The notes beneath the pieces were generated by a model. That model was given only the letters and a program-made list of their open reading frames with translations, was not told where the DNA came from and did no database searches. A program made the translations under genes and the position numbers. From Brachycybe producta (Eukaryota > Arthropoda > Diplopoda > Playtdesmida > Andrognathidae): 64,000 bases of DNA. Numbering within the stretch: position 1 is the stretch's first letter; each line of letters starts with the position of its first letter. Shown piece by piece: positions 1-64,000 of the stretch. The stretch covers positions 2,060,501 through 2,124,500 of the forward strand of contig JAUPFP010000029.1 in NCBI GenBank assembly GCA_036925085.1, read 5' to 3'.

Positions 1-345
1 AGAACTCTTGAATACAGTGGGCAACACTTGTGACGTCAGTGGGTTATGACCAAAAATGCTAGAGGCTTGTGTCATTTTGTCTTGTCCGAATGAAACGGGG
101 GATAATAACGAAAGTACTTAGGGTGGTAACCTATTGTTTTAAGCTGTTTATAGCACTGTTTCCACTCAAGACTCATGAGATTTAACGTGGCCTTTGACAA
201 CTCATAGATCTAATGAGTTTTGAGTGGAAACAATACTTCACAGTTTAAACCTGACAATTCAGTCAAAATGACACAAGCCAAGCTTTTTTGATCAACCGCA
301 GCTGACGTCGCAGGTGTTTCGACTGTATTCAAGAGTCCGAGTGGA
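1..345. repeat. Fold-back element, left end possibly cut
   Basis: The left arm (CTTGAATACAGTGG...GTGACGTCAG...GGCTTGTGTCATTTTG) is repeated inverted at about 265-345, and a smaller inverted pair (GACTCATGAG / CTAATGAGTTTTGAGTGG) forms the centre. A degenerate extra end lies near 380-445. Confidence 0.7.
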
Positions 346-477
346 AATGTACCCTTAAGAACTTTTGCTGTGTTCCCTCTTTTACTATCAGTCAATATAG
401 TACACGCTAAACTTTTTGGTCAACCCGACTGTATTTCAGTCAAAAAAAATCCGATCTAGTTTTGTATATTTGATTGG

Positions 478-493
478 AGGGGGGGGGGGGGGG
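478..493. repeat. Poly(G) run
   Basis: An uninterrupted guanine run in AT-rich DNA. Similar G or C homopolymers occur near 10671, 16660, 24593, 48955, 53852, 57024, 58394 and 60830. Confidence 0.9.
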
Positions 494-1052
494 TTCATAT
501 GATAAATTTCATTCTAATGGATGTGAAAATAGTTGCAATTAACACAAACACACAAAAGTATTGTCTGTAATTCTGTATGTGTTTGTGAGTGTGCTGGTTG
601 GATGTAAAATTAGGAGGATCTATTAGATATATAATACAAACCTTGTAATACTATAAACCAAATTAAAGAAGTGGAGAGAAAAAAAATGGAGAAATAGCAA
701 AAGTTCTTTTCACTTGTGAGTTTTATTTGTTAAATGAATTACATCATTGTTGTTATTGCTGTTGTTCTTCTATTATAATAATAATAATAATAATAATAAT
801 GATGATGATAATGTTATCAATGAGTGAGTGCGTGAGAGAGAGATATATATAGAGAAAGTGAATATAATATATATATTTTCAAAGCTTCTCAAAATTGTTC
901 ATCATTAGGAAAGCCTGATTTCCCAAGAGTCTCTTCTCTCCAAGCTTGAAATTAATTCTAACACAATCATCCTTTGCATTTGTAATTTTATAATATCATG
1001 TTTACTGGATTGATATGGGGGGGGAGAGAACGAGAGAGATATACTGTGTATA

Positions 1053-1243
1053 TGTTACTGTCAATCTGCAGATTGTCTAGGCAATCTGCACAACAACTAA
1101 CCTGCTAGTGAATCAATCTGCAAAATTCAATACATTTTAGGTGTTGAATTTTGCAGATTCACTAGAAGGTTGATTGTTTTGCAGATTGCCTAGGCAATCT
1201 GCAAATTAACTGATTCCGCAGATTGACAGTAACATATATATAG
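1053..1243. repeat. Fold-back element with ATATGTTACTGTCAATCTGC ends
   Basis: TIRs of about 20 bases (TGTTACTGTCAATCTGC and inverse) enclose repeated GCAATCTGC / GCAGATTG boxes in both orientations. It sits between (GA)n/(TA)n tracts. Confidence 0.75.
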
Positions 1244-1411
1244 AGAGAGAGAGAGAGACCTCATAAAACTAAACAAAAAAAACGGCAGAAGGAAATTTCC
1301 CCAAAACTTAATAAGTTAAAATGTTTAAAAAACAATAACTACAACTTCTGATTAATCGTTTGATCTCATTTACTAGTTGTCAACTCGAGATTACTGGTTG
1401 GATTATTACTT

Positions 1412-1795
1412 ATGATGGGTTTATGGAACAGGTGATTTACGAACTCTTCGATTATTTTTTTTTCCTTCTGTCTTTCAGAAGAGCAAAATTTAAGAAAAAC
1501 AAGCAGAGTGTGTTTTAGAAACTAGAAAAGTAGCTCTGTCACTTAACGAATATTTTCATGTTGATATTTTCCTAAATATAACTTTTTTTATAAACCAAAA
1601 TTTAAAAAAAATATTTAAAAAGAGATTTAAAAAGTTGGATCAATTTCAACCTGACATAAAAACCTTATTTTGAAAGATAAGTAGATTGCGAGCTACCCCC
1701 TTTCTAGTTTCTAAAACACTTTCTAGTTTGCTGCTCTTGTAAGATAAAATAATAAAAGAGTTCTAAAATCAGCTGTTCATAAACCAACTTAATAA
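1412..1795. repeat. Family B fold-back, copy 1 (family description)
   Basis: Family B is the commonest repeat here. Full copies run from TTAAGATGGTTTATGAACAG through GATTATTCTGTCTTTCAG, GTTTTAGAAACTAGAA and GCTCAATCACTTAA to ATCTTTCAAAATAAACTTTT, then the same blocks inverted. Arms are about 150 bases, imperfect, with a short AT-rich centre. This copy has both arms and both ends. Confidence 0.75.
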
Positions 1796-1798
1796 CGA

Positions 1799-2124
1799 GG
1801 GCTCGGATTTTGATGCAATAATAACAAAGCAAATGTTTCTTAATTTGTGGCCCAATTGAAAATTGTAAAATCATCCTCCTCAATTATCATCATCATTAGA
1901 GCCACTTGCAATTATTTTTTTCTAAATTAACACTGGTTAGAGGCTAGAACTCTAGTTGACAACTAATAGCAACTAGACATCTAGCCTCTTTAACCAGCCT
2001 TTTCTGATTAAAAAAAAACAACTTAATTGCAGTTACTCTGATGATGATGATGATTACTTCACAATTGGCTCTTCAGCCACAGATTGAGAAACAGTTTGCT
2101 TGATACTGCATAAAAATCCGAGCT
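1799..2124. repeat. Family C fold-back, copy 1 (family description)
   Basis: Family C has ends GCTCGGATTTTGATGCAATA / inverse, a sub-terminal AAGCAAATGTTTCTCAATTT block and a central hairpin with GTTAGAGGCTAGAACTCTAG arms. It sits directly against family B copy 1 and includes ATGATG microsatellite. Confidence 0.75.
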
Positions 2125-2189
2125 TTATTAATCACACACAAGGACAAAAACAAGGACTCATTTCTTGTACGATTCTAGTCCAGACCTTG

Positions 2190-2395
2190 TTTTTTACAGC
2201 GGTACTGTACCCAGCGGTAAAATTTTGTTGGCCCCACGTTTTTAGGAGCGTCAGACCAAATATCAACCACTTAGAAATTGATAAGGGCGGGGCATGTGAC
2301 ATCAGATCAAGTAAGAAACCAATTAGAAATTGATGACGCTCATAAAAGGACGGGGTCAACAACATTTTTACTGCTGGGCAGAGATGCCTGTGTTT
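2190..2395. repeat. Family A fold-back, diverged copy
   Basis: Keeps the core boxes (GCGTCAGACCAAATATCAACCA, AATTGATAAGGGCGGGGCAT, GTGACATCAG) and a terminal GCCTGTG. Ends are degraded. Confidence 0.6.
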
Positions 2396-2468
2396 TTTTT
2401 TTCTTTTTATTCTGTAAATGTTTATATTTTGTTTCTAAAAAATGTTATAAATTTAAATATTTGAACAG

Positions 2469-2660
2469 ATAACTTTGGAATCGGACGTAATAATTATGAA
2501 ACATTTGCCAGTAGCAACAGTTACATCATCTCCAAGGACGACAACGACGACGACGCAACAAGCGGATAAAGTTTATCAGTTGTGTTCTTGTTTAAATGGA
2601 CGTTTGTTTTTAGCGCCATCTAACGGACATTGTCAAGGAGACACCACCATTTGTAAATAA
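2469..2660 (+). CDS. Terminal exon of an unrecognised plus-strand gene
   Basis: A T-rich tract ending TATTTGAACAG at 2468 gives a good acceptor. The exon reads ITLESDVIIMKHLPVATVT, a short threonine-rich run, then DKVYQLCSCLNGRLFLAPSN, GHCQGDTTICK and TAA. AATAAA follows about 100 bases later. Four cysteines (C-x-C, then C, then C) and an NGR/NGH-rich end suggest an extracellular or secreted C-terminus. I do not recognise the family. Codon use looks protein-like compared with the surroundings. Upstream exons must lie left of the window, since 1-2400 is filled with repeats. If the acceptor is wrong, the ORF could be shorter. Confidence 0.55.
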   Translation: MTLESDVIIMKHLPVATVTSSPRTTTTTTQQADKVYQLCSCLNGRLFLAPSNGHCQGDTTICK

Positions 2661-2761
2661 CGGTAGAAGAAATAGAAGTGAAAAAAACCTCCCCTCATCA
2701 TATCAACCCCCCGACTAACCATTAAGACAATAATTTCGATATTATAGTTTTTTATATGAAA

Positions 2762-2771
2762 AATAAATAAA
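2762..2771 (+). terminator. Poly(A) signal of the plus-strand gene
   Basis: Two overlapping AATAAA hexamers about 100 bases after the TAA of the exon at 2469-2660, in an A-rich stretch. The spacing fits a short 3' UTR. Confidence 0.5.
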
Positions 2772-3261
2772 AAACACATCTTCAAAAACAGAAAATTGAA
2801 ACAATGGTTTTTTTTTAATTAATTTAAAAAAAAACCTGTGAAATTCAGAAGACGAAAAAAAAAAACCCGCCAAAATATCCAGAATCCTTCCAAGTTTGTG
2901 AATGAAGTGATAATAATTGATATTATGCATCAAACAAATTCGTAAAAAATCAGAAAAGGAAAGGAATACGAGAAATTATAATAATTATAATTACTAATTA
3001 AATAAAAATCAACGGGGGACCGCGTGGCTGAAATTTCTTTCAGTGTGTTTTATATTATTATTAAATAATCGTGTATAATTAATGAAATAATTGATTAACA
3101 AAAAAAAATTGTTAGACTCGTAATTAGTAAACTAAAATAGATTACTAACAAAGAAATTTAAAAAAAAAACTAAGCGAAAGTTAGAAATTGAAAATATTTT
3201 ATAATAAATTATATGTGGTGAATATTAAGACCAAAAGAATTACGTTTTTTTTGCAATCAAA

Positions 3262-3500
3262 AGAAGCTGGTTAGAGGCTAGAGTTGAACTTACAACCCTA
3301 ATACAGTCCTACTTTAAATTCTAGGACAAAAAAGTCTTCTAGCCTCTAACCTGACTTTTTGATTGCAAAAACATTAATTATTTTTGCCTTAGTGATGAAT
3401 ATTAAGGCTAAAAAATTATACGTTTTTCAATCACTTGAGACTGTTTAGAGGCTAGTATACAATCTTGCAACTTAGCTTCTTTACTGGTTGAAAAATGCGT
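3262..3500. repeat. Two family C central hairpins without outer ends
   Basis: GTTAGAGGCTAGAGTTG...CTTCTAGCCTCTAACC at 3270-3355, and a second, shorter one with GTTTAGAGGCTAG at 3430-3480. Each is flanked by ACGTTTTT...AATCA / inverse, so they may be a C-derived subfamily. Confidence 0.55.
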
Positions 3501-3662
3501 AATTCTTTTGGCCTTAATAATGATGATGATGATTTTTGAACGTTGAAATTATGTCCAGAATAAATGTAAAGGCTAAAGAAAGATGCAGCGCCATCTATGA
3601 ACTATAATGTGAAGGATTAAGGTGGTTATTCCATCAGCAATTCAAAGAATTTTTTGACAAAG

Positions 3663-3688
3663 TTTTTTTTTTTTTAAAAAAAAAAAAA
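3663..3688. repeat. T13-A13 mirror junction
   Basis: Thirteen T followed directly by thirteen A. Similar T(n)A(n) junctions recur near 4003, 18897, 18930, 22141, 31262, 40145, 56191, 57743 and 58526. Confidence 0.85.
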
Positions 3689-3714
3689 GAAGTAACTTGA
3701 AAAACAAATTTGAA

Positions 3715-3870
3715 AGTCTTATTATAAACTAGAAGTGTAAGCGAATGTTTAACTTTGAATCATAAAGAAATAAATAAAGTTAAAAATAAACTTTTTATGG
3801 CGGTTTGAAAAAATGTTCACATTCTGAACCCTTTCAAACTACCATAAAGTTTATTTTGAAAGATACTTCG
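3715..3870. repeat. Family B, reduced copy
   Basis: Holds only the inner arms: AAAATAAACTTTTTATGG and ACCATAAAGTTTATTTTGAA around a short centre, with AACTAGAAG on one side. Confidence 0.55.
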
Positions 3871-4638
3871 TCATGAAAATACTTGTACAAAATTCGCCTG
3901 CTATTCTACTTTTTAACTAAACTTTGATTTTTTGTCTTATGCCAACTTTTATAATTGTTGATTTGCGTTTAGTCAGCATTTATTTCATCATGACGTCGAT
4001 TTTTTTTTAAAAAAAATCAGTCTTTCTGTGAAGTCACTAGTCAATTTGCGCAATAACTATAGGTTTAAGTAATGTGCAAAAATCCCTAAAACCAACAATC
4101 GTTAAGGCAATACTTAGATTGGTTTGTTGATAAATGTATTTTTGCACAATGCCTTAAACGTTAGTCAATATGTATATTTAACACCGAAATTGGTGGTATT
4201 GCAAATTGACTAAACTGGTAATTTTGCACAATGACTGATTTTTTCACTTTGGTAACATGTGAGGTCCATTAGTTACCGTACTGTTTTGAGCCACATGTTA
4301 ATTTTTATTAATGAAAAGTAGTAAAATAAGAAAAACTGCAATTTGGTCAGTTGTTTTTTCAGTGTATATTTGCTCATAAATAAATAACTTAGTTGTACGA
4401 AGAAGAAAAAAAACACCTAACTCAGTTATCAATTGAGTTAATTGCCTTTAAAAAAATGTGTTCTTTTTATTTGGATTAATTTTAAGTATTTTGTTAAATT
4501 AAAAATTGTGAATAATAAAATTTATCTTTTATTGGCGCATTGAGAAAAGAAATATTTGAAGAAGAAAAGAAATTGATTGATTAAAAAATGCGTGTTGTTA
4601 TTTATTTGCAGTTGTGTTTGCTTACGGCTAAAAAAAAA

Positions 4639-4749
4639 CAGATACAATGACCCCAGGACCCCGAATTCCACAACCGAGGCGTCGACATTATCTTTTCTAA
4701 TGTCGACGCCTCGGTTGTGGAATTCCGGGTCCTGGGGTCATTGTATCTG
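4639..4749. repeat. 52-bp near-perfect GC-rich palindrome with 7-base loop
   Basis: The arm at 4639-4690 (starting CAGATACAATGACCCCAGG, ending GAGGCGTCGACATTA) is repeated inverted at 4698-4749 with one mismatch, at the CCCCGAA/CCCGGAA position. The loop is TCTTTTC. The arms are 28 of 52 G/C, far above the surroundings. There are no TIR-like ends or target duplication, and no second copy in the window. Confidence 0.9.
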
Positions 4750-4977
4750 ACCTCGATGTTGAAAGGGACATTAAATAAGTTCCTAATAACCTTTGTAATT
4801 ATCATTTAATTAGCATTCATAGAAATGACATTTCTTATTGAAAGTCAATGTCAATGTCGTATTCTTAATGAGCGCCAAAATGAACCTATGACCTCTTCGA
4901 AGATTCAATGAGTTTCTTTTTCCAACACTTTCATCCTCCATCCCCCCTTTCAAAACACATTTCCCAGTAAAACTTAC

Positions 4978-5155
4978 CAATTTCTGCACAATAAAACATC
5001 TTACGAACGACTTTATAACTTATTATCGCGTAACTAACACTTATTTCACTGATATATTACAATTGAAAACACTTTAAACGACGAAGAATTGAAACGCGAG
5101 AAAAAACAACAACATTCGTAGACCCGCCATTTTCACTACAGACGACTGACGTCAC
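4978..5155 (-). other. Candidate 5' exon of a minus-strand transcript with short uORF
   Basis: Reading leftward from the CRE/ETS cluster there is a consensus donor ATTG|GTAAGT at 4978. Two ATGs precede it. The first, in AAAATGGCGGG, opens an 18-codon ORF, MAGLRMLLFFLAFQFFVV then stop, resembling a signal peptide. The second opens MFYCAEI and stays open across the donor in phase 1. This could be a 5' UTR exon with a uORF or a first coding exon. I could not find the next exon to the left. Confidence 0.35.
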
Positions 5156-5480
5156 GAACAAAAACCGGAAGTTGTTCAAGTATAAATTGTCACTAATAAG
5201 ACAATCCTAAGACGCCATTTTGGTTCCATAGCATACGACAACCCCAATTGAAACCAATGGTACTCGTTACGTCACCTACGTGTAATCTCCTCATCTCGAG
5301 TTCAGTCTCAAAATGCAAGTAATAACAATTATTCATTTTTAAAATCTTTTAACGAAAATCATTATTATTGAAACCAATTATTTTAAATCGCAATACAATT
5401 ATTATGTTTAACTATATGAAAATACCGTATTACAATTAATTCTAAGAGTAACGAATAAGGACTCAAAATGGCGACATCAC
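5095..5480. promoter_or_regulatory. Promoter-like cluster of CRE, ETS and ATGGCGG motifs
   Basis: Within about 380 bases there is a full TGACGTCA (CRE), an adjacent ACCGGAAGT (ETS site), and three copies of the ATGGCG box typical of YY1/TISU elements in short-5'UTR housekeeping promoters (minus strand near 5130 and 5210, plus strand near 5467). A further ACGTCA-type box sits near 5270. The segment is less AT-rich than its surroundings and is not one of the recognised repeats. It could be bidirectional. Confidence 0.45.
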
Positions 5481-5569
5481 TCAACAGATGACGGTGACAC
5501 GTTCTTCACTTCTCACACACACACACATCCCTGGTTCAATATAGGAGTGCGCCACCTACAGTTGATAAG

Positions 5570-5759
5570 AACAGGCATCTGTAGAAAGCTTCAGAATTTC
5601 TTCACCCTTTTAGGAGTGTCATCAATTTTTAATTGGTTTGTTACTGGGTCTGATGTCACATGCCCCGCCCTTTTTATTTTTAATTGGTTGATATTTGGTC
5701 TGACGCTCATAAAAGGGCGGCACCAAAGAAATTCTGAAGCTGTCTACAGATGCCTGTTG
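5570..5759. repeat. Family A fold-back, diverged copy
   Basis: ACAGGCATCTGTAGAAAGCT and its inverse at the ends, with CATGCCCCGCCCTTTT and AAAAGGGCGG boxes inside. Confidence 0.75.
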
Positions 5760-6619
5760 AAAACAGGCAGATCGTCTGCAACGAAGACTTAATAACTAAT
5801 ATTAAAATAACTAAAAATAAAACAATTAAAATGAAATAAAAGCAGATAGTGGAAATTTATTTGTAGTTATTATTATTAAAATCACATTGCAATTATTGTC
5901 AATAAAAAGCATTTTCCTCTCTCTCTCTCTCTCTCTCGCTTTTTTTTTTTTTTCTTCTTCAATATTGTATACATTTTTACAGGGTGTTTCTAAAAGTCCA
6001 AACTCAAATAACCTCAATTTTGAATTAAAAAGGCAGCAATTCTATCTATATTGATCTCTTTCAATTTACAAACTGAAGAAAATCATTTCTTCGTTAAGTG
6101 CGTTTGACATATAAAATTAATAATAAAGTTAATGAAACAATTTTTTTCTCGCAAGTTAAGACAAAAAAAGAGACTATAATTAATGCCAAAGAGCTTCTAC
6201 GACTTATGAGACACACTGTATAACGTAGAAATCGTTAATTACATTTTTTATAACACCAATAAATAATATTTTCTCATTTTTTTTCTTCTCTAATTTACAC
6301 AAAGCACAACTTCCACAACAAAATTAATTAATTTTTTTCTGTACACAAAAATGAATTCAACTAAAATATTCGTTTTTAAAAAAATTAAAGATTTTTTTAA
6401 GACTACAAATAAATGAAAGGTTTTTTTTTAACTAATTAAAACAAAATCATTTGAAAATCGATGGCACATTTGATTAAATCACTATATTTATATTATTAAA
6501 TTATCTTTTTTTCTTCGTAAGATGTTTTTCTAAATTAACTTAAGATTAAGTACATTACAAATAAAAATAAAAGCACAATCAAAATTTGCATGAAATTAAT
6601 TACAAACCAAAGTCATTTT

Positions 6620-6915
6620 TTCCGTTTAATTCGATTGAATCAATCAAAATGAACCAGTATCAAAACGCGTGAATAGAAATTCAATCAATTCGACAATTCA
6701 AGAAAATAAATCCAATTCTACTTCTGATTTATATCAGTTGAAACTTAAGAACTGAACCATCATAAACGTCAAGACTCATCGATTCAATTATATATAACCT
6801 CTCTTCATTTGACGTAATTTTGAAGCGACTATAAACAGAAAATGAACCCAATATTCAAATGAGTCAATCAATGTGACTGATTCAATCGAATTGATAAACT
6901 AAACGCGGCTTTAGA
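6620..6915. repeat. Fold-back element with TCGATTGAATCAATC arms
   Basis: TTTAATTCGATTGAATCAAT near 6625 is mirrored by TGATTCAATCGAATTGATAA near 6877. Further pairs inside (GAATAGAAATTC, TTCAATTATA) are imperfect. Confidence 0.55.
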
Positions 6916-7502
6916 AACTCAGAAATGAAATGAAAAGTTAATTATCGCAGTTCGATAACTCACAAAACAGCTGCATGGTTATCTTTAAAACACGTTGATA
7001 ATCTTGAAAAATAAATTCGTCTGAAACTCTCAAAAAAATGCGCCAGCTCTAAACAGAAAAAAAAGTTACACAATGAAAAAAGAAACTTTTTAAAACAATC
7101 GTTTAGAGAAACAAAAAGAAAAACGAATCAAATTAGTAATTACGTTGTTGTACCCGTTTTCAATAAAGAGATAAACCTTTTTTTTTTCATTTAAAAAAAG
7201 TTAAAATTCTATGACAAACATTGTTAAAATCGAAAATACTGTTTTCAAAACCAGAAAATTAAAATAAAAGAATGTTAATGATTCGTTAGTTCCATTTCGA
7301 GAAGAAGAAGAAGAAGATTAAAAAAATCTTCAGTGTGGTTTGGTCTTTTCGGTGAAATCTCCTTAGCAACAATCTTCTAATTGAATTTTTTTCATCACGG
7401 ATGAACTTTCAAATTGTTGCATAACGTATATTTATATATTATTTACATGAAGACACACGAATAACCATTTTACGGGAAAAAAAAGACCATCTTCGACGCT
7501 TA

Positions 7503-7547
7503 TCAGTACGTCTTTTCGAAATCCATGTCCTTCAGAACTTTTTTCTC
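7503..7547 (-). CDS. Possible alternative last exon of MGAT4
   Basis: On the minus strand an AACAG acceptor is followed by an open phase-0 stretch encoding EKKVLKDMDFEKTY and TGA. Phase 0 is what the optional donor at 8453 (after WVILSE) would need, giving a tail of a length similar to vertebrate MGAT4 ends. The pyrimidine tract is weak and I see no clear poly(A) signal soon after it. It may be chance. Confidence 0.22.
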   Translation of the reverse strand, partial: EKKVLKDMDFEKTY

Positions 7548-7873
7548 CTGTTTTGAACGCAAAATTCCTCGCCACTCTCAAAACAAAATAACTACTGTCA
7601 GCAAAAGAAGTAAAACACTAGTTAAGTCACACAATGTCGTAAAGTTGATTAAATGATTATTTTTTTTTCCTCCGACTACTCTTGCGGTGAAAATTTAAGG
7701 CTCGTATTGGTTCCCTTTTTTCTTTACAAATGTTCTACAGATACGTGACCGAAAAAAAAAAAGGTCACCTAGTATTCTGTTGTCCTAAATGCTCTTTTGC
7801 AGGAACTAAGTGAATCTGGAAAAAAAAACGAAAATCAACCATGTAATAAAATCATCACACTTAAATAACCTTA

Positions 7874-8134
7874 AACCGGGTATTCACCAAAAAAGCGAAC
7901 AAGAGCGATCGGACATTTTCACTCTAATCGTCTGGTGAGTACCGGTTAGCGAGCGAGCAAATGTTCGCTCGCTCGTGTTAAAGAAAATAGTTCGTTGTTT
8001 AGTGTGGACGGTAATTACTGTATTATAGAAATGCTCCTGTACGGACGCAAGGTGAGCATTTCAAGTTAACACTAGCAAACATCAGCGATCACGAGCAAAT
8101 GTTTGCTCCTTTAGTGAATACCCGGCTTTAGACA
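7874..8134. repeat. Fold-back element with TTAAACCGGGTATTCACC ends
   Basis: TTAAACCGGGTATTCAC at the left and GTGAATACCCGGCTTTAG at the right, with GAGCGATCG / GCGATCACGAGC and AAATGTTCGCTCG / GAGCAAATGTTTGCTC blocks within. Lies in the stretch downstream of the MGAT4 stop. Confidence 0.75.
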
Positions 8135-8404
8135 CTCCAGAGTTGCACGTGTCAATGTGACGTATGGCAATATTGTGGTTCTAAAGTTACTCAAAGCGCA
8201 AATAAACGGCAATTTGAAACGTCATGAAATTTACTTAATACCTGAAGAACACATTAAATACATTCACTGTGTTCATAAAGCTGAAAGACGTTCCTAAAGA
8301 ATCAAAAGGTTGCCATCAAAATGACCTATTTGAGGTCATTCACCTTTAACACGGGTTACGCGCTCATGACGTCCCATGTAGGCACGTGCAACACTGACAT
8401 GTAT

Positions 8405-8717
8405 TTAGGATCTTATGAGATAAATTGGATGTATGTTTTTTGAACTACAAACCTCACTTAAAATAACCCAACTATCACTCTCACTCTGTACCCTCAAACG
8501 AACTACGGACAAGAGTTCGCTCGACGCCGGCACGAGTGTGTCTTGTGCTAAACCAGCATCGTTGAATCGTCCAATTACATAGAATCCGTCTGGTGTCATT
8601 GGATAGACGGAACCTAAAGTAGAAATGGCCGATACGTTGTTCTTTGGAAGGACTTCGACGCTCGTATTATAGAATTTGTCGTTGGGATGTTCGACATTTC
8701 CACTGCGAAACAAAAAA
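8405..8717 (-). CDS. MGAT4: MGAT4 coding segment 11: end of lectin-like domain and stop
   Basis: 313 nt including TAA at 8405-8407. Encodes [20 protein letters not shown] (an NTS sequon lies inside), then [14 protein letters not shown] and WVILSEV, and runs on to [13 protein letters not shown] before the stop. The family normally ends a few residues after the ILSE/ILNE motif. A usable donor (GAG|GTTTGT) occurs right after that glutamate at 8453, and no AATAAA is obvious for the next several hundred bases. The true last exon might therefore lie further left. Confidence 0.9.
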
Positions 8718-11700
8718 CTACACAAACACGAAATGTGAATTAGAATAAAAACATATAATTACTAGAATTGAATAGAACGTTATAAAATTGTATTTCAATA
8801 TTGTGATATTTGAAACTAGAAGAGTAAAGGGAAATAAATTAATATTAAGTCATAATATGTCATTCCTATATATGTTGACCAAAAACCGGTTTTAAAACCG
8901 GTTAAAAAACGATATTATTTTAGTTTTTGTCTCAAAAAGTTTATTTTGAAAGATAAGCGTTCGTATGAACGTAAAGTGAATCAGCTACCCATTCTAGCTT
9001 ATAATACAATTTCTCCTTAGTGTTGTCTCTTCTGAAACTCCAGTATAACCAGAGTTTTAAAATCAACTGTTCGTAAAACGTCTTAAAAACTGAAAAAAAA
9101 ACAGTACTTTGTAAGAAAGAAAGATGAAAACGAACCTCTCCAATTCAATTGGTGGAGTCAGTTCAAATGTGACGGTATCACCAGCCTGTGGTAATAGGCC
9201 CCAAAAGAAAGTTTCTCCCTTGTAAGCTTTCTCCATTGTGTGCGTTTTATAAGGCTTTAGAATGGTAGACACTTTTGCTGGAGGATTACTGTGTGGAAAG
9301 TGGAGTGGAACCTTTCCAAATTGTTTATCCTTAAATAAACAAAACGCCAACAACAAAATGCTAATTTAGAAAAATCCTTACACATGTTTAACAACACGAT
9401 TTTCTTTTAAATAAATTCTAACTTAAGATAGTTCCATATTTGAATTCTCATCACAGTATAGCGTCTTTAAGCAAACGTTTTTTCTCCTCAGAATAAACAA
9501 TATAAAGAAATTAAAATTGTTTTATAAACTAGAATAGTGAATAATATTCCTAGAAGCATTTTCAAGGTATCTTTCAAAATAAACGTTTTATTTCAGTTTG
9601 AAAACCTCCAAAATATTTTTTTTTGTTAAAAACGGATCATTTTCAAACTACTTATAAAATGTTTACTTTTTAAGATATTACTATAAAAAAAACTTTTAGC
9701 AAACTCTTTTACCATTCTAGTTTTGTAAACAATTTGAATTTTATCATAATGTTTTTTAAAAAAAAGTTTGTTTAATGTTTATGCGACCCAAAAAATACAT
9801 ATGAAGCGACCTTTCAATGTAGCTTTTACCTTTAATTTTTGTACTTTCCCTCTTAAAGAGGAATGTGTTCCAATGTGTTGAAAAAGAGATGGTTTATAAT
9901 GGACCCATAGAGCATCTTTAGCTTTTCGGCAATGTTTCTAAATATTTCGAAAAATTACATAATAAAAAATAAATCCAGATAAAAAAACAAACAGGACGAA
10001 TAAAAAGACAAGAACGAGAAAACACAAGAATTTAAGATTTACAAGGAATCACGTTAAATGTTTAAATTTAATTAGAAATTATATTGTAATTGATTGATGA
10101 TGTGATATCATTTTTATTTGTTTGAAAACAAATTAAATAATTTGCGAAGAACTGTGGGTGCTGCCAGTCAGTTCGATACCATCAAAATGCCAATCGTGTA
10201 ATATTAAGAGAAACAAAAATGCATTTATTTCAATAATAATTATATGGTGCTTTTTTAAGCTTGCAATGTTAGTAATTTTCTATATACGATATACAAAGCA
10301 AATAAATGAAAATGCAATAAAAGTAAACTAAAAACCTATTCTATCTATGCTTTTACATCAATAACTAGAGGCAAAAAGTACTTAGTGCAATTAAACAATT
10401 TTCAATCTTAGTTTCTCTGTAGACCTACATCCCCATAAATAGAAAGTTCTTTAAGGTGCAATCGAAAACTAAAACCTTTATGCTGTAAAGGAATCTAGAA
10501 GAGTGATATGGCGCCACCTCGTACAATTCTCACGCCTCTTCAAAACAATTTCCGGATGTTCTTGCTTTTGGTATTATCATCTCAAATATGAGACCATCGA
10601 AGGCTATTAGTGTTACACATATCGCACCTCGGCTGGAAGCGTGGCACAAGTAAAAAAAAAGTTTTTTTTTGGGGGGGGGGGAATTGAGATTAAAGTTGCA
10701 TTTTTTTCTATCTCAATCTATTGTAGGGGAGCCAAATAAACCCATATCGTGAATAGTCAAAACAGTTTTTGCACTTGAAAAGCTCAGCAAAGTAAGCCAC
10801 AAATGTTCTCTTAACTTTAAACTCATTTTCCCAAAAAAGTGGTTTGAGTTGTGCCACTGTTGCGGAGATGCGATATACCCATTCTTAACAATAGGTTTTT
10901 CACACTAAAGGTCTCCATATTCAATTTAACATCTCAAGAAAGCAAACATGAAATAGATGCCTGCTTTCTGAAGAAAAGTAGGAGGAGCTAGTATTACACA
11001 TGTTGTTTCCAAATGCTACTTTTCTGTTTGCTTTACAGAAGAAGAAAAAAACTTTTCCTTTAGTTTTCACTTCAGTTTAGAAAATTTGTAACTGTCAATT
11101 GCACTTGACAAAAATTGTTTAAACAAATTAGGAAGACTTCCAGCAACATACAAATATATAACAGCATCAGAATTTTCTCTTTATTGAGAAAGACAACCTT
11201 TTGTGTCAATCACACATACTGATGATGTTTATGTCGAGATACAACAGGCAGTCATTGAAATCTTCAAAACTGAAGAATAAGTCCTCTCCACCCCCTCCCC
11301 CTCTTTCTCTTTTGTTATGTATTTCACTCACAGCATTTCAGAAAATGTTTCATATCAAAACCACCGAGAATTAAACCCTCTTCTCTTCGTATTATTATTC
11401 GTGCCATTACTCTGCATGTGCAAAAAAAAATGAACAGCTGTTGCATTTCACACAATGCAAATGCAATGTAAAATTCCTCTTTCTCTCTCTCTCTCTCTCT
11501 GTCCATGTAATTACTTGATAAATATTTCAAATATAAACATCCTCCTAAATTAACATATTTTTTTAATGTGTTTGTCCATAGCTTAATTGCGAAAAGAGTG
11601 ATGACGTGTAATGAAATTAAAAAAAAACATGGTAGTAGTTAATATTTATTAAAAATAGACGTGCCAAAAATATAATGTGACCAAGTGCATCTTTGGCTTT

Positions 11701-14700
11701 TTAATGTCCAGAAACACACACACAAGCTGGAGAAAAATTAATAAAAGTGAATTTGGTGATAAATTCTGGACAATTTGGTACACTGACCCGAAAAAAAATT
11801 TAAGAGACAGTAATTAGACCTTGTTTTCAAAAAAAGTGACATGAATGACGATTGCCTTGCTAATGCTTATTATAAGCTTAGAAAAACCACTTTTCATCAA
11901 ATATTAATTTATCTCAATTCGTTGTATCACATTTCAACGCTTACGAAGAGGAGAAAAAAGCCACGATTGCAGCCATAACCGTACAACTTTTGGTTCCTTC
12001 ATTTTTCCGCTAGGAACCAGCTAGCCAGCTGCACGTGTTATCATGGCGTTTTTCTCCTTTTTTGAGCGTTCAAATGGAAATACCAATAAATTGTGAAATT
12101 AGGCTAATTTGTGTTTTCTTAACCAAGAGAGATGTTTTTATTGTAATTAAGACGTTAAAAACATTTTTAAAAGTGATTTTTATAAGACGAGAATAAGCAT
12201 TAGCAACTCAAGCACCATCTATGTCACTTTTCTGAAAACAAGGTCTAATTATAAGTCCTTAAAGAAGTATACGAAAACTTTACACACGCACACAACAGCA
12301 ACATACACATACCACACTCATGTCAAAACGGCAGACTTGTGTGCGTAGAATATCGTCAATTAACCAGTCACAAGGTTTGTCATTGTAGAATATGAGCAGG
12401 AAATTGATGATGTTCGGTAGATCTGTGCTCTTCACCATTTTACCTGAAAACCAATTAATACGGTGCCAACCGTCAAAACAACAAAAACAATGCTTATTTT
12501 TCTTAGATGGTTGGGATTAATTAATCAGACTTTTAAGATTTCGTTTCTCCTACTCTAAAATTCCTTTCTCTCCTTTACTCGACAAAGTTCAAAATAAAAA
12601 GCTTTTCGCAAAATCGATAATTGTGAGAAAACATTCAAAAAATGTTCCTCGAAGTCATAATCTGAATGGCATTTTGTTGGCAACAATACAAACAGCAGCA
12701 GCAACAACAGCAGTAGAGAGTAGCAGCAGCAGCAGTAGTAGTAGTAGTAGTAGTAGTAGTAGGAATTAAATGACAAAATATAAAAATATTTTATCATGTT
12801 TAAAGCAAGTGTGATTCTTTGTAGTATATATTGAAGGCAAAATAATAGACCAATCACAAGAAAGTTTAAAAGTCGGACAAAAATGGACATACCACATCTT
12901 TGTCTAGACTACACACTTTAGTCTGTATCAAATGATCCAATAGCCAATCAACAGGCTTGTCATTGTGAAACATTATAAAAAACTGAACCAACATTGGCAG
13001 TTGAACACATTTAAACATCTTTCCTAAAAGAGATATAAAGATGGACAGTGGTCAAGCACTACATATGATTTATCATCGAAGGACCAACTCGTTTTATTAT
13101 CAACTCTCGAAATCATTCGAGGGTCAAAACTGAAATAAAAAGATCAAAGCTGCTATAAAAAAGCACTCACTATAGCACAAAATGAACAATTATTGACCAA
13201 AACACACAATATGGCACTTTCTAGCACATATTTTTAAAATATTCAAGGTCTAAAGCAAAATTTGCAGCATTTAAAAAGTGTAAAAGCCTCTCGAACACAT
13301 TGATTATTCTGTCTTTCCGCAGCAAAATGAAGAGTAATTTGAAACTTACAAACTAGAAGGATAGGCTCAATCACTTAAGGGTATTTTTATGTTGCTATCT
13401 TTAAAAATAAACTTTTTCTTAGTCAGTTTGAAAATGATCCAAGCAGATAATTTTTTTTAAAAAAATGTTATCTATAAAAAGTTTATTTTGAAAGACATCC
13501 ACATTATGAAAACAACCATTAATGTAATGATTCCGCTACCCGTTCTAGTTTCTAAGACAATTTCAATTTCTCCTTAATGTTGCTCCTGAAACGCAGAACC
13601 ATCTGTTCATAAATCCATCCTAATCGAAAATTTGAAGGCTAAATCAAAAACAATAATAAAACAACAACAAATAATAAATATAATAACAATAAGGAATTGA
13701 TTCTTCATAAAATTGTGACCTTTATATTACTGTATAATAAATAATAATAATAATAATAATAATAATAGATGCGTACTCACCAATGAAACCTAATTGGCAA
13801 AAATCCAATATAAACCAATCGTGTTTTTCACTGATCTTCTGCAATGCAAACTTTTTCATTGTACTCAAGTAACCCTGTTTTGTTAAAATGTCATCCTCGA
13901 GCTACAAACAAACAAAAAAAAAATAACAAGAAAAACCAAAAAGTCACTTCTTTCATTCCGTACCAAAAAAAACCACACTAAGAGACACCTCGAAAAAATA
14001 TCTAACTCTGCTCATTGGAAGTGAAATTTAGAACCACATATTAACTAGAAAAGTAAAGATAAATCATGTAAAAAAAATTCACTGTACAATATCTTTCAAA
14101 TTAAACGTTTGGAGTTCGAAAATTATATTACTCACATTAATTATTCAATTTTTAAAAGTTAAAAGTTTTAGAAAATTTCATAAAATATTTAAATTTTGAA
14201 CGATATCATTAATTGCAAAAACTACTTTACTATGATATCCTTTTATCCTTTCTAGTTTCTTAAACTATAAACACTAACAGCTTTGGCACACGAACCACTT
14301 TTTAGTGGTCGAGTTCGACTACAAAATGGCGTCTTTTCATACCAATGCATTGCAACCATTGTGATAACATTTTGTAGTCAAACTCAACCACTAAAAAATG
14401 GTCCATGTGCAACGGCCTCAGGCTCAGGATGCAAGAAACTGAATATTCAACTGAAACTCTTTTCAGAGGGCTCAAAGTTGAAGTTCACGTGTCACTTATT
14501 GACTTTGGGGAAGGGGGGCTACATTTTTTTTAATAATAAACTTCCGATGAGCATTCTAAAACAAATAAAAAGCATTATTAATAATATTATTTACCTGTAT
14601 GTAAAATGTTCCTTTTGCTTGAGCATACATCATTAAAAATGCAAAATCAAGATTCTGTTTAGTCCTCCATCTTATTTTTTTTAATAAAAAGAAAGAAAGA

Positions 14701-17700
14701 CGAAAATAAACAAAAATTTAGATGAAAATAAATTTAATGAAATTTGAAAACAACGAAAGAATTTAAGAGAAAAAACAAATGAACTCTCAAAACGAACTTG
14801 ACTCGATCTTTGGAATCTCCAAGTGTCAGTCTTAAAGTGTCAAAATCAGGATAAAATCCTGCGGGAGGAGCGACAACTTCCAACAAACCAGTTGCTATGT
14901 GTTCCTGAAACCTAAAATTTAGTAAAATTCAAAAACAAACATAAATAAATCACTTCTGTCCGATCCAAATGAAGCTGACAAACGTGCAATAACATGAGTT
15001 CGAGACAAAAAAAAACAAATAAAATGCCAGAAAAAGCAGATTTTGTAAACAAAACAAACCTGAAACAACTGTCAGAAATACTGAAGACAAAACCACAACA
15101 CATTTGTGTGACACAACACAAACAAAATTGGGTTTTGTTTTTGTTTCTATAGCTGTCCTACGTAAACTACGCAACTTTTTTATTGTTTAATATTAACTAT
15201 TTACACTACACAGACAAGAGTTGACAAAATGTTGCATAATATCGAAACAAAACAAAAACCTTTTGATGTTTACCGACATGCGGTGGGACATGGAAATAGT
15301 TTGCAAAATTGCAGACCAAAACGAAACACAAAAGTCGCAGAAATATTTTAGAATTGTCGCCAATTTGTCTCGAAACACTGTTTTGTTTGCATTTTGTCAG
15401 CTTGATGTAGAATTGGGGCAATTATAATTGAAACAAATTTGGAATATTCTCAAAGAAAGATTTCAGATTTCATTACCAAAGGATTAAGTACTACTTTAAA
15501 AATTAAGATATAATCAATTTTGGATGTGGGGTGATGATCGAGGGTGGCGGAAAATTTAACAGGTTGGAATTAATTTGTGAAAAACAAGGTTTATTTATGC
15601 TTCTAAATTAAAAATTAGCAACAATTTCGCTAATTTGAAGAAAAGAGGTTGTGGGGATTTTTAATTTGAAAAAAAGAGACGAAAATTCCGCCCCAATTTT
15701 TGCTGTTTTAATCTGTTTGAGTGTGAATTTAACCACCTGGATCAGCTCAGAGGGGGAAGAAAAAAAGGATGAGAGTATTTAAATCAGTACTAAAAATAAA
15801 ATTAATCTCATTATGTCACACAGACAAAATTAAATCTATTGGGAGGGGATTTTGTACTTTTAATTTGAAATATAGTTGTTTTTGTCACACCCTAAGAGCC
15901 TTTTCACACGAATCACATTTAGCGGTCGAGTTCGACTGCAAAATGTAGTCGGCTTGGCGTCAAAACTGACCATTCGTTCACTCAATAATACTAGGACCAC
16001 TTTCTAACCACTGCAGTCGGCTCGAAATTGTCAGTTCTGACGACAAGCCGACTACATTTTACAGTCGAACTCGGCCACTCAAAAGTGGTTCGTGTCTAAA
16101 TAAATGGTCTTAAGTTTGTTGCAACAAACGATTCGTTAAGGTAGTTTTAAAATGCAAATGCTTCTCGAACTCTTGATTATTCTGTCATTCAGGTGCAAAA
16201 TAAAGAAAAACTTGAATGTGTTTTAAAAACTAGAAAGGGTAGCTCAATCACTTAATGATAAATTTCATGTTGCGTATCTTTCAAAATAAGCTTTTTATAT
16301 AAGTTTGAAGAAAAAAATGACCCAACTTTTTAAGTAGATGACATTTTAAATTTTGTGTCTATAAAAAGTTTATTTTGAAAGATATCAACAAGAAAAGTAA
16401 CTCTCTTAAATGATTGAGTTTAACCTTCTAGTTTTTAAAACACTTTATAGTTTTTCTTAATCTTGCTCTTCTGAAAGACTAGAAAGAAGAATAATCAAGA
16501 AATCGAAAGTAGTAAAGAATTGTTTCCTAAAAAAAAAGTGGTAGCAAAATTAAACGCCACGATAACTTATTATTATCCAGATAAAAACGACAAAATAATG
16601 AAAAGTAGTTATTCTAATTGTCGTGAGGTGGCGCAAAACAAAACTAATTAATATAAATACCCCCCCCCCCCCCCATTTTGACTACTTTTTGTTGAGTTTA
16701 ACAGCAAATTGGGAACAAAATAAACACACCCAGATAATTACAAAACACACACACGGAACAAAATTACTTAATTTTCGTTAAAACAGTAAAAAAAAACCTT
16801 AAAGCATTTAAAAGAAAATAAATAATGTGAGGAGAAAAAGGAAGAAAGCGTTTATATATGCAAATTAAGCTGTTTTTCGAATCATTAGAGCTTCAATTAG
16901 TTTCTGTTCAATTAGAAAACAAACAAAAAACTTACAAATTAAAAAAACAGTTTAATTTTGAATAGATTTTCAAATACAATTATTTGAACGCCAATTATCC
17001 GAATCATTATTTTTATTTATTTATTTTTAAGTACAATGAAAACCAAAATTAGATGTTCGCGAACCACTCGGGAACTGTTCGAGAGCTGCTCGCGAGCATA
17101 ATGTATACACCAACAAATTAGCGTGTTTGCGTTCTCATGGCGAACAACTCTCGAGATGTTGTTTGTTAGTTCGTCAAGAGTTCGCGTTTTATTAAAGATG
17201 GCACGACAAGCTCACTCACGTCTAGACCGGATTCTCTGTTTGGCAGATGTTAGAAAACGAACAATTCGATGTACCGCCTAAAGAGCGAACTTTGTACCGG
17301 TTCGCGAACAGCTCGTACTGTTCGCGAGCTCTCGTCTAAACCGGGTTCCGTTTCTGTTCGCGAACTGTTCTACAACGGCTTGCGAGCTTAGTCTGTACGC
17401 GGCTTAAGATGATTTATGAACAGCTGATTTTCGAACAAATTAAAAGAAACTAGAAATTGTTTTAGAAACTAGAAAGATAGCTCAGCACAAACTTAAGTGT
17501 ATTTTCATGTTGATATCTTTCAAAATAAACTTACAGCAGTATATCGTAGGCTAAGCTTAAAATCGAATCAGTTTCAAACTTACATAAAAAGCTTATTTTG
17601 ACAGATATCCATCTACATTGAAAATACGCTTAAATGAGTGAACTTTCAACTATATGCCTTTCTAGTTATTAATTTAAAAGTTTTTTTTAGTTTTTACTAT

Positions 17701-18012
17701 TAGTGTTATAGTAATATTGTTTTTTGTTTTTAGTTCTAAAAATGTTTTACTTTTCCATAATCCAACTATCCTAAATTTCGAATAATCATCACCACCAATT
17801 AAATAACAAATTAATTCGGATAATTGGCGTTCTAATTACTGTCATAATTTTACTTGTTATTACTTACTGTTTTTGTATTTCTTTTGCTTGACTGTGAACG
17901 TAATTTGGCTCAGTCTGTAATAAGACAACAATAACAATAATTAAAACCTACTTTATTTATTTTTATATAAATTTTGACAGAAATCACAGAAAAGAAGAAA
18001 AAAAAACAATCA

Positions 18013-18047
<35 letters not shown>

Positions 18048-21000
18048 TCATTCATTCATTCATCTAATCTTTAAATTCTTAAATATGACAATGACATGTA
18101 AGGCAATTGTTGAAGCAAAGTTTTTAAAACTTCATTTTTCTTTCTCTATATATACCGTAATTATTATAGCCTACATTAATGAGTCAAAATGTTAATTTAC
18201 ATTTTTCACTTCAAAAAGTCACAACATTTTTTATCTTAGAAAAGAGGATCATTAAAAAAAAAGTCATTTTTCTATGTTCAAACTTCTTAAGAAGAGAATT
18301 ACTTTTCATCAGATTTTTCTTTCTAATTTAGTCTTTTTTTTCTATAATATTATATATTTCAACTTCTATTGTCATCATCAATTCAAGCTGTGTACATACA
18401 CGTGTTGTGTCTATGGCTTATAGGTGGTAGTGGTGGTGGTGGTCCTCTCCTATTTCCTACTCTTTTGGTAACAAACGTCAATTGTTATGTGGTGACAAAA
18501 CCGGAAATTTAATTTCCATACAAAAGAAGAGAGAGAAATAACAAAAGACAGAAAAGAACACCATACATTTTTACTAATTAGCTTTCCTTTTAATTATACC
18601 TTTGGTAATTCGTATGCTAATTGAATATGCTATTGTTGTTCAGTTAATGAAAGGCACGTGACATTATATATTAAAGATGGAAAGAGAGAGAGAGGGTAAG
18701 GGTGATTCTCTACGTGTAGATTAATTTTCAGAATTAATTTACTCTTTCTCTCTCTCTCTCTCTCTCTCTTACTCTCAATTAGTTGCTATGCTTTAACTAG
18801 ACACATTTCTATGATGGTATTCAGATAGTTTAACATTTTTAATAAAATTGCATCAGCACTAATATCCAGGTGTATAAAATTTAATGGATGTAAACATTTT
18901 TTTTTTAAAAAAAGAAACTTATAAATGAGAATTTTTTTTAAAAAAAAAGTTTCTTAGAAACTAGAATAGACGAGATTTTGAATTTAAAAAAATGACTCTG
19001 CAAGTAGCCAAGAAAGCCTGTGGTAGAGGGACAAATGTTCAATGGCGGCATGTGAAATGCATAGTCAAAACTCAAAAGATGTCAAAACCCAATAACAATT
19101 ACAATAGCATCTCATCGTGTTTTGAGCTAGAAGGCGTTGACCCCAATGTGTTGATAACCACTGGAGGTTACAAGTCTTTTAACCTTTGTCTCAAAAACTG
19201 TTTCGAACGGTACTATACTGTAGTTATCCAACCACCACAAGTAACAATCATCGGGGCACAAAATACTACGGTATTTTGGTAGTTGTACTGAACCTTCAGG
19301 TTAAAACTACAAGTGCAGAAAACGCTAACTGAATAACGTGACTAAACAAGAATTTCTCTAATTTAAATAACTATATTCTATTTATTTGACAGAACGTATG
19401 CAGAAAAAGTCGGTTTATTCTGCACGTGTGTCATCCTAGCCTAACAGGTTTCTAAGCTCAATATTCGGATATAAAAACAACAACAGCTAATTTCCTTTAG
19501 AAATCTGAGCAAAACAGGTTGTGTTGTCTGAAAAGCTAGTTTTTTTTTTCTACTCCATAGACACACTAAGAAAAGTTGCAAATTACAAACCAGTCCGATT
19601 CAGTGGAGCAAAACAAACTGAGACAAACTGAAGAAAATTGAGAAAAAAAAGGTCTTTATTTACAGAAAAGAAAGTTGAGAAAGGACAGAATGAAAAAGAT
19701 GAATTGTAATCTTATTTTTCATCTTCTTCAAAACAAGATAGATATGTTATGTATATATATACGAAAATATATACAGTAAACTTATAAAGCAGACGGAGAA
19801 AAAAATCGCAGGAGAAAAAAAATCGCAGCAGCAGAAACAGCAGCATTCAAGCGCAAATCAATGGAAAATTCAACACTTTTTGTTCAAACTTCGTTCAAAT
19901 AACATACATCATCATCAGAAACACAACCAGAAATGTAAAACAAAAAAAAATATCTCACATTTCAATTGATGATGATATCATGTAATATTGAATTTATGTT
20001 TGTATTTGAATACATTAGAATTAATACGAGTTATCAACAATATTCGTTAATTTAATACTGAACTTGTAAAGTTTTAATTAGAATTTGATATTCATGCTCC
20101 GAATGTTATCACTTTCAATTTCTCTTGTCCTCAAAATGAACATTTACAATTGAATGTAGAAGGATAATGAATAGAAAGCTTTTTTTTTCCTCATTAAATA
20201 GATCCGAATGATAAACAATGAAAGAAGTGAAGCGAAAATAAAAAGTAAACAATAAACAACGAAACGGACAGACAATAATATGGACACAAGACTGACCACA
20301 ACCATATACAACTCATTTCATTTATAGATATACAAAACCAATTACAAGTTGAATATAAATCTACGAAGAACAAATGCAATTTGTTGCCTTTGCACTTTAC
20401 AATGAAATGTTGTTTTTTATTTTAAAAAAAAAACCTTCAGTAAAATTGGATTACAGATATAGGCTTAAAATGAAAACAGTGAAGATACAGAAATCCTTAA
20501 ACCTGTCTGCTTTTCATTAGCATGGGGAATGCATCCTACATTTCTATTCCCGCTCATCCGGTTCACACGTGCAATGATTTTTTTTTGTCATGATCATTTC
20601 TACAGAAACACCACAACCACGCCCACTCCGAATTGGCTTAACTTTTGAAGCGCCCGTATTGCACTCAGGAAATGAGACAAGTCTTGTCTTGCAGACGTCA
20701 CTGGAAATGTATTGCATCCTACATTTCCATTTCCGGCTCCTCCCATTCACGCGCAATCATTTTTCGAAGTTGAATTCTCTCGCGAGCATGTACAAAAAAC
20801 ATGACATGACGACTATAGGACGCCCTTCCAGTTAAAAGTTGAAATTTAGTGAAATATGGCTATACTATTTCATATACTATTCTAGTTTTCAACAAAAATA
20901 TTTCCTAGTAAAATTTCAAACAAATCTTTCAAAACTCAAACAGGCGTTTTAAACTTTACTTATTTAAATAAAGAAATCAAATGCGAATTTATATGATAAA

Positions 21001-24000
21001 AGTTTAGACATATTTTTTTTGAAGACTGTAGCAATTTGCAGGACTTATTAATTTTTAATCATTTTGATTCAAGAAAACCTTCTTGAAAGAAAGAAAATCT
21101 TTAAATATTTCAGGAAATCCTTGAAAACCCCTTAAAGAAACTTTTAGTGTCTCGTAAAAGGTTTCTCTCCTCCTCCTCCGCTACTGTAATTTCATTTCAA
21201 TAATTCACGATGGTTTGTGGTGCTGGTGGTGGTGGTGCTGCCCTTATATTTCAACCTTAAATAAGATTAAGTTATGAAATTAAAGATTCAAACAAATCTA
21301 AAAACAAGAGAGCTGATTTACCACCCCTTAAGGGTTAAGGGTGAGTGCTCAAAAGAAATCACTCAAATGCTAATAGACAAACTAAAATTACAAAGTTAAG
21401 TAACAAAAGAAGCCTCAAATTAAATCATAAATTAATGGAGATTTAATCTTCTAAAGCTCAACCGACAGTTAAACCATATGTAAATTTCAAAATTACATAA
21501 TGTAAAAAGAGAGAGAGACCAACACAAATTAAATATTGATTTTATATCCTAAACATTAAATAAATTATTCAATATATATAAAAGCATTTACGAATACTAC
21601 CCATAAAAACAACATGTAACATAAAACGATTACATTTTAGTAATTACTGATTATTATCTTCAAAGCTAACAGACATTCATTAATGTCAATTAAATAAAAT
21701 TAGTTATAAAAAAAAATGTGACTGTTTGCAGTGATTGCCAACCACAAGGGGCCAGAGAGAAAAAAAAATCTTTCAAATCGAAAAATATTTTTGAAGCAAA
21801 AAAAAAAAAATAAATTACATTTTTCTCACTCATCCTCTAGATACTCATAAAAACGGGAACTTTTCTTATATATAAAAAAAATTCAGCCAAAATTGCATAA
21901 ACCATACATATATATATTTTTGGTATCATGAAAATTTGATTGACAGGCAATGAACTTCCGTTTCAACGGGAGGTCGTGTCTTTTTATGACAAGAATACAC
22001 AAATGGCTCTCTCGCTCTCTTCATATGTTTCCGGTCGTTTTTTCTTCATCATTTTTTTTTACTATATATAATATATAAAAAAAACCTGGTTCCTATTGTG
22101 TCATTTTTTGTTTGTTTGTTATTTTTAAAATATATTCATGTTTTTTTTTAAAAAAAAAACCCTCATATTAAAGAATATCTGTGTTTTATTGAACACCGTC
22201 ATCAATCGTGATTTACTTCTTCTGCTTCTTGTTTCGATTTTTCATTTTCATTCCAGCCCCCTAAAAAATAAGATATTGGACCAGTGTGTCTCATTTTATG
22301 TTTAAATTTTTAATATTAAATCTAAAACCCTAGAAATTGATGTTTTCAGTATGTTTATGGTTGAATATTTTACTGTATACATCAAAAAACCTTTTTCCCA
22401 GTTAAGGTTTTATAAACCAGAAAAAAAAGGTTTCTAGCAAGAAGATAACTACGAACGTAATTTGATACGTATTTAAAAATTTAAGACTTAAAATGTCTTA
22501 TCTAAATAAGTGTAACTTGACTGTAGAAATGGAATAAAAAAAAGCCCTTTTCGCAAATTGATTTAAATTTTAATATGTACACATGAGCCATAGAGAAAGA
22601 TAAAACTACTTTAAAATTCTTTTCCTTTATAATTCACATATAATTTAAAGAAGAAAAAGAAACAAGTTTCTTAATATCGTAATTTTCTTCGTATTCAAAA
22701 TATCATTAAGGATTTCACGTTATGATGTTTAACACCTTTACAAGAAAGTGAGTCAACCATTAAATTATATATCCTTTAGGTAATGTACCGCACTTAACAA
22801 CCAAATTGTAGATTTGTAGAAAAAAAATTTTACTGTACATTTTGCACACAAAATGCATTATGTAGCAATACTTATTCACTTTCTATGCAAATTAGCCGTT
22901 TTTTTCTTACTGTTTGAAACAAAAAATAAAAAGTTTACTAAATTCACTTAGAAACTAATTCGTATAATTGCAGAATTTCAAAATAAAAGTAACTTTTCTC
23001 TAGAGTGTCATTTTTTAAAAATATTTTCATGAAGTGGTTATTCTATTATTCCTATTTAATAATGCTAAATTTCTCTCATTAATATCGCAAAATTATGTTC
23101 CGAAATAGACATTAAAAAGTTTAACACAAAAAAAAAATGCTAAACATAAGCAACCGAAAAAAAAATGACGAAATGTTGGTTGTTTTTGGCTGGTGGTGTA
23201 GCAACAAAATGCAATTTGTGAACAAGCAACCATAAAACCACTTAATGTATTCAAATTTAGAAAATAAGTTTAAACGGCTAAATATAAAATATCAGGTGTA
23301 TAATGTAAAGGGAACTCCTAAAGTTACATTACAGAAATAATTCAGTTTAATGTTAGAAACTGCAACAATAGAAAAAAATGTAATAAAAATTACTTTCATA
23401 GACAATAAAAAAAATGATTAAAATTGCAAATAATTTAAATATATTCACCTAATTATTCTAGTTTCCAACATAATTTGAATTGTTTAAGAAAGTTGCCTCT
23501 AAACAAATTTCATTTGCATTATAAATAAGGCAACAAAAAATATTCTTTCGATTAAAAAGTTTCGTTTAGAGGTTAGAGTTCTCTTAAGAGTTTATCATCA
23601 TTGAACCAAGAGTTTTTCCCTAGACTTTTTAGCCTCTAAACAGTCATTTTGATTAGAAAAAAAAATCAATATTTTTCGCCTTAAGATGGTTTATGAACAG
23701 CCGATTTTTGAACTATGATTATTCTGTCTTTCAACAAAGCAAAATTAACAGAAATTGAAAATGTTTAGAAACTAAAAAAATAGATTGATCACTTTTGAAT
23801 ACTTTCAATATTGATATCTTTCAAAATAAACTTTATTTTTAACAGACAGGAAAAGCTCATTTTGAAAGATGGCAACATTGAAAGTATCCTTAAGTGATTA
23901 ATCTACTTTCTAGTTTCTAAAAACACCTTCAATTTAACTTTATTATACTTTTCTGAAAGACAGAATTAATCAATCAAAGTTCGAGTGGCGTTTATATACT

Positions 24001-27000
24001 TAAAAATCACCATAATTATGAATTTATGAAAATCTTCTTCTCAAATGCTAATAATTTACATTGTTAATAAATTTTATCATTTTGGCAAAAACCAAACTAT
24101 CACTTATAAAGAGAATTGAATGACTTTTATTTTGATGTTATTTTCTATCACTTTAGCCGTTATTAGGTTAGAAGATATGAATTTTTGAAAATATTTACAG
24201 GCCCACCTAGTAGGCCTATATATACACAAAATTTAGTATTTCTCCTTATCTTTATAAGCTTATAAAGAAGAATGGACAATGATGACGACAAGAATAACAA
24301 ACGAAACAAGAAGGCAGATGGTCAAAGAAACCAAATTTGACTCAAATCCCATCTGTTATTTATACACAGACTTTAGCCAATTCCATCATCGAGACATTGT
24401 CAAAATGTAAAAAATTGACCAATTTCATCATCAAGACATTGTCAAAATGTAAAAAAAATGGGCAGAAAGAAAAGACAGAAAGAAAAAAATATTGACATTT
24501 TTTAAAAAAATCGATCCTCAAAATACTTTAAATCAAAATGCGTGCTTGTGTATATTGGATGACCAACGTAAGAAAATAAAAAGCCTCCACGCCCCCCCCC
24601 CCCCCCACACACACACACACACACACACAAGCGAATTTCAATACAAAATTGAGAGATGAAATTTGCTGAAGAAAAAAAAAAAAGAAACCTATGTAAATAG
24701 CTTTGAGTCTAAAAACCTGGTTTAAAAACGTTTAAAAAAGAAATCATGGATGAAATTCTAGTCGCTTCAAGCAATTGACGCCAAACTTAAATAAATTTTT
24801 CCATCAATAAGCAATACCACCACACATAATTTGGAAATACTTGACGTCACACAATGCAATAATCACATTTTTGTGTTTGCAAAAATGATAACAGGTCATG
24901 TACATACATATATATATACATCCATTAAAAGTCTATGTAAACCTCATATAAAATCCAACTAAAAAAATCCTTCTTTTCAAAAAATGGAAAAATAAGAAGA
25001 CGGTTTTTTTAAGAATACAACAGAACAAATAAGAAAAATAGTTTTTTCTTCGAGTCCGGTTTTATAATATTTAAATCCCCAAAGTGAATATGGACATATA
25101 TAAGAGAGCTATTTAGTATTCAAAAACAGAATAGAAAAAAATGCATCTTAGTATAAAATACGAAATGCACTTTTTTTTTCTTCAGTAGAAAACGTCTAAA
25201 GTAGACAGATGCATCCGAAGCAGCTATAAATGAATTCAGGTGTGCAAAACGACGACGATCAATTAAGGTTTATAGAAATAATGACACACACACAAGAGAG
25301 AAGGAAAGAAAAAAAACATTTCAATTTTTTTCAGTAATTGAATTTGATGTCACGTTCCCAAGCTGTCACATTAAATGCAAATGTTTATAGAAAAACATAA
25401 TTATAATAAGTAGATAGTGGGATGATGAGGAGGAGGATTAGGAGGAGGGAAAAGAGCCCCTTTTACCCACACATGGTTCTCTTTATACAGGTTAGGGTAA
25501 AACGGCCATCTTTGTTTGTTGTCATGTGACAGCTGATTACATAGAAAAATGTATGCAAAAAAAAAAAAAGAACGCACAAAAAAGTTTTTCGAATACAAAA
25601 TCTGAAAGAATGTCATCGTGAAATGCCGACTATAAACGTAGAGTAGCATATTTTAACCAACAAAAAAATAAGATAACTACATAAGAGTAGTAAGTCAGTC
25701 ATGCAATTTGCACAAAACGAAAATGAAAAAGGTTTTGTTACAATTGCCATGGTTTCATCGATTTGTTTCAGTAGGAGTTTTGTTGTACGTTTCAATCGTT
25801 GTTCCCAATTATACTAAGTTATGAGTCTACCTGGTGCTTAAAATGTTACAGAAAATCAGTGACGTGATGAGAGAGGATTCCTCCCTGTCATAGATGATAT
25901 GACAGCAAGGGCCCGCAATAGATTAATATACACAGAAGGGAAACTCGGTCATTAATTAGCGCCAGAATTTCTTCTGCGCATATACCTACTTTCAAAATGG
26001 CAGCTCCGTAAAAGACAGGCAATTAGAAATCGAGACAAACAGAAGTTAACTACGCCCTTTTTATGACGACCGGCAACTTCTAATTGGCTTGTTGTGTGGT
26101 TCGACGTGGAAAAGGGCGGAGCATGTGACGTCAGACTACATAAACCCAACCAATTAGAAGTTGCCGGTCGTCATAAAAAGGGCGGAGCCAACTTATGTTC
26201 GTCTTGATTTCTAAATGCCTGTCGTAGAAGTGGTTTAAGTAACTGAATTAAAATGAAAAGACTTCCTTTTTAACTGCCTGTCACAACAGCATCAAAGGTG
26301 CGAACAGACTTAAGTTTTCCTTTTGTATAACATGTCATATCAAAACTAACATCCTTCAAGGCAATTTTGACATCACTTATTTGCTGTAATATGTTCAGCA
26401 TCCTAAGATAATTACTTAACCAGAGCATAAATGATGTAAATGTATGGAAACTCAATTACACATTCTAGGAAAACTAGATTGGATTCGATTTTTATGATTT
26501 TCTTGAGTTTTCTGAGACTTTTTTTCTCTACATTTTCTTTTTCAGGTCAAAACCTTTGATTTGTTATGCACAGTAGTACTGTTAGGCCTACAGTATATTC
26601 AAACGAAGAATGTTTGTATACAATTCTCCATTTGTTTATTAATATAGAACATAATTCAATGCATAATTTATTAAATTTATTGGTAAAAATACGATGGTTA
26701 GCACAAACTTACTAAATAAAAAAAATTGACAGTTTTGACAGAATTTGGCTTCACACCTTTTATAGCTAAATGACATTCGGGTGTTTAATATGAGGTTTTG
26801 TTTCTTTAGGAGATTGACTTTTATTGCACAGTTGTGTTCTATATTGATACTAAATCACTTCTGAATGAAACAAAAAGTGTCAATTGTAGCCTCAAACACA
26901 ATTTCAAACCATAGAATGGTTTTGACTTGTATTATTTTAGTATTCATACAATGCTTTCGTTTTATAGCATGTATAATCCGAGGATTAATGATGCGAAGAA

Positions 27001-30000
27001 CAAAGGAAAGATACCCAAAATAAGAACAATGTAACACTGTCATTTATGTTGTACTAACTTTCTTCCACCTGAAATCAATAAACTTATCAACAAAAAAAAC
27101 CTGTCAACTTGGTTTTTGTCTTTTTTTATTTCCCCTTTAAAAAAATATGAATTCATTACATATCAAAAGGGTGGCTACAGACGATCAATTCTGGCTTGTC
27201 AGAACCAGGTTTTCTTAAATCCTAGATTGTCACAGTTCAAAATCACCATAGACGTTCACAAACCCATTCCTGTAATTTTCATTTGGTGTTCTTTTGAAAT
27301 TGTTATTTGGGCAGAATCTATTTTTTTTACCTGTTAAGCTAATTACTAGGGTTCGGATTTGTATGCAATAAAAATATAAAAGTGTATGTCAATTATATTA
27401 CGGTATAAACAAATGTTACATTTTTGTCAGCACAAATTTTATTTCAATTTAAGAGGGCTCCATAGAAAAATACTTGTGTAAACTGCAAGGTAGATGGCGC
27501 CTGCAACCTCCATTAGGTGACAAACTACACTCGCCAATTAGTTGAATTAAAATGCAGCCTTTTAGCTCTAAAAGCGTCCAAAACAACCTTAAATTATCAG
27601 CACGTTAACAAGCTTATACCCAGAACATAATTAAAGTGAAGCGAGCACGTGTAGAAATAGCGACGCAACTTAAAAGTTTGCCACGTGAAAAAAATGGAAG
27701 GTGATTCATAATTGAAGAATTGCAGTACATTTATACAGAGGAGGGCTAGTGGCGCCATCTAACGCTTCAGCGGACAAAAGTTAAAACTGCAATTAAAAAT
27801 TAAAAAGGAATGTATTTTCTTCATTTCTCTTTTCTCATTTGAGAAAAAGCAGGCATTTTAAAATTTTAATTGCAATTTAAATTTGAAATAAAAATTGTAT
27901 TTAAAAAAACCACAACGACTTACAGTAGTTTACAAGCCAATATAATAAAGATATAATTAACTAATAATTTTCTAAAAGAAATGACGTCACTTACCTCAGC
28001 AATGAAGACAATGATAACACAATCATCTCGTTCTTCCTGACTCATATTCTCGATGAGATTTTGCAAAGTGGTCATCAAGTAACTTTGAATGTCTCGTTTA
28101 ACAGTAGGAACACCGAGCACCATAGAAACTAATTAATTAGACACAAAAAAAAAGCAACCAACATAAAGATGATGAAGACACATTTTATCGGAAAAGATGA
28201 TGACATATGGAAGGAAGATTAACTAACAACAGCTGCCGTAAGGAAGGGGGTCGTATTCTTTCTTAATGATTCCTTTAATTAAGTCAAAGGTGGTGCTCAA
28301 ACTCATCAACATTTATTAGGATGTTTCAAGTAAAAAAAAGTTGATGCATTTAGCTCTAGCTTTGACTTTAGCAATCATTAAGAAAAAACAATATTTAGCT
28401 CAAAGCTAGTCATAAACGATGAGATGCAATCTGCAGACAATGTCTGTCCTTAAAATGAATGCCAACTCCGATATACTATGAGACGATAGCTTTTAGCTAA
28501 ATATTTCTTCGTCTCTTCCTTAATGGTTGCTTATTAAGTCAAAGGTGATACTAAAACTCATGAACCGTTCAAAGAAAGTTGATGAGTTTAGCTCCAGCTT
28601 TGACTTAGCAATCATTAAGAGTAGAGATGGGACATTCAAATCCCGCGAATCTTGAAAAATATTCGAGATTCGAAAACTCGAATCTTCACCGCTTTTTTCG
28701 TTTTTTGAATCTTTCGAATCCTAATCTGAAAAAACTGTTAATAAAATTTTGGTAAAATTAGTTTTAACTCCATTGACGTCCAATAGAAGCTTTGACTAAC
28801 AAACTGTTTATTATTAATAATTATAATTTAATATTTAATATTATTTAATTGATTTGTTTCTTCTTAATGAATAATACAGGATTCTTATTATGAAGGATTC
28901 GAGAGATTCGAGAACCTTTTAGGATTCGTCCCACCTCTAATTAAGAAAGAGAAAAGAAATATTTAGCTCAAAGCTAGTCATACACTATTATGAGACATAG
29001 TCTTCAAACACGGTCTTCCACAGACAAGGCCAGTCATTAAAGTGAACTATGCTTCTTCTGTCTCACAGACCCGTTTCCAAACCCTCAGACACTACGAGAT
29101 AAACGGTGCAATTCGGTCTGCAGACCGTGTCTCATAGTGTATTTCTGATTTAAGAAGGTTATAATTAAAGATGGACCTCCCACCCAATCAGATACTGGAA
29201 GAAAGAAAAAAAAAGAGCAGTGTAAACATTGCAATCCAGCTGAGTTTTTCTTTTTTAATCCAGATCTCAAAAGAAAGAAACTAGAAAAAGCAATCGGAAT
29301 CAACTTGCACAAATATTGTCTTAATATTGGGGGTCTTTTTTTAGAAGAAAATAACACAAAAGAAATAAAACTACGAAGAAGAAGAAGACAAAAAAAGAAG
29401 GAATCAATGAACAGCCGAGAAAAAAAATATCAAGAACGGTTCAGTGAATCTTTAAGCAAAAAAAAAATCCCGTGGTTAATATTGGGTCTCATATTTATAA
29501 CCCTCTTTTCTAGCCTCTCACCCCCTCTTCCTCCTCTTCTATTTTTTTTGTCTTCACAACCTAAACTATAAAAAAAATAACCAAACAGATATAAAAAGAC
29601 ATCAAAAAATAATAACGATAAAAATCGATTCGCATTTTGTTCAACAAAAAATATTCTATGTTTTTTTTGCACTATTTTTCTTCTTCTCATATCTAGAATA
29701 AAAATATGAAAAACTTATTCAAAATTCAAGAGAGAAAAAATTACTAAGATTGCGTGAAAATACGTGAAAAAATAATATTCTTAGTGAAAGGAGAGGCTTG
29801 TAACTATCTTAAACAATTCCATTTCAAAACGACGACGAGAGTTGGAGGTAGAGGCTAAAAATATTAGAGGTTGATGCAGAATGCAAGACCAAAATAACAT
29901 CCTCAAGACTCCACACCACCAGCTTATATTCTTATACCTAGTACACACCTGATAGATTAAACGCATTTAAATAATAAACGTGTTCTACAGAGGCCTGTGA

Positions 30001-32025
30001 AGGGCAAACAAACAATATGTCATCGAATTCAATTTATTCAGTTAATTAACTTAAATGTAATTTATATAAACTATTGACAAAATATATTGATTTAGTATTT
30101 CAATTTAAAAAATATTAATAATAGTCAATTTTTATTTGGTTCATGTCCTTAACTGGATTCCGTAATAATTCACCTATAAACACATTTAATTTGAATTCAT
30201 TTAACTCATGTGTGTACAAGTAATAATAATACCTTATCTACACCTAAAAAGTTAAATGCATTTAAATATTAAACATATTCTACAGAGCCCTATTAAGGAC
30301 ATATGTCAAATTCAATTTATTCATTTAATATCATCTCCATTTATTGTGTTAATAGAGTGATTCCCAAATGGGGTTCTGTGACGAGAAAGTACGGATTCTG
30401 CCAGCTGGTTGATCACTTTCATTGAAATTAACTGTTTACACTGTTTGGTTGATTCAAACGCATTGATCAACATAGGATACCTGTGTAAACTCGCCTTAAG
30501 ACCTACCGATAATACACAAAAGCGTTGCTAGCCTCCACCTACAACCCTTGTCGGCTGTTTGCAATGAGAATCGTTTGAGATGGAACATTTCGAGGGAAAT
30601 CTCAACCCTTTTACTCGAAAAAGGGGATGGGAGGGGGGTGGGAGGAGCAACACCAAAACACATCATAAAAAGGTCAGAAAATTTTCACATCAATGTTTTT
30701 TTTTGTGTCCACTTCAATTCATAAATTCTTTCACCTCAGAAGGTGAACAAAGGTTTCAAAATCAATGAGGCTTTTGAGAAAATGAAAAACTCTGGTCAAA
30801 TTTGTTTATATGGAATTGAGAGAAATGGGCTGATGAAAAGTGACGGAGGTCAACACAAAGCCAACTTTTTTTCTTCTAAAATTGAAAAATCATTTCAGAA
30901 ATAAAAAAAAAGAATCAATAAATCAATAATAAGAAAAATCACAAGTGTTGATATTTAAAGAATAATAAGAAGTGTGGAGAAGAAAAAAAAATCTTACCTC
31001 CCGTTCGCCCCCTGGCTAATTTGTAGGCAGGTTGGAGGCCATAAGGATTTCCCAAGAGGTATGGGAGGTAGTGATAGATAGAAGGAAGTTGCAGGTCAAG
31101 ACTTCCTGTCATGTTTACTAGTAACTGTTGAGTTTCACGCGAAAGGACATCACGTCCTAACCATCCAGATCCATTTCCGGCCATGGCCGCTTTCAGAAAG
31201 AAACAGAAATTATTAAAACACTCGGAAATAAAATGAAAACCAAATTGCTGAAAGTTTCTTTTTTTTTTAAAAAAAAAAAAAAAAGGTTTTACATCCTGTT
31301 GACAGGCAATCACTGCATACACATACTGAGTTTCCTCTTAAAAATCGTATTCTTAAGATGATTTTCGAACTCTTGATTTATTCAGTCTTTCCCAGAGTCC
31401 ATTTAAGAGAAACAAGTGTTTTAGAAACTAGAAGGATCGCTCAATCATTTAAGGATATTTTCATCTTTTAAAATAAGCTTTTTATGTCAGTTTGAAAATG
31501 ACTCAATTTTAAGCAGATGACGCTTAGATATTTTTTTTTAAATTTTTGTCTATTTTGAAAGATATCAACGTGAAAATAGCCTTAAGTGATAGAGCTACCC
31601 TTCTAGTTTCTACTTTTTAGTTTCTCTTGATTGAGACATTTTCACTTTTAAGACCACTTTTCGATTGCAAAATGAAGTCGAAGGTGGTTGGGTTGCGGTT
31701 GCAATGTATTTTCTATAGAAAGGCTCAAAAGTGGTCGGTTTTGGGCGACAACCTCACTTCATTTTGCAGTCGAAAAGGCTTTAAAAAGTGCTCTGTGCTC
31801 TTTTTCAGGAGTTTCAGCACTACCTTTGACTTACAGTAGAAATCATTACGAATACAACCCTTTAACAATAAAATCTTGTGACCCTTTACTAACTTACTAT
31901 CTAACTAGTTCTAAATTTCCAAATACCCCTTCTTTCCAAGTCAGTAAACCCTAACAAAATCCAGGATCACGTTGAATCTTATAAGCTTCAAGCTTTGTCG
32001 TCATATAATGAACCTTCGAATAATA

Positions 32026-32056
<31 letters not shown>

Positions 32057-34265
32057 TATAGTAAGAAATAAAAAACCCATTGCCAAAAGGACACTAATCA
32101 AATGATGGCCATGATAAAAAAAAAAGCTTTATCCAAAATGTGGTCCTTAAAATGGCAACCAGCTTCTTTTTGTTTGTGTTTGTCTTCACTAACGCCGCCC
32201 ATTTCCAGCTTTTATTTTTTTATTATGGCTCTTCAATTAGCTGCACAGAAAAAAGAAACCTGCAACTTTTGAAATTGTCTCTTTGTCATTTTTAACTCAT
32301 AATCCATTGTGATTCATCTACTAAAACATGTAAGGCTATTAAGGAATGGTTTACACATGCAACAAATAATTCGACTGAAAAAGGAGTAAGTGTATGCAGA
32401 AAAAAACGATGAAATATTTTCTTCTTGCAACGCAGAATTACATCTTATCAGCCAATAGGAATGCGTCTTTCAAATGCGTCATTCTTTATGGCCTCTATCT
32501 CTCTCTCTTCCTATTTGTTTTCTCTCTTGCTTTCCATAAACTCAAAAACTGTTTTTGAAATATTTTCTATTATAACGTGTATAAATCCGTTGAACGCAAA
32601 GAAAAGCAGAAATATAGCTGAATCTATTAAAAAAAATTCTTATTTTTTTGCGCATGTGTGATCCTGGCATAACTCTTAGCTAAGAATAAGAAGGTTGGAT
32701 ATATCTTGCTTTTATAATCTATTTTTAAAAGAAGTTGTATACAAAAGCAACAAATCTTAGCTTAAAAGTGTATATATGAAAGCAATATAACGTTTAGAGA
32801 AAGAGATAGAAAAATATAGAAAAAATATAGAAAGAGAGAGAGCTTTTTGTAATAGAGAGAAAGAGAAAAGAGAGAGAGATAGGGTAGTAGTAGTACATGA
32901 ACATCTTATAAAAGCATATTTTCCTTCTTTGTTACCAGTTTTGTTTGTATATCGAGTTACTTTTCAGGATTTTCTTTTTTCATTCCAAGAAGAAAAATAG
33001 TAAAAAATGAGAGAGAGAACGAGAGTGAGAGAGATAGATATAGAACGAGAGAGAGAGAGAGAGAAATGACGTCAATTTTATATTGAAAGTGAGATAGAAA
33101 AACGAGAAAATGGTGTAACTTTAAATACATGTTGGAACAAAGTGGCGACTGGCGAGATAGTGATAAGAAAAACGCGAGTAACTAACTTATCTCTCATCCG
33201 TTGAGAAAATACATTTTATATTTTGAAACATCCACCTAATAACTAAAACTTAAGCCTCGTTTTCACGATGATAGTCGTTGTCACGATAGTTGCTGTCATG
33301 AGAGCAGCAACTATCGCGAGAACTATCATCTTGAAGACCACATGATAGTCACTATCACACACTGTTGCGATAGTGACTATCACAACTATCTCATTTGACT
33401 AGATAGTTGAATAGTACTGTCGCAATAGTAATAGTTGTTGTGTGACCGCCTCTTGTAGAGAAATATCCACTTTGTAGGGAAATTTGGCTTCTGGAGGGAG
33501 AGAGAGAGGCAACACTGTTTGTTGACTCAATGATATCTGTGAAGTAGACGTCACACTGTCATGTGACAGACAACTATCACGTTACTTCAAGACATGTAAG
33601 ACAGTTGCTATCATGAGAATGAACTATCACAACTTTCATGACAGCTACTCTCACGATAAAACTATCGCCACCGTGAAAACGAGGCTTTAAGGAGTTTTTT
33701 TCTCTCTCTGAATAATCTTCAATTTTTTAAGAGCCGTTCACAGAAGCGCGACTTTTAATGGTCGACTGCGAAAAATGGTGTCGCCAACGAAACTGACCAC
33801 TCAAGTAGACTCTATACAACCACTACTTATAGTTCATTCAACTATATCAAGACCACTTCAAAGCCACTGGCAGTCTAACTTGAATGGTCAGTTTCGGCCA
33901 CACGTCAACAACTTTTTGTAGTTCATTCTTGACAGCTAAAAATCGTTCGTTTGTGAACAAACGCCCTATAGCCAAAATTCCACATAACACAAAACGCCGA
34001 CTAAAAATTAAAATTAATTTAAATAACATTTCTATTCTATTTACTTTGCAGAAAAGTAGACAAGATTTAAGAGCAAACTAAATAGAATTATTTAAATTAG
34101 ATAAAATCTTTTTTTTTTCTGTCGAGATTTTTGATGCATGTGTGATTTTAACAATAGAAAAATTAATTGGCATTAAAATTTAATCATGTTTTGTAATAAC
34201 CAGCAGAAGAAAATAAAACAGCCAGATTAAGATTGGTGATCATTATTAAGTTTTTTGTTGTTGTG

Positions 34266-34307
<42 letters not shown>

Positions 34308-35382
34308 GAAAACCACGAACTATATTAAGAGTTGTAACCAAAGAACTTAACCCTAATGGTCAACACACAAAAGGGACACACAAATAGCCTCAATATACCA
34401 CACATGTTATAATAGTGTATTTTAACCTTAATAACAGTTTTAATGAACGTTGTTTTGATCCATAATGAAGTTAAACCATAGATAGAGAAGCAAAAAAAAA
34501 ACCGGCCCTCCTCCAAACGAACATTATGAAATAATGTGGCCGGCAAACTGAAGATAATAGTTGCTGCTGCAACTGACCAACACTTACAACTTAGATCCAA
34601 ATGACCAGTGTTTCAGACTAATAACATATTATGGTTTGGGAGCAATAAAAAGAAGATAATTTTATCAGCTAAACAATGAAGTTCCAACCCCAAAAGCAGG
34701 CAGGCAGTAGGAGCTTATTATAATGACCACCAAAAACAAGAACCATTTTCATAGATATTTACGGGTCAAGTTTTTCCCTCCACATTTGTCCATCCATTAT
34801 TTTCTCTGATCAAACAAGGGCAATTAATATAAATTGCAATTGCAGCTAAAGTGCTCAACAAAATGTCGGCTATAAAAAAATTAAATAAAAATCGTATTCA
34901 ACTTTTATTATTCCGATTTTCTTTTGGGATTTTTGTTGTGATTTTTAATTATTTTTTTGTGTTTTTATTTATTTTTTGTGATTTTTTTTATTGATTTTTT
35001 GTGAATTTTATTTATTTTTTTGTGATTTTTATTTGTTTTTTATTTATTTTTTTGTGTTTTTATTTATTTTTTTGTGATTTTTTTTATTTATTGTGGTTTT
35101 TATTTATTTTTTTGTGATTTTTATTTATTTCTTTGTGATTTTTATTTATTTTTTGCGAGTTTTATTTATTTTTATGCTTTTTTATTTATTTGTGATTTTT
35201 TTGCGATATTTACAGTATATTTTTTATTATTTTTCTATAAGTACCTTGATTTAAAACAATGTTAAACTGTTGTCTCAAAAGAAGAACATCTTTTCTTCGT
35301 TCCTGATTAAGCATTTCCGAATGATGTAACCGTTCTCGAAGTTCTGCAATTTTATGTTGAAGTATTTGTTCTTGACTCAAAT
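8405..35382 (-). CDS. MGAT4: MGAT4-type N-acetylglucosaminyltransferase IV (GT54), 11 joined coding segments, N-terminal exon not included
   Basis: Enzymes of this family are Golgi type II membrane proteins. They transfer GlcNAc from UDP-GlcNAc in beta-1,4 linkage to the alpha-1,3-mannose arm of N-glycans, opening the branch that gives tri- and tetra-antennary glycans. I joined exons 35245-35382, 30998-31189, 27995-28128, 17868-17914, 14798-14911, 14595-14670, 13781-13901, one of 12893-13023 or 12313-12443, 9830-9937, 9136-9329 and 8405-8717. All have GT/AG borders and matching phases, giving one frame of about 522 residues. Vertebrate MGAT4A/B are about 535-550 residues, so only the short cytoplasmic tail and anchor are missing. 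Family landmarks in order are a coiled-coil stem, [19 protein letters not shown], DKPxDWL, PSLFQH, the THSSL stretch, NPPAKVST, RSGNxEHP and a WVILSE end. Introns are long and full of fold-back repeats. I cannot say whether it is the A-like or B-like paralogue. The identification is from remembered family sequence, not a search. Confidence 0.95.
8925..9085. repeat. Family B, half copy between MGAT4 exons
   Basis: AAAGTTTATTTTGAAAGATA, TCTAGCTTATAATACAATTT and AAATCAACTGTTCGTAAAAC form a single arm. The opposite arm is missing. Lies in the intron between segments 10 and 11. Confidence 0.6.
9136..9329 (-). CDS. MGAT4: MGAT4 coding segment 10: C-terminal lectin-like domain, first part
   Basis: 194 nt. 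Begins [13 protein letters not shown], then the [13 protein letters not shown] stretch, [19 protein letters not shown] and [10 protein letters not shown]. It corresponds to the C-terminal beta-sandwich that in GnT-IV binds terminal GlcNAc and helps substrate choice. Donor GAGAG|GTTCGT leaves two bases. Confidence 0.94.
9505..9735. repeat. Family B copy in MGAT4 intron
   Basis: Both inner arms around AAAACGGATCATTTTC, bounded by AAACTAGAATAG and CATTCTAGTTTTG. Lies between segments 9 and 10. Confidence 0.6.
9830..9937 (-). CDS. MGAT4: MGAT4 coding segment 9
   Basis: 108 nt, phase 0 at both ends. Encodes [20 protein letters not shown] then [16 protein letters not shown], the family's K-H-C-D-R and PSLFQHxGxHSSL region closing the catalytic domain. 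The acceptor is ATATTTAG and the donor AAG|GTAAAA. Confidence 0.94.
9938..12312. other. MGAT4 intron between 8b and segment 9
   Basis: No third version of exon 8 was found. A box with GATATGGCGCCACCTCG near 10507 resembles the family E GGCGCC box. The stretch 10900-11540 has no recognised element apart from (CT)n. Confidence 0.6.
11803..12262. repeat. Fold-back element, AGACCTTGTTTTCA ends
   Basis: TTAGACCTTGTTTTCA...AGTGACATGAATG, GCTAATGCTTATT on the left and AATAAGCATTAGC, CTATGTCACTTTTCTG, AAACAAGGTCTAATT on the right. The centre holds GGAACCAGCTAGCCAGC. Lies about 50 bases downstream (gene sense) of exon 8b. Confidence 0.7.
12313..12443 (-). CDS. MGAT4: MGAT4 coding segment 8b: second of two duplicated (mutually exclusive) exons
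   Basis: 131 nt. The acceptor is TTTTCAG and the donor GTG|GTATGT, the same donor as segment 8a. It encodes [20 protein letters not shown] then [20 protein letters not shown] and MSV. My count is 20 of 43 residues identical to segment 8a, with no gap. The D-K-P-x-D-W-L core and the T-x-V-C end are kept, so it looks selected as protein rather than decayed. It uses the same neighbours, segments 7 and 9. Confidence 0.9.
12700..12765. repeat. AGC/AGT trinucleotide microsatellite
   Basis: Mixed CAG-type and TAG repeats in the 449-nt intron between the duplicated exons 8a and 8b. Confidence 0.9.
12893..13023 (-). CDS. MGAT4: MGAT4 coding segment 8a: first of two duplicated (mutually exclusive) exons
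   Basis: 131 nt. The acceptor is CTTTTAG and the donor GTG|GTATGT. It encodes [20 protein letters not shown] then [20 protein letters not shown] and KDV. It is the copy nearer in sequence to vertebrate MGAT4 (M-F, DKPxDWLLDH, KVC). Entry phase is 1 and exit phase 0, so the exon is not a multiple of three. It cannot be added to its sister or skipped without shifting the frame. Spacing to segment 8b is 449 nt. Confidence 0.92.
13320..13625. repeat. Family B copy in MGAT4 intron
   Basis: Both arms present, with GCTCAATCACTTAAGG on the left and GCTACCCGTTCTAGTTTC on the right, ending ATCTGTTCATAAATCC. Lies between segments 7 and 8a. Confidence 0.75.
13738..13768. repeat. (TAA)n microsatellite
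   Basis: About ten uninterrupted TAA units ending just before the donor of MGAT4 segment 7. Confidence 0.95.
13781..13901 (-). CDS. MGAT4: MGAT4 coding segment 7: metal-binding E-D-D motif
   Basis: 121 nt. Begins [20 protein letters not shown]. The E-D-D takes the role of the DXD motif that binds the divalent metal and UDP-sugar phosphates in GT-A enzymes. It continues [13 protein letters not shown] and ends with one base (G). The donor GTGAGT is close to consensus. The next exon must therefore supply two bases to complete glycine, which both duplicated exons do. Confidence 0.95.
14035..14425. repeat. Family B copy followed by family D fold-back
   Basis: 14035-14280 carries degenerate B arms (AACTAGAAAAGTAAAG and CCTTTCTAGTTTCTTAAAC). 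14283-14425 is family D: GGCACACGAACCACTTTTTA, GTGGTCGAGTTCGACTACAA and their inverses around CATTGCAACCATTG. Both are in the intron between segments 6 and 7. Confidence 0.65.
14595..14670 (-). CDS. MGAT4: MGAT4 coding segment 6
   Basis: 76 nt. Encodes [17 protein letters not shown] and KGTFYIQ, nearly identical to the [17 protein letters not shown] signature of MGAT4A/B. Acceptor TTTTTTTAATAAG is split with a lysine codon from segment 5; donor CAG|GTAAAT ends in phase 0. Confidence 0.95.
14798..14911 (-). CDS. MGAT4: MGAT4 coding segment 5
   Basis: 114 nt. Encodes [16 protein letters not shown] then [19 protein letters not shown], the conserved GLLEV-x-x-PP and YPD region. The donor is TCAA|GTTCGT. 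Two AGs lie 7 nt apart at the acceptor (exon starting at 14911 or 14904). Only the upstream one keeps the frame with the microexon and keeps the FQ residues expected from the family. Confidence 0.93.
14950..15425. repeat. Imperfect fold-back, about 475 bp
   Basis: ATGAAGCTGACAAACG...GAGTTCGAGACAAA at 14970-15010 mirrors TTTGTCTCGAAACAC...TTTGTCAGCTTGATG at 15364-15407. The ORFs found in this stretch on both strands are explained by the inverted arms. Confidence 0.5.
15895..16110. repeat. Family D fold-back, good copy (family description)
   Basis: CCTTTTCACACGAATCACAT, TTAGCGGTCGAGTTCGACTG, CAAAATGTAGTCGGCTTG on the left and the same blocks inverted on the right to GTGGTTCGTGTC. Flanked by TAAG motifs. 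The family resembles a short inverted unit that repeats AAAATGAAGTCG / CGACTTCATTTTGCAG. Confidence 0.75.
16136..16512. repeat. Family B, near full-length copy
   Basis: Left arm GAACTCTTGATTATTCTGTC...CTAGAAAGGGTAGCTCAATC; right arm GAGTTTAACCTTCTAG...GAATAATCAAGAAATCG. It abuts the family D copy, with TTAAGG between them. Confidence 0.8.
16987..17835. mobile_element. Pogo/Tigger-like inverted-repeat element carrying two nested fold-backs
   Basis: TTGAACGCCAATTATCCGAAT at the left and ATTCGGATAATTGGCGTTCT at the right form TIRs of about 20 bases of the pogo/Tigger kind. Inside are a fold-back at 17048-17405 (GTTCGCGAAC, GAGCTGCTCGCGAGC and inverses) and a family B copy at 17404-17700. No transposase ORF is present. 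It lies next to the MGAT4 microexon. Confidence 0.55.
17868..17914 (-). CDS. MGAT4: MGAT4 coding segment 4: 47-nt microexon
   Basis: A very short exon with strong borders (TTATTACAG acceptor, CA|GTAAGT donor). It encodes [15 protein letters not shown] plus two bases that complete a glutamine with the next exon. Its phases (0 in, 2 out) are exactly those needed between the IAE end of segment 3 and the FQEH start of segment 5. The product aligns with the T-D-x-x-Y...I region of vertebrate MGAT4. It lies about 20 bases downstream (gene sense) of one end of a pogo-like element at 16987-17835, which sits in the following intron. Confidence 0.88.
18014..18062. repeat. (ATC)n and (ATTC)n microsatellite
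   Basis: About eleven CAT/ATC units followed by CATT units. Confidence 0.95.
18992..19282 (+). CDS. Unassigned 96-codon ORF, weak thrombospondin-1-like look
   Basis: An open frame beginning [20 protein letters not shown], with VKC, SSCFE and LCLKNC downstream and ending [20 protein letters not shown] followed by ...R-x-V-x-C recalls a TSP type 1 repeat, and the end could start an Ig-like strand. The first cysteine and WxxW motif of a TSP1 module are absent, and no good acceptor or donor is seen. It is richer in GC than the flanks and not part of a recognised repeat. It may be an exon of a nested gene on the opposite strand to MGAT4, a decayed fragment, or chance. Confidence 0.2.
   Translation: MTLQVAKKACGRGTNVQWRHVKCIVKTQKMSKPNNNYNSISSCFELEGVDPNVLITTGGYKSFNLCLKNCFERYYTVVIQPPQVTIIGAQNTTVFW
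20505..20760. repeat. Family I repeat, plus orientation
   Basis: Contains GCATCCTACATTTCTATTCC, GATCATTTCTACAGAAACAC, CACGCCCACTCCGAATTGGC and GTCTTGTCTTGCAGACGTCA. The same blocks occur inverted at 60380-60640 and in part at 59990-60165. The GCATCCTACATTTC box is itself repeated at 20530 and 20715. Confidence 0.7.
22185..22260 (-). CDS. Possible terminal exon with poly(A) signal inside MGAT4 intron
   Basis: A strong acceptor (TTATTTTTTAG) is followed in phase 0 by [15 protein letters not shown] and a TAA at 22213-22215, then AATAAA at 22185-22190 and a T-rich stretch. The lysine-rich end looks like the tail of a nucleolar or RNA-binding protein. In phase 0 it could also be spliced to MGAT4 segment 3 as an early-ending isoform without most of the catalytic domain. 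A second frame, in the other entry phase, is also open and would end in an acidic tail. No other exon of a separate gene was found nearby. In AT-rich DNA such a pattern can arise by chance. Confidence 0.3.
23555..23670. repeat. Family C central hairpin
   Basis: GTTTAGAGGTTAGAGTTCTC and GACTTTTTAGCCTCTAAACA. Directly followed by family B. Confidence 0.6.
23685..23975. repeat. Family B copy
   Basis: Begins TTAAGATGGTTTATGAACAG and has both arms, but a shortened centre (ACAGACAGG). Confidence 0.75.
26014..26223. repeat. Family A fold-back, intact copy (family description)
   Basis: Family A runs ACAGGCAATTAGAAATCG, GCTCCGCCCTTTT, ATGACGACCGGCAACTTCTA, ATTGGTTTGTTGTGTGGTTC then inverted blocks with AAGGGCGGAGCATGTGACGT, closing with AATTGCCTGT. 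It is about 200 bp with no coding capacity. Flanking CGTAAAAG / CGTAGAAG looks like a diverged target duplication. Confidence 0.85.
27349..27420. repeat. Family C end fragment
   Basis: GGGTTCGGATTTGTATGCAATA followed by diverged sequence. No opposite end. Confidence 0.4.
27447..27775. repeat. Family E repeat, copy 1
   Basis: Starts TAAGAGGGCTCCATAGAAAA, then GCAAGGTAGATGGCGCCTGC and ends GGGCTAGTGGCGCCATCTAA. The GATGGCGCC boxes are inverted between ends. Closely matched by 41989-42322. Confidence 0.75.
27995..28128 (-). CDS. MGAT4: MGAT4 coding segment 3: start of GT54 catalytic domain
   Basis: 134 nt. Reads [11 protein letters not shown], then [18 protein letters not shown], then CVIIVFIAE, which is the first beta-strand and nucleotide-binding region of the family. 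The donor is a consensus GAG|GTAAGT and the exon ends in phase 0. The intron after it is about 10.1 kb, the longest inside the secured part of the gene, and carries the possible alternative terminal exon at 22.2 kb. Confidence 0.93.
28232..28640. repeat. Fold-back elements with AAGTCAAAGCTGGAGCTAAA arms
   Basis: TTAATGATTCCTTTAATTAA and GTCAAAGGTGGTGCTCAAAC at 28262 are mirrored by TAGCTCTAGCTTTGAC...GCAATCATTAAG near 28350. A second, similar pair runs 28508-28620. Between them are ATTTAGCTCAAAGCTAGTCA blocks repeated at 28958. Confidence 0.6.
28621..28945. repeat. Family F element, copy 1
   Basis: Ends AGAGATGGGACATTC / inverse (TCGTCCCACCTCT), sub-terminal GCGAATCTTGAAAAATATTC and GATTCGAGAGATTCGAG. 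It interrupts the repeat at 28232-29000. A second copy lies at 38985-39358. Confidence 0.7.
29940..30232. repeat. Family H repeat, inverse partner at 46803-47112
   Basis: CACACCTGATAGATTAAACG, CAATTTTTATTTGGTTCATG, CCTTAACTGGATTCCGTAAT and ACTCATGTGTGTACA occur inverted near 46.8-47.1 kb. A shortened direct copy follows at 30241-30335. Confidence 0.7.
30998..31189 (-). CDS. MGAT4: MGAT4 coding segment 2: stem to catalytic domain junction
   Basis: The donor is GGAG|GTAAGA and the acceptor is CTGAAAG. The segment has 192 nt, entering in phase 1 and leaving in phase 1. It encodes a linker with two N-glycosylation sequons (NGS and NMT), then [14 protein letters not shown] and [13 protein letters not shown], the conserved lead-in to the GT54 domain. 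The mature frame depends on the split alanine codon made with segment 1, so the ATG seen just inside the exon is internal methionine, not a start. Confidence 0.9.
31352..31632. repeat. Family B copy
   Basis: TTAAGATGATTTTCGAACTC at the left with both arms. Runs straight into a family D copy. Confidence 0.7.
31633..31800. repeat. Family D fold-back
   Basis: AAGACCACTTTTCGATTGCA, AAATGAAGTCGAAGGTGG and inverse to CAGTCGAAAAGGC...AGTGCTCTGTG. The ORFs here are read through the repeat. Confidence 0.7.
32340..32675. repeat. Family Y repeat, copy 1 (family description)
   Basis: Family Y is about 330 bp with short TIRs (GGTTTACACATGC / GCATGTGTGATCC) and inner blocks ATCAGCCAATAGGAATGCGT and GAACGCAAAGAAAAGCAGAA. 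Unlike the others it has no long fold-back arms. Confidence 0.65.
32820..33065. repeat. GA-rich microsatellite region
   Basis: Repeated GAGA tracts broken by short unique stretches. Similar (GA)n/(CT)n tracts at 5920, 11480, 18672, 18745, 32021, 51905 and 58045. Confidence 0.9.
33250..33690. repeat. Fold-back element with TTAAGCCTCGTTTTCACG ends and many ACTATC boxes
   Basis: TTAAGCCTCGTTTTCACG at the left and CGTGAAAACGAGGCTTTAA at the right, with TTAA at both borders. The inside is built of repeated ACTATCAC, GATAGTTG and GCAACTATC boxes in both orientations. Confidence 0.75.
33728..33965. repeat. Family D fold-back
   Basis: TTAAGAGCCGTTCACAGAAG, GTCGACTGCGAAAAATGGTG and a diverged inverse arm ending CGTTTGTGAAC. 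Confidence 0.6.
34268..34303. repeat. (TAA)n microsatellite
   Basis: About twelve uninterrupted ATA/TAA units. Confidence 0.95.
34915..35215. repeat. Tandem TTTTTATTTATTTTTTTGTGA satellite
   Basis: About 14 units of roughly 20 bases (TTTATTTATTTTTTTGTGAT and variants) in a row, ending 30 bases from the donor of MGAT4 segment 1. On the minus strand it is an A-rich tract early in the following intron. Confidence 0.9.
35245..35382 (-). CDS. MGAT4: MGAT4 coding segment 1: stem coiled coil
   Basis: The acceptor is a T-rich tract ending TTTTTTAG at 35383, and the donor is CAAG|GTACTT. The segment starts with two bases of a split codon and ends with one. It encodes 45 full codons in a heptad-like, charged helix ([10 protein letters not shown] then [12 protein letters not shown]), matching the luminal stem that follows the membrane anchor in MGAT4 proteins. 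The upstream exon must end in phase 1. The in-frame start codon just upstream of the acceptor lies in the intron and is probably not used. Confidence 0.85.
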
Positions 35383-36203
35383 CTAAAAAACAGTACAAAA
35401 AAAGAACAATGAGATTTTATTGATTACCTTCATTATAATCATCATCATCATAATCATCAAAGTGTTAAAAGAACTATCATAAAAAAAATATTACAGAATG
35501 CTGCAAACACAATTTTACGTTTCATTTTAGAAACAATTGTAATAAAAAAAATAAAGACAAAAAAACGTGCAAAAGATAACAACAAAAAAATGAGAAATTC
35601 ATTTGATTATTTTGTTAATTTATTGAAAATCACCTAACGTGTGTTTTTAGATATTTCTTTTTTATCTAAAATGAACATAAGAGGATCTTTTTTGATCAGA
35701 AAGAAAAAAAACGCCTACCAATTACGATAATTGACTTTTACATTGTCTTTCTTAGCTTTCTTTTAATCTCTTTTACTTTGAACTCATACAATTTTAGATA
35801 TGAGAAAGAGATAAGAGAGAGATGCAAGTCATTAAGCCATGAACTTAAAAACACCCTCAGAAAGAAAAAAAAAAGCTTTTAAAATATTTATAACAACCAT
35901 TTTTTTAGTGTTTTAGGCTCGGTTTTTAGCTTTCTTGTAATCTCAAGTAATGACAACCATATCAGTTTTGAAACATAGGAAATAAGTGTCTACAGTTATC
36001 TTGCACAGAGATATGATTACACTATTTGTCAACTCAAGATTACTGACTAGGATATGTTAATGTGTTTGCAGCAGAGAGTTCTGATTGGTCCACTGTGTTA
36101 TTCCAGCTAAGATTTATTAGAGAATACATTACTCTTAAAGAACTTTAAAAGGCTTTTTATTTAAATAACCTAACCATATGAAATGCCTTTAGTTGTCATT
36201 AGG

Positions 36204-36472
36204 GCTCGGAATTTTATGCAATATCAAGCAAATGTTTCTCAATTTGTGGGAAGTAACTATACTACTGCAAATTATTTTTTTTTATAATCAAAAAGCTGGT
36301 TAGATGCTAGCCAGTGTCTTGTTGCTATCAGTTAGTTGTCAACTAGAGTTCTAGCCTCTAACTAGTATTTTTGATTGAAAAAAACAAACATAATTTTGTT
36401 GTTTCTTCACAATCCGTCCTTGGGCAACAAATTGAGAAACATTTGCTTGATATTGCATAAAAATTCAATCCC
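36204..36472. repeat. Family C, complete copy
   Basis: GCTCGGAATTTTATGCAATA to TATTGCATAAAAATTCAATC, central GTTAGATGCTAG / CTAGCCTCTAACTAG hairpin. Flanks TAGTTGTCATTAGG and CCTAGTTATCATC are mirror-like. Confidence 0.75.
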
Positions 36473-37679
36473 TAGTTATCATCATCCCAAATGACTTTCA
36501 TTGTGACTCAAAGATAAAAGAGAATCCCATTGATATTTTCAAAATGTTGATACAAGAGTACAAAAAAGACGATTTTAGAAATCCGTCACAGAAACAAAAT
36601 TCCACATTTGAGAGTATTTAAAGAGACACTTGTATATTCTATTAAGTGGATGACATTTCAAGGAAGATTGATTACTTCCGATGGATCCCATTTAACCTAA
36701 AAAAAAGGTTGGGACCAGCCAATCAATAAAGAAGACCTTTTCTGACTTAGAAAAAAAAACCACTTTCAGCATCTTTGACTGGTAAAATGGAACCCAATGT
36801 CTTTCCATTTCATGAAAAGATAGAGGGATTTTCAACATTTTATGAGGCAAATAATAGAAATCTCCTTCTCTCTTTCTCTCCATTCAGTCAGTACCTTAAC
36901 CAAACACCTCAAATGTTACATTGATCTAAAGAGAGACGGAAAAGACCCCCTTCACCCTTCATGATCGGAACCAATCGATTTTAAAGACTCCAATGCCAAC
37001 TTCTCATAGAAAGTGACAACATTTATTATACCAAGGTTGAGTGACTTAAGTCACAGTGACGGTACTAGAGTTCAATATAATTCCATGGCCCACCAATGCG
37101 CAACTTTGCTTTCCAATGGTACCCGGGTCACTAAAATGAGGCAATTTATTGCCAAAACGTTCAAAAGCTACTTTTACAGTTTACAAAATAAATTCCAACA
37201 GTAATTTTCTTGATTAAATTGCCACATATCTGCCAACATCTTTTTCAAGAAACAGTTGCTGAAAAAACCAACAACTTTTCTAGTCAGCAACTTAATATCT
37301 ATCTAGCATCTATAGCATTCTAGTTTGTAGTGAATTATGAATTTTTTTTCCTCCTGCTTTTAAAGTTGCTTCTAAAGAAAAAATAATGACTGTTGAGCCA
37401 CCTTAAAAAGGACACAACCTGTTTTTCATAAATTCATTCTACTCGCAACCTAAAGCTACCCAGGTTTATCAAATTTCAAGGCATTAAATGGGGTTCACGT
37501 CTATATGATGAACACAAGTCCAAGAAAATGACATTTTTGGACAAGGTCTTTTTTTTCTATCATATCTTCAAAATTTATGTCCACCATCACCTGAATACCG
37601 ACCAAATCATAAAATTTATAAAAAAAAACGAAATGATGACCAGGAAGGAAGAACAAAAATGAAAAGAAGAACCCTGTTA

Positions 37680-37975
37680 AGGATGGTTCACACATGAAAA
37701 AGGCATTTATCTAATTTGAATAATTACATATTCAACTTAGCTGGCTGAATGTATTGGGCAAACAAAAAAAAACAGTGAAAATGTTTCTTCTTGTCACGCG
37801 GAAATATCATGTTTTCAGCCAATAGGAAAATGTCATCCTATAAATTCATCAATGTCCTTGAAACGCTTTCTGTTGTAATGTGCGAGAACCCTTGAATGCG
37901 AAGGAAAGCAGAATATTTAGCCGAAACTTTTTTTTGTCTTTTTCTTTGTGGGTGTGTTCCGTTCCTAAGCACTAA
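37680..37975. repeat. Family Y copy 2
   Basis: TTAAGGATGGTTCACACATG start, CAGCCAATAGGAAAATGTCA and GAATGCGAAGGAAAGCAGAA blocks. The right end merges with the fold-back at 37955. Confidence 0.6.
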
Positions 37976-38362
37976 TTTATTTTCACTTGTAGCTCCTTCG
38001 AAGCCGCTCGCAATAAGCGCTCAAAACAAATTGTGAACGCATAGCTGACAATTCAGTTGGCGCCATCTATTGTTCAAAATTATGAAACCTTTTATATTCA
38101 AAATGATGAAGAAGCCATAAGCCATAAACTGGAGCTTGTTTTCTACGTTTTTTCGAAAAAAATGGCGGCTTGTTATTTTTTTCATGATCTTTTTTCCACT
38201 TGTTCGAGCGCTCTTCATCGAGCAACGACGTTTATTGCTCAATATGCTCGACGAGCGCATCGAGCGGCTCCATTCGAGTGGTTTTTTTATTTGGTGTTTA
38301 GATTTCAAGCGCACATCAAATTTGCTTGAGCAGTTTCAATAGTGCTTAGAAACTGAACGCAC
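37955..38362. repeat. Fold-back element with GCTCGACGAGCGC blocks
   Basis: GTTCCTAAGCACTAATTT, TCGAAGCCGCTCGCAATAAG and GCGCTC on the left; GAGCGCATCGAGCGGCTCC and TAGTGCTTAGAAACTGAACG on the right. Unusually GC-rich arms. Confidence 0.6.
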
Positions 38363-38984
38363 CCTTTATTTGTATTTTCTGTTTTCTGTATGTGTGAACA
38401 CAGTTGCCAACAAAAAAAATTGAATCACAGATTCTTAGTGACCCAAAAGGAGAATAAGAAGAAAATTGGAAATCTCTAAACAGAATCCCAATACTCTCAA
38501 TTACAACAGAAGAGAGAAAGAATTTTCTCTGAAGATCTGACTTCAATTTCAATGAATAACTTTCTAAGAAAAAGGGGTTTCAAACCATTTATATATTTAA
38601 AAAAAAAAACACTTTTTAAAAGATTTTTAAATTCTGCTCACAAATTCAAGAATATTATTTTAATGTTGACGCATGTGCAGTTTAGTCTCACTTTGGATCA
38701 TAAATCATACATCCTACAAATATGATTGTGTAATGGGTTTGTCCATGAAAAAGGTTTTTTCCTTTTTTAGAAAACACGGAGAGAGAAAAAAAATCTGTTT
38801 ACTTTCATCATCATTTTTTACATATTTTATTCAATACAAAATTCAAAACCGCAAATAACATCCTCCATATTTGCATGGAACTTATTCGAATCACTGTTGA
38901 AATGAAGTCACTTAAGGTCCAAATTCAAGAAGGGAAATTTAGCACTTGCACTTTAGCTTGAATATCCTCTCTAACTAAGGTTTA

Positions 38985-39358
38985 AACTTCGGATGGGCCA
39001 TTCGAATCTTCGAATCCCGCGAATCTTGAAAAATATTCCAGATTCGAAAACTCGAATCTTCGCGATTGAAACGTCTTTCGAATCCTAACTTTAAAAAAAA
39101 CTGTTAAAAACTTTGGTAAAATTAGTTTTAACTAGTTTGACGTCCAACAGAAGCGTTCACTTACAAAAAAATACTTGAGTGCCACCTTGAGTGCCACACT
39201 TGTTTTTTTTATTAATAATAATTTAATATTTAATATCATTTCATTTATTTGTATTTTCTTAATGTATAATAGATTCTTACATGAAGGATTCGAGAGATTC
39301 GAGTGCCTTTTAGGATTCGGATTCTAAAAAAATTAGGATTCGTCCCACCTCTAGTTTA
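38985..39358. repeat. Family F element, copy 2
   Basis: GGATGGGCCATTCGAATC to GATTCGTCCCACCTCTAG. Internal sequence closely follows the copy at 28621-28945. Confidence 0.7.
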
Positions 39359-39449
39359 AACACAGAAAAACTAATGGTTTTTAATGTATTCTTTGGAATA
39401 GAAAGAAATATTCAATGTTTGAACATAGGAGGGGGTTTATTAAAAAAAA

Positions 39450-39530
39450 GCTAATAAGACTGTCATATGACAGTAAATTATCATAGTTAGCTCATCAGTC
39501 AAAAAAAGCAAATTACAAAAGATTACAGGG
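39450..39530. repeat. Repeat with GTCATATGACAGTAAATTAT, inverse near 42535-42650
   Basis: CTGTCATATGACAGTAAATT, ATCATAGTTAGCTCAT and AAGCAAATTACAAAAG match inverted blocks CAGTCATATGACA, TGTAATTTGCTTTTTTG and TATGAGCTAGATATGACAAT at 42535-42650. Confidence 0.5.
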
Positions 39531-39542
39531 TGCATGCAAAAA

Positions 39543-39840
39543 GCACAGGGTGGATAAAAAATCGGATTTATTTGATTTAAATCGGATATTTTTTTATTTC
39601 AATCAGATTTCTGTTTTATTTATTTAAAATTTCATAAAATTCCTCTTTTTTATTAACTGAAATTTCACGCTCAATATGGTTTCTTCATCTGTCAAGCACA
39701 TTATTGCGAGAAAATAATTACAGAATTTAAAAAATAAAACAATAATTTAAATCAGTTGATTTTTATGGCGTTGCCAATTTTTTTTAAATCAGATTTAAAT
39801 CATTATTTAAAGCACGTCATTGTAATGGAAGAAAAATCAC
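39543..39840. repeat. AT-rich repeat with ATCGGATTTATTTGATTTAA boxes
   Basis: GGGTGGATAAAAAATCGGAT, GATTTAAATCGG and later AAATCAGTTGATTTTTATGG, TCAGATTTAAATCATT. Looks like a degenerate inverted-repeat element. Confidence 0.4.
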
Positions 39841-41154
39841 TTATTTAACTCTGACACAACACAATTACTGTATATTATTGTATAGCAGTTTTAAAATGTC
39901 ATAATCATAAGCTATGCGGTATCATAACTTCATAAGATATGATTATCACGTTTATGATTTTTTCTTCTTACAATTACAAAAAAGTACTCTGCTAGCAGCC
40001 AGATAGGAATATGACAGAGGGACATAAAAGTCCACATGCCGGCATTGAGCATTGTCAAGCACTTATGTCTTTTCTGCCCTTTGTTATTATTTCTTTTTTA
40101 AAAATAAATTACAAATATTAAATAAAATGTTTTTAGCAGGAATTTTTTTAAAAAAAAAAACTTAAAAATCTCGTATTTTTTTAAGTAAAAAAATTTTGTT
40201 CAAACAATAAATTTTTTAAGTCATTTCCGTGAAAATAGAAATTCTTCCATTTCATATTTTCTTATGTTTTTTTATCATCCATTGTGTATATAATGAGAAT
40301 AGATGTTTTAAGGAGGTCATGAAAAATACAAACCATTCTTAAAAAGGTCACACTCACATACATTACAAATAGCATCTTTTAAAGTTCTTATAATGGAGGA
40401 AAAAGTTGGGTCATAAATTGAATGAAACAACAACAGAAAAAAACGCAGAAAAGACAGTAAAAAAAAGCAGCTCATGGACAACAACTAAATTATTATTTTG
40501 ATGTTCTTTTTGTGTGGCTTTTTTTTTTATTTGCTTCCTAACAAAAATAATACAAGAAGGAAACAAACAAAAAATACCAAATTTCTTATTGGCCCAAATT
40601 CGAACTCTTTTTATTTTTACGTATGTTATAATATTCCTGAACACGTTTTAATTTTATTTCATGTTATTTCTTGTGTGTATTTTGTGTATGTATCTCACGT
40701 ATAAAAGCCAACTGTTGACGACGGACGACGTCTAAATCATCCCCCATCATATCTCACACGACGGAATTGTCTTTTTTTCTGTCTAGCTCTGCTTATGTGT
40801 TTTTTTTTGTCAAAAATGTGTGGCCCATTCAGGTAGGTAAAGTTAAGGTCGTATTTTCTAAACGACACACCATAGACAAACACACACACACACAAAGAAT
40901 TGAAGAGAGAATTTTCAAATATGGCTCTCGGCGGAGTGATAACAAAAAGTAGATGAAATTCTCCCTTTTTTATGTTTGTGATCTTGCCATATCCAAAAAA
41001 AAAAACAGTCAGAATAAATTCATAATTTCAATTCTTTCATATTGTAGGCTTAAATGTAAAATATATAAGTGGTAATACTAAGAGACCTACATAACGCCAG
41101 TGGGGGCTTTTTTTTGGCCTGCGCTGTTCATAAACTGGCAAGTTTATGAACTTT

Positions 41155-41330
41155 GTGGGGCTTCATGGGCCTCCTGAGGAGCATGGTGGCCTTTATTATG
41201 GGTTGAATGAGTCAGGTGGGCTTTTATGTGTTTAATGAGTCAGGTGGACTTTATGGGTTCAAATGAGACATGTTTGGCTTCGGTCGGCCTCATATTATTT
41301 ATAGGCTGAGCTCAGAATAAAGTGTCATTG
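41155..41330. repeat. Imperfect GGGCTTTATGGGTTGAATGA tandem
   Basis: Units such as GAGTCAGGTGGGCTTTTATG and GAGTCAGGTGGACTTTATGG repeat. Related wording (GGTCTGGTGGGCC, GGGTCTGTTGGCC) returns at 56490-56570. Confidence 0.55.
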
Positions 41331-41639
41331 GCTCGGAATTGTTCGGTATAAAATGACATAGGTTTAACTGTGCCGCCATTTATTTTTTATTATAAAATGT
41401 GACCTAAAGTTTCAAAATGTTGAGTTATGAGCAACAGTTATTTTGATTTCATAATACTTAACAGCAAAACCGATTAAAGTAATAATCATAATAATCAATT
41501 CAATTTCTTTGCTTGTGACGTCATCAAATTGATAACGATGATGATTCAAAAGTTATGCCACGTTTATAGTCGGTATTTCACATTCAAGATTCTTCTTTCT
41601 GATCTTTTTTTGTTTTGTGTGTGAATGTGTATACTTTTT

Positions 41640-41790
41640 ATAGGCAATATTAAGAAGATAAAAAATTGAAAGTTTTCTAAAAACTAGAATTAAGTACACC
41701 ATTATAATCTTTAAAAATAAAACTTTTTATGACAGTTTGAAAATGATCCATTTTATGTGAATCAACATTCAGTTGAAAAAGGGAATTCCA
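41640..41790. repeat. Family B, weak fragment
   Basis: AAAACTAGAATTAAG, ATAAAACTTTTTATGACAG and GTTTGAAAATGATCC from one arm only. Confidence 0.4.
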
Positions 41791-41988
41791 AATTGTCATT
41801 TAAAAAAGTAATATTCATAGAATTATTGTCATAAAAACCACTTTTAGAATCTCATTTCTTTTAAGGGTTGATTCCCTAAAGAAAAAAAAGGGTTGATTTA
41901 ACTAGTAAATCCACCTTATGTTTGTAAATATGTAATGTCTCTTCTTAAGATCCAAATTCAAGAAGGACAATTGGCACTTGGACTTCAA

Positions 41989-42322
41989 CTTAAGAGGGGC
42001 TTCCATAGAAAAAAAATACTTGTGTAAACTGCAAGGTAGATGGCGCCTGCAACCTCCATTAGGTTGCAAACTACACTTACCAATTAGTTGAAATTAAATG
42101 CAGCCTTTTAGCTCTAAAAGCGTCCCAAACAACCTTAATTATCAACACGTGACAAACTTACCCAGAACACAACATAAGTGAAGAGAGAGCACGTGTAGAA
42201 ATAGTGATGACGCAATTAAAAGTTAGCCACGTGAAAAAAAAGAAGAAGGTGAGTCAGAGTTGAAGGGTGCCTGCAGTACATTTCTATGGGAGAAGGGCTA
42301 GTGGCGCCATCTAACGCTAGAA
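41989..42322. repeat. Family E repeat, copy 2
   Basis: Matches 27447-27775 over its length, including GCAAGGTAGATGGCGCCTGC and GGGCTAGTGGCGCCATCTAA. Confidence 0.75.
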
Positions 42323-43906
42323 ATACAAAATAAATGATCTACTTGCATTCTTAAACTCTCATTCAACTTGTACTCTTTTTCAAGAGAATTCCAACATAGA
42401 AAAAAAAACACTATTCAGTGAGTGTGTTGAAACCTCGAGGCCTCATTACAGAAAAAAATCATAAAATTCTGACAGTCATACCATAATATATCATTACTTA
42501 TGTGCTATTAATTTATAACTATCATATTATGTTGTAAACCTATCAATGACAGTCATATGACAATATTTGTCATAATAATTTGTTTGTAATTTGCTTTTTT
42601 GTGACTATTACACGGTTATGAGCTAGATATGACAATTTACTGTCTTATTTTTCTTCTGTAATTACAACCAAAAAATGGTTCAAAATCCATGAAGATCAAG
42701 TGTTAATTTTAAATTCGTGAATTCGGGCCTAAGCTGTTATAGTAGCATCCCTCTAACATTGTTGAAATATCATTACTTAGTCAGATATAACATAAACATA
42801 CTGTAAGTGCACAACACTCTACTCTTCTTCTTCATTCCCGTTGTTGTTGTTGTTTGATTCCGGTGGGAGAAATTAAAAGCCGTTACAGAAAATACTAGAA
42901 TTTTGTAAACACAAACATTATAGATCTAGGAAGAGAAATAGAAAGAGAGATACAATGGGGTAGAGGTAGGGGAGGGGGGTGGTTCCTACTTAATTGTCAT
43001 CTCAAGAGACCAGGAGGCAAATGAACCCAGGTGCATAAATGGAAATTTTTGGGCACAAAAGTAACTTCTTTTTTTTGCAAGAAAAGAAATTTATATTTAG
43101 AAATAAAAATAACAGACCTAAAGTATATTCATATTATTCATTTTGCTCACAAAAATATTCACAATTTTAATGTCCTTTCACATTGAAAATGAATTGAAAC
43201 TAGTTTTTTTTGTTCATTACTATTATTATTCGGTCAAGTTGAACTCTCTCAAACAATGGACAACAAAAACCGACAAAAAATAAGAATGGAAGGTTTCAAC
43301 CCATTTTTATATCTATGTACATACAAATGTATGTATTATGTTTATATATGTGTGTGACAACTGATTAAAGTCACAAATTTCGTCAATTTTGCGGATGTTT
43401 GGCTCAGTGAAATCACAAAAAAAAAATAGAAGAAAACAAAAATAATGCAACAAATATAAGCAAAATATTGACACTTTTTTATTATCTGAACAAATAAAAG
43501 AGTGGAAATTGTTGTCAAATCGATCAAAGAGAGAAAGAAAAATCACATAAAACAGGAAATTGTGACAATTGTCTCCTACTATTGTCTTATGGGTATTTTT
43601 TAATGTAAATATGGTTAAACTGTGTTTATATAGAGATAGATACAGAGAAAAAGAGAGGTTTTGTGTTATTTCCACTTTAAATTAAATGAACAGAATAAAA
43701 TAAAAGGATTTTCCGCTCTTTTTTAATTATATTCCGTCTTTTTTTCTTCTCTCTCTCTCTCTCTTTTAAAATTAATTCTTTTTTAAATCTTTTTTCAAAA
43801 CAAGCAATCAAAAATACTCAATGTTTGTTCTTTTTGTTACCTCCTTTTCAGCATTTTTTTCTATAAAGAAATACGCTGAATCCGCAATATGAGAAATAAG
43901 AGATAA

Positions 43907-44470
43907 TGGTTCACACATACAGAAAAAAATTCGACAAAAAAGGAATCTATACAAATTTAACTAATCCAAATCATAAGCAGAAAAAAAATGAGAAATCGGT
44001 TCTTCTTCTCAATCTTATCAGCCAATTGATATTCGTCATTCATTAGCATAATTTTTTATGACTCCTCCTCCTCCTCCTCCTCATATTTTCTCCTATCTTC
44101 AATAAACTCAATTTTCTTGTAATGTTTTTCTTTTGTAATGTACGAGTACCCTTAAACACAGGCAATTAGAAAACGGGATGAAAAAAAGTTGGCTCCGCCC
44201 TTTTTATGTGACGAACCGCAACTTCTAATTGGTTTGTTGTGTGGTTCGACGTTGAAAAGGGCGGATCATGTGACGTCAGACAAACAATTAGAAGTTGCCG
44301 TTCGTTATAAAAAAGGGCGGAGCCGATTTCTGTTCATCCCGTTTTCTAATTGCCTGTCCCCTGAACGGAACAGAAATAAAAAAAATTACGAAATATAACT
44401 GAAATTTTATTCTGATTTTTCAAATTTCTATTTTTCGCTTCTTTTTTTCTGCACGTGTGATCTAAATCAT
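43907..44470. repeat. Family Y copy 3, split by a family A insertion
   Basis: GGTTCACACATACAG at the left and CTGCACGTGTGATCTAAATC at the right. A family A copy occupies 44158-44357, after the TACGAGTACCCTTAAAC block. Confidence 0.7.
44158..44357. repeat. Family A fold-back inside family Y
   Basis: ACAGGCAATTAGAAAACGGG to CGTTTTCTAATTGCCTGT. Flanks CCCTTAAAC and CCCCTGAAC fit a 9-bp target duplication with two changes. Confidence 0.85.
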
Positions 44471-45109
44471 GAAGAATGAAAGGAAGAGAAAAAGATACAA
44501 CACCAATTCTAACAGTGCAATTCCATGTTATTTCAAAACTAGAAAAGCACATTCAATTCCTACAACAACAACAACAAAAGACAACTTTCAAATCCAATTT
44601 GTTCCAAGTTTCTTGTCAACAATTGTGTGATTTCCTCTCTTTCTCTCTTCCTTGTAAATTGTATTTCAAGTCAACAGAAAAAAAGAAATCACAAACTTTT
44701 TTTTTTAACACAAGAATAAAATAACCTTAAGACCCACAAAAATACATCAAATGGACCCCAAAAACTACTTAAACTAAACACTCTACACTTATACAAGTAA
44801 GTATTCGTGGAATATACAAGGATAGTAAGAAAGTGACCAATTCTGTGTTGTCCCACCAATTGTTGTTTTTAAGTCCAATTTGGTTTTACTTCAAATCACC
44901 AAATTTGTACTTTTCTAAAATACTAAAAGTAACAATAAAATTGAAGGGACACAAAAAAAACGAGAGCTAAAAACAGAAGTCTTAATCTTGTTTCACCTCA
45001 AACCAAATGGTTAACAATAAAAGGTGACGGTAAAAAGATTAAAAAATAACACGGATGATGGAGTAGAAAAATCCTTTAAGTAAATAACAAACATCAACCT
45101 TTCTTCCTT

Positions 45110-45650
45110 AAAGTGGTTTGAAAGTGTAAACGCGCCTCTAAAACTCTTGATTATTCTTGTCTTTCAAAAGCAAAATTAAGAGAAACTGAAAGTAGTTTAA
45201 AAACTAAAGGGTGTTTTTTCATGACAGGCAGTTAGAAATCGGAGAGAACTTCAGTTATCTCCACCCCTGTTATGACGACCGGCAACTTCTAATTGGTTTG
45301 TTGTGTGGTTCGACGTTGAAAAGGGTGGAGCATGTGACGTCAGACTACATAACCAATCAATTAAAAGTTGCCGGTCGTCATAACAAGGGCGGAGCCAACT
45401 GAAGTTCTCCCCGATTTCTAACTGCCTGAGTTTTCATGTTATCTTTCAAAATAAGCTTTTTAAATCAGTTTAAAAATGACCCAACTTTAAGAAGATGACA
45501 TTGTTTAATTCTTATGTAAAAAAATAAGTTTATTTTTGAAAAATATCAACATGAAAATACTATGTAGTGATTTAGCTACCATTCTAGTTTTTAACACACA
45601 CTTTCAATTTCTCCTTAGTGTTGCTTCTGAAATGTAGAATACACACACAT
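45110..45650. repeat. Family B copy split by a family A insertion
   Basis: B left arm (CTCTTGATTATTCTTGTCTT, AACTGAAAGTAG) breaks at TTTTTCATG and resumes at GTTTTCATGTTATCTTTCAA. Confidence 0.8.
45224..45429. repeat. Family A fold-back inside family B
   Basis: ACAGGCAGTTAGAAATCGG to CTAACTGCCTGA. Flanking TTTTTCATG / GTTTTCATG is a near-exact 9-bp duplication of B sequence. Confidence 0.85.
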
Positions 45651-46174
45651 ACCGTTGATTTGCATAGTGTGCTCCGCAATGGCACACTTAGTGTGCCGCG
45701 GTTTTTCCAACCAAAAAAAAATACCGCGCTGCGAGCAGAAAAAATTTGGGAACCTCACTTAGTGGCTGCTGCACATCATACTTTTTCAATGTAAACTGGA
45801 TAATTTGGAAAGTTTTTTTCTAAAAGGAGACACAGCAGTTCAGAAAAGTACAAAAGCAGAGTTCAGATAATAATTTTAAAAAATGTTTTGTAACTATTTC
45901 TTAATTACAGTTTTAGAAGAAAGAATAAAACCATAATTAAAAATAATGGCGCCAAAACAATAAGAAACTTTTCTTTCTTAATGTTGAAATTAACTTCAAA
46001 TTGGTGTCTCTTAAAATATCTAAAGAAGACAATTAAGGAAAAGAATGTTCCTTAGAAAAAATGAAATAATTGTGACTGTTTCACTCTTAAGTGCATACAG
46101 GGTGTGTTCCTTCTAGTCTAGTAACTCAACATCATAAAATATGTACTAAGAATTTATCAAGAATGATTCATAAC

Positions 46175-46475
46175 TACATTTTATGCAATATCAAGCAAAT
46201 GGTTCTCAATTTGTGGCCCAATGGCCAATTGTGGCATAACAATCCCACATTTAGATCAACCCACAATATTATGATTCTTTCAATGAGAACACTCGTTAGA
46301 GGCTAGAACTCTAGTTGACAAGCAACTAGACACCTAGCCTCTAATCAGTTTCTTTTTATTAGAAAAAGCATAATATTTCAGTTGCTCTGATAATGATGAT
46401 TACTTCATAATTGGCAAATTGGGCCACAAATTGAGAAACATTTGCTTGATATTGCATCAAAATCCAAAGCAAATC
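46175..46475. repeat. Family C, complete copy
   Basis: CATTTTATGCAATATCAAGC to TTGATATTGCATCAAAATCC with a GTTAGAGGCTAGAACTCTAG central hairpin. Confidence 0.75.
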
Positions 46476-46802
46476 TAGATATTATAATTCTCTTCATGTT
46501 AGAAAAACCAAATACTCGATCCAAATTTAACATTTTTAGACATTAGTATTCAAGATAACCTCTGAAGAAAAACGTTTTAAACTTTTCGGTAGATTTCCAC
46601 GGACCACTAGGTGGCGTCACAAAATGGTTCTTATGAAGAAAGTCATTTAAAACTATGGCTTGACAATGACCTTCAATATTACTGTAAACAATAAAGAAAG
46701 TGGGCTGTGTAAACACCTCCTATGCAAATAGTAACCTGCTAAACAACGACAACCACCTTTTGCAGCGTCACAAAGTGGTTCGGGGTTAGCTAACCTTATA
46801 CC

Positions 46803-47112
46803 TGTGTACACACACGTGAGTTAAATGAATTCCAATTAAATATGTTTAGGTGAATTATGCGGAATCCAGTTAAGGACATGAACACCAAATAAAAATTGAC
46901 TTTATTATTAATATTTTAAATTGAAATACTAAATCAATATTTAGTCAATAGTTTCTATATTATATTTAAGTATTAACTCAATGTGTTCAGATTATTAACT
47001 GAATTAAATTGAATTCGATATTTTGTTTGTTTGTCCTCTACATGGCTCTGTAGAACAAATTTATTATTTAAATGCATTTAAATTATCAGGTGTGCACTAG
47101 GTATTATTAGAC
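46803..47112. repeat. Family H repeat, inverse of 29940-30232
   Basis: ACACACGTGAGTTAAATGAA, TCCAGTTAAGGACATGAACA and AAATGCATTTAAATTATCAG, GTGTGCACTAGGTATTATT. Confidence 0.7.
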
Positions 47113-47842
47113 ACTACTGTAAGACTGCATTTACCTTGATATACACACTCATTAATAATTAAACAGGATACCATAATTATTCAGGTGTAACGTCAGCACA
47201 CAAAAAAAAATGAATGACAAAATGAAAAACATTGGACACACAAACAAAACTTCAATCGAAAACCTTTTATGAACATACAAACAAACATTCATACAGCTGA
47301 TACAATATTATTTGTATTGTTTGGACTGTATCATAAAAAACAACTCCAACCACAACAACGTATTGGCAACAACAAGAAAAAAAACGCCCAAATTGTATTT
47401 GTAAAGAAGAAAATAAAACCTTTTTACCATTTGTTATAAATGAGACAAACACACATTAAGAAAACAACATAAAAAACAAAACAAAAGTCAAGGTGTCTGA
47501 GTGAAACTGAGTGTCATGGATACTTAACTATTTTTTTTACTGAAACAAACAAAACTTTTAGAAAATGCATTTTAGATGAAAGTTCCATTTAGAATAACAA
47601 AGTAGCAGCCAAGTGCTGTGTGTGTGTGTTCTAAGTGATTGCCTAAGTCCAGGGAAAAGAAGTATTCTCACAAAGGGTGCACCACAACACCCCCCAATTA
47701 TCATTCATTCCACAGAGAGAGAAAAAAAGAGTGACAACGAATAAGGAGCGTTAGTTGTAAATTCTAACTAAGAAACAACCTCTATTTAGAAACAAATATT
47801 GATTCTTGAATCCCGAAACCTGTCAATCTCTTAACACAATAG

Positions 47843-47844
47843 AC

Positions 47845-47913
<69 letters not shown>
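47843..47913. repeat. (TA)n microsatellite, about 70 bp
   Basis: More than thirty uninterrupted TA units after CTCTCTA, before TTTATCC. Confidence 0.97.
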
Positions 47914-47918
<5 letters not shown>

Positions 47919-49205
47919 CCCTCTCTCCTTCAATCCTCTTTGAAAACAAGTTCAAATGGACGCCATTTGTTCAAATGTTTATTCATTAAGTAGAAAAAAG
48001 CAAAAAAACTCGACTTCAATGTGATGTTGTGTTCAGAATTGCGTGATTTATCGTTCACCGTTCACCCCTAAAAAAACGTTACTTAAAATAAAGCTAAGCT
48101 TAAATAATACAAGATTATTTTAAAAAAACTTCATGCAATGAGCGCTAAGGAAAAGTTTTTTTTTTCTTAGTCTATAGAATTTAAGCTAAGCTTTGCCTTA
48201 AGCAACGTATTAGAATATAAATCTTTAATTAGTCTTTATTTTTCGTGATTCTTAATTATTTAAAATTAAAAAATCAAATTAACTTCCGAGTTTTATTTAG
48301 GAAATAAAAAGATGTGAATTTTTAACCTGCAAAATTTATTATTTTGTAAAAAAAAGTACAATGGAAACCAGGACACCTCGAAATGAAAAAAAAATTCGTG
48401 TTAAAAGGAAATTCGTATGCTATTCTCATTGACCAGTGTAAAAAAAATATATATTTCGTGTTATCCATTTTTATATGTTAACGAACTTTCACTTTATTTA
48501 AAATTTCAATTCAATTATTGCTTGTAATGTAAACCAATTTGTAATAAAAACAGTTAAAACAGTTTTGCTAGAAATTTTAAAATAATTATAGTTAGAATAC
48601 CAACAACAATAATAACAGAAGTTCCTGCCTTGAATCGTTTAAAGTTTTAAAATAAATTAAATCAAACATTAATTGAAATATTTTTTTTTCTGCGTACTCA
48701 ATTTCCATATAAATATTATATTTATAATTATTAATTTTTTTAATTAAAAAAAATTATGATTATTTTTTTACAACTCTGGTATTTATTATTTTTCTAAATA
48801 TTCTGAATGAACAACAACAAAAACAACTTGTAGGCCTATTGCAAAAATGTATTTTCAATGGACATATTTTCCATTTACATATTAAGTGCACTAAGAAGAA
48901 CGTCGTTTAAAATGTAAATTTCAAACACAAAATCATGAATCATAGTCAGAATCACCCCCCCCCCCGCCACCACACCACCATACCACCCAAAAAAATTCCA
49001 TTTTTTCTAGAATCTCCTCCATTGGATAAAATTTCGTGTGTTTGCGTCAATGTGTGTAATGTTTTACAAATAACAAACATGACAAACAAAAAAGAACAAT
49101 GGAAGAGGGGAGAAACCTCCATTAAATTGTGCCAAACATGATTAATAACAAATTTCAATCAAAACCTCATCATCATCATCATTTTTTAGATTTTTATTAG
49201 TATTA

Positions 49206-49469
49206 GGGGCTTTGGCACACAAAGACACTTTTAGTGGTCCATTTAGACTGCAAAATGAAGTCAAGTTGTCATTTGTGTGCCAAAAGTCCACCTTTTTTTC
49301 CATGACGCAGCCACCAGCTGCGACAACAAAGCCAAAAGTGTCATGTGTATTCAAACTGTCGGGCACCCTTTGGCACAAAGGCAACTTTCTGAAAGACTTT
49401 TCGACTGCAAAATGAAGTCGAAAGTTACTTTTCGCCATCATCGCAATGTATGGAAAGACGCCAACCCTG

Positions 49470-49500
<31 letters not shown>

Positions 49501-49600
49501 CGACTTTTAACTGTGTGTCAAGGTTGACATCTTTCCATACATTGCGATGACAGCAAAAAGTAACTTTCGACTTCATTTTGCAGTCGAAACGTATTTCCAA
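49206..49600. repeat. Family D, two nested inverted units plus (AC)n
   Basis: TTGGCACACAAAGACACTTT, TAGTGGTCCATTTAGACTGC and two further AAAATGAAGTCGAAAG units, closed by CTTTCGACTTCATTTTGCAG. A (CA)n tract at 49469-49498 forms the centre. The long ORFs on both strands here are repeat read-through. Confidence 0.7.
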
Positions 49601-50214
49601 AACGAAATCTCACTGTTTCAACCTTTCAGTAGAAATCTAAAACCAAGGATGTGATTAATTAGGCCATTTATGCCCACAAATGACCCATGTCCCCCCCTTC
49701 ATCAACATAATAATCATCATCATTAACCATGTGTGTAAAAAAATCTAATCAAAAGAAAGGGAAACTTTTATGTTTAACTTTAATTTTCAAGTGAGATTCC
49801 TCATATCCGTTGTGGATGTTTACAAGCTAACAACCAACATAAAAATAAACAAAAGTTGAAGTATTAGATTGACGTCAAAATGTGACTCAAAAAAATATTA
49901 GTAGCAAACAAATAGAAAGAGAGAGAGAGATACAAAAAAAGCATCACTAATTGCTTTAGACATAATATAACAAATCTCATCAATCAATCCCGATCGATAG
50001 ATTTTTCTCATTGAAATTGAGTACCATACCTTTTTGTTGAAGCAGATAACAATGGCCCTGAGAAATAGGGATTCAATTCCATCAAAGTTTATCTCTTGTT
50101 TTCTGCTCTTCCGGTTCAAAGATATTGGTGGAAGTTATTTGTCAAACCGTAATGAATTACAATACAATACATTGTAGTTGCAACTAGTAATGTTCAAAGT
50201 AATAATGGTAGTTT

Positions 50215-50430
50215 TAAAAATTTGAGTATTCTGTCTTTTAGAAGGAACATTCCAGGGAACTGGAAAGTGTGTGTTTTTTAGAAACTAGAAAAGGTAAATC
50301 TAATCACGTTATAGCTTGATGTTGATATCTTTCAAAATAAACTTTTTATTTTAGTTTGAAAATCTTTCCAAACTTTACTCTTTAATTTTTAAACCAATTC
50401 TTCACTTCCTTTTTTAAAGTTGTTTTTAGA
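50215..50430. repeat. Family B, half copy
   Basis: GAGTATTCTGTCTTTTAGAA, AGAAACTAGAAAAGG and ATATCTTTCAAAATAAACTT. The right arm is missing and a pogo-like element follows. Confidence 0.6.
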
Positions 50431-50438
50431 AGTACAGT

Positions 50439-50622
50439 AGAACGTCGATTATCGGAACCAATTTTTTTACTTATTCATACGAAAATATTACTTATGGAAA
50501 TAAAAAAAATTCTTTGCAATCGGTTTTTTTATTCTTTGTTCCACTTTTTTTTTTCATTGGGAGTTCGATTATCAGAACTAGTCATATGTCTGACATTGGT
50601 TCCGATAATCGACGTTCTACAT
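50439..50622. mobile_element. Pogo/Tigger-like MITE with CAGTAGAACGTCGATTATCG ends
   Basis: CAGTAGAACGTCGATTATCG at the left and CCGATAATCGACGTTCTAC at the right; internal ATTATCAGAACTAG. CAGTAGAAC-type ends are typical of pogo/Tigger elements, which duplicate TA. TA precedes the left end. Confidence 0.7.
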
Positions 50623-51711
50623 GTAAATGCAAAAACACCTCAAGATATGGTTCGATATTTCCCATTGTCACCACCATATTGATTTAATATGAATCGTGAA
50701 CAAGTGTGTGTTTTTATGTTTGTGTGCAAATATGTATTCTGAAAGAAACATTTCTTCGTAAGTACTTCACCTAAGACTTTTAAGTTACTATTTGAAAAAC
50801 ACACGCACCCACGAACGACGACGACGACACAAACAAGAAATACCTTCAAATACTACTTTTAAATTACATACAATGCACTTTTTTGCTTCTCTGTAATGCA
50901 TTTCAAACGTAGTACTTTAATATTACATTCACTTAGCAATATATTGCATAAATATACATACAAACGGCCAACATTCTAACAGAATCTACATTTTTGTATA
51001 TTTATAAATTTAAAAAAATCCCATTTTTTTTTTACTGACGTAAGCAATAAAAATAGGAATTCAATTTCAACGAACAAAATTCGATAGAGAACAACAACAA
51101 TATACAAAGTATATATAAGATATAGGCCTAACTTTGGTATTTTATAATCAGCACTTATTTTTTTGCTTACTACCACAATATAAAAATGCATTTTTTGAAC
51201 TCATTTTCGCAGTTGCCTTTTCATCATCATCTTTAGTTGCGCCTTTTTTATAAAAATCCTTCAGATGCACTTTTAAAAATAACACGAAAATTACAAACTT
51301 CATAAAATGGAAATCATTCATTTTGTACAATTTACTAGATAATGTGCGAAAATACATTTCTGTAGTAGAACCGTACAACTACTACTCGTGTTGGGACTCA
51401 TATTGGGACCAGTTTTCATTTAGCGTCCATTGTCATTATGTGTACACGTTCATTAAATGTCCACTAATACGTAATGCGCCCTTATAGCTCAACGTCCTCC
51501 CCTAAAGCAACCATGTTCGTTTGTCACTTAACAGCTGATTACATGGAAACCCAGTAGGAAACCCTGTAATGGCCGCTTTAAATAATCGAGTGAGCTAAGC
51601 GCTCACTAGCGCCACATGCGCGCCTCTGGCAATAATAACATAAACACACCGTGACCATGCACCCTCCACGTAAACAATTTTAAGTTCAGAAGAAATACAA
51701 GTTCATCCGTT

Positions 51712-51736
51712 GTTGTTGTTGTTGTTGTTGTTGTTG
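51712..51736. repeat. (TTG)n microsatellite
   Basis: About eight TTG units. It explains the threonine run in the minus-strand ORF over this place. Confidence 0.95.
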
Positions 51737-52384
51737 TCTTCCTCCAATTTCCGTTCAATTTTTTTTTTCTACCCAAACCCACCTTCTTGAAACTCCTTCC
51801 TTCCACTTCCATCTTCCAAACATTTGGAAAACATGCTCGTCCTAATGCACTTTTCCAATTCAAGAGAGCGGATTTAAATGACTTAAGGATCTTCTCCATA
51901 GATCTCTCTCTCTCTCTCTCTCCCTCTCTATATCTATTTTTATATCTAAACTTATAAAACATTACATTTTCAACCAACACCATCAGCATTGTTTGAAAAA
52001 ACTGAAAATCACCTAATGGCTTCAACCGAAACTGATTTATTGAATGGACGGACGGATGGATGGATGGATGGCACACCATACTTTTCAAACACCTTCCTCC
52101 TACGACTATAATAACTTAACATTAAAGGAAGTAATTAAGTCGATTAACTAATATATAATTTGATCAAGTTCATGAACTTTATTTTTAATTGATTTCACAC
52201 TATCGAAATTAAAATTTTTTAATGTTTGAATAAACACGTTCAATGGAAATGTGTAACCTAAGAGGCCGCCTCACTCAGCAGCACTTTGTGTCTTTACCAA
52301 TGTTTGTCATGTGTTTATACCGTGACATTCATTATATTAATAAACCGATGTCATTAATTAATAGTTTTAACTTTTAAGATTGGA

Positions 52385-52542
52385 ATGCACAAGACCAGTT
52401 TTTAACTGTAAAATGAAGTCGAAGGTGGCTTTGAGCTGTGGTTGCAATGTATTTTCTACGGAAAAACTCAAAAGTGGTCGGTTTTGACGACAACCCAACT
52501 TCATTTTGCAGTCGAAAAGTGGCCTGTGTGCCAACGGCCTTA
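52385..52542. repeat. Family D fold-back
   Basis: GCACAAGACCAGTTTTTAAC, AAATGAAGTCGAAGGTGGCT and inverse to TCGAAAAGTGGCCTGTGTGC. Confidence 0.75.
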
Positions 52543-53204
52543 TAATTTCAGGAAAAAGAGGGGGGAAAAACCAACCATCTGAAGTTTCAGTTAATAAAAA
52601 CCACAGCCACATTTATTACTTTGAAACGCTCTTTTTGGCGTTCACTATTTAATGTGGTTGGTCATCATCCATTATTCAACCTATACCTTGATCACACTAA
52701 ATTATTAATTAATCAACTTAAATATTTCACGTGTTTTCTGTCACTAAACTGATATTGATTGAAATTACCAACATATATAATGGTTAAGTGATTTTTTACC
52801 GTAATTTCCGGTTTTACGACTTGAAGAAGAATCACACATGCTGAAAACCCAGCAAAAAACAGAAACAGAAATAAAAAATCAGAATATTTCCATGGTCAAT
52901 TGTTGCACTGAAAGATATGAGGACACTCTTCTGTTAAATATATTTCCTTACAAACTTACAAAGTGAAATTCCGTGGGATTTTATTATACGTGTTTGTGAC
53001 TCTTCCCATATGCTGTCTCAAGATCATCACAAACAACATACTAAGCATATTTTCATGTCAACAACTTTATATCAGAATGCACATTTTTTGCACTCAAAAT
53101 TTGAAAAAAACGGTCATAAGTTTATTTTTTATCCTAAGTCTGTTTTCGTTTACTCTTCTAGTATTTAATATTCTTTGAATTGCTTTTTAAAAAGGTGAAA
53201 CAAC

Positions 53205-53525
53205 GTTAAGATTGTTTTATAAAAAGCGTATTTTCGAGCTTTTTTAATTCGTCGTTTCAGATGTAACACACTACGAAAAAATTGAAAGTGTATTAGAAAC
53301 TAGAATGGCAACTGAATCATTTCATTGTATTTTCAAGTTGATATCTTTCAAAATAAACTTTTTATCTAAACAAAAATTTAAAAAATATCGTCTACTTAAA
53401 AAGTTGGGTCATTTTGAAAAAAATCATCATCAAAACACCATTAAGTGATTGAGCTACCTTTCTAGTTTATAAATTACTTTGAAATTTCTCTTCATTTTGC
53501 ACCTGAAAGACAGGCGTTACAGCTT
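53205..53525. repeat. Family B copy
   Basis: ATTAGAAACTAGAATGGCAA and GATATCTTTCAAAATAAACT on the left, GATTGAGCTACCTTTCTAGT on the right. Confidence 0.75.
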
Positions 53526-54817
53526 AATGGATAATTTTTTTTTCTGAACATGTAAAATTACACCATATAATTTTTAGTTTATTTTTTAAAAAACATTCAG
53601 GTCAAATCGTGTGCTCAGAATTCAATTTCAAATATGGGTTAATATTTATTACCTTCATATATTTTTCATTGTTACGATCTCTCAAATGTATGTGTTTATC
53701 ATAACATATTATAACAATAACAACGAACATTTTAGATAAATATCATATTCGATATTAATAATTATTATTAGTTCATTCTTAAAAAAAGTCAATGAACGTA
53801 GTAAACAAATATGTTTACAATTTTCATTTTTATTTCAATTTTATTAATGGAGGGGGGGGGGATTAGAAATTCAATACAAACTCAAATATTGATTTTCATT
53901 TCATTTCAGTTACAACCAAAACAGAAAAATGAAACTGAAAAACACAAATATTTATCTTTGTATTCATTTTTATATTCATTTTAATAATCATAAAAGTAAA
54001 ACATTCCAAAATGAGTCCCATTAAAAAGAGAAATAAAAAGATATTTATTCATCGCTTTTATGTTTTAATTATTCAATTCAGACTTTTAATTATCCAAACT
54101 TTCTTTTCTTTTTTAGCTTTCAAGCTTTTTTTTTAGCTGGAAAAAAGAGGAAGACAAATTAAAACTGTAACTAATTTACATTACTTTACATAATTTACTT
54201 ATAATTGGAACAACGTTTAAAAATAATTTTAAACCACATTTGAATTTCAACGTTAATTCCATTTTTTACGATTCCAACCAAATTCTTTTTTTTTCTCCAA
54301 ATTTCTCAACTTCTGTCATCTTGGTTTCTATGTTGAATTGAAAATTATCACCTCACTCTTACTATCATGGTGCGGTTCAATTTGAAACGACCACGAGGGT
54401 TGGAGATGGAGGCTAACAAAGCTTCTTCAGTAGTTAGTTGTTGATAATTTGATCTAATGTCACACTTGGCACGCTGTGTTCCAGCTGGAACGACGCCAAG
54501 GATTGCAGGCGGTTCCTAGCAGTGACGTGGAGGTAACGGAAAAAAACCCCAAACAAACGAGCTGTTAAATAGCATAAAGTTTATGCAATTTGGAGCGACA
54601 CGAAGCGCAAAGACTGAATTTAAATCGAAATAGTTTATTTTAAACGATAAATTAGCAATGTTTTCATCTCACTGCTCTGAGCCGCTCCGTTCTGCTACAA
54701 TTGTGTATACTTTTTGTCATAAAACCGCTCATTTGTTTATTCTTTGTTAGCATCTTTTTGTCACTGCTAGCCTCCACCTCCAACCCTTGGCGCCGTCTCA
54801 TTTAGAATCTTTCTCCA

Positions 54818-54938
54818 GCTGGATACGGAGCATGTGACGTCAGACTACATAACCAACCAATTAGAAGTTGCCAGTCGTCATAAAAAGGGCGGAGCCAACT
54901 TCTGTTTGTCTTGATTTCTAATTGCCTGTGCTGGATAC
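54818..54938. repeat. Half family A element between exact 9-bp duplications
   Basis: GCTGGATAC at 54818-54826 and again at 54930-54938. Between them is only the right half of family A, from GGAGCATGTGACGTCAGACT to CTAATTGCCTGT. Confidence 0.8.
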
Positions 54939-55064
54939 AGCCCTTGACACTCATCAGAACAGCAAAGACAAGGCAATTACTTTTGCTGCATTTGGACTAT
55001 GAAGTCCCTCTGCCACAGGCTACTGAGCTGCTTGCAGAGTATTCATTCAAATTCAAAAATTCAA

Positions 55065-55250
55065 ACAGGCATGTAAAGACAGGGACACGCAGACGTTTGC
55101 TCCGCCCTTTTATGAGCGTCAGACCAAATATCAACCAATTGGAAATTGAAAAGGGACGTCAGACTACATAACAAACCAATTAGAAGTTGCCAGTCCTCGT
55201 AAAAGGGGCGGAGCAAATGTCTGCGTGTTCCTGTCTTTGCTCTTGTCTGT
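55065..55250. repeat. Family A fold-back, diverged ends
   Basis: AAGACAGGGACACGCAGACG and inverse at the ends; inside are GCTCCGCCCTTTTATGAGCG and GTAAAAGGGGCGGAGCAAAT. Confidence 0.75.
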
Positions 55251-55748
55251 CTCATCAGATCCCCTCTCCACTACTGTATTAAGAAAGGGGAAAAGATAGC
55301 CTCCTACCTCCAACAATCTCAAACAAATACCTTTGTATGCAATGAGTGCAAAATAAAATTCGGGGTCCTAGATACACACACACACACTTTTTCGAAAACA
55401 CTTGAAAATCTCTTTTTTAAAGAAGCAAAACCAGTTGCTCATTAATAATAAGTTAATAACATTTTCTCAGAATACATTTGCCTAGAAACAGAGAGAAAGT
55501 GCAAAACTAGGATCTTAAATTCTACATTTTTTTTTCTATTGTGTGTTAGAAATTCCAATTTGAAATGAAATCCACCACACAGATCTCAGATTTCTGTGTT
55601 CATATTCTCAGAACGAGAGAAAAAAAATGTATGTATAATGAATCCAAATTTGGAAGAATAAGAAAAAAAAGGCTTAACACATTTTTCTTTCATTATTGAT
55701 TTTCATTCTACATTTCTTTTATGTACTTTCTTTTTTATTCCAGACTTT

Positions 55749-55752
55749 TTTT

Positions 55753-55783
<31 letters not shown>

Positions 55784-55915
55784 ATTTAGTTAAGGTTGTT
55801 AAGATCCTATTTTAATCGAAAATGAAAACCTTGAGATTGAATTGCAAAAAACCCATACGATTATTGTCGTATCATCATCATCATCATCATAATCATCATC
55901 ATCGTCGTCGTCGTC
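55749..55915. repeat. (TTC)n and (ATC)n/(GTC)n microsatellites
   Basis: (TTC)n near 55749-55782 and (ATC)n changing to (GTC)n near 55872-55915. Confidence 0.95.
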
Positions 55916-56224
55916 TTCACGATGATAACCAACATTCCGACAAGAAATCAATTTTCATAAATAAAAAAAACACTTCTTGGAACGTGAAATTTGAAGAACT
56001 TAGTAAAAAATTGCAATCTACATCCGGAATCCGAACCCACACAACAATACTTGTGTAACAACAGCTTGACATTGTTAATTTATTGGGTGTTATTACTTGA
56101 ACGAAAAAAAAGGTCCCATTTGTGGATTGGAGGACTCGAGCTAGAGAACTGCATAAAAGCCCAATGGCCCATGGGCCTCAGATGACAATTTTTTTTTAAA
56201 AAAAAGCTCATGGTCTTTGTTAGG

Positions 56225-56465
56225 AGGCGACTGAATAAACTTGGTCGAAATTGAACAAACGTCAAACTAAATAAGCGCCAAATTAGTTCAATTTGGAGCT
56301 TATTTCGTTTGACGTTTGTTTAATTTGGCTTTCATTCAGTTTGGCTTTCATTCAGTTTGGCTTTCATTCAGTTTGGCTTTCATTCAGTTTGGTTTTCATT
56401 CAGTTTGGCGTTTGTTGAATTTGGCGCTTATTTAATCTGACGTTTATTTAATTTGACGCTTATTC
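56225..56465. repeat. TTGGCTTTCATTCAGT tandem with inverted flanks
   Basis: Five near-identical 16-base units at 56326-56405, flanked by GACGTTTGTT / AACAAACGTC and GCGCCAAATTAG boxes in both orientations. Confidence 0.85.
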
Positions 56466-57764
56466 CCTTCAGCGCCACCCTTTGGTAGCCTTCAATGGGT
56501 CTGGTGGGCCATTTTCGTCTTTATGAGTGTGATGATAAGCCAAGTGGGTCTGTTGGCCTTATGCTCTTGGTGAGCTGGGCGCACTATAAAGTAATTGTAG
56601 GACTCTTTAATTCAGGCCACCAAAACTTGGCACTTAAACCACTTAAACTTAAGAGCAAGATAACAACATAGAAAACCCGTAGTTCGATTCAAATTCAATC
56701 AAACAGGATTTTTCCATGTTGAAACCCAGTTCAATCCAGGGACCGTTCAAGTTGAAGTTCAAAGTGCCAAATTTTATATTTTATATTATTTGGGCCATCT
56801 TTTATATTGAACTCTTTTTCTCATATTGAATGAAAAAAAAAGAAAATGATTAAATAAATTCTCTATTGTTGTAGTTACACAGCAGACACACAACTTTTAG
56901 CCGTTTTATAAACCCAATTATTAACAACACAATAGACATATCCATCTATCGTTTTATATCGGATAAATATGAACTATAAAAAGTCAGTTTTTGTTAGCTT
57001 TATATATAATATACAATAAAAGGGGGGGGGGCATATAAAAGTGAAAAAGACATCACAGATAATCAATTTACACACAAAAGAAGAAAATCTTGTCTTGTCT
57101 CATGAAGATCTTCTTCTCAATCTTAATTTTAAAAGGCATTTTTTTTCCAAAAAGAAAAGAGAAAATCAGATCCTAAACTTATGACAAACAACAACAACAA
57201 AATTGGATTTTTTTTTCTCTCCACAAACATTTCATATTTTCAGTTTGTGTGAGAAAGCGCCCTCTTTAACCTGGTTTTTATTTGATAAACAATTATTATT
57301 TCTCAACACGTTATAATACATGTAATTATGTGTAAAAATATCTGCCAAAAAAAAAGCAACCTCCTCTTTCCGTCCCTCCTCCTCCTCCTCCCCTTTTTAC
57401 CCACCTTTCCAAAATTCGGTCCCTTTTTCTCTAACTCATATTCGGTCTGTTTTAATAATATTCTTGGATTACCTTGATGTGTCCAAAATGGGACGTATAT
57501 TATTCATCATTGTTTATGACACCAATTTCCCAACTTATTAAAATAACGATCGACTCTAATTATATAAAAGGACAAAAGGAAATTTCAAAACAAGGAAATT
57601 TTCAGTTTTCATCATCAGCATAATAATAATATTAATAATTTATATATTTGGCTAGAAGGAGACTTCAATTGAAAGTAGGTTGTCAGCGCCCCCTTGAGGA
57701 CCTTTTTTTTTTTTTTGTAAATGCTAAAGTTTGCTAAACTTGCTAAACTTTTTTTTTAAAAAAA

Positions 57765-58035
57765 AATTAAAAGTATAGACGCCTCTCGAACTCTGTAATT
57801 ATTCTTTCAGGTACAAAATGAAGAGAAAATTGAATGTGTTTATAAACTAGAAGGGTAAAGCTCAGTATTTTCATTTTTTTAAAAAAGCTTATTTTTATGT
57901 CATAAACCATATATTATGTTAAGTAACCCATTTTTTTTGCAAAATATCTCAATGAAGAAGAAACAATGAGACATTATACTTGACCAGAGCACTTTTAAAA
58001 AAAAAGAGAATAATCAGAGATTTCGAGTGGCATTT
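57765..58035. repeat. Family B, degenerate copy
   Basis: CTCTCGAACTCTGTAATTAT, TATAAACTAGAAGGGTAAAG and a remnant right end with GAATAATCAGAGATTTCGAG. Confidence 0.55.
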
Positions 58036-58609
58036 TGATGGCGAAAGCCACTCTCTCTCTCTCTCTCTCTCGTTTTTTTTCCAAAATAACTAAAGAGAAC
58101 TCTCGAGAGTAAAAAAAAAACTGTCTGAAAGGGGAATCCCATTTGGACGTCAGAAAACCTGGCCAAATGTTACATTATCCATTATGTATGTTACAGAATA
58201 AATAACTTCTATTTGTAAAAGAGTGAAATCAAGAAGAAGAAAAAAAGACAAAAGAATGAAAATGTGCAACTGTTCGTTTTTTTTTCCCCGGTTGTTTCTC
58301 TTTCTATCAATCTTATATTGCAAAACTGAAATTTAAACTTGAAAAATCCAGTGTTTTTTTCTGTGGACAATGGTAACATTTTTACCCCCTCAACCCCCCC
58401 CCCCCCCCAATAAAAACCATTCTTGATTCCATTACAAAAAAAAATAGTACAAAATACAACATGCAAACGATCAAAGTACTTCTGAACAAAAAATTATATA
58501 AGAAGAAAACTCGATAATGTAACCTTTTTTTTTTTAAAAAAAAAAAAAAGGTCAACGACCTCCTTATTTTAAGAGTAAAAATGTTTAATTTGAGATTTTT
58601 AACTTACAC

Positions 58610-58950
58610 ATTTAAAGGCGGTTTTAAAGTTGAAAAAGCCTCTCTCTCACACTGTAACTCTGGATTATTCTGTCTTTTAAAATTGAAAAATATAGAGAAA
58701 CTTGAATGAGTTTTAGAAACTAGAAGGGGTAGCTTAATCACTTAATGTTGACATCTTTCAAAATAAGCTTTTTACGTCAGTTTGAAAATGATCCAATTTT
58801 AAGCAGGCGACATTTTTTTTTTAATTTTTGTCAATAAAAAAGTTTATTTTGAAAGATATCAAACATGAATATAGCTTGAACTACCTTTCCAGTTTTTAAA
58901 ACAATATCAAGTTTCTCTTAATTTTACTCCTGAAAGACTAGAATAATCGA
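58610..58950. repeat. Family B, near full-length copy
   Basis: GGATTATTCTGTCTTTTAAA, TAGAAACTAGAAGGGGTAGC on the left; AAAGTTTATTTTGAAAGATA and GAAAGACTAGAATAATCG on the right. Confidence 0.75.
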
Positions 58951-58995
58951 AGTATTAAAAAAAATCACTGCACAAATTTAATTGCACAAGTTTTC

Positions 58996-59118
58996 AGTTT
59001 TATGTCGCGCCGTTCATGACAAAAATACTCCGAATTAGTGATATCACTAATTAAATTTATGATGTCACTAATTCATATAATCGTATCACTAATTCTGAAT
59101 ATTTTTGACATGAACGGC
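58996..59118. repeat. Short fold-back with CGCCGTTCATG ends
   Basis: CGCCGTTCATGACAAAAATA, CTCCGAATTAGTGATATCAC and inverse to TTTTTGACATGAACGGCG. The centre repeats TCACTAATTC. Confidence 0.8.
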
Positions 59119-59183
59119 GGTGTAGAACTGAAGATTTGTGCCGTTAAACGTTACGTGTGCGTGGCCGGCCTTACGGAGACCAC

Positions 59184-59409
59184 CACCACTGTACAGGCAA
59201 TTAGAAATCGGGACGAACAGAAGTTAGCTCCGCCCCTTTTATGACTACTGGCAACTTCTAATTGGTTGGTTATGTAGTCTGACGTCACATGCTCCGCCCT
59301 TTTCAACGTCGAACCACACAACAAACCAATTAGAAGTTGCCGATCGTCATTAAAAAGGGGCGAAGCCAACTTCTGTTTGTCCCGATTTCTAATTGCCTGT
59401 CACCACTGT
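59184..59409. repeat. Family A fold-back with exact 9-bp target duplication
   Basis: CACCACTGT at 59184-59192 and 59401-59409 bracket a 208-bp element with symmetrical ACAGGC / GCCTGT ends. The best-preserved copy. Confidence 0.9.
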
Positions 59410-59989
59410 AAAGATATTTTTAAGTAAAACTTCCGGAACCGGAAGACCTTTCTTTCATATAAACACGTGGAAATATCAACTCCAATTTGAGCCACATTTT
59501 ATTTTATGAACTGGTCAGATTTTTTTTTTAGCCAAAAAAAAAAAAAGAGGGTCACACACATAAAAATCTATCTTCTCTTTTGTAAATCTTTTAAGAATAA
59601 TAATAATAATAAAAAAGAAGAAGAAAGAGTACAATATTCAAGACACATACAAGTTTTAGTTGAACTTTATTATTCCAATTTGCCCCTTAGCTCCTTAAAC
59701 TACTTAATGTCCTGAATTGAAAAACCGAACACATTTCTGGCACAAGAAAGAAAAGAAGTCGACACGAATAATAATAAACACCACTTATTATTATAATTTT
59801 TTGTGATGTCCCTGAATTCTCTTTTTTTTCTTCTGTCTGTGAATGTGTGTGTGTTTATAACACACTAAAGTTGAAAAAAAAAGGATCTAAACAGAAATAC
59901 CGATGATGTAATAATTAAATAAGAAAACAACAAAATTAGAAAATTGATTTCCACTTGTTGTGCCGCGTTTACAGTAACTTCTTTTCATT

Positions 59990-60640
59990 CTCGCAAGCTC
60001 AAAAGTTAGGCCAATTCAGAGTGGGCGTGGTTAAAGATGTCTAGGGAATGCTCACAAGAATATAACTTCGAAAATTAATTGCGCATCAACCGCATCAGAA
60101 GCGAGAATGGAAATGTTGACGTTGAAATACAGGAAATAAAGACACTTGTCTTGCAGACAAGCCAAGACAATTGGGACATACAGAAGTTGGCTCCACCCTT
60201 TTTATGACGACCGGCAACTTCTAATTGGTTGGTTATGTAGTCTGACATCAAATACTCCGCCCTTTTCAACGTTGAACTACACAACAAACCAATTAGAAGT
60301 TGCCGTTCGTCATAAAAACGGCAGAGCCAACCTCTGTATGTCCCGATTTCTAATTGCCTGTCATTGAAATAGATCCCCCATCGACGTCTGCAAGACAAGA
60401 ATGTCTTCATTTCCTGTGTGCAATACGCGCTTCAATCGTTAGGCCAATTCAGAGTGGGCGTGGTTGAGAGGTGTTTCTGTAGAAATGATCATGAAACCTG
60501 ACACGAGATGAGCCGGAATAGAAATATGTAGGATGCAATACATTCCCAGTGAGGTCTGCAAGACAAGAATGTCTTCATTTCCCCCGTGAGCAAATTCACG
60601 ATTCAAAAGTTAGGTTAGTTCAGAATGGACGTGGTTTTTC
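59990..60640. repeat. Family I repeats (inverted relative to 20.5 kb) split by family A
   Basis: 59990-60160 and 60365-60640 carry GGCCAATTCAGAGTGGGCGT, GTCTGCAAGACAAGAATGTC and GTAGGATGCAATACATTCCC. A family A copy interrupts at 60165-60361. Confidence 0.7.
60165..60361. repeat. Family A fold-back inside family I
   Basis: Left end degenerate (AGACAATTGGGACATACAG), right end CCCGATTTCTAATTGCCTGT. Full internal boxes. Confidence 0.8.
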
Positions 60641-61059
60641 GTGTGCAATCGGTGCCCCAACTTTTATTTCTTTGCAATTTGAATACAAATTTGAAAGAAT
60701 TATTTCAAAAATGATTAGCATTTCTCCAACTCCTTTTTTTTTTTTTACTTATTTTAAAAGCAGGATTTTAGGTTGTCCAGCCTTTTTTTTTTACTGACCA
60801 CAACTTATGTTTTACTGACAAGTGTCTTAATCCCCCCCCCCCCTTCACTTATAAGGTATAGCCCTCAAGAGGCAACCAAAAATGTACATTTAGGCCACTG
60901 GGCCGCCTTTTTTTAGAGATCATTTCACAGCTTCTTTGCAACTTGCTTCATTTTACATTTATAATTTAATATATAAATTATACAATATGTTTGGAGAAAG
61001 TCGGTTACTTCAGGATATATTTAGAAGAAGAAGAAGAAAATAATTAATTTAAAATTATT

Positions 61060-61210
61060 TTAATTATTTTAAACTAGAATAATTATAATAAATGGAAACA
61101 ACATTCCATATAAAGTTTAATTTGAAAAATATCATCATCATCATTATGTTAATTTTCTAGTTTCTTAACAATTTTTAATTTTCTGTTTCTAAAAAAAAAA
61201 AGACTATCAA
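61060..61210. repeat. Family B, degenerate fragment
   Basis: AAACTAGAATAAT, ATAAAGTTTAATTTGAAAAA and TTTTCTAGTTTCTTAAC. Confidence 0.4.
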
Positions 61211-62617
61211 CTCTTTTAAAAGTATGTCAAACTTGAGTTCAGTTTTTTTTTTTTACTGACCCTGTTGCCCCCCGACACCCGACCCCCTTTTCAGCCCCTC
61301 AACCCCCCTTTTTCTTTATGAAAAAATATTAAAAATCTTTAAAGTCTACCCCCTTCACAACTTGAAAGATGGACCACAAAGAAAGAAAACCAGTTTTCTT
61401 TGCACGATTTTTTTTTGTGTTTCTTGTTTCCTTCTGTCAAATAGGTTGTAAAAAATCATGTAAGAACTAATTTTCGTGATGATTGATATCAAATATTAGC
61501 TCAAGAATTACAAGGACTTTTTATTTGTATATATATTACTTTGTAATAAAACAAAACTAGAAAACTGAACAAAATAGAATCTTCATCATATCCATCATCA
61601 TCAGAAGAAGAAGAAAAACCAGAAATCAAAAAGAAAACTAAGAATCAAAGGGTTGCTTGCTTATTTCCGGTTTAAATCACCACCGGAAGTGGCATCCAAT
61701 TCAAACATTTTTTAAAGGAACAAAACCGAAACGTTTGAAAGTGTAAACCGAGAGAAACACGTTTAGAAGAATTTAAATTATTAAATAATTAATTTTTATG
61801 AACTTCTAAAATGAATTATTTTTCAATATTTAATTTTTCACAAAAGTGAAAAATTAAATATTGAAAAATAAATGAAGGAGGATTTAATTAGGTCTATAAT
61901 TAATTAAGAAGAACTTGAAAGTGATACCAAAAAAAAAACTAGAAAAGAGTAAAAAAATAACTATTTCAGGGCATTTTTTTTCTTTCTTCATTTTTCATAT
62001 CTGTTATAATGTTAAAATTTCAAAATTTAGATTTTCATTTTTCACTTGGCTAAAAATTAACCCAAAATTAACCGAATTAATTCTAGTTTCGTCATTTATT
62101 TTTTTTTTATTAATACATAAATTAAGATTGAATTGAAAATTAATATAAAAAATAATAAAAGAAAATTCAAAATGAGCTTAAAAAATAAAAAAGTATAAAA
62201 ACTAGAAAGAAGTAATTTCTGATTTAATGGACTTTTAAGACGAACCTGTTCGTCACACAGGATATCACCTGATAAATTCTACTTAAGAGAGATAAACTGA
62301 GTCAATATTTAAAGTCTAATCTCAAGTGAAATTCAATGACATTTTTAAACGTTCCAATTTTTATCACAAATTTTTTTATCATATTTTATTTTAATGACAG
62401 AATGAAATTTATGACACGAAAATGATAACTGATTTTTTTTTAGTTGTAAAAACAGTATTGCCAGACTCTAGTTTAATCTAGTTTAAATTAATCGGTTTCA
62501 AACTAAAAATAACTCGTCTTTATTCTTAAAAAAAAAACAATGGTTTCTTGATAACAATAGCCAACTATAACAATTGACTGCTGCTTCCGTGTCAACTTGT
62601 CATTAAACCAGCCTTAA

Positions 62618-62895
62618 GTCTGCTTCACATGAACCACTCTGTGGGACCACTGAAAGTGGTACTTTTTAGCAGACCATTAATTACCGCGACACCAGTTTTT
62701 ATTTAGCAAATTGACACCAAAGTGGCGATGAGTGGTTGAGACCTACTACAAGTGGCCAACACCGCGCCTATTTGTCAGTGGCGCTCACTGAGCAAAGGGC
62801 CATTGTATTCAAAAGTAGTCCGTGTGAAGCAAACCGCGTCAGCCATTTTATTTTACTGTACCACAAAGTGGCCAGTATGAAACCAGCCTAAAAAA
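62618..62895. repeat. Fold-back with TTAAGTCTGCTTCACATGAA ends
   Basis: TTAAGTCTGCTTCACATGAACCACT on the left side, AGTAGTCCGTGTGAAGCAAA on the right. The inside repeats AGTGG / CCACT boxes. Possibly a distant family D member. Confidence 0.55.
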
Positions 62896-62914
62896 GCTCT
62901 TGAATACAAACTTA

Positions 62915-63080
62915 AGTCTTACGTTTAAGTCAGGCACAAACTGCAATACGGAATAGTAACGTCAAAATTACAAAAAATAAAATAACGTTACAGCCAACGA
63001 TGCATTGACGTAAGAAGTTGGCTGTGACGTCATTTTGAAGCCACTATTTCCGTATTGCAGTTTATGCGAGACTTTTAGAC
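62915..63080. repeat. Fold-back with AAACTGCAATACGGAA arms
   Basis: AAACTGCAATACGGAATAGT, AACGTCAAAAT and inverse TTTCCGTATTGCAGTTTATG, around GCCAACGATGC...AAGTTGGC. Confidence 0.8.
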
Positions 63081-63973
63081 GTAAATTCGTAATGAAAGCC
63101 AAAATAAGCGGGTCTCCCTAAAATGCAGAAACTGCAGAAATATATTTAAAACTACCGAAATTAATGTGAAATTGCAGAAACTCATTAATTTGGGTCATGT
63201 TAAAGGAAGTTTCTGCAATTCCACATTGATTTGGGTCCTTTTATGTGAGTTTGTGCAATTTCAGGCGTTTTAGGGTTTTTCCAAATAAGCTAAGAAGAAA
63301 TAAATTCGAGAGTAGTTGGCAACACTGGGCTTTCTGTTCAATTTACAAGTTCTACAAACAAAAAAAATCCTCCAATCTCATAATTCATGTGATACTTTTT
63401 CAGCTTTTAAACCAATTTACTGTTAATTAATATCAAATAAAAGCGAGACTTCAAACAGTTCACTGAATGAACTTTTACTTTTCAAAGAAAAGGCACTGAA
63501 AGGAAGAAGAAGTTTCCTTATGACGTCATCATTAGAGGTCAACCGAGAACTTTTTGTTCTTTCTCTTTATTTATTATTATTATTATTATTCATAAAATGT
63601 CTGCGTATTTCATTTGGGTTTTTTTATTTTTAAACGTTTTTTGTTTAAAAAAAAATACTAAAAAGATGGATCAATAAAATGTGTGTCATAACCTAATTCT
63701 ATTTTTAAAAAAACCCTATCTTTTTTTTATAAAAAAAAACACCTCGAATCTCATTCATAAACCAGTTTCTTTGAAGTTTTTTTTTTTCTGTTTTCCGCCT
63801 CCTTTTTTTTTCTTTCTTCTTCTTCTTCTTCTCTTTATCATCATCATCATTATAAATTGATTTTAGAACAACGTGTGGATTAAGAAGTTTTAATCCATAA
63901 ACACCCTTTTATAAAAATTTGTTATATTAAAAGGTCACATAATAAATAATAGGAGGTAACAAAGAATACTAAC

Positions 63974-64000
63974 CGGGTCCTGTGAAGATGATAACGGTGG
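63974..64000 (-). CDS. Partial exon cut by right window edge, candidate MGAT4 anchor exon
   Basis: A donor GACCCG|GTTAGT is preceded by 27 bases that in one frame read TVIIFTGP and end in phase 1. That is the phase needed to join MGAT4 segment 1, completing an aspartate and giving TVIIFTGP-D-LSQEQ. A hydrophobic run just before the stem fits the end of a type II signal anchor. Against it: the implied intron is 28.6 kb, other frames are open too, and only nine codons are visible. Confidence 0.25.

Follow-up and report, generated by a model that had tools for sequence, protein, structure and literature searches.

A putative pair of mutually exclusive exons in the catalytic segment of an MGAT4 gene of Brachycybe producta

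GnT-IV sets N-glycan branching. The MGAT4 gene discussed here lies on the minus strand of a 64,000-nucleotide stretch of the Brachycybe producta genome, hereafter the window, and carries two similar exons, 8a and 8b, side by side within the part encoding its catalytic domain. This arrangement, first pointed out in an earlier note made from the DNA letters, raises the question of whether one gene yields two glycosyltransferases by splicing in either one exon or the other, and if so, how old such a switch might be.

Gene model and geometry of the exon pair

We located the exons by tblastn with MGAT4 sequences combined with splice signals (Table 1) in an assembly of 295 Mb and 442 contigs. This gene model covers the stem region, the catalytic domain and the lectin domain; the initial exon, which holds the membrane anchor, was not found by this approach. 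With either 8a or 8b in place, the spliced form reads through 476 residues from the partial start devoid of any internal stop and matches the Pfam families MGAT4_cons and MGAT4A_C. The catalytic domain (PF04666) scored 365.2 bits with 8a and 359.9 bits with 8b at a cut-off of 51.5, and the carboxy-terminal lectin domain (PF23524) 158.1 bits at a cut-off of 42.9, both far above threshold in both isoforms. By its domain content the gene is thus MGAT4 (GnT-IV, GT54, ABD subgroup), as the earlier note had proposed. Exon 7 encodes LEDD, comprising the EDD metal-binding motif, and the GlcNAc-binding Tyr, Trp, Asp and Trp of the lectin domain are present in the model when compared by eye with the motifs given in PMC12616123, the middle letters of two of these motifs being different. 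The closest named relative among the matches listed was Chamberlinius hualienensis with 74% identity, a millipede according to the accessible part of PMC12671775, and two other best protein matches listed showed 78% and 71% identity.

Table 1 Features of the MGAT4 gene and of a second GT54-like reading frame; positions refer to the window except in the last row.
Feature	Positions	Strand	Basis and remarks
Stem coding exon	35243..35383	minus	tblastn; edges approximate
Coding exon, stem region	30998..31189	minus	upstream edge inferred
Coding exon with GVPTVKR (motif 1)	27995..28128	minus	gene model
47-nt coding exon	17868..17914	minus	gene model
Coding exon ending GDSKDRVK	14798..14911	minus	gene model
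Coding exon, motif 2 region	14595..14670	minus	gene model
Exon 7, LEDD metal site to GFI/G (first half of motif 4)	13781..13901	minus	splice signals, model
Exon 8a, 131 nt	12893..13023	minus	splice signals and frame; entry phase 1, exit phase 0
Intron separating 8a from 8b, 449 nt	12444..12892	minus	splice signals
Exon 8b, 131 nt	12313..12443	minus	splice signals and frame; same phases as 8a
Exon 9, KHCRKAK...HIGTHSSL (motif 5)	9830..9937	minus	splice signals, model
Exon 10, linker and lectin domain start	9136..9329	minus	gene model
Exon 11, lectin domain	8453..8717	minus	gene model
Last coding exon with stop	7765..7815	minus	gene model
Second GT54-like ORF	G000:C6:7386364-7387059; L005:1486-2223	minus	PF04666 profile search

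A PF04666 profile search of the assembly returned eight matches, seven of them exons of the MGAT4 gene and one a divergent intronless reading frame on another contig. The latter represents a second GT54-like gene of the same genome, encoding 245 amino acids with LEDD and QPVDFL and diverging from MGAT4A/B.

The geometry described in the earlier note was borne out by the sequence in full, including the equal length, the spacing and the shared phases of the two exons. The acceptors read TTTTAG for 8a and TTTCAG for 8b, the donors GATGTG/GTATGT and AGTGTG/GTATGT (the slash marks the boundary), respectively, and exon 7 ends in ATT G, giving the entry phase of both. Translation yielded the peptides KMFKCVQLP...DKPVDWL...CSLDKDV for 8a and KMVKSTDLP...DKPCDWL...CRFDMSV for 8b, which align ungapped with 20 of 43 residues identical (21 of 44 counting the junction Gly) and share DKPxDWL and TxVC, again as first described. 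Their similarity exceeds chance in a tblastn comparison within the window (E = 3e-14), where no third copy was seen (next best matches E = 0.2 for 8b and 1.0 for 8a).

Checked on the sequence, the reading frame is lost when both exons are included and likewise when both are skipped. Joining 8a to 8b leads to a stop at the fourth codon read in 8b, exactly as had been claimed, and skipping both gives E T L P K S followed by a stop; the early TAA of the earlier note is there, but as codon seven, with six sense codons before it and not seven. The proposal that the pair is frame-locked, with one exon usable at a time, thus holds on the sequence. Exons 8a and 8b are very probably a pair of mutually exclusive exons within one MGAT4 gene, which would yield two Golgi enzymes differing in a 44-residue segment.

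How exclusion might be enforced was addressed at the level of RNA pairing. The 8a–8b intron is not short, and the donors of the two exons are alike. A long-range pairing is predicted on the minus strand between 12712-12663, within the 8a–8b intron, and 10196-10150, within the intron preceding exon 9, at −45.4 kcal/mol, a value reached by none of 60 shuffles (best shuffle −44.8). A matching second arm of the docking/selector type was not found in this single sequence (20 of 60 shuffles were as low), and the pairing evidence for docking/selector exclusion is weak.

Several repeats were observed elsewhere in the window. A near-perfect hairpin at 4639-4749 consists of two 52-nt arms with 98% complementarity around a 7-nt spacer. 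Nested inverted repeats at 1044-1243, of 55 nt (1060-1114 with 1156-1210, 87%) and 29 nt (1044-1072 with 1215-1243, 90%), are perhaps a small palindromic mobile element. The 17-mer TATCTTTCAAAATAAAC is dispersed over positions 3849, 8939, 9568, 16368, 17514, 23815, 50326, 53342 and 58842, with five copies on one strand and four on the other and five of the nine in introns of the located MGAT4 gene model, and is probably part of a repeat family.

Content of the exchanged segment and selection on both exons

The 44-residue segment starts inside the substrate-binding motif 4, GFIGKLF (PMC12616123, section 11), which is split across the junction of exon 7 and exon 8 (GFI/GKMF) and reads GFIGKMF in the 8a isoform and GFIGKMV in the 8b isoform. 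Mouse D313, designated as the putative catalytic residue in the accessible part of PMC9296478, corresponds to the Asp in P(V/C)DWL, inside DKPVDWL of 8a and DKPCDWL of 8b. In the predicted structures of both isoforms the segment forms a strand and two helices, with pLDDT values of the block in the range of 81–93. The earlier note had spoken of differing helices beside the active site; the prediction retains two helices and sharpens this picture, as the segment would also include the putative catalytic Asp and a strand bearing half of motif 4. The GnT-IV structures found among the sequence matches cover the lectin domain only.

We compared the codons of the two exons as well as their conservation across arthropods. 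The differences between 8a and 8b over 44 codons number 20 at the first, 6 at the second and 29 at the third codon position, and so few second-position differences never arose in 20,000 random placements of the same number of differences. YN00 gave a dN of 0.52 and a dS of 1.59, the synonymous distance being saturated by NG86. For the protein level we assembled the best 120 of 1611 and the best 120 of 1522 matches into 143 distinct representatives, from which 46 aligned arthropod proteins were picked by hand, the window sequence excluded. Eleven of the 44 positions are invariant in these 46 proteins and 8b retains all 11, which has a chance of 4.6e-5 if its 23 changes were random. Motif 4 has a near-invariant Phe, found in 45 of the 46 proteins and substituted by Tyr in the other; in 8b it is Val, and because of this exchange a low activity of the 8b form is possible. 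Together, both exons look selected at the protein level.

Crustacean counterparts and age of the duplication

Among the 143 representatives of the matches listed, the residue preceding the Asp in KPxDWL is Val in 132, Ser in five, Cys in four and Gly in one, the segment being absent in the remaining entry. The four entries with Cys, as in 8b of the window, stem from Penaeus, Macrobrachium, Oratosquilla and Scylla. Macrobrachium is represented by two MGAT4A-like entries annotated as isoforms X6 (P0005) and X3 (P0016), which agree in the length of their longest contig (78,587,081). Apart from the amino terminus and a 23-residue insert, the two are identical over 301+38+160 = 499 compared residues and differ at 21 of 44 positions inside the exon-8 segment, where one is 8a-like and the other 8b-like. 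The search for both exon types in other species, suggested in the earlier note, thus found annotated isoforms that swap exactly the exon-8 segment. The additional 23-residue insert of isoform X3 appears optional, lies between the catalytic and lectin parts and is missing from X6. In the isopod Armadillidium vulgare (P0123) the exon-8 segment reads NDQPGDWLLSHF, on a very long branch (2.97) beside the malacostracan 8b rows.

These data bear on whether 8b is still in use. If 8b were a relict copy that kept its frame by chance or past selection and is no longer spliced in Brachycybe producta, one could account for its long branch, its changed motif 4 Phe and the three nearest relatives among the matches listed (P0001-P0003), which all show 8a. 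An 8b form of P0001-P0003 was not seen among these matches, each of which represents a 90% cluster that could hide it; an 8b isoform departing from its 8a form by about 5% would as a rule be concealed in this way, and missing 8b elsewhere is no evidence of loss. Against a relict stand the open frame, the intact splice signals, the conserved second codon positions, the complete set of invariant positions and the 8b-type isoform annotated in Macrobrachium. As 8b is open, selected as protein and has a crustacean counterpart, the dead-copy reading fits badly and we regard it as improbable. Even less credit is due to the idea that 8b acts mainly as a switch-off, whereby double inclusion would give a stop-bearing mRNA lowering MGAT4 output and the 8b protein would matter little: the stop in 8b of the joined form is what such a device would need, but a pure poison exon need not hold a selected frame together with all invariant catalytic positions, and the 8b-type isoform annotated in Macrobrachium is full-length.

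We then asked whether the window pair and the crustacean pair share one origin. In site patterns of window 8a, window 8b and Macrobrachium 8a with each of the four malacostracan 8b segments, 4–5 sites unite segments of the same exon type, no site unites those of the same species and 0–1 are crossed. A tree was calculated from 45 rows and 44 columns, comprising 42 of the 143 proteins, the two window segments and one human segment. The best tree groups window 8b, on a long branch of 1.39, with 8b-like malacostracan, isopod, barnacle and ostracod rows at a support of 84/90, not starred and with the bootstrap not settled. A duplication confined to malacostracans obtained a p-AU of 0.018. Uniting window 8b with malacostracan 8b and no other rows gave a tree that falls short of the best one (p-AU 0.326).

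Separate origins, with a pair in use that arose independently in myriapods and crustaceans and with the 8b-like letters (Leu-Leu, Cys before Asp) being convergent, would agree with several observations. Raw identity reveals no close 8b link, as window 8b matches malacostracan 8b at 23–25 of 44 positions, some chelicerate and insect rows reach up to 25 of 44, and malacostracan 8b shares more positions with window 8a (26–27 of 44). Neither the grouping of window 8a with 8b (p-AU 0.115) nor that of all myriapod rows (p-AU 0.144) is rejected. Furthermore, the Arg-Phe of CRFD may be ancestral, because chelicerate rows share it. On the other hand, these myriapod-only groupings cost 10.6–18.3 log-likelihood units, and not one site groups by species versus 4–5 by exon type, making independent origins a minority view that nevertheless deserves some weight. 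The site patterns favour one ancient duplication, with 44 columns leaving room for separate origins, and we consider it likely that a single exon duplication preceded the split of the myriapod and crustacean lines. Since a prawn relative carries both versions, the switch may date back several hundred million years. Overall, the pair is real, looks functional and is probably ancient.

Proposed working of the switch and comparison with known systems

According to the proposed working, both exons would be spliced in Brachycybe producta, each mRNA taking either 8a or 8b between exons 7 and 9. The two resulting Golgi enzymes would differ only in the 44-residue strand/helix/loop/helix segment carrying the putative catalytic Asp, whereas double or zero inclusion would terminate translation several exons short of the end and probably lead to nonsense-mediated decay. 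With the metal-binding EDD motif in exon 7 and the lectin domain common to both forms, the swap would most likely alter acceptor choice or fit, or the rate of turnover, and the two forms may differ in acceptor or partner choice. As a tentative scenario, which we put forward with clearly less confidence than the shared duplication itself, an ancestral arthropod MGAT4 gained a second catalytic exon before the myriapod/crustacean split and kept two splice forms as enzymes that differ in rate or in the acceptor they prefer, so that splicing would do what MGAT4 gene copies do in vertebrates. If true, glycan branching could be retuned by splicing, beyond gene copies, through a switch shared with a decapod. 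The two forms would further provide a natural pair of active-site variants that differ next to the putative catalytic Asp and could reveal what sets the acceptor choice of GT54 enzymes.

Among the titles and abstracts listed from the open literature, a scope outside which most subscription journals and bioRxiv lie, no description of an exclusive exon pair in MGAT4 was found. A word search of the main text of PMC12616123 returned 'isoform' and 'mutually exclusive' zero times and 'splic' once. The sole paper found to contain both 'MGAT4' and 'mutually exclusive exon' is concerned with splicing in breast cancer, and MGAT4B comes up elsewhere in its text.

The gene resembles MGAT4A/B (GnT-IVa/b) in its PF04666 domain, its EDD, WR, GFIGK and H-x-G-x-H motifs, its carboxy-terminal lectin domain and its many exons (PMC12616123, section 11). 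Whereas MGAT4 diversity in vertebrates arises from gene copies, Brachycybe producta has one gene with two alternative active-site exons. A close parallel is the Macrobrachium pair X3/X6, known from database entries, in which the same 44-residue segment is swapped with 8a-like and 8b-like letters; 8b of Brachycybe producta is more diverged than the Macrobrachium 8b type and has Val in motif 4. Exclusive exon pairs that arose by tandem duplication are known, for example those reviewed in PMC9013439 and PMC6071210, and 8a and 8b resemble such pairs in being adjacent, homologous and equal in length and phase, with double use or skipping breaking the frame. What is unusual here is the location: the exchange affects the catalytic part of a glycosyltransferase of the Golgi, and, unlike in those pairs, the putative catalytic residue of such an enzyme lies within the alternative exon.
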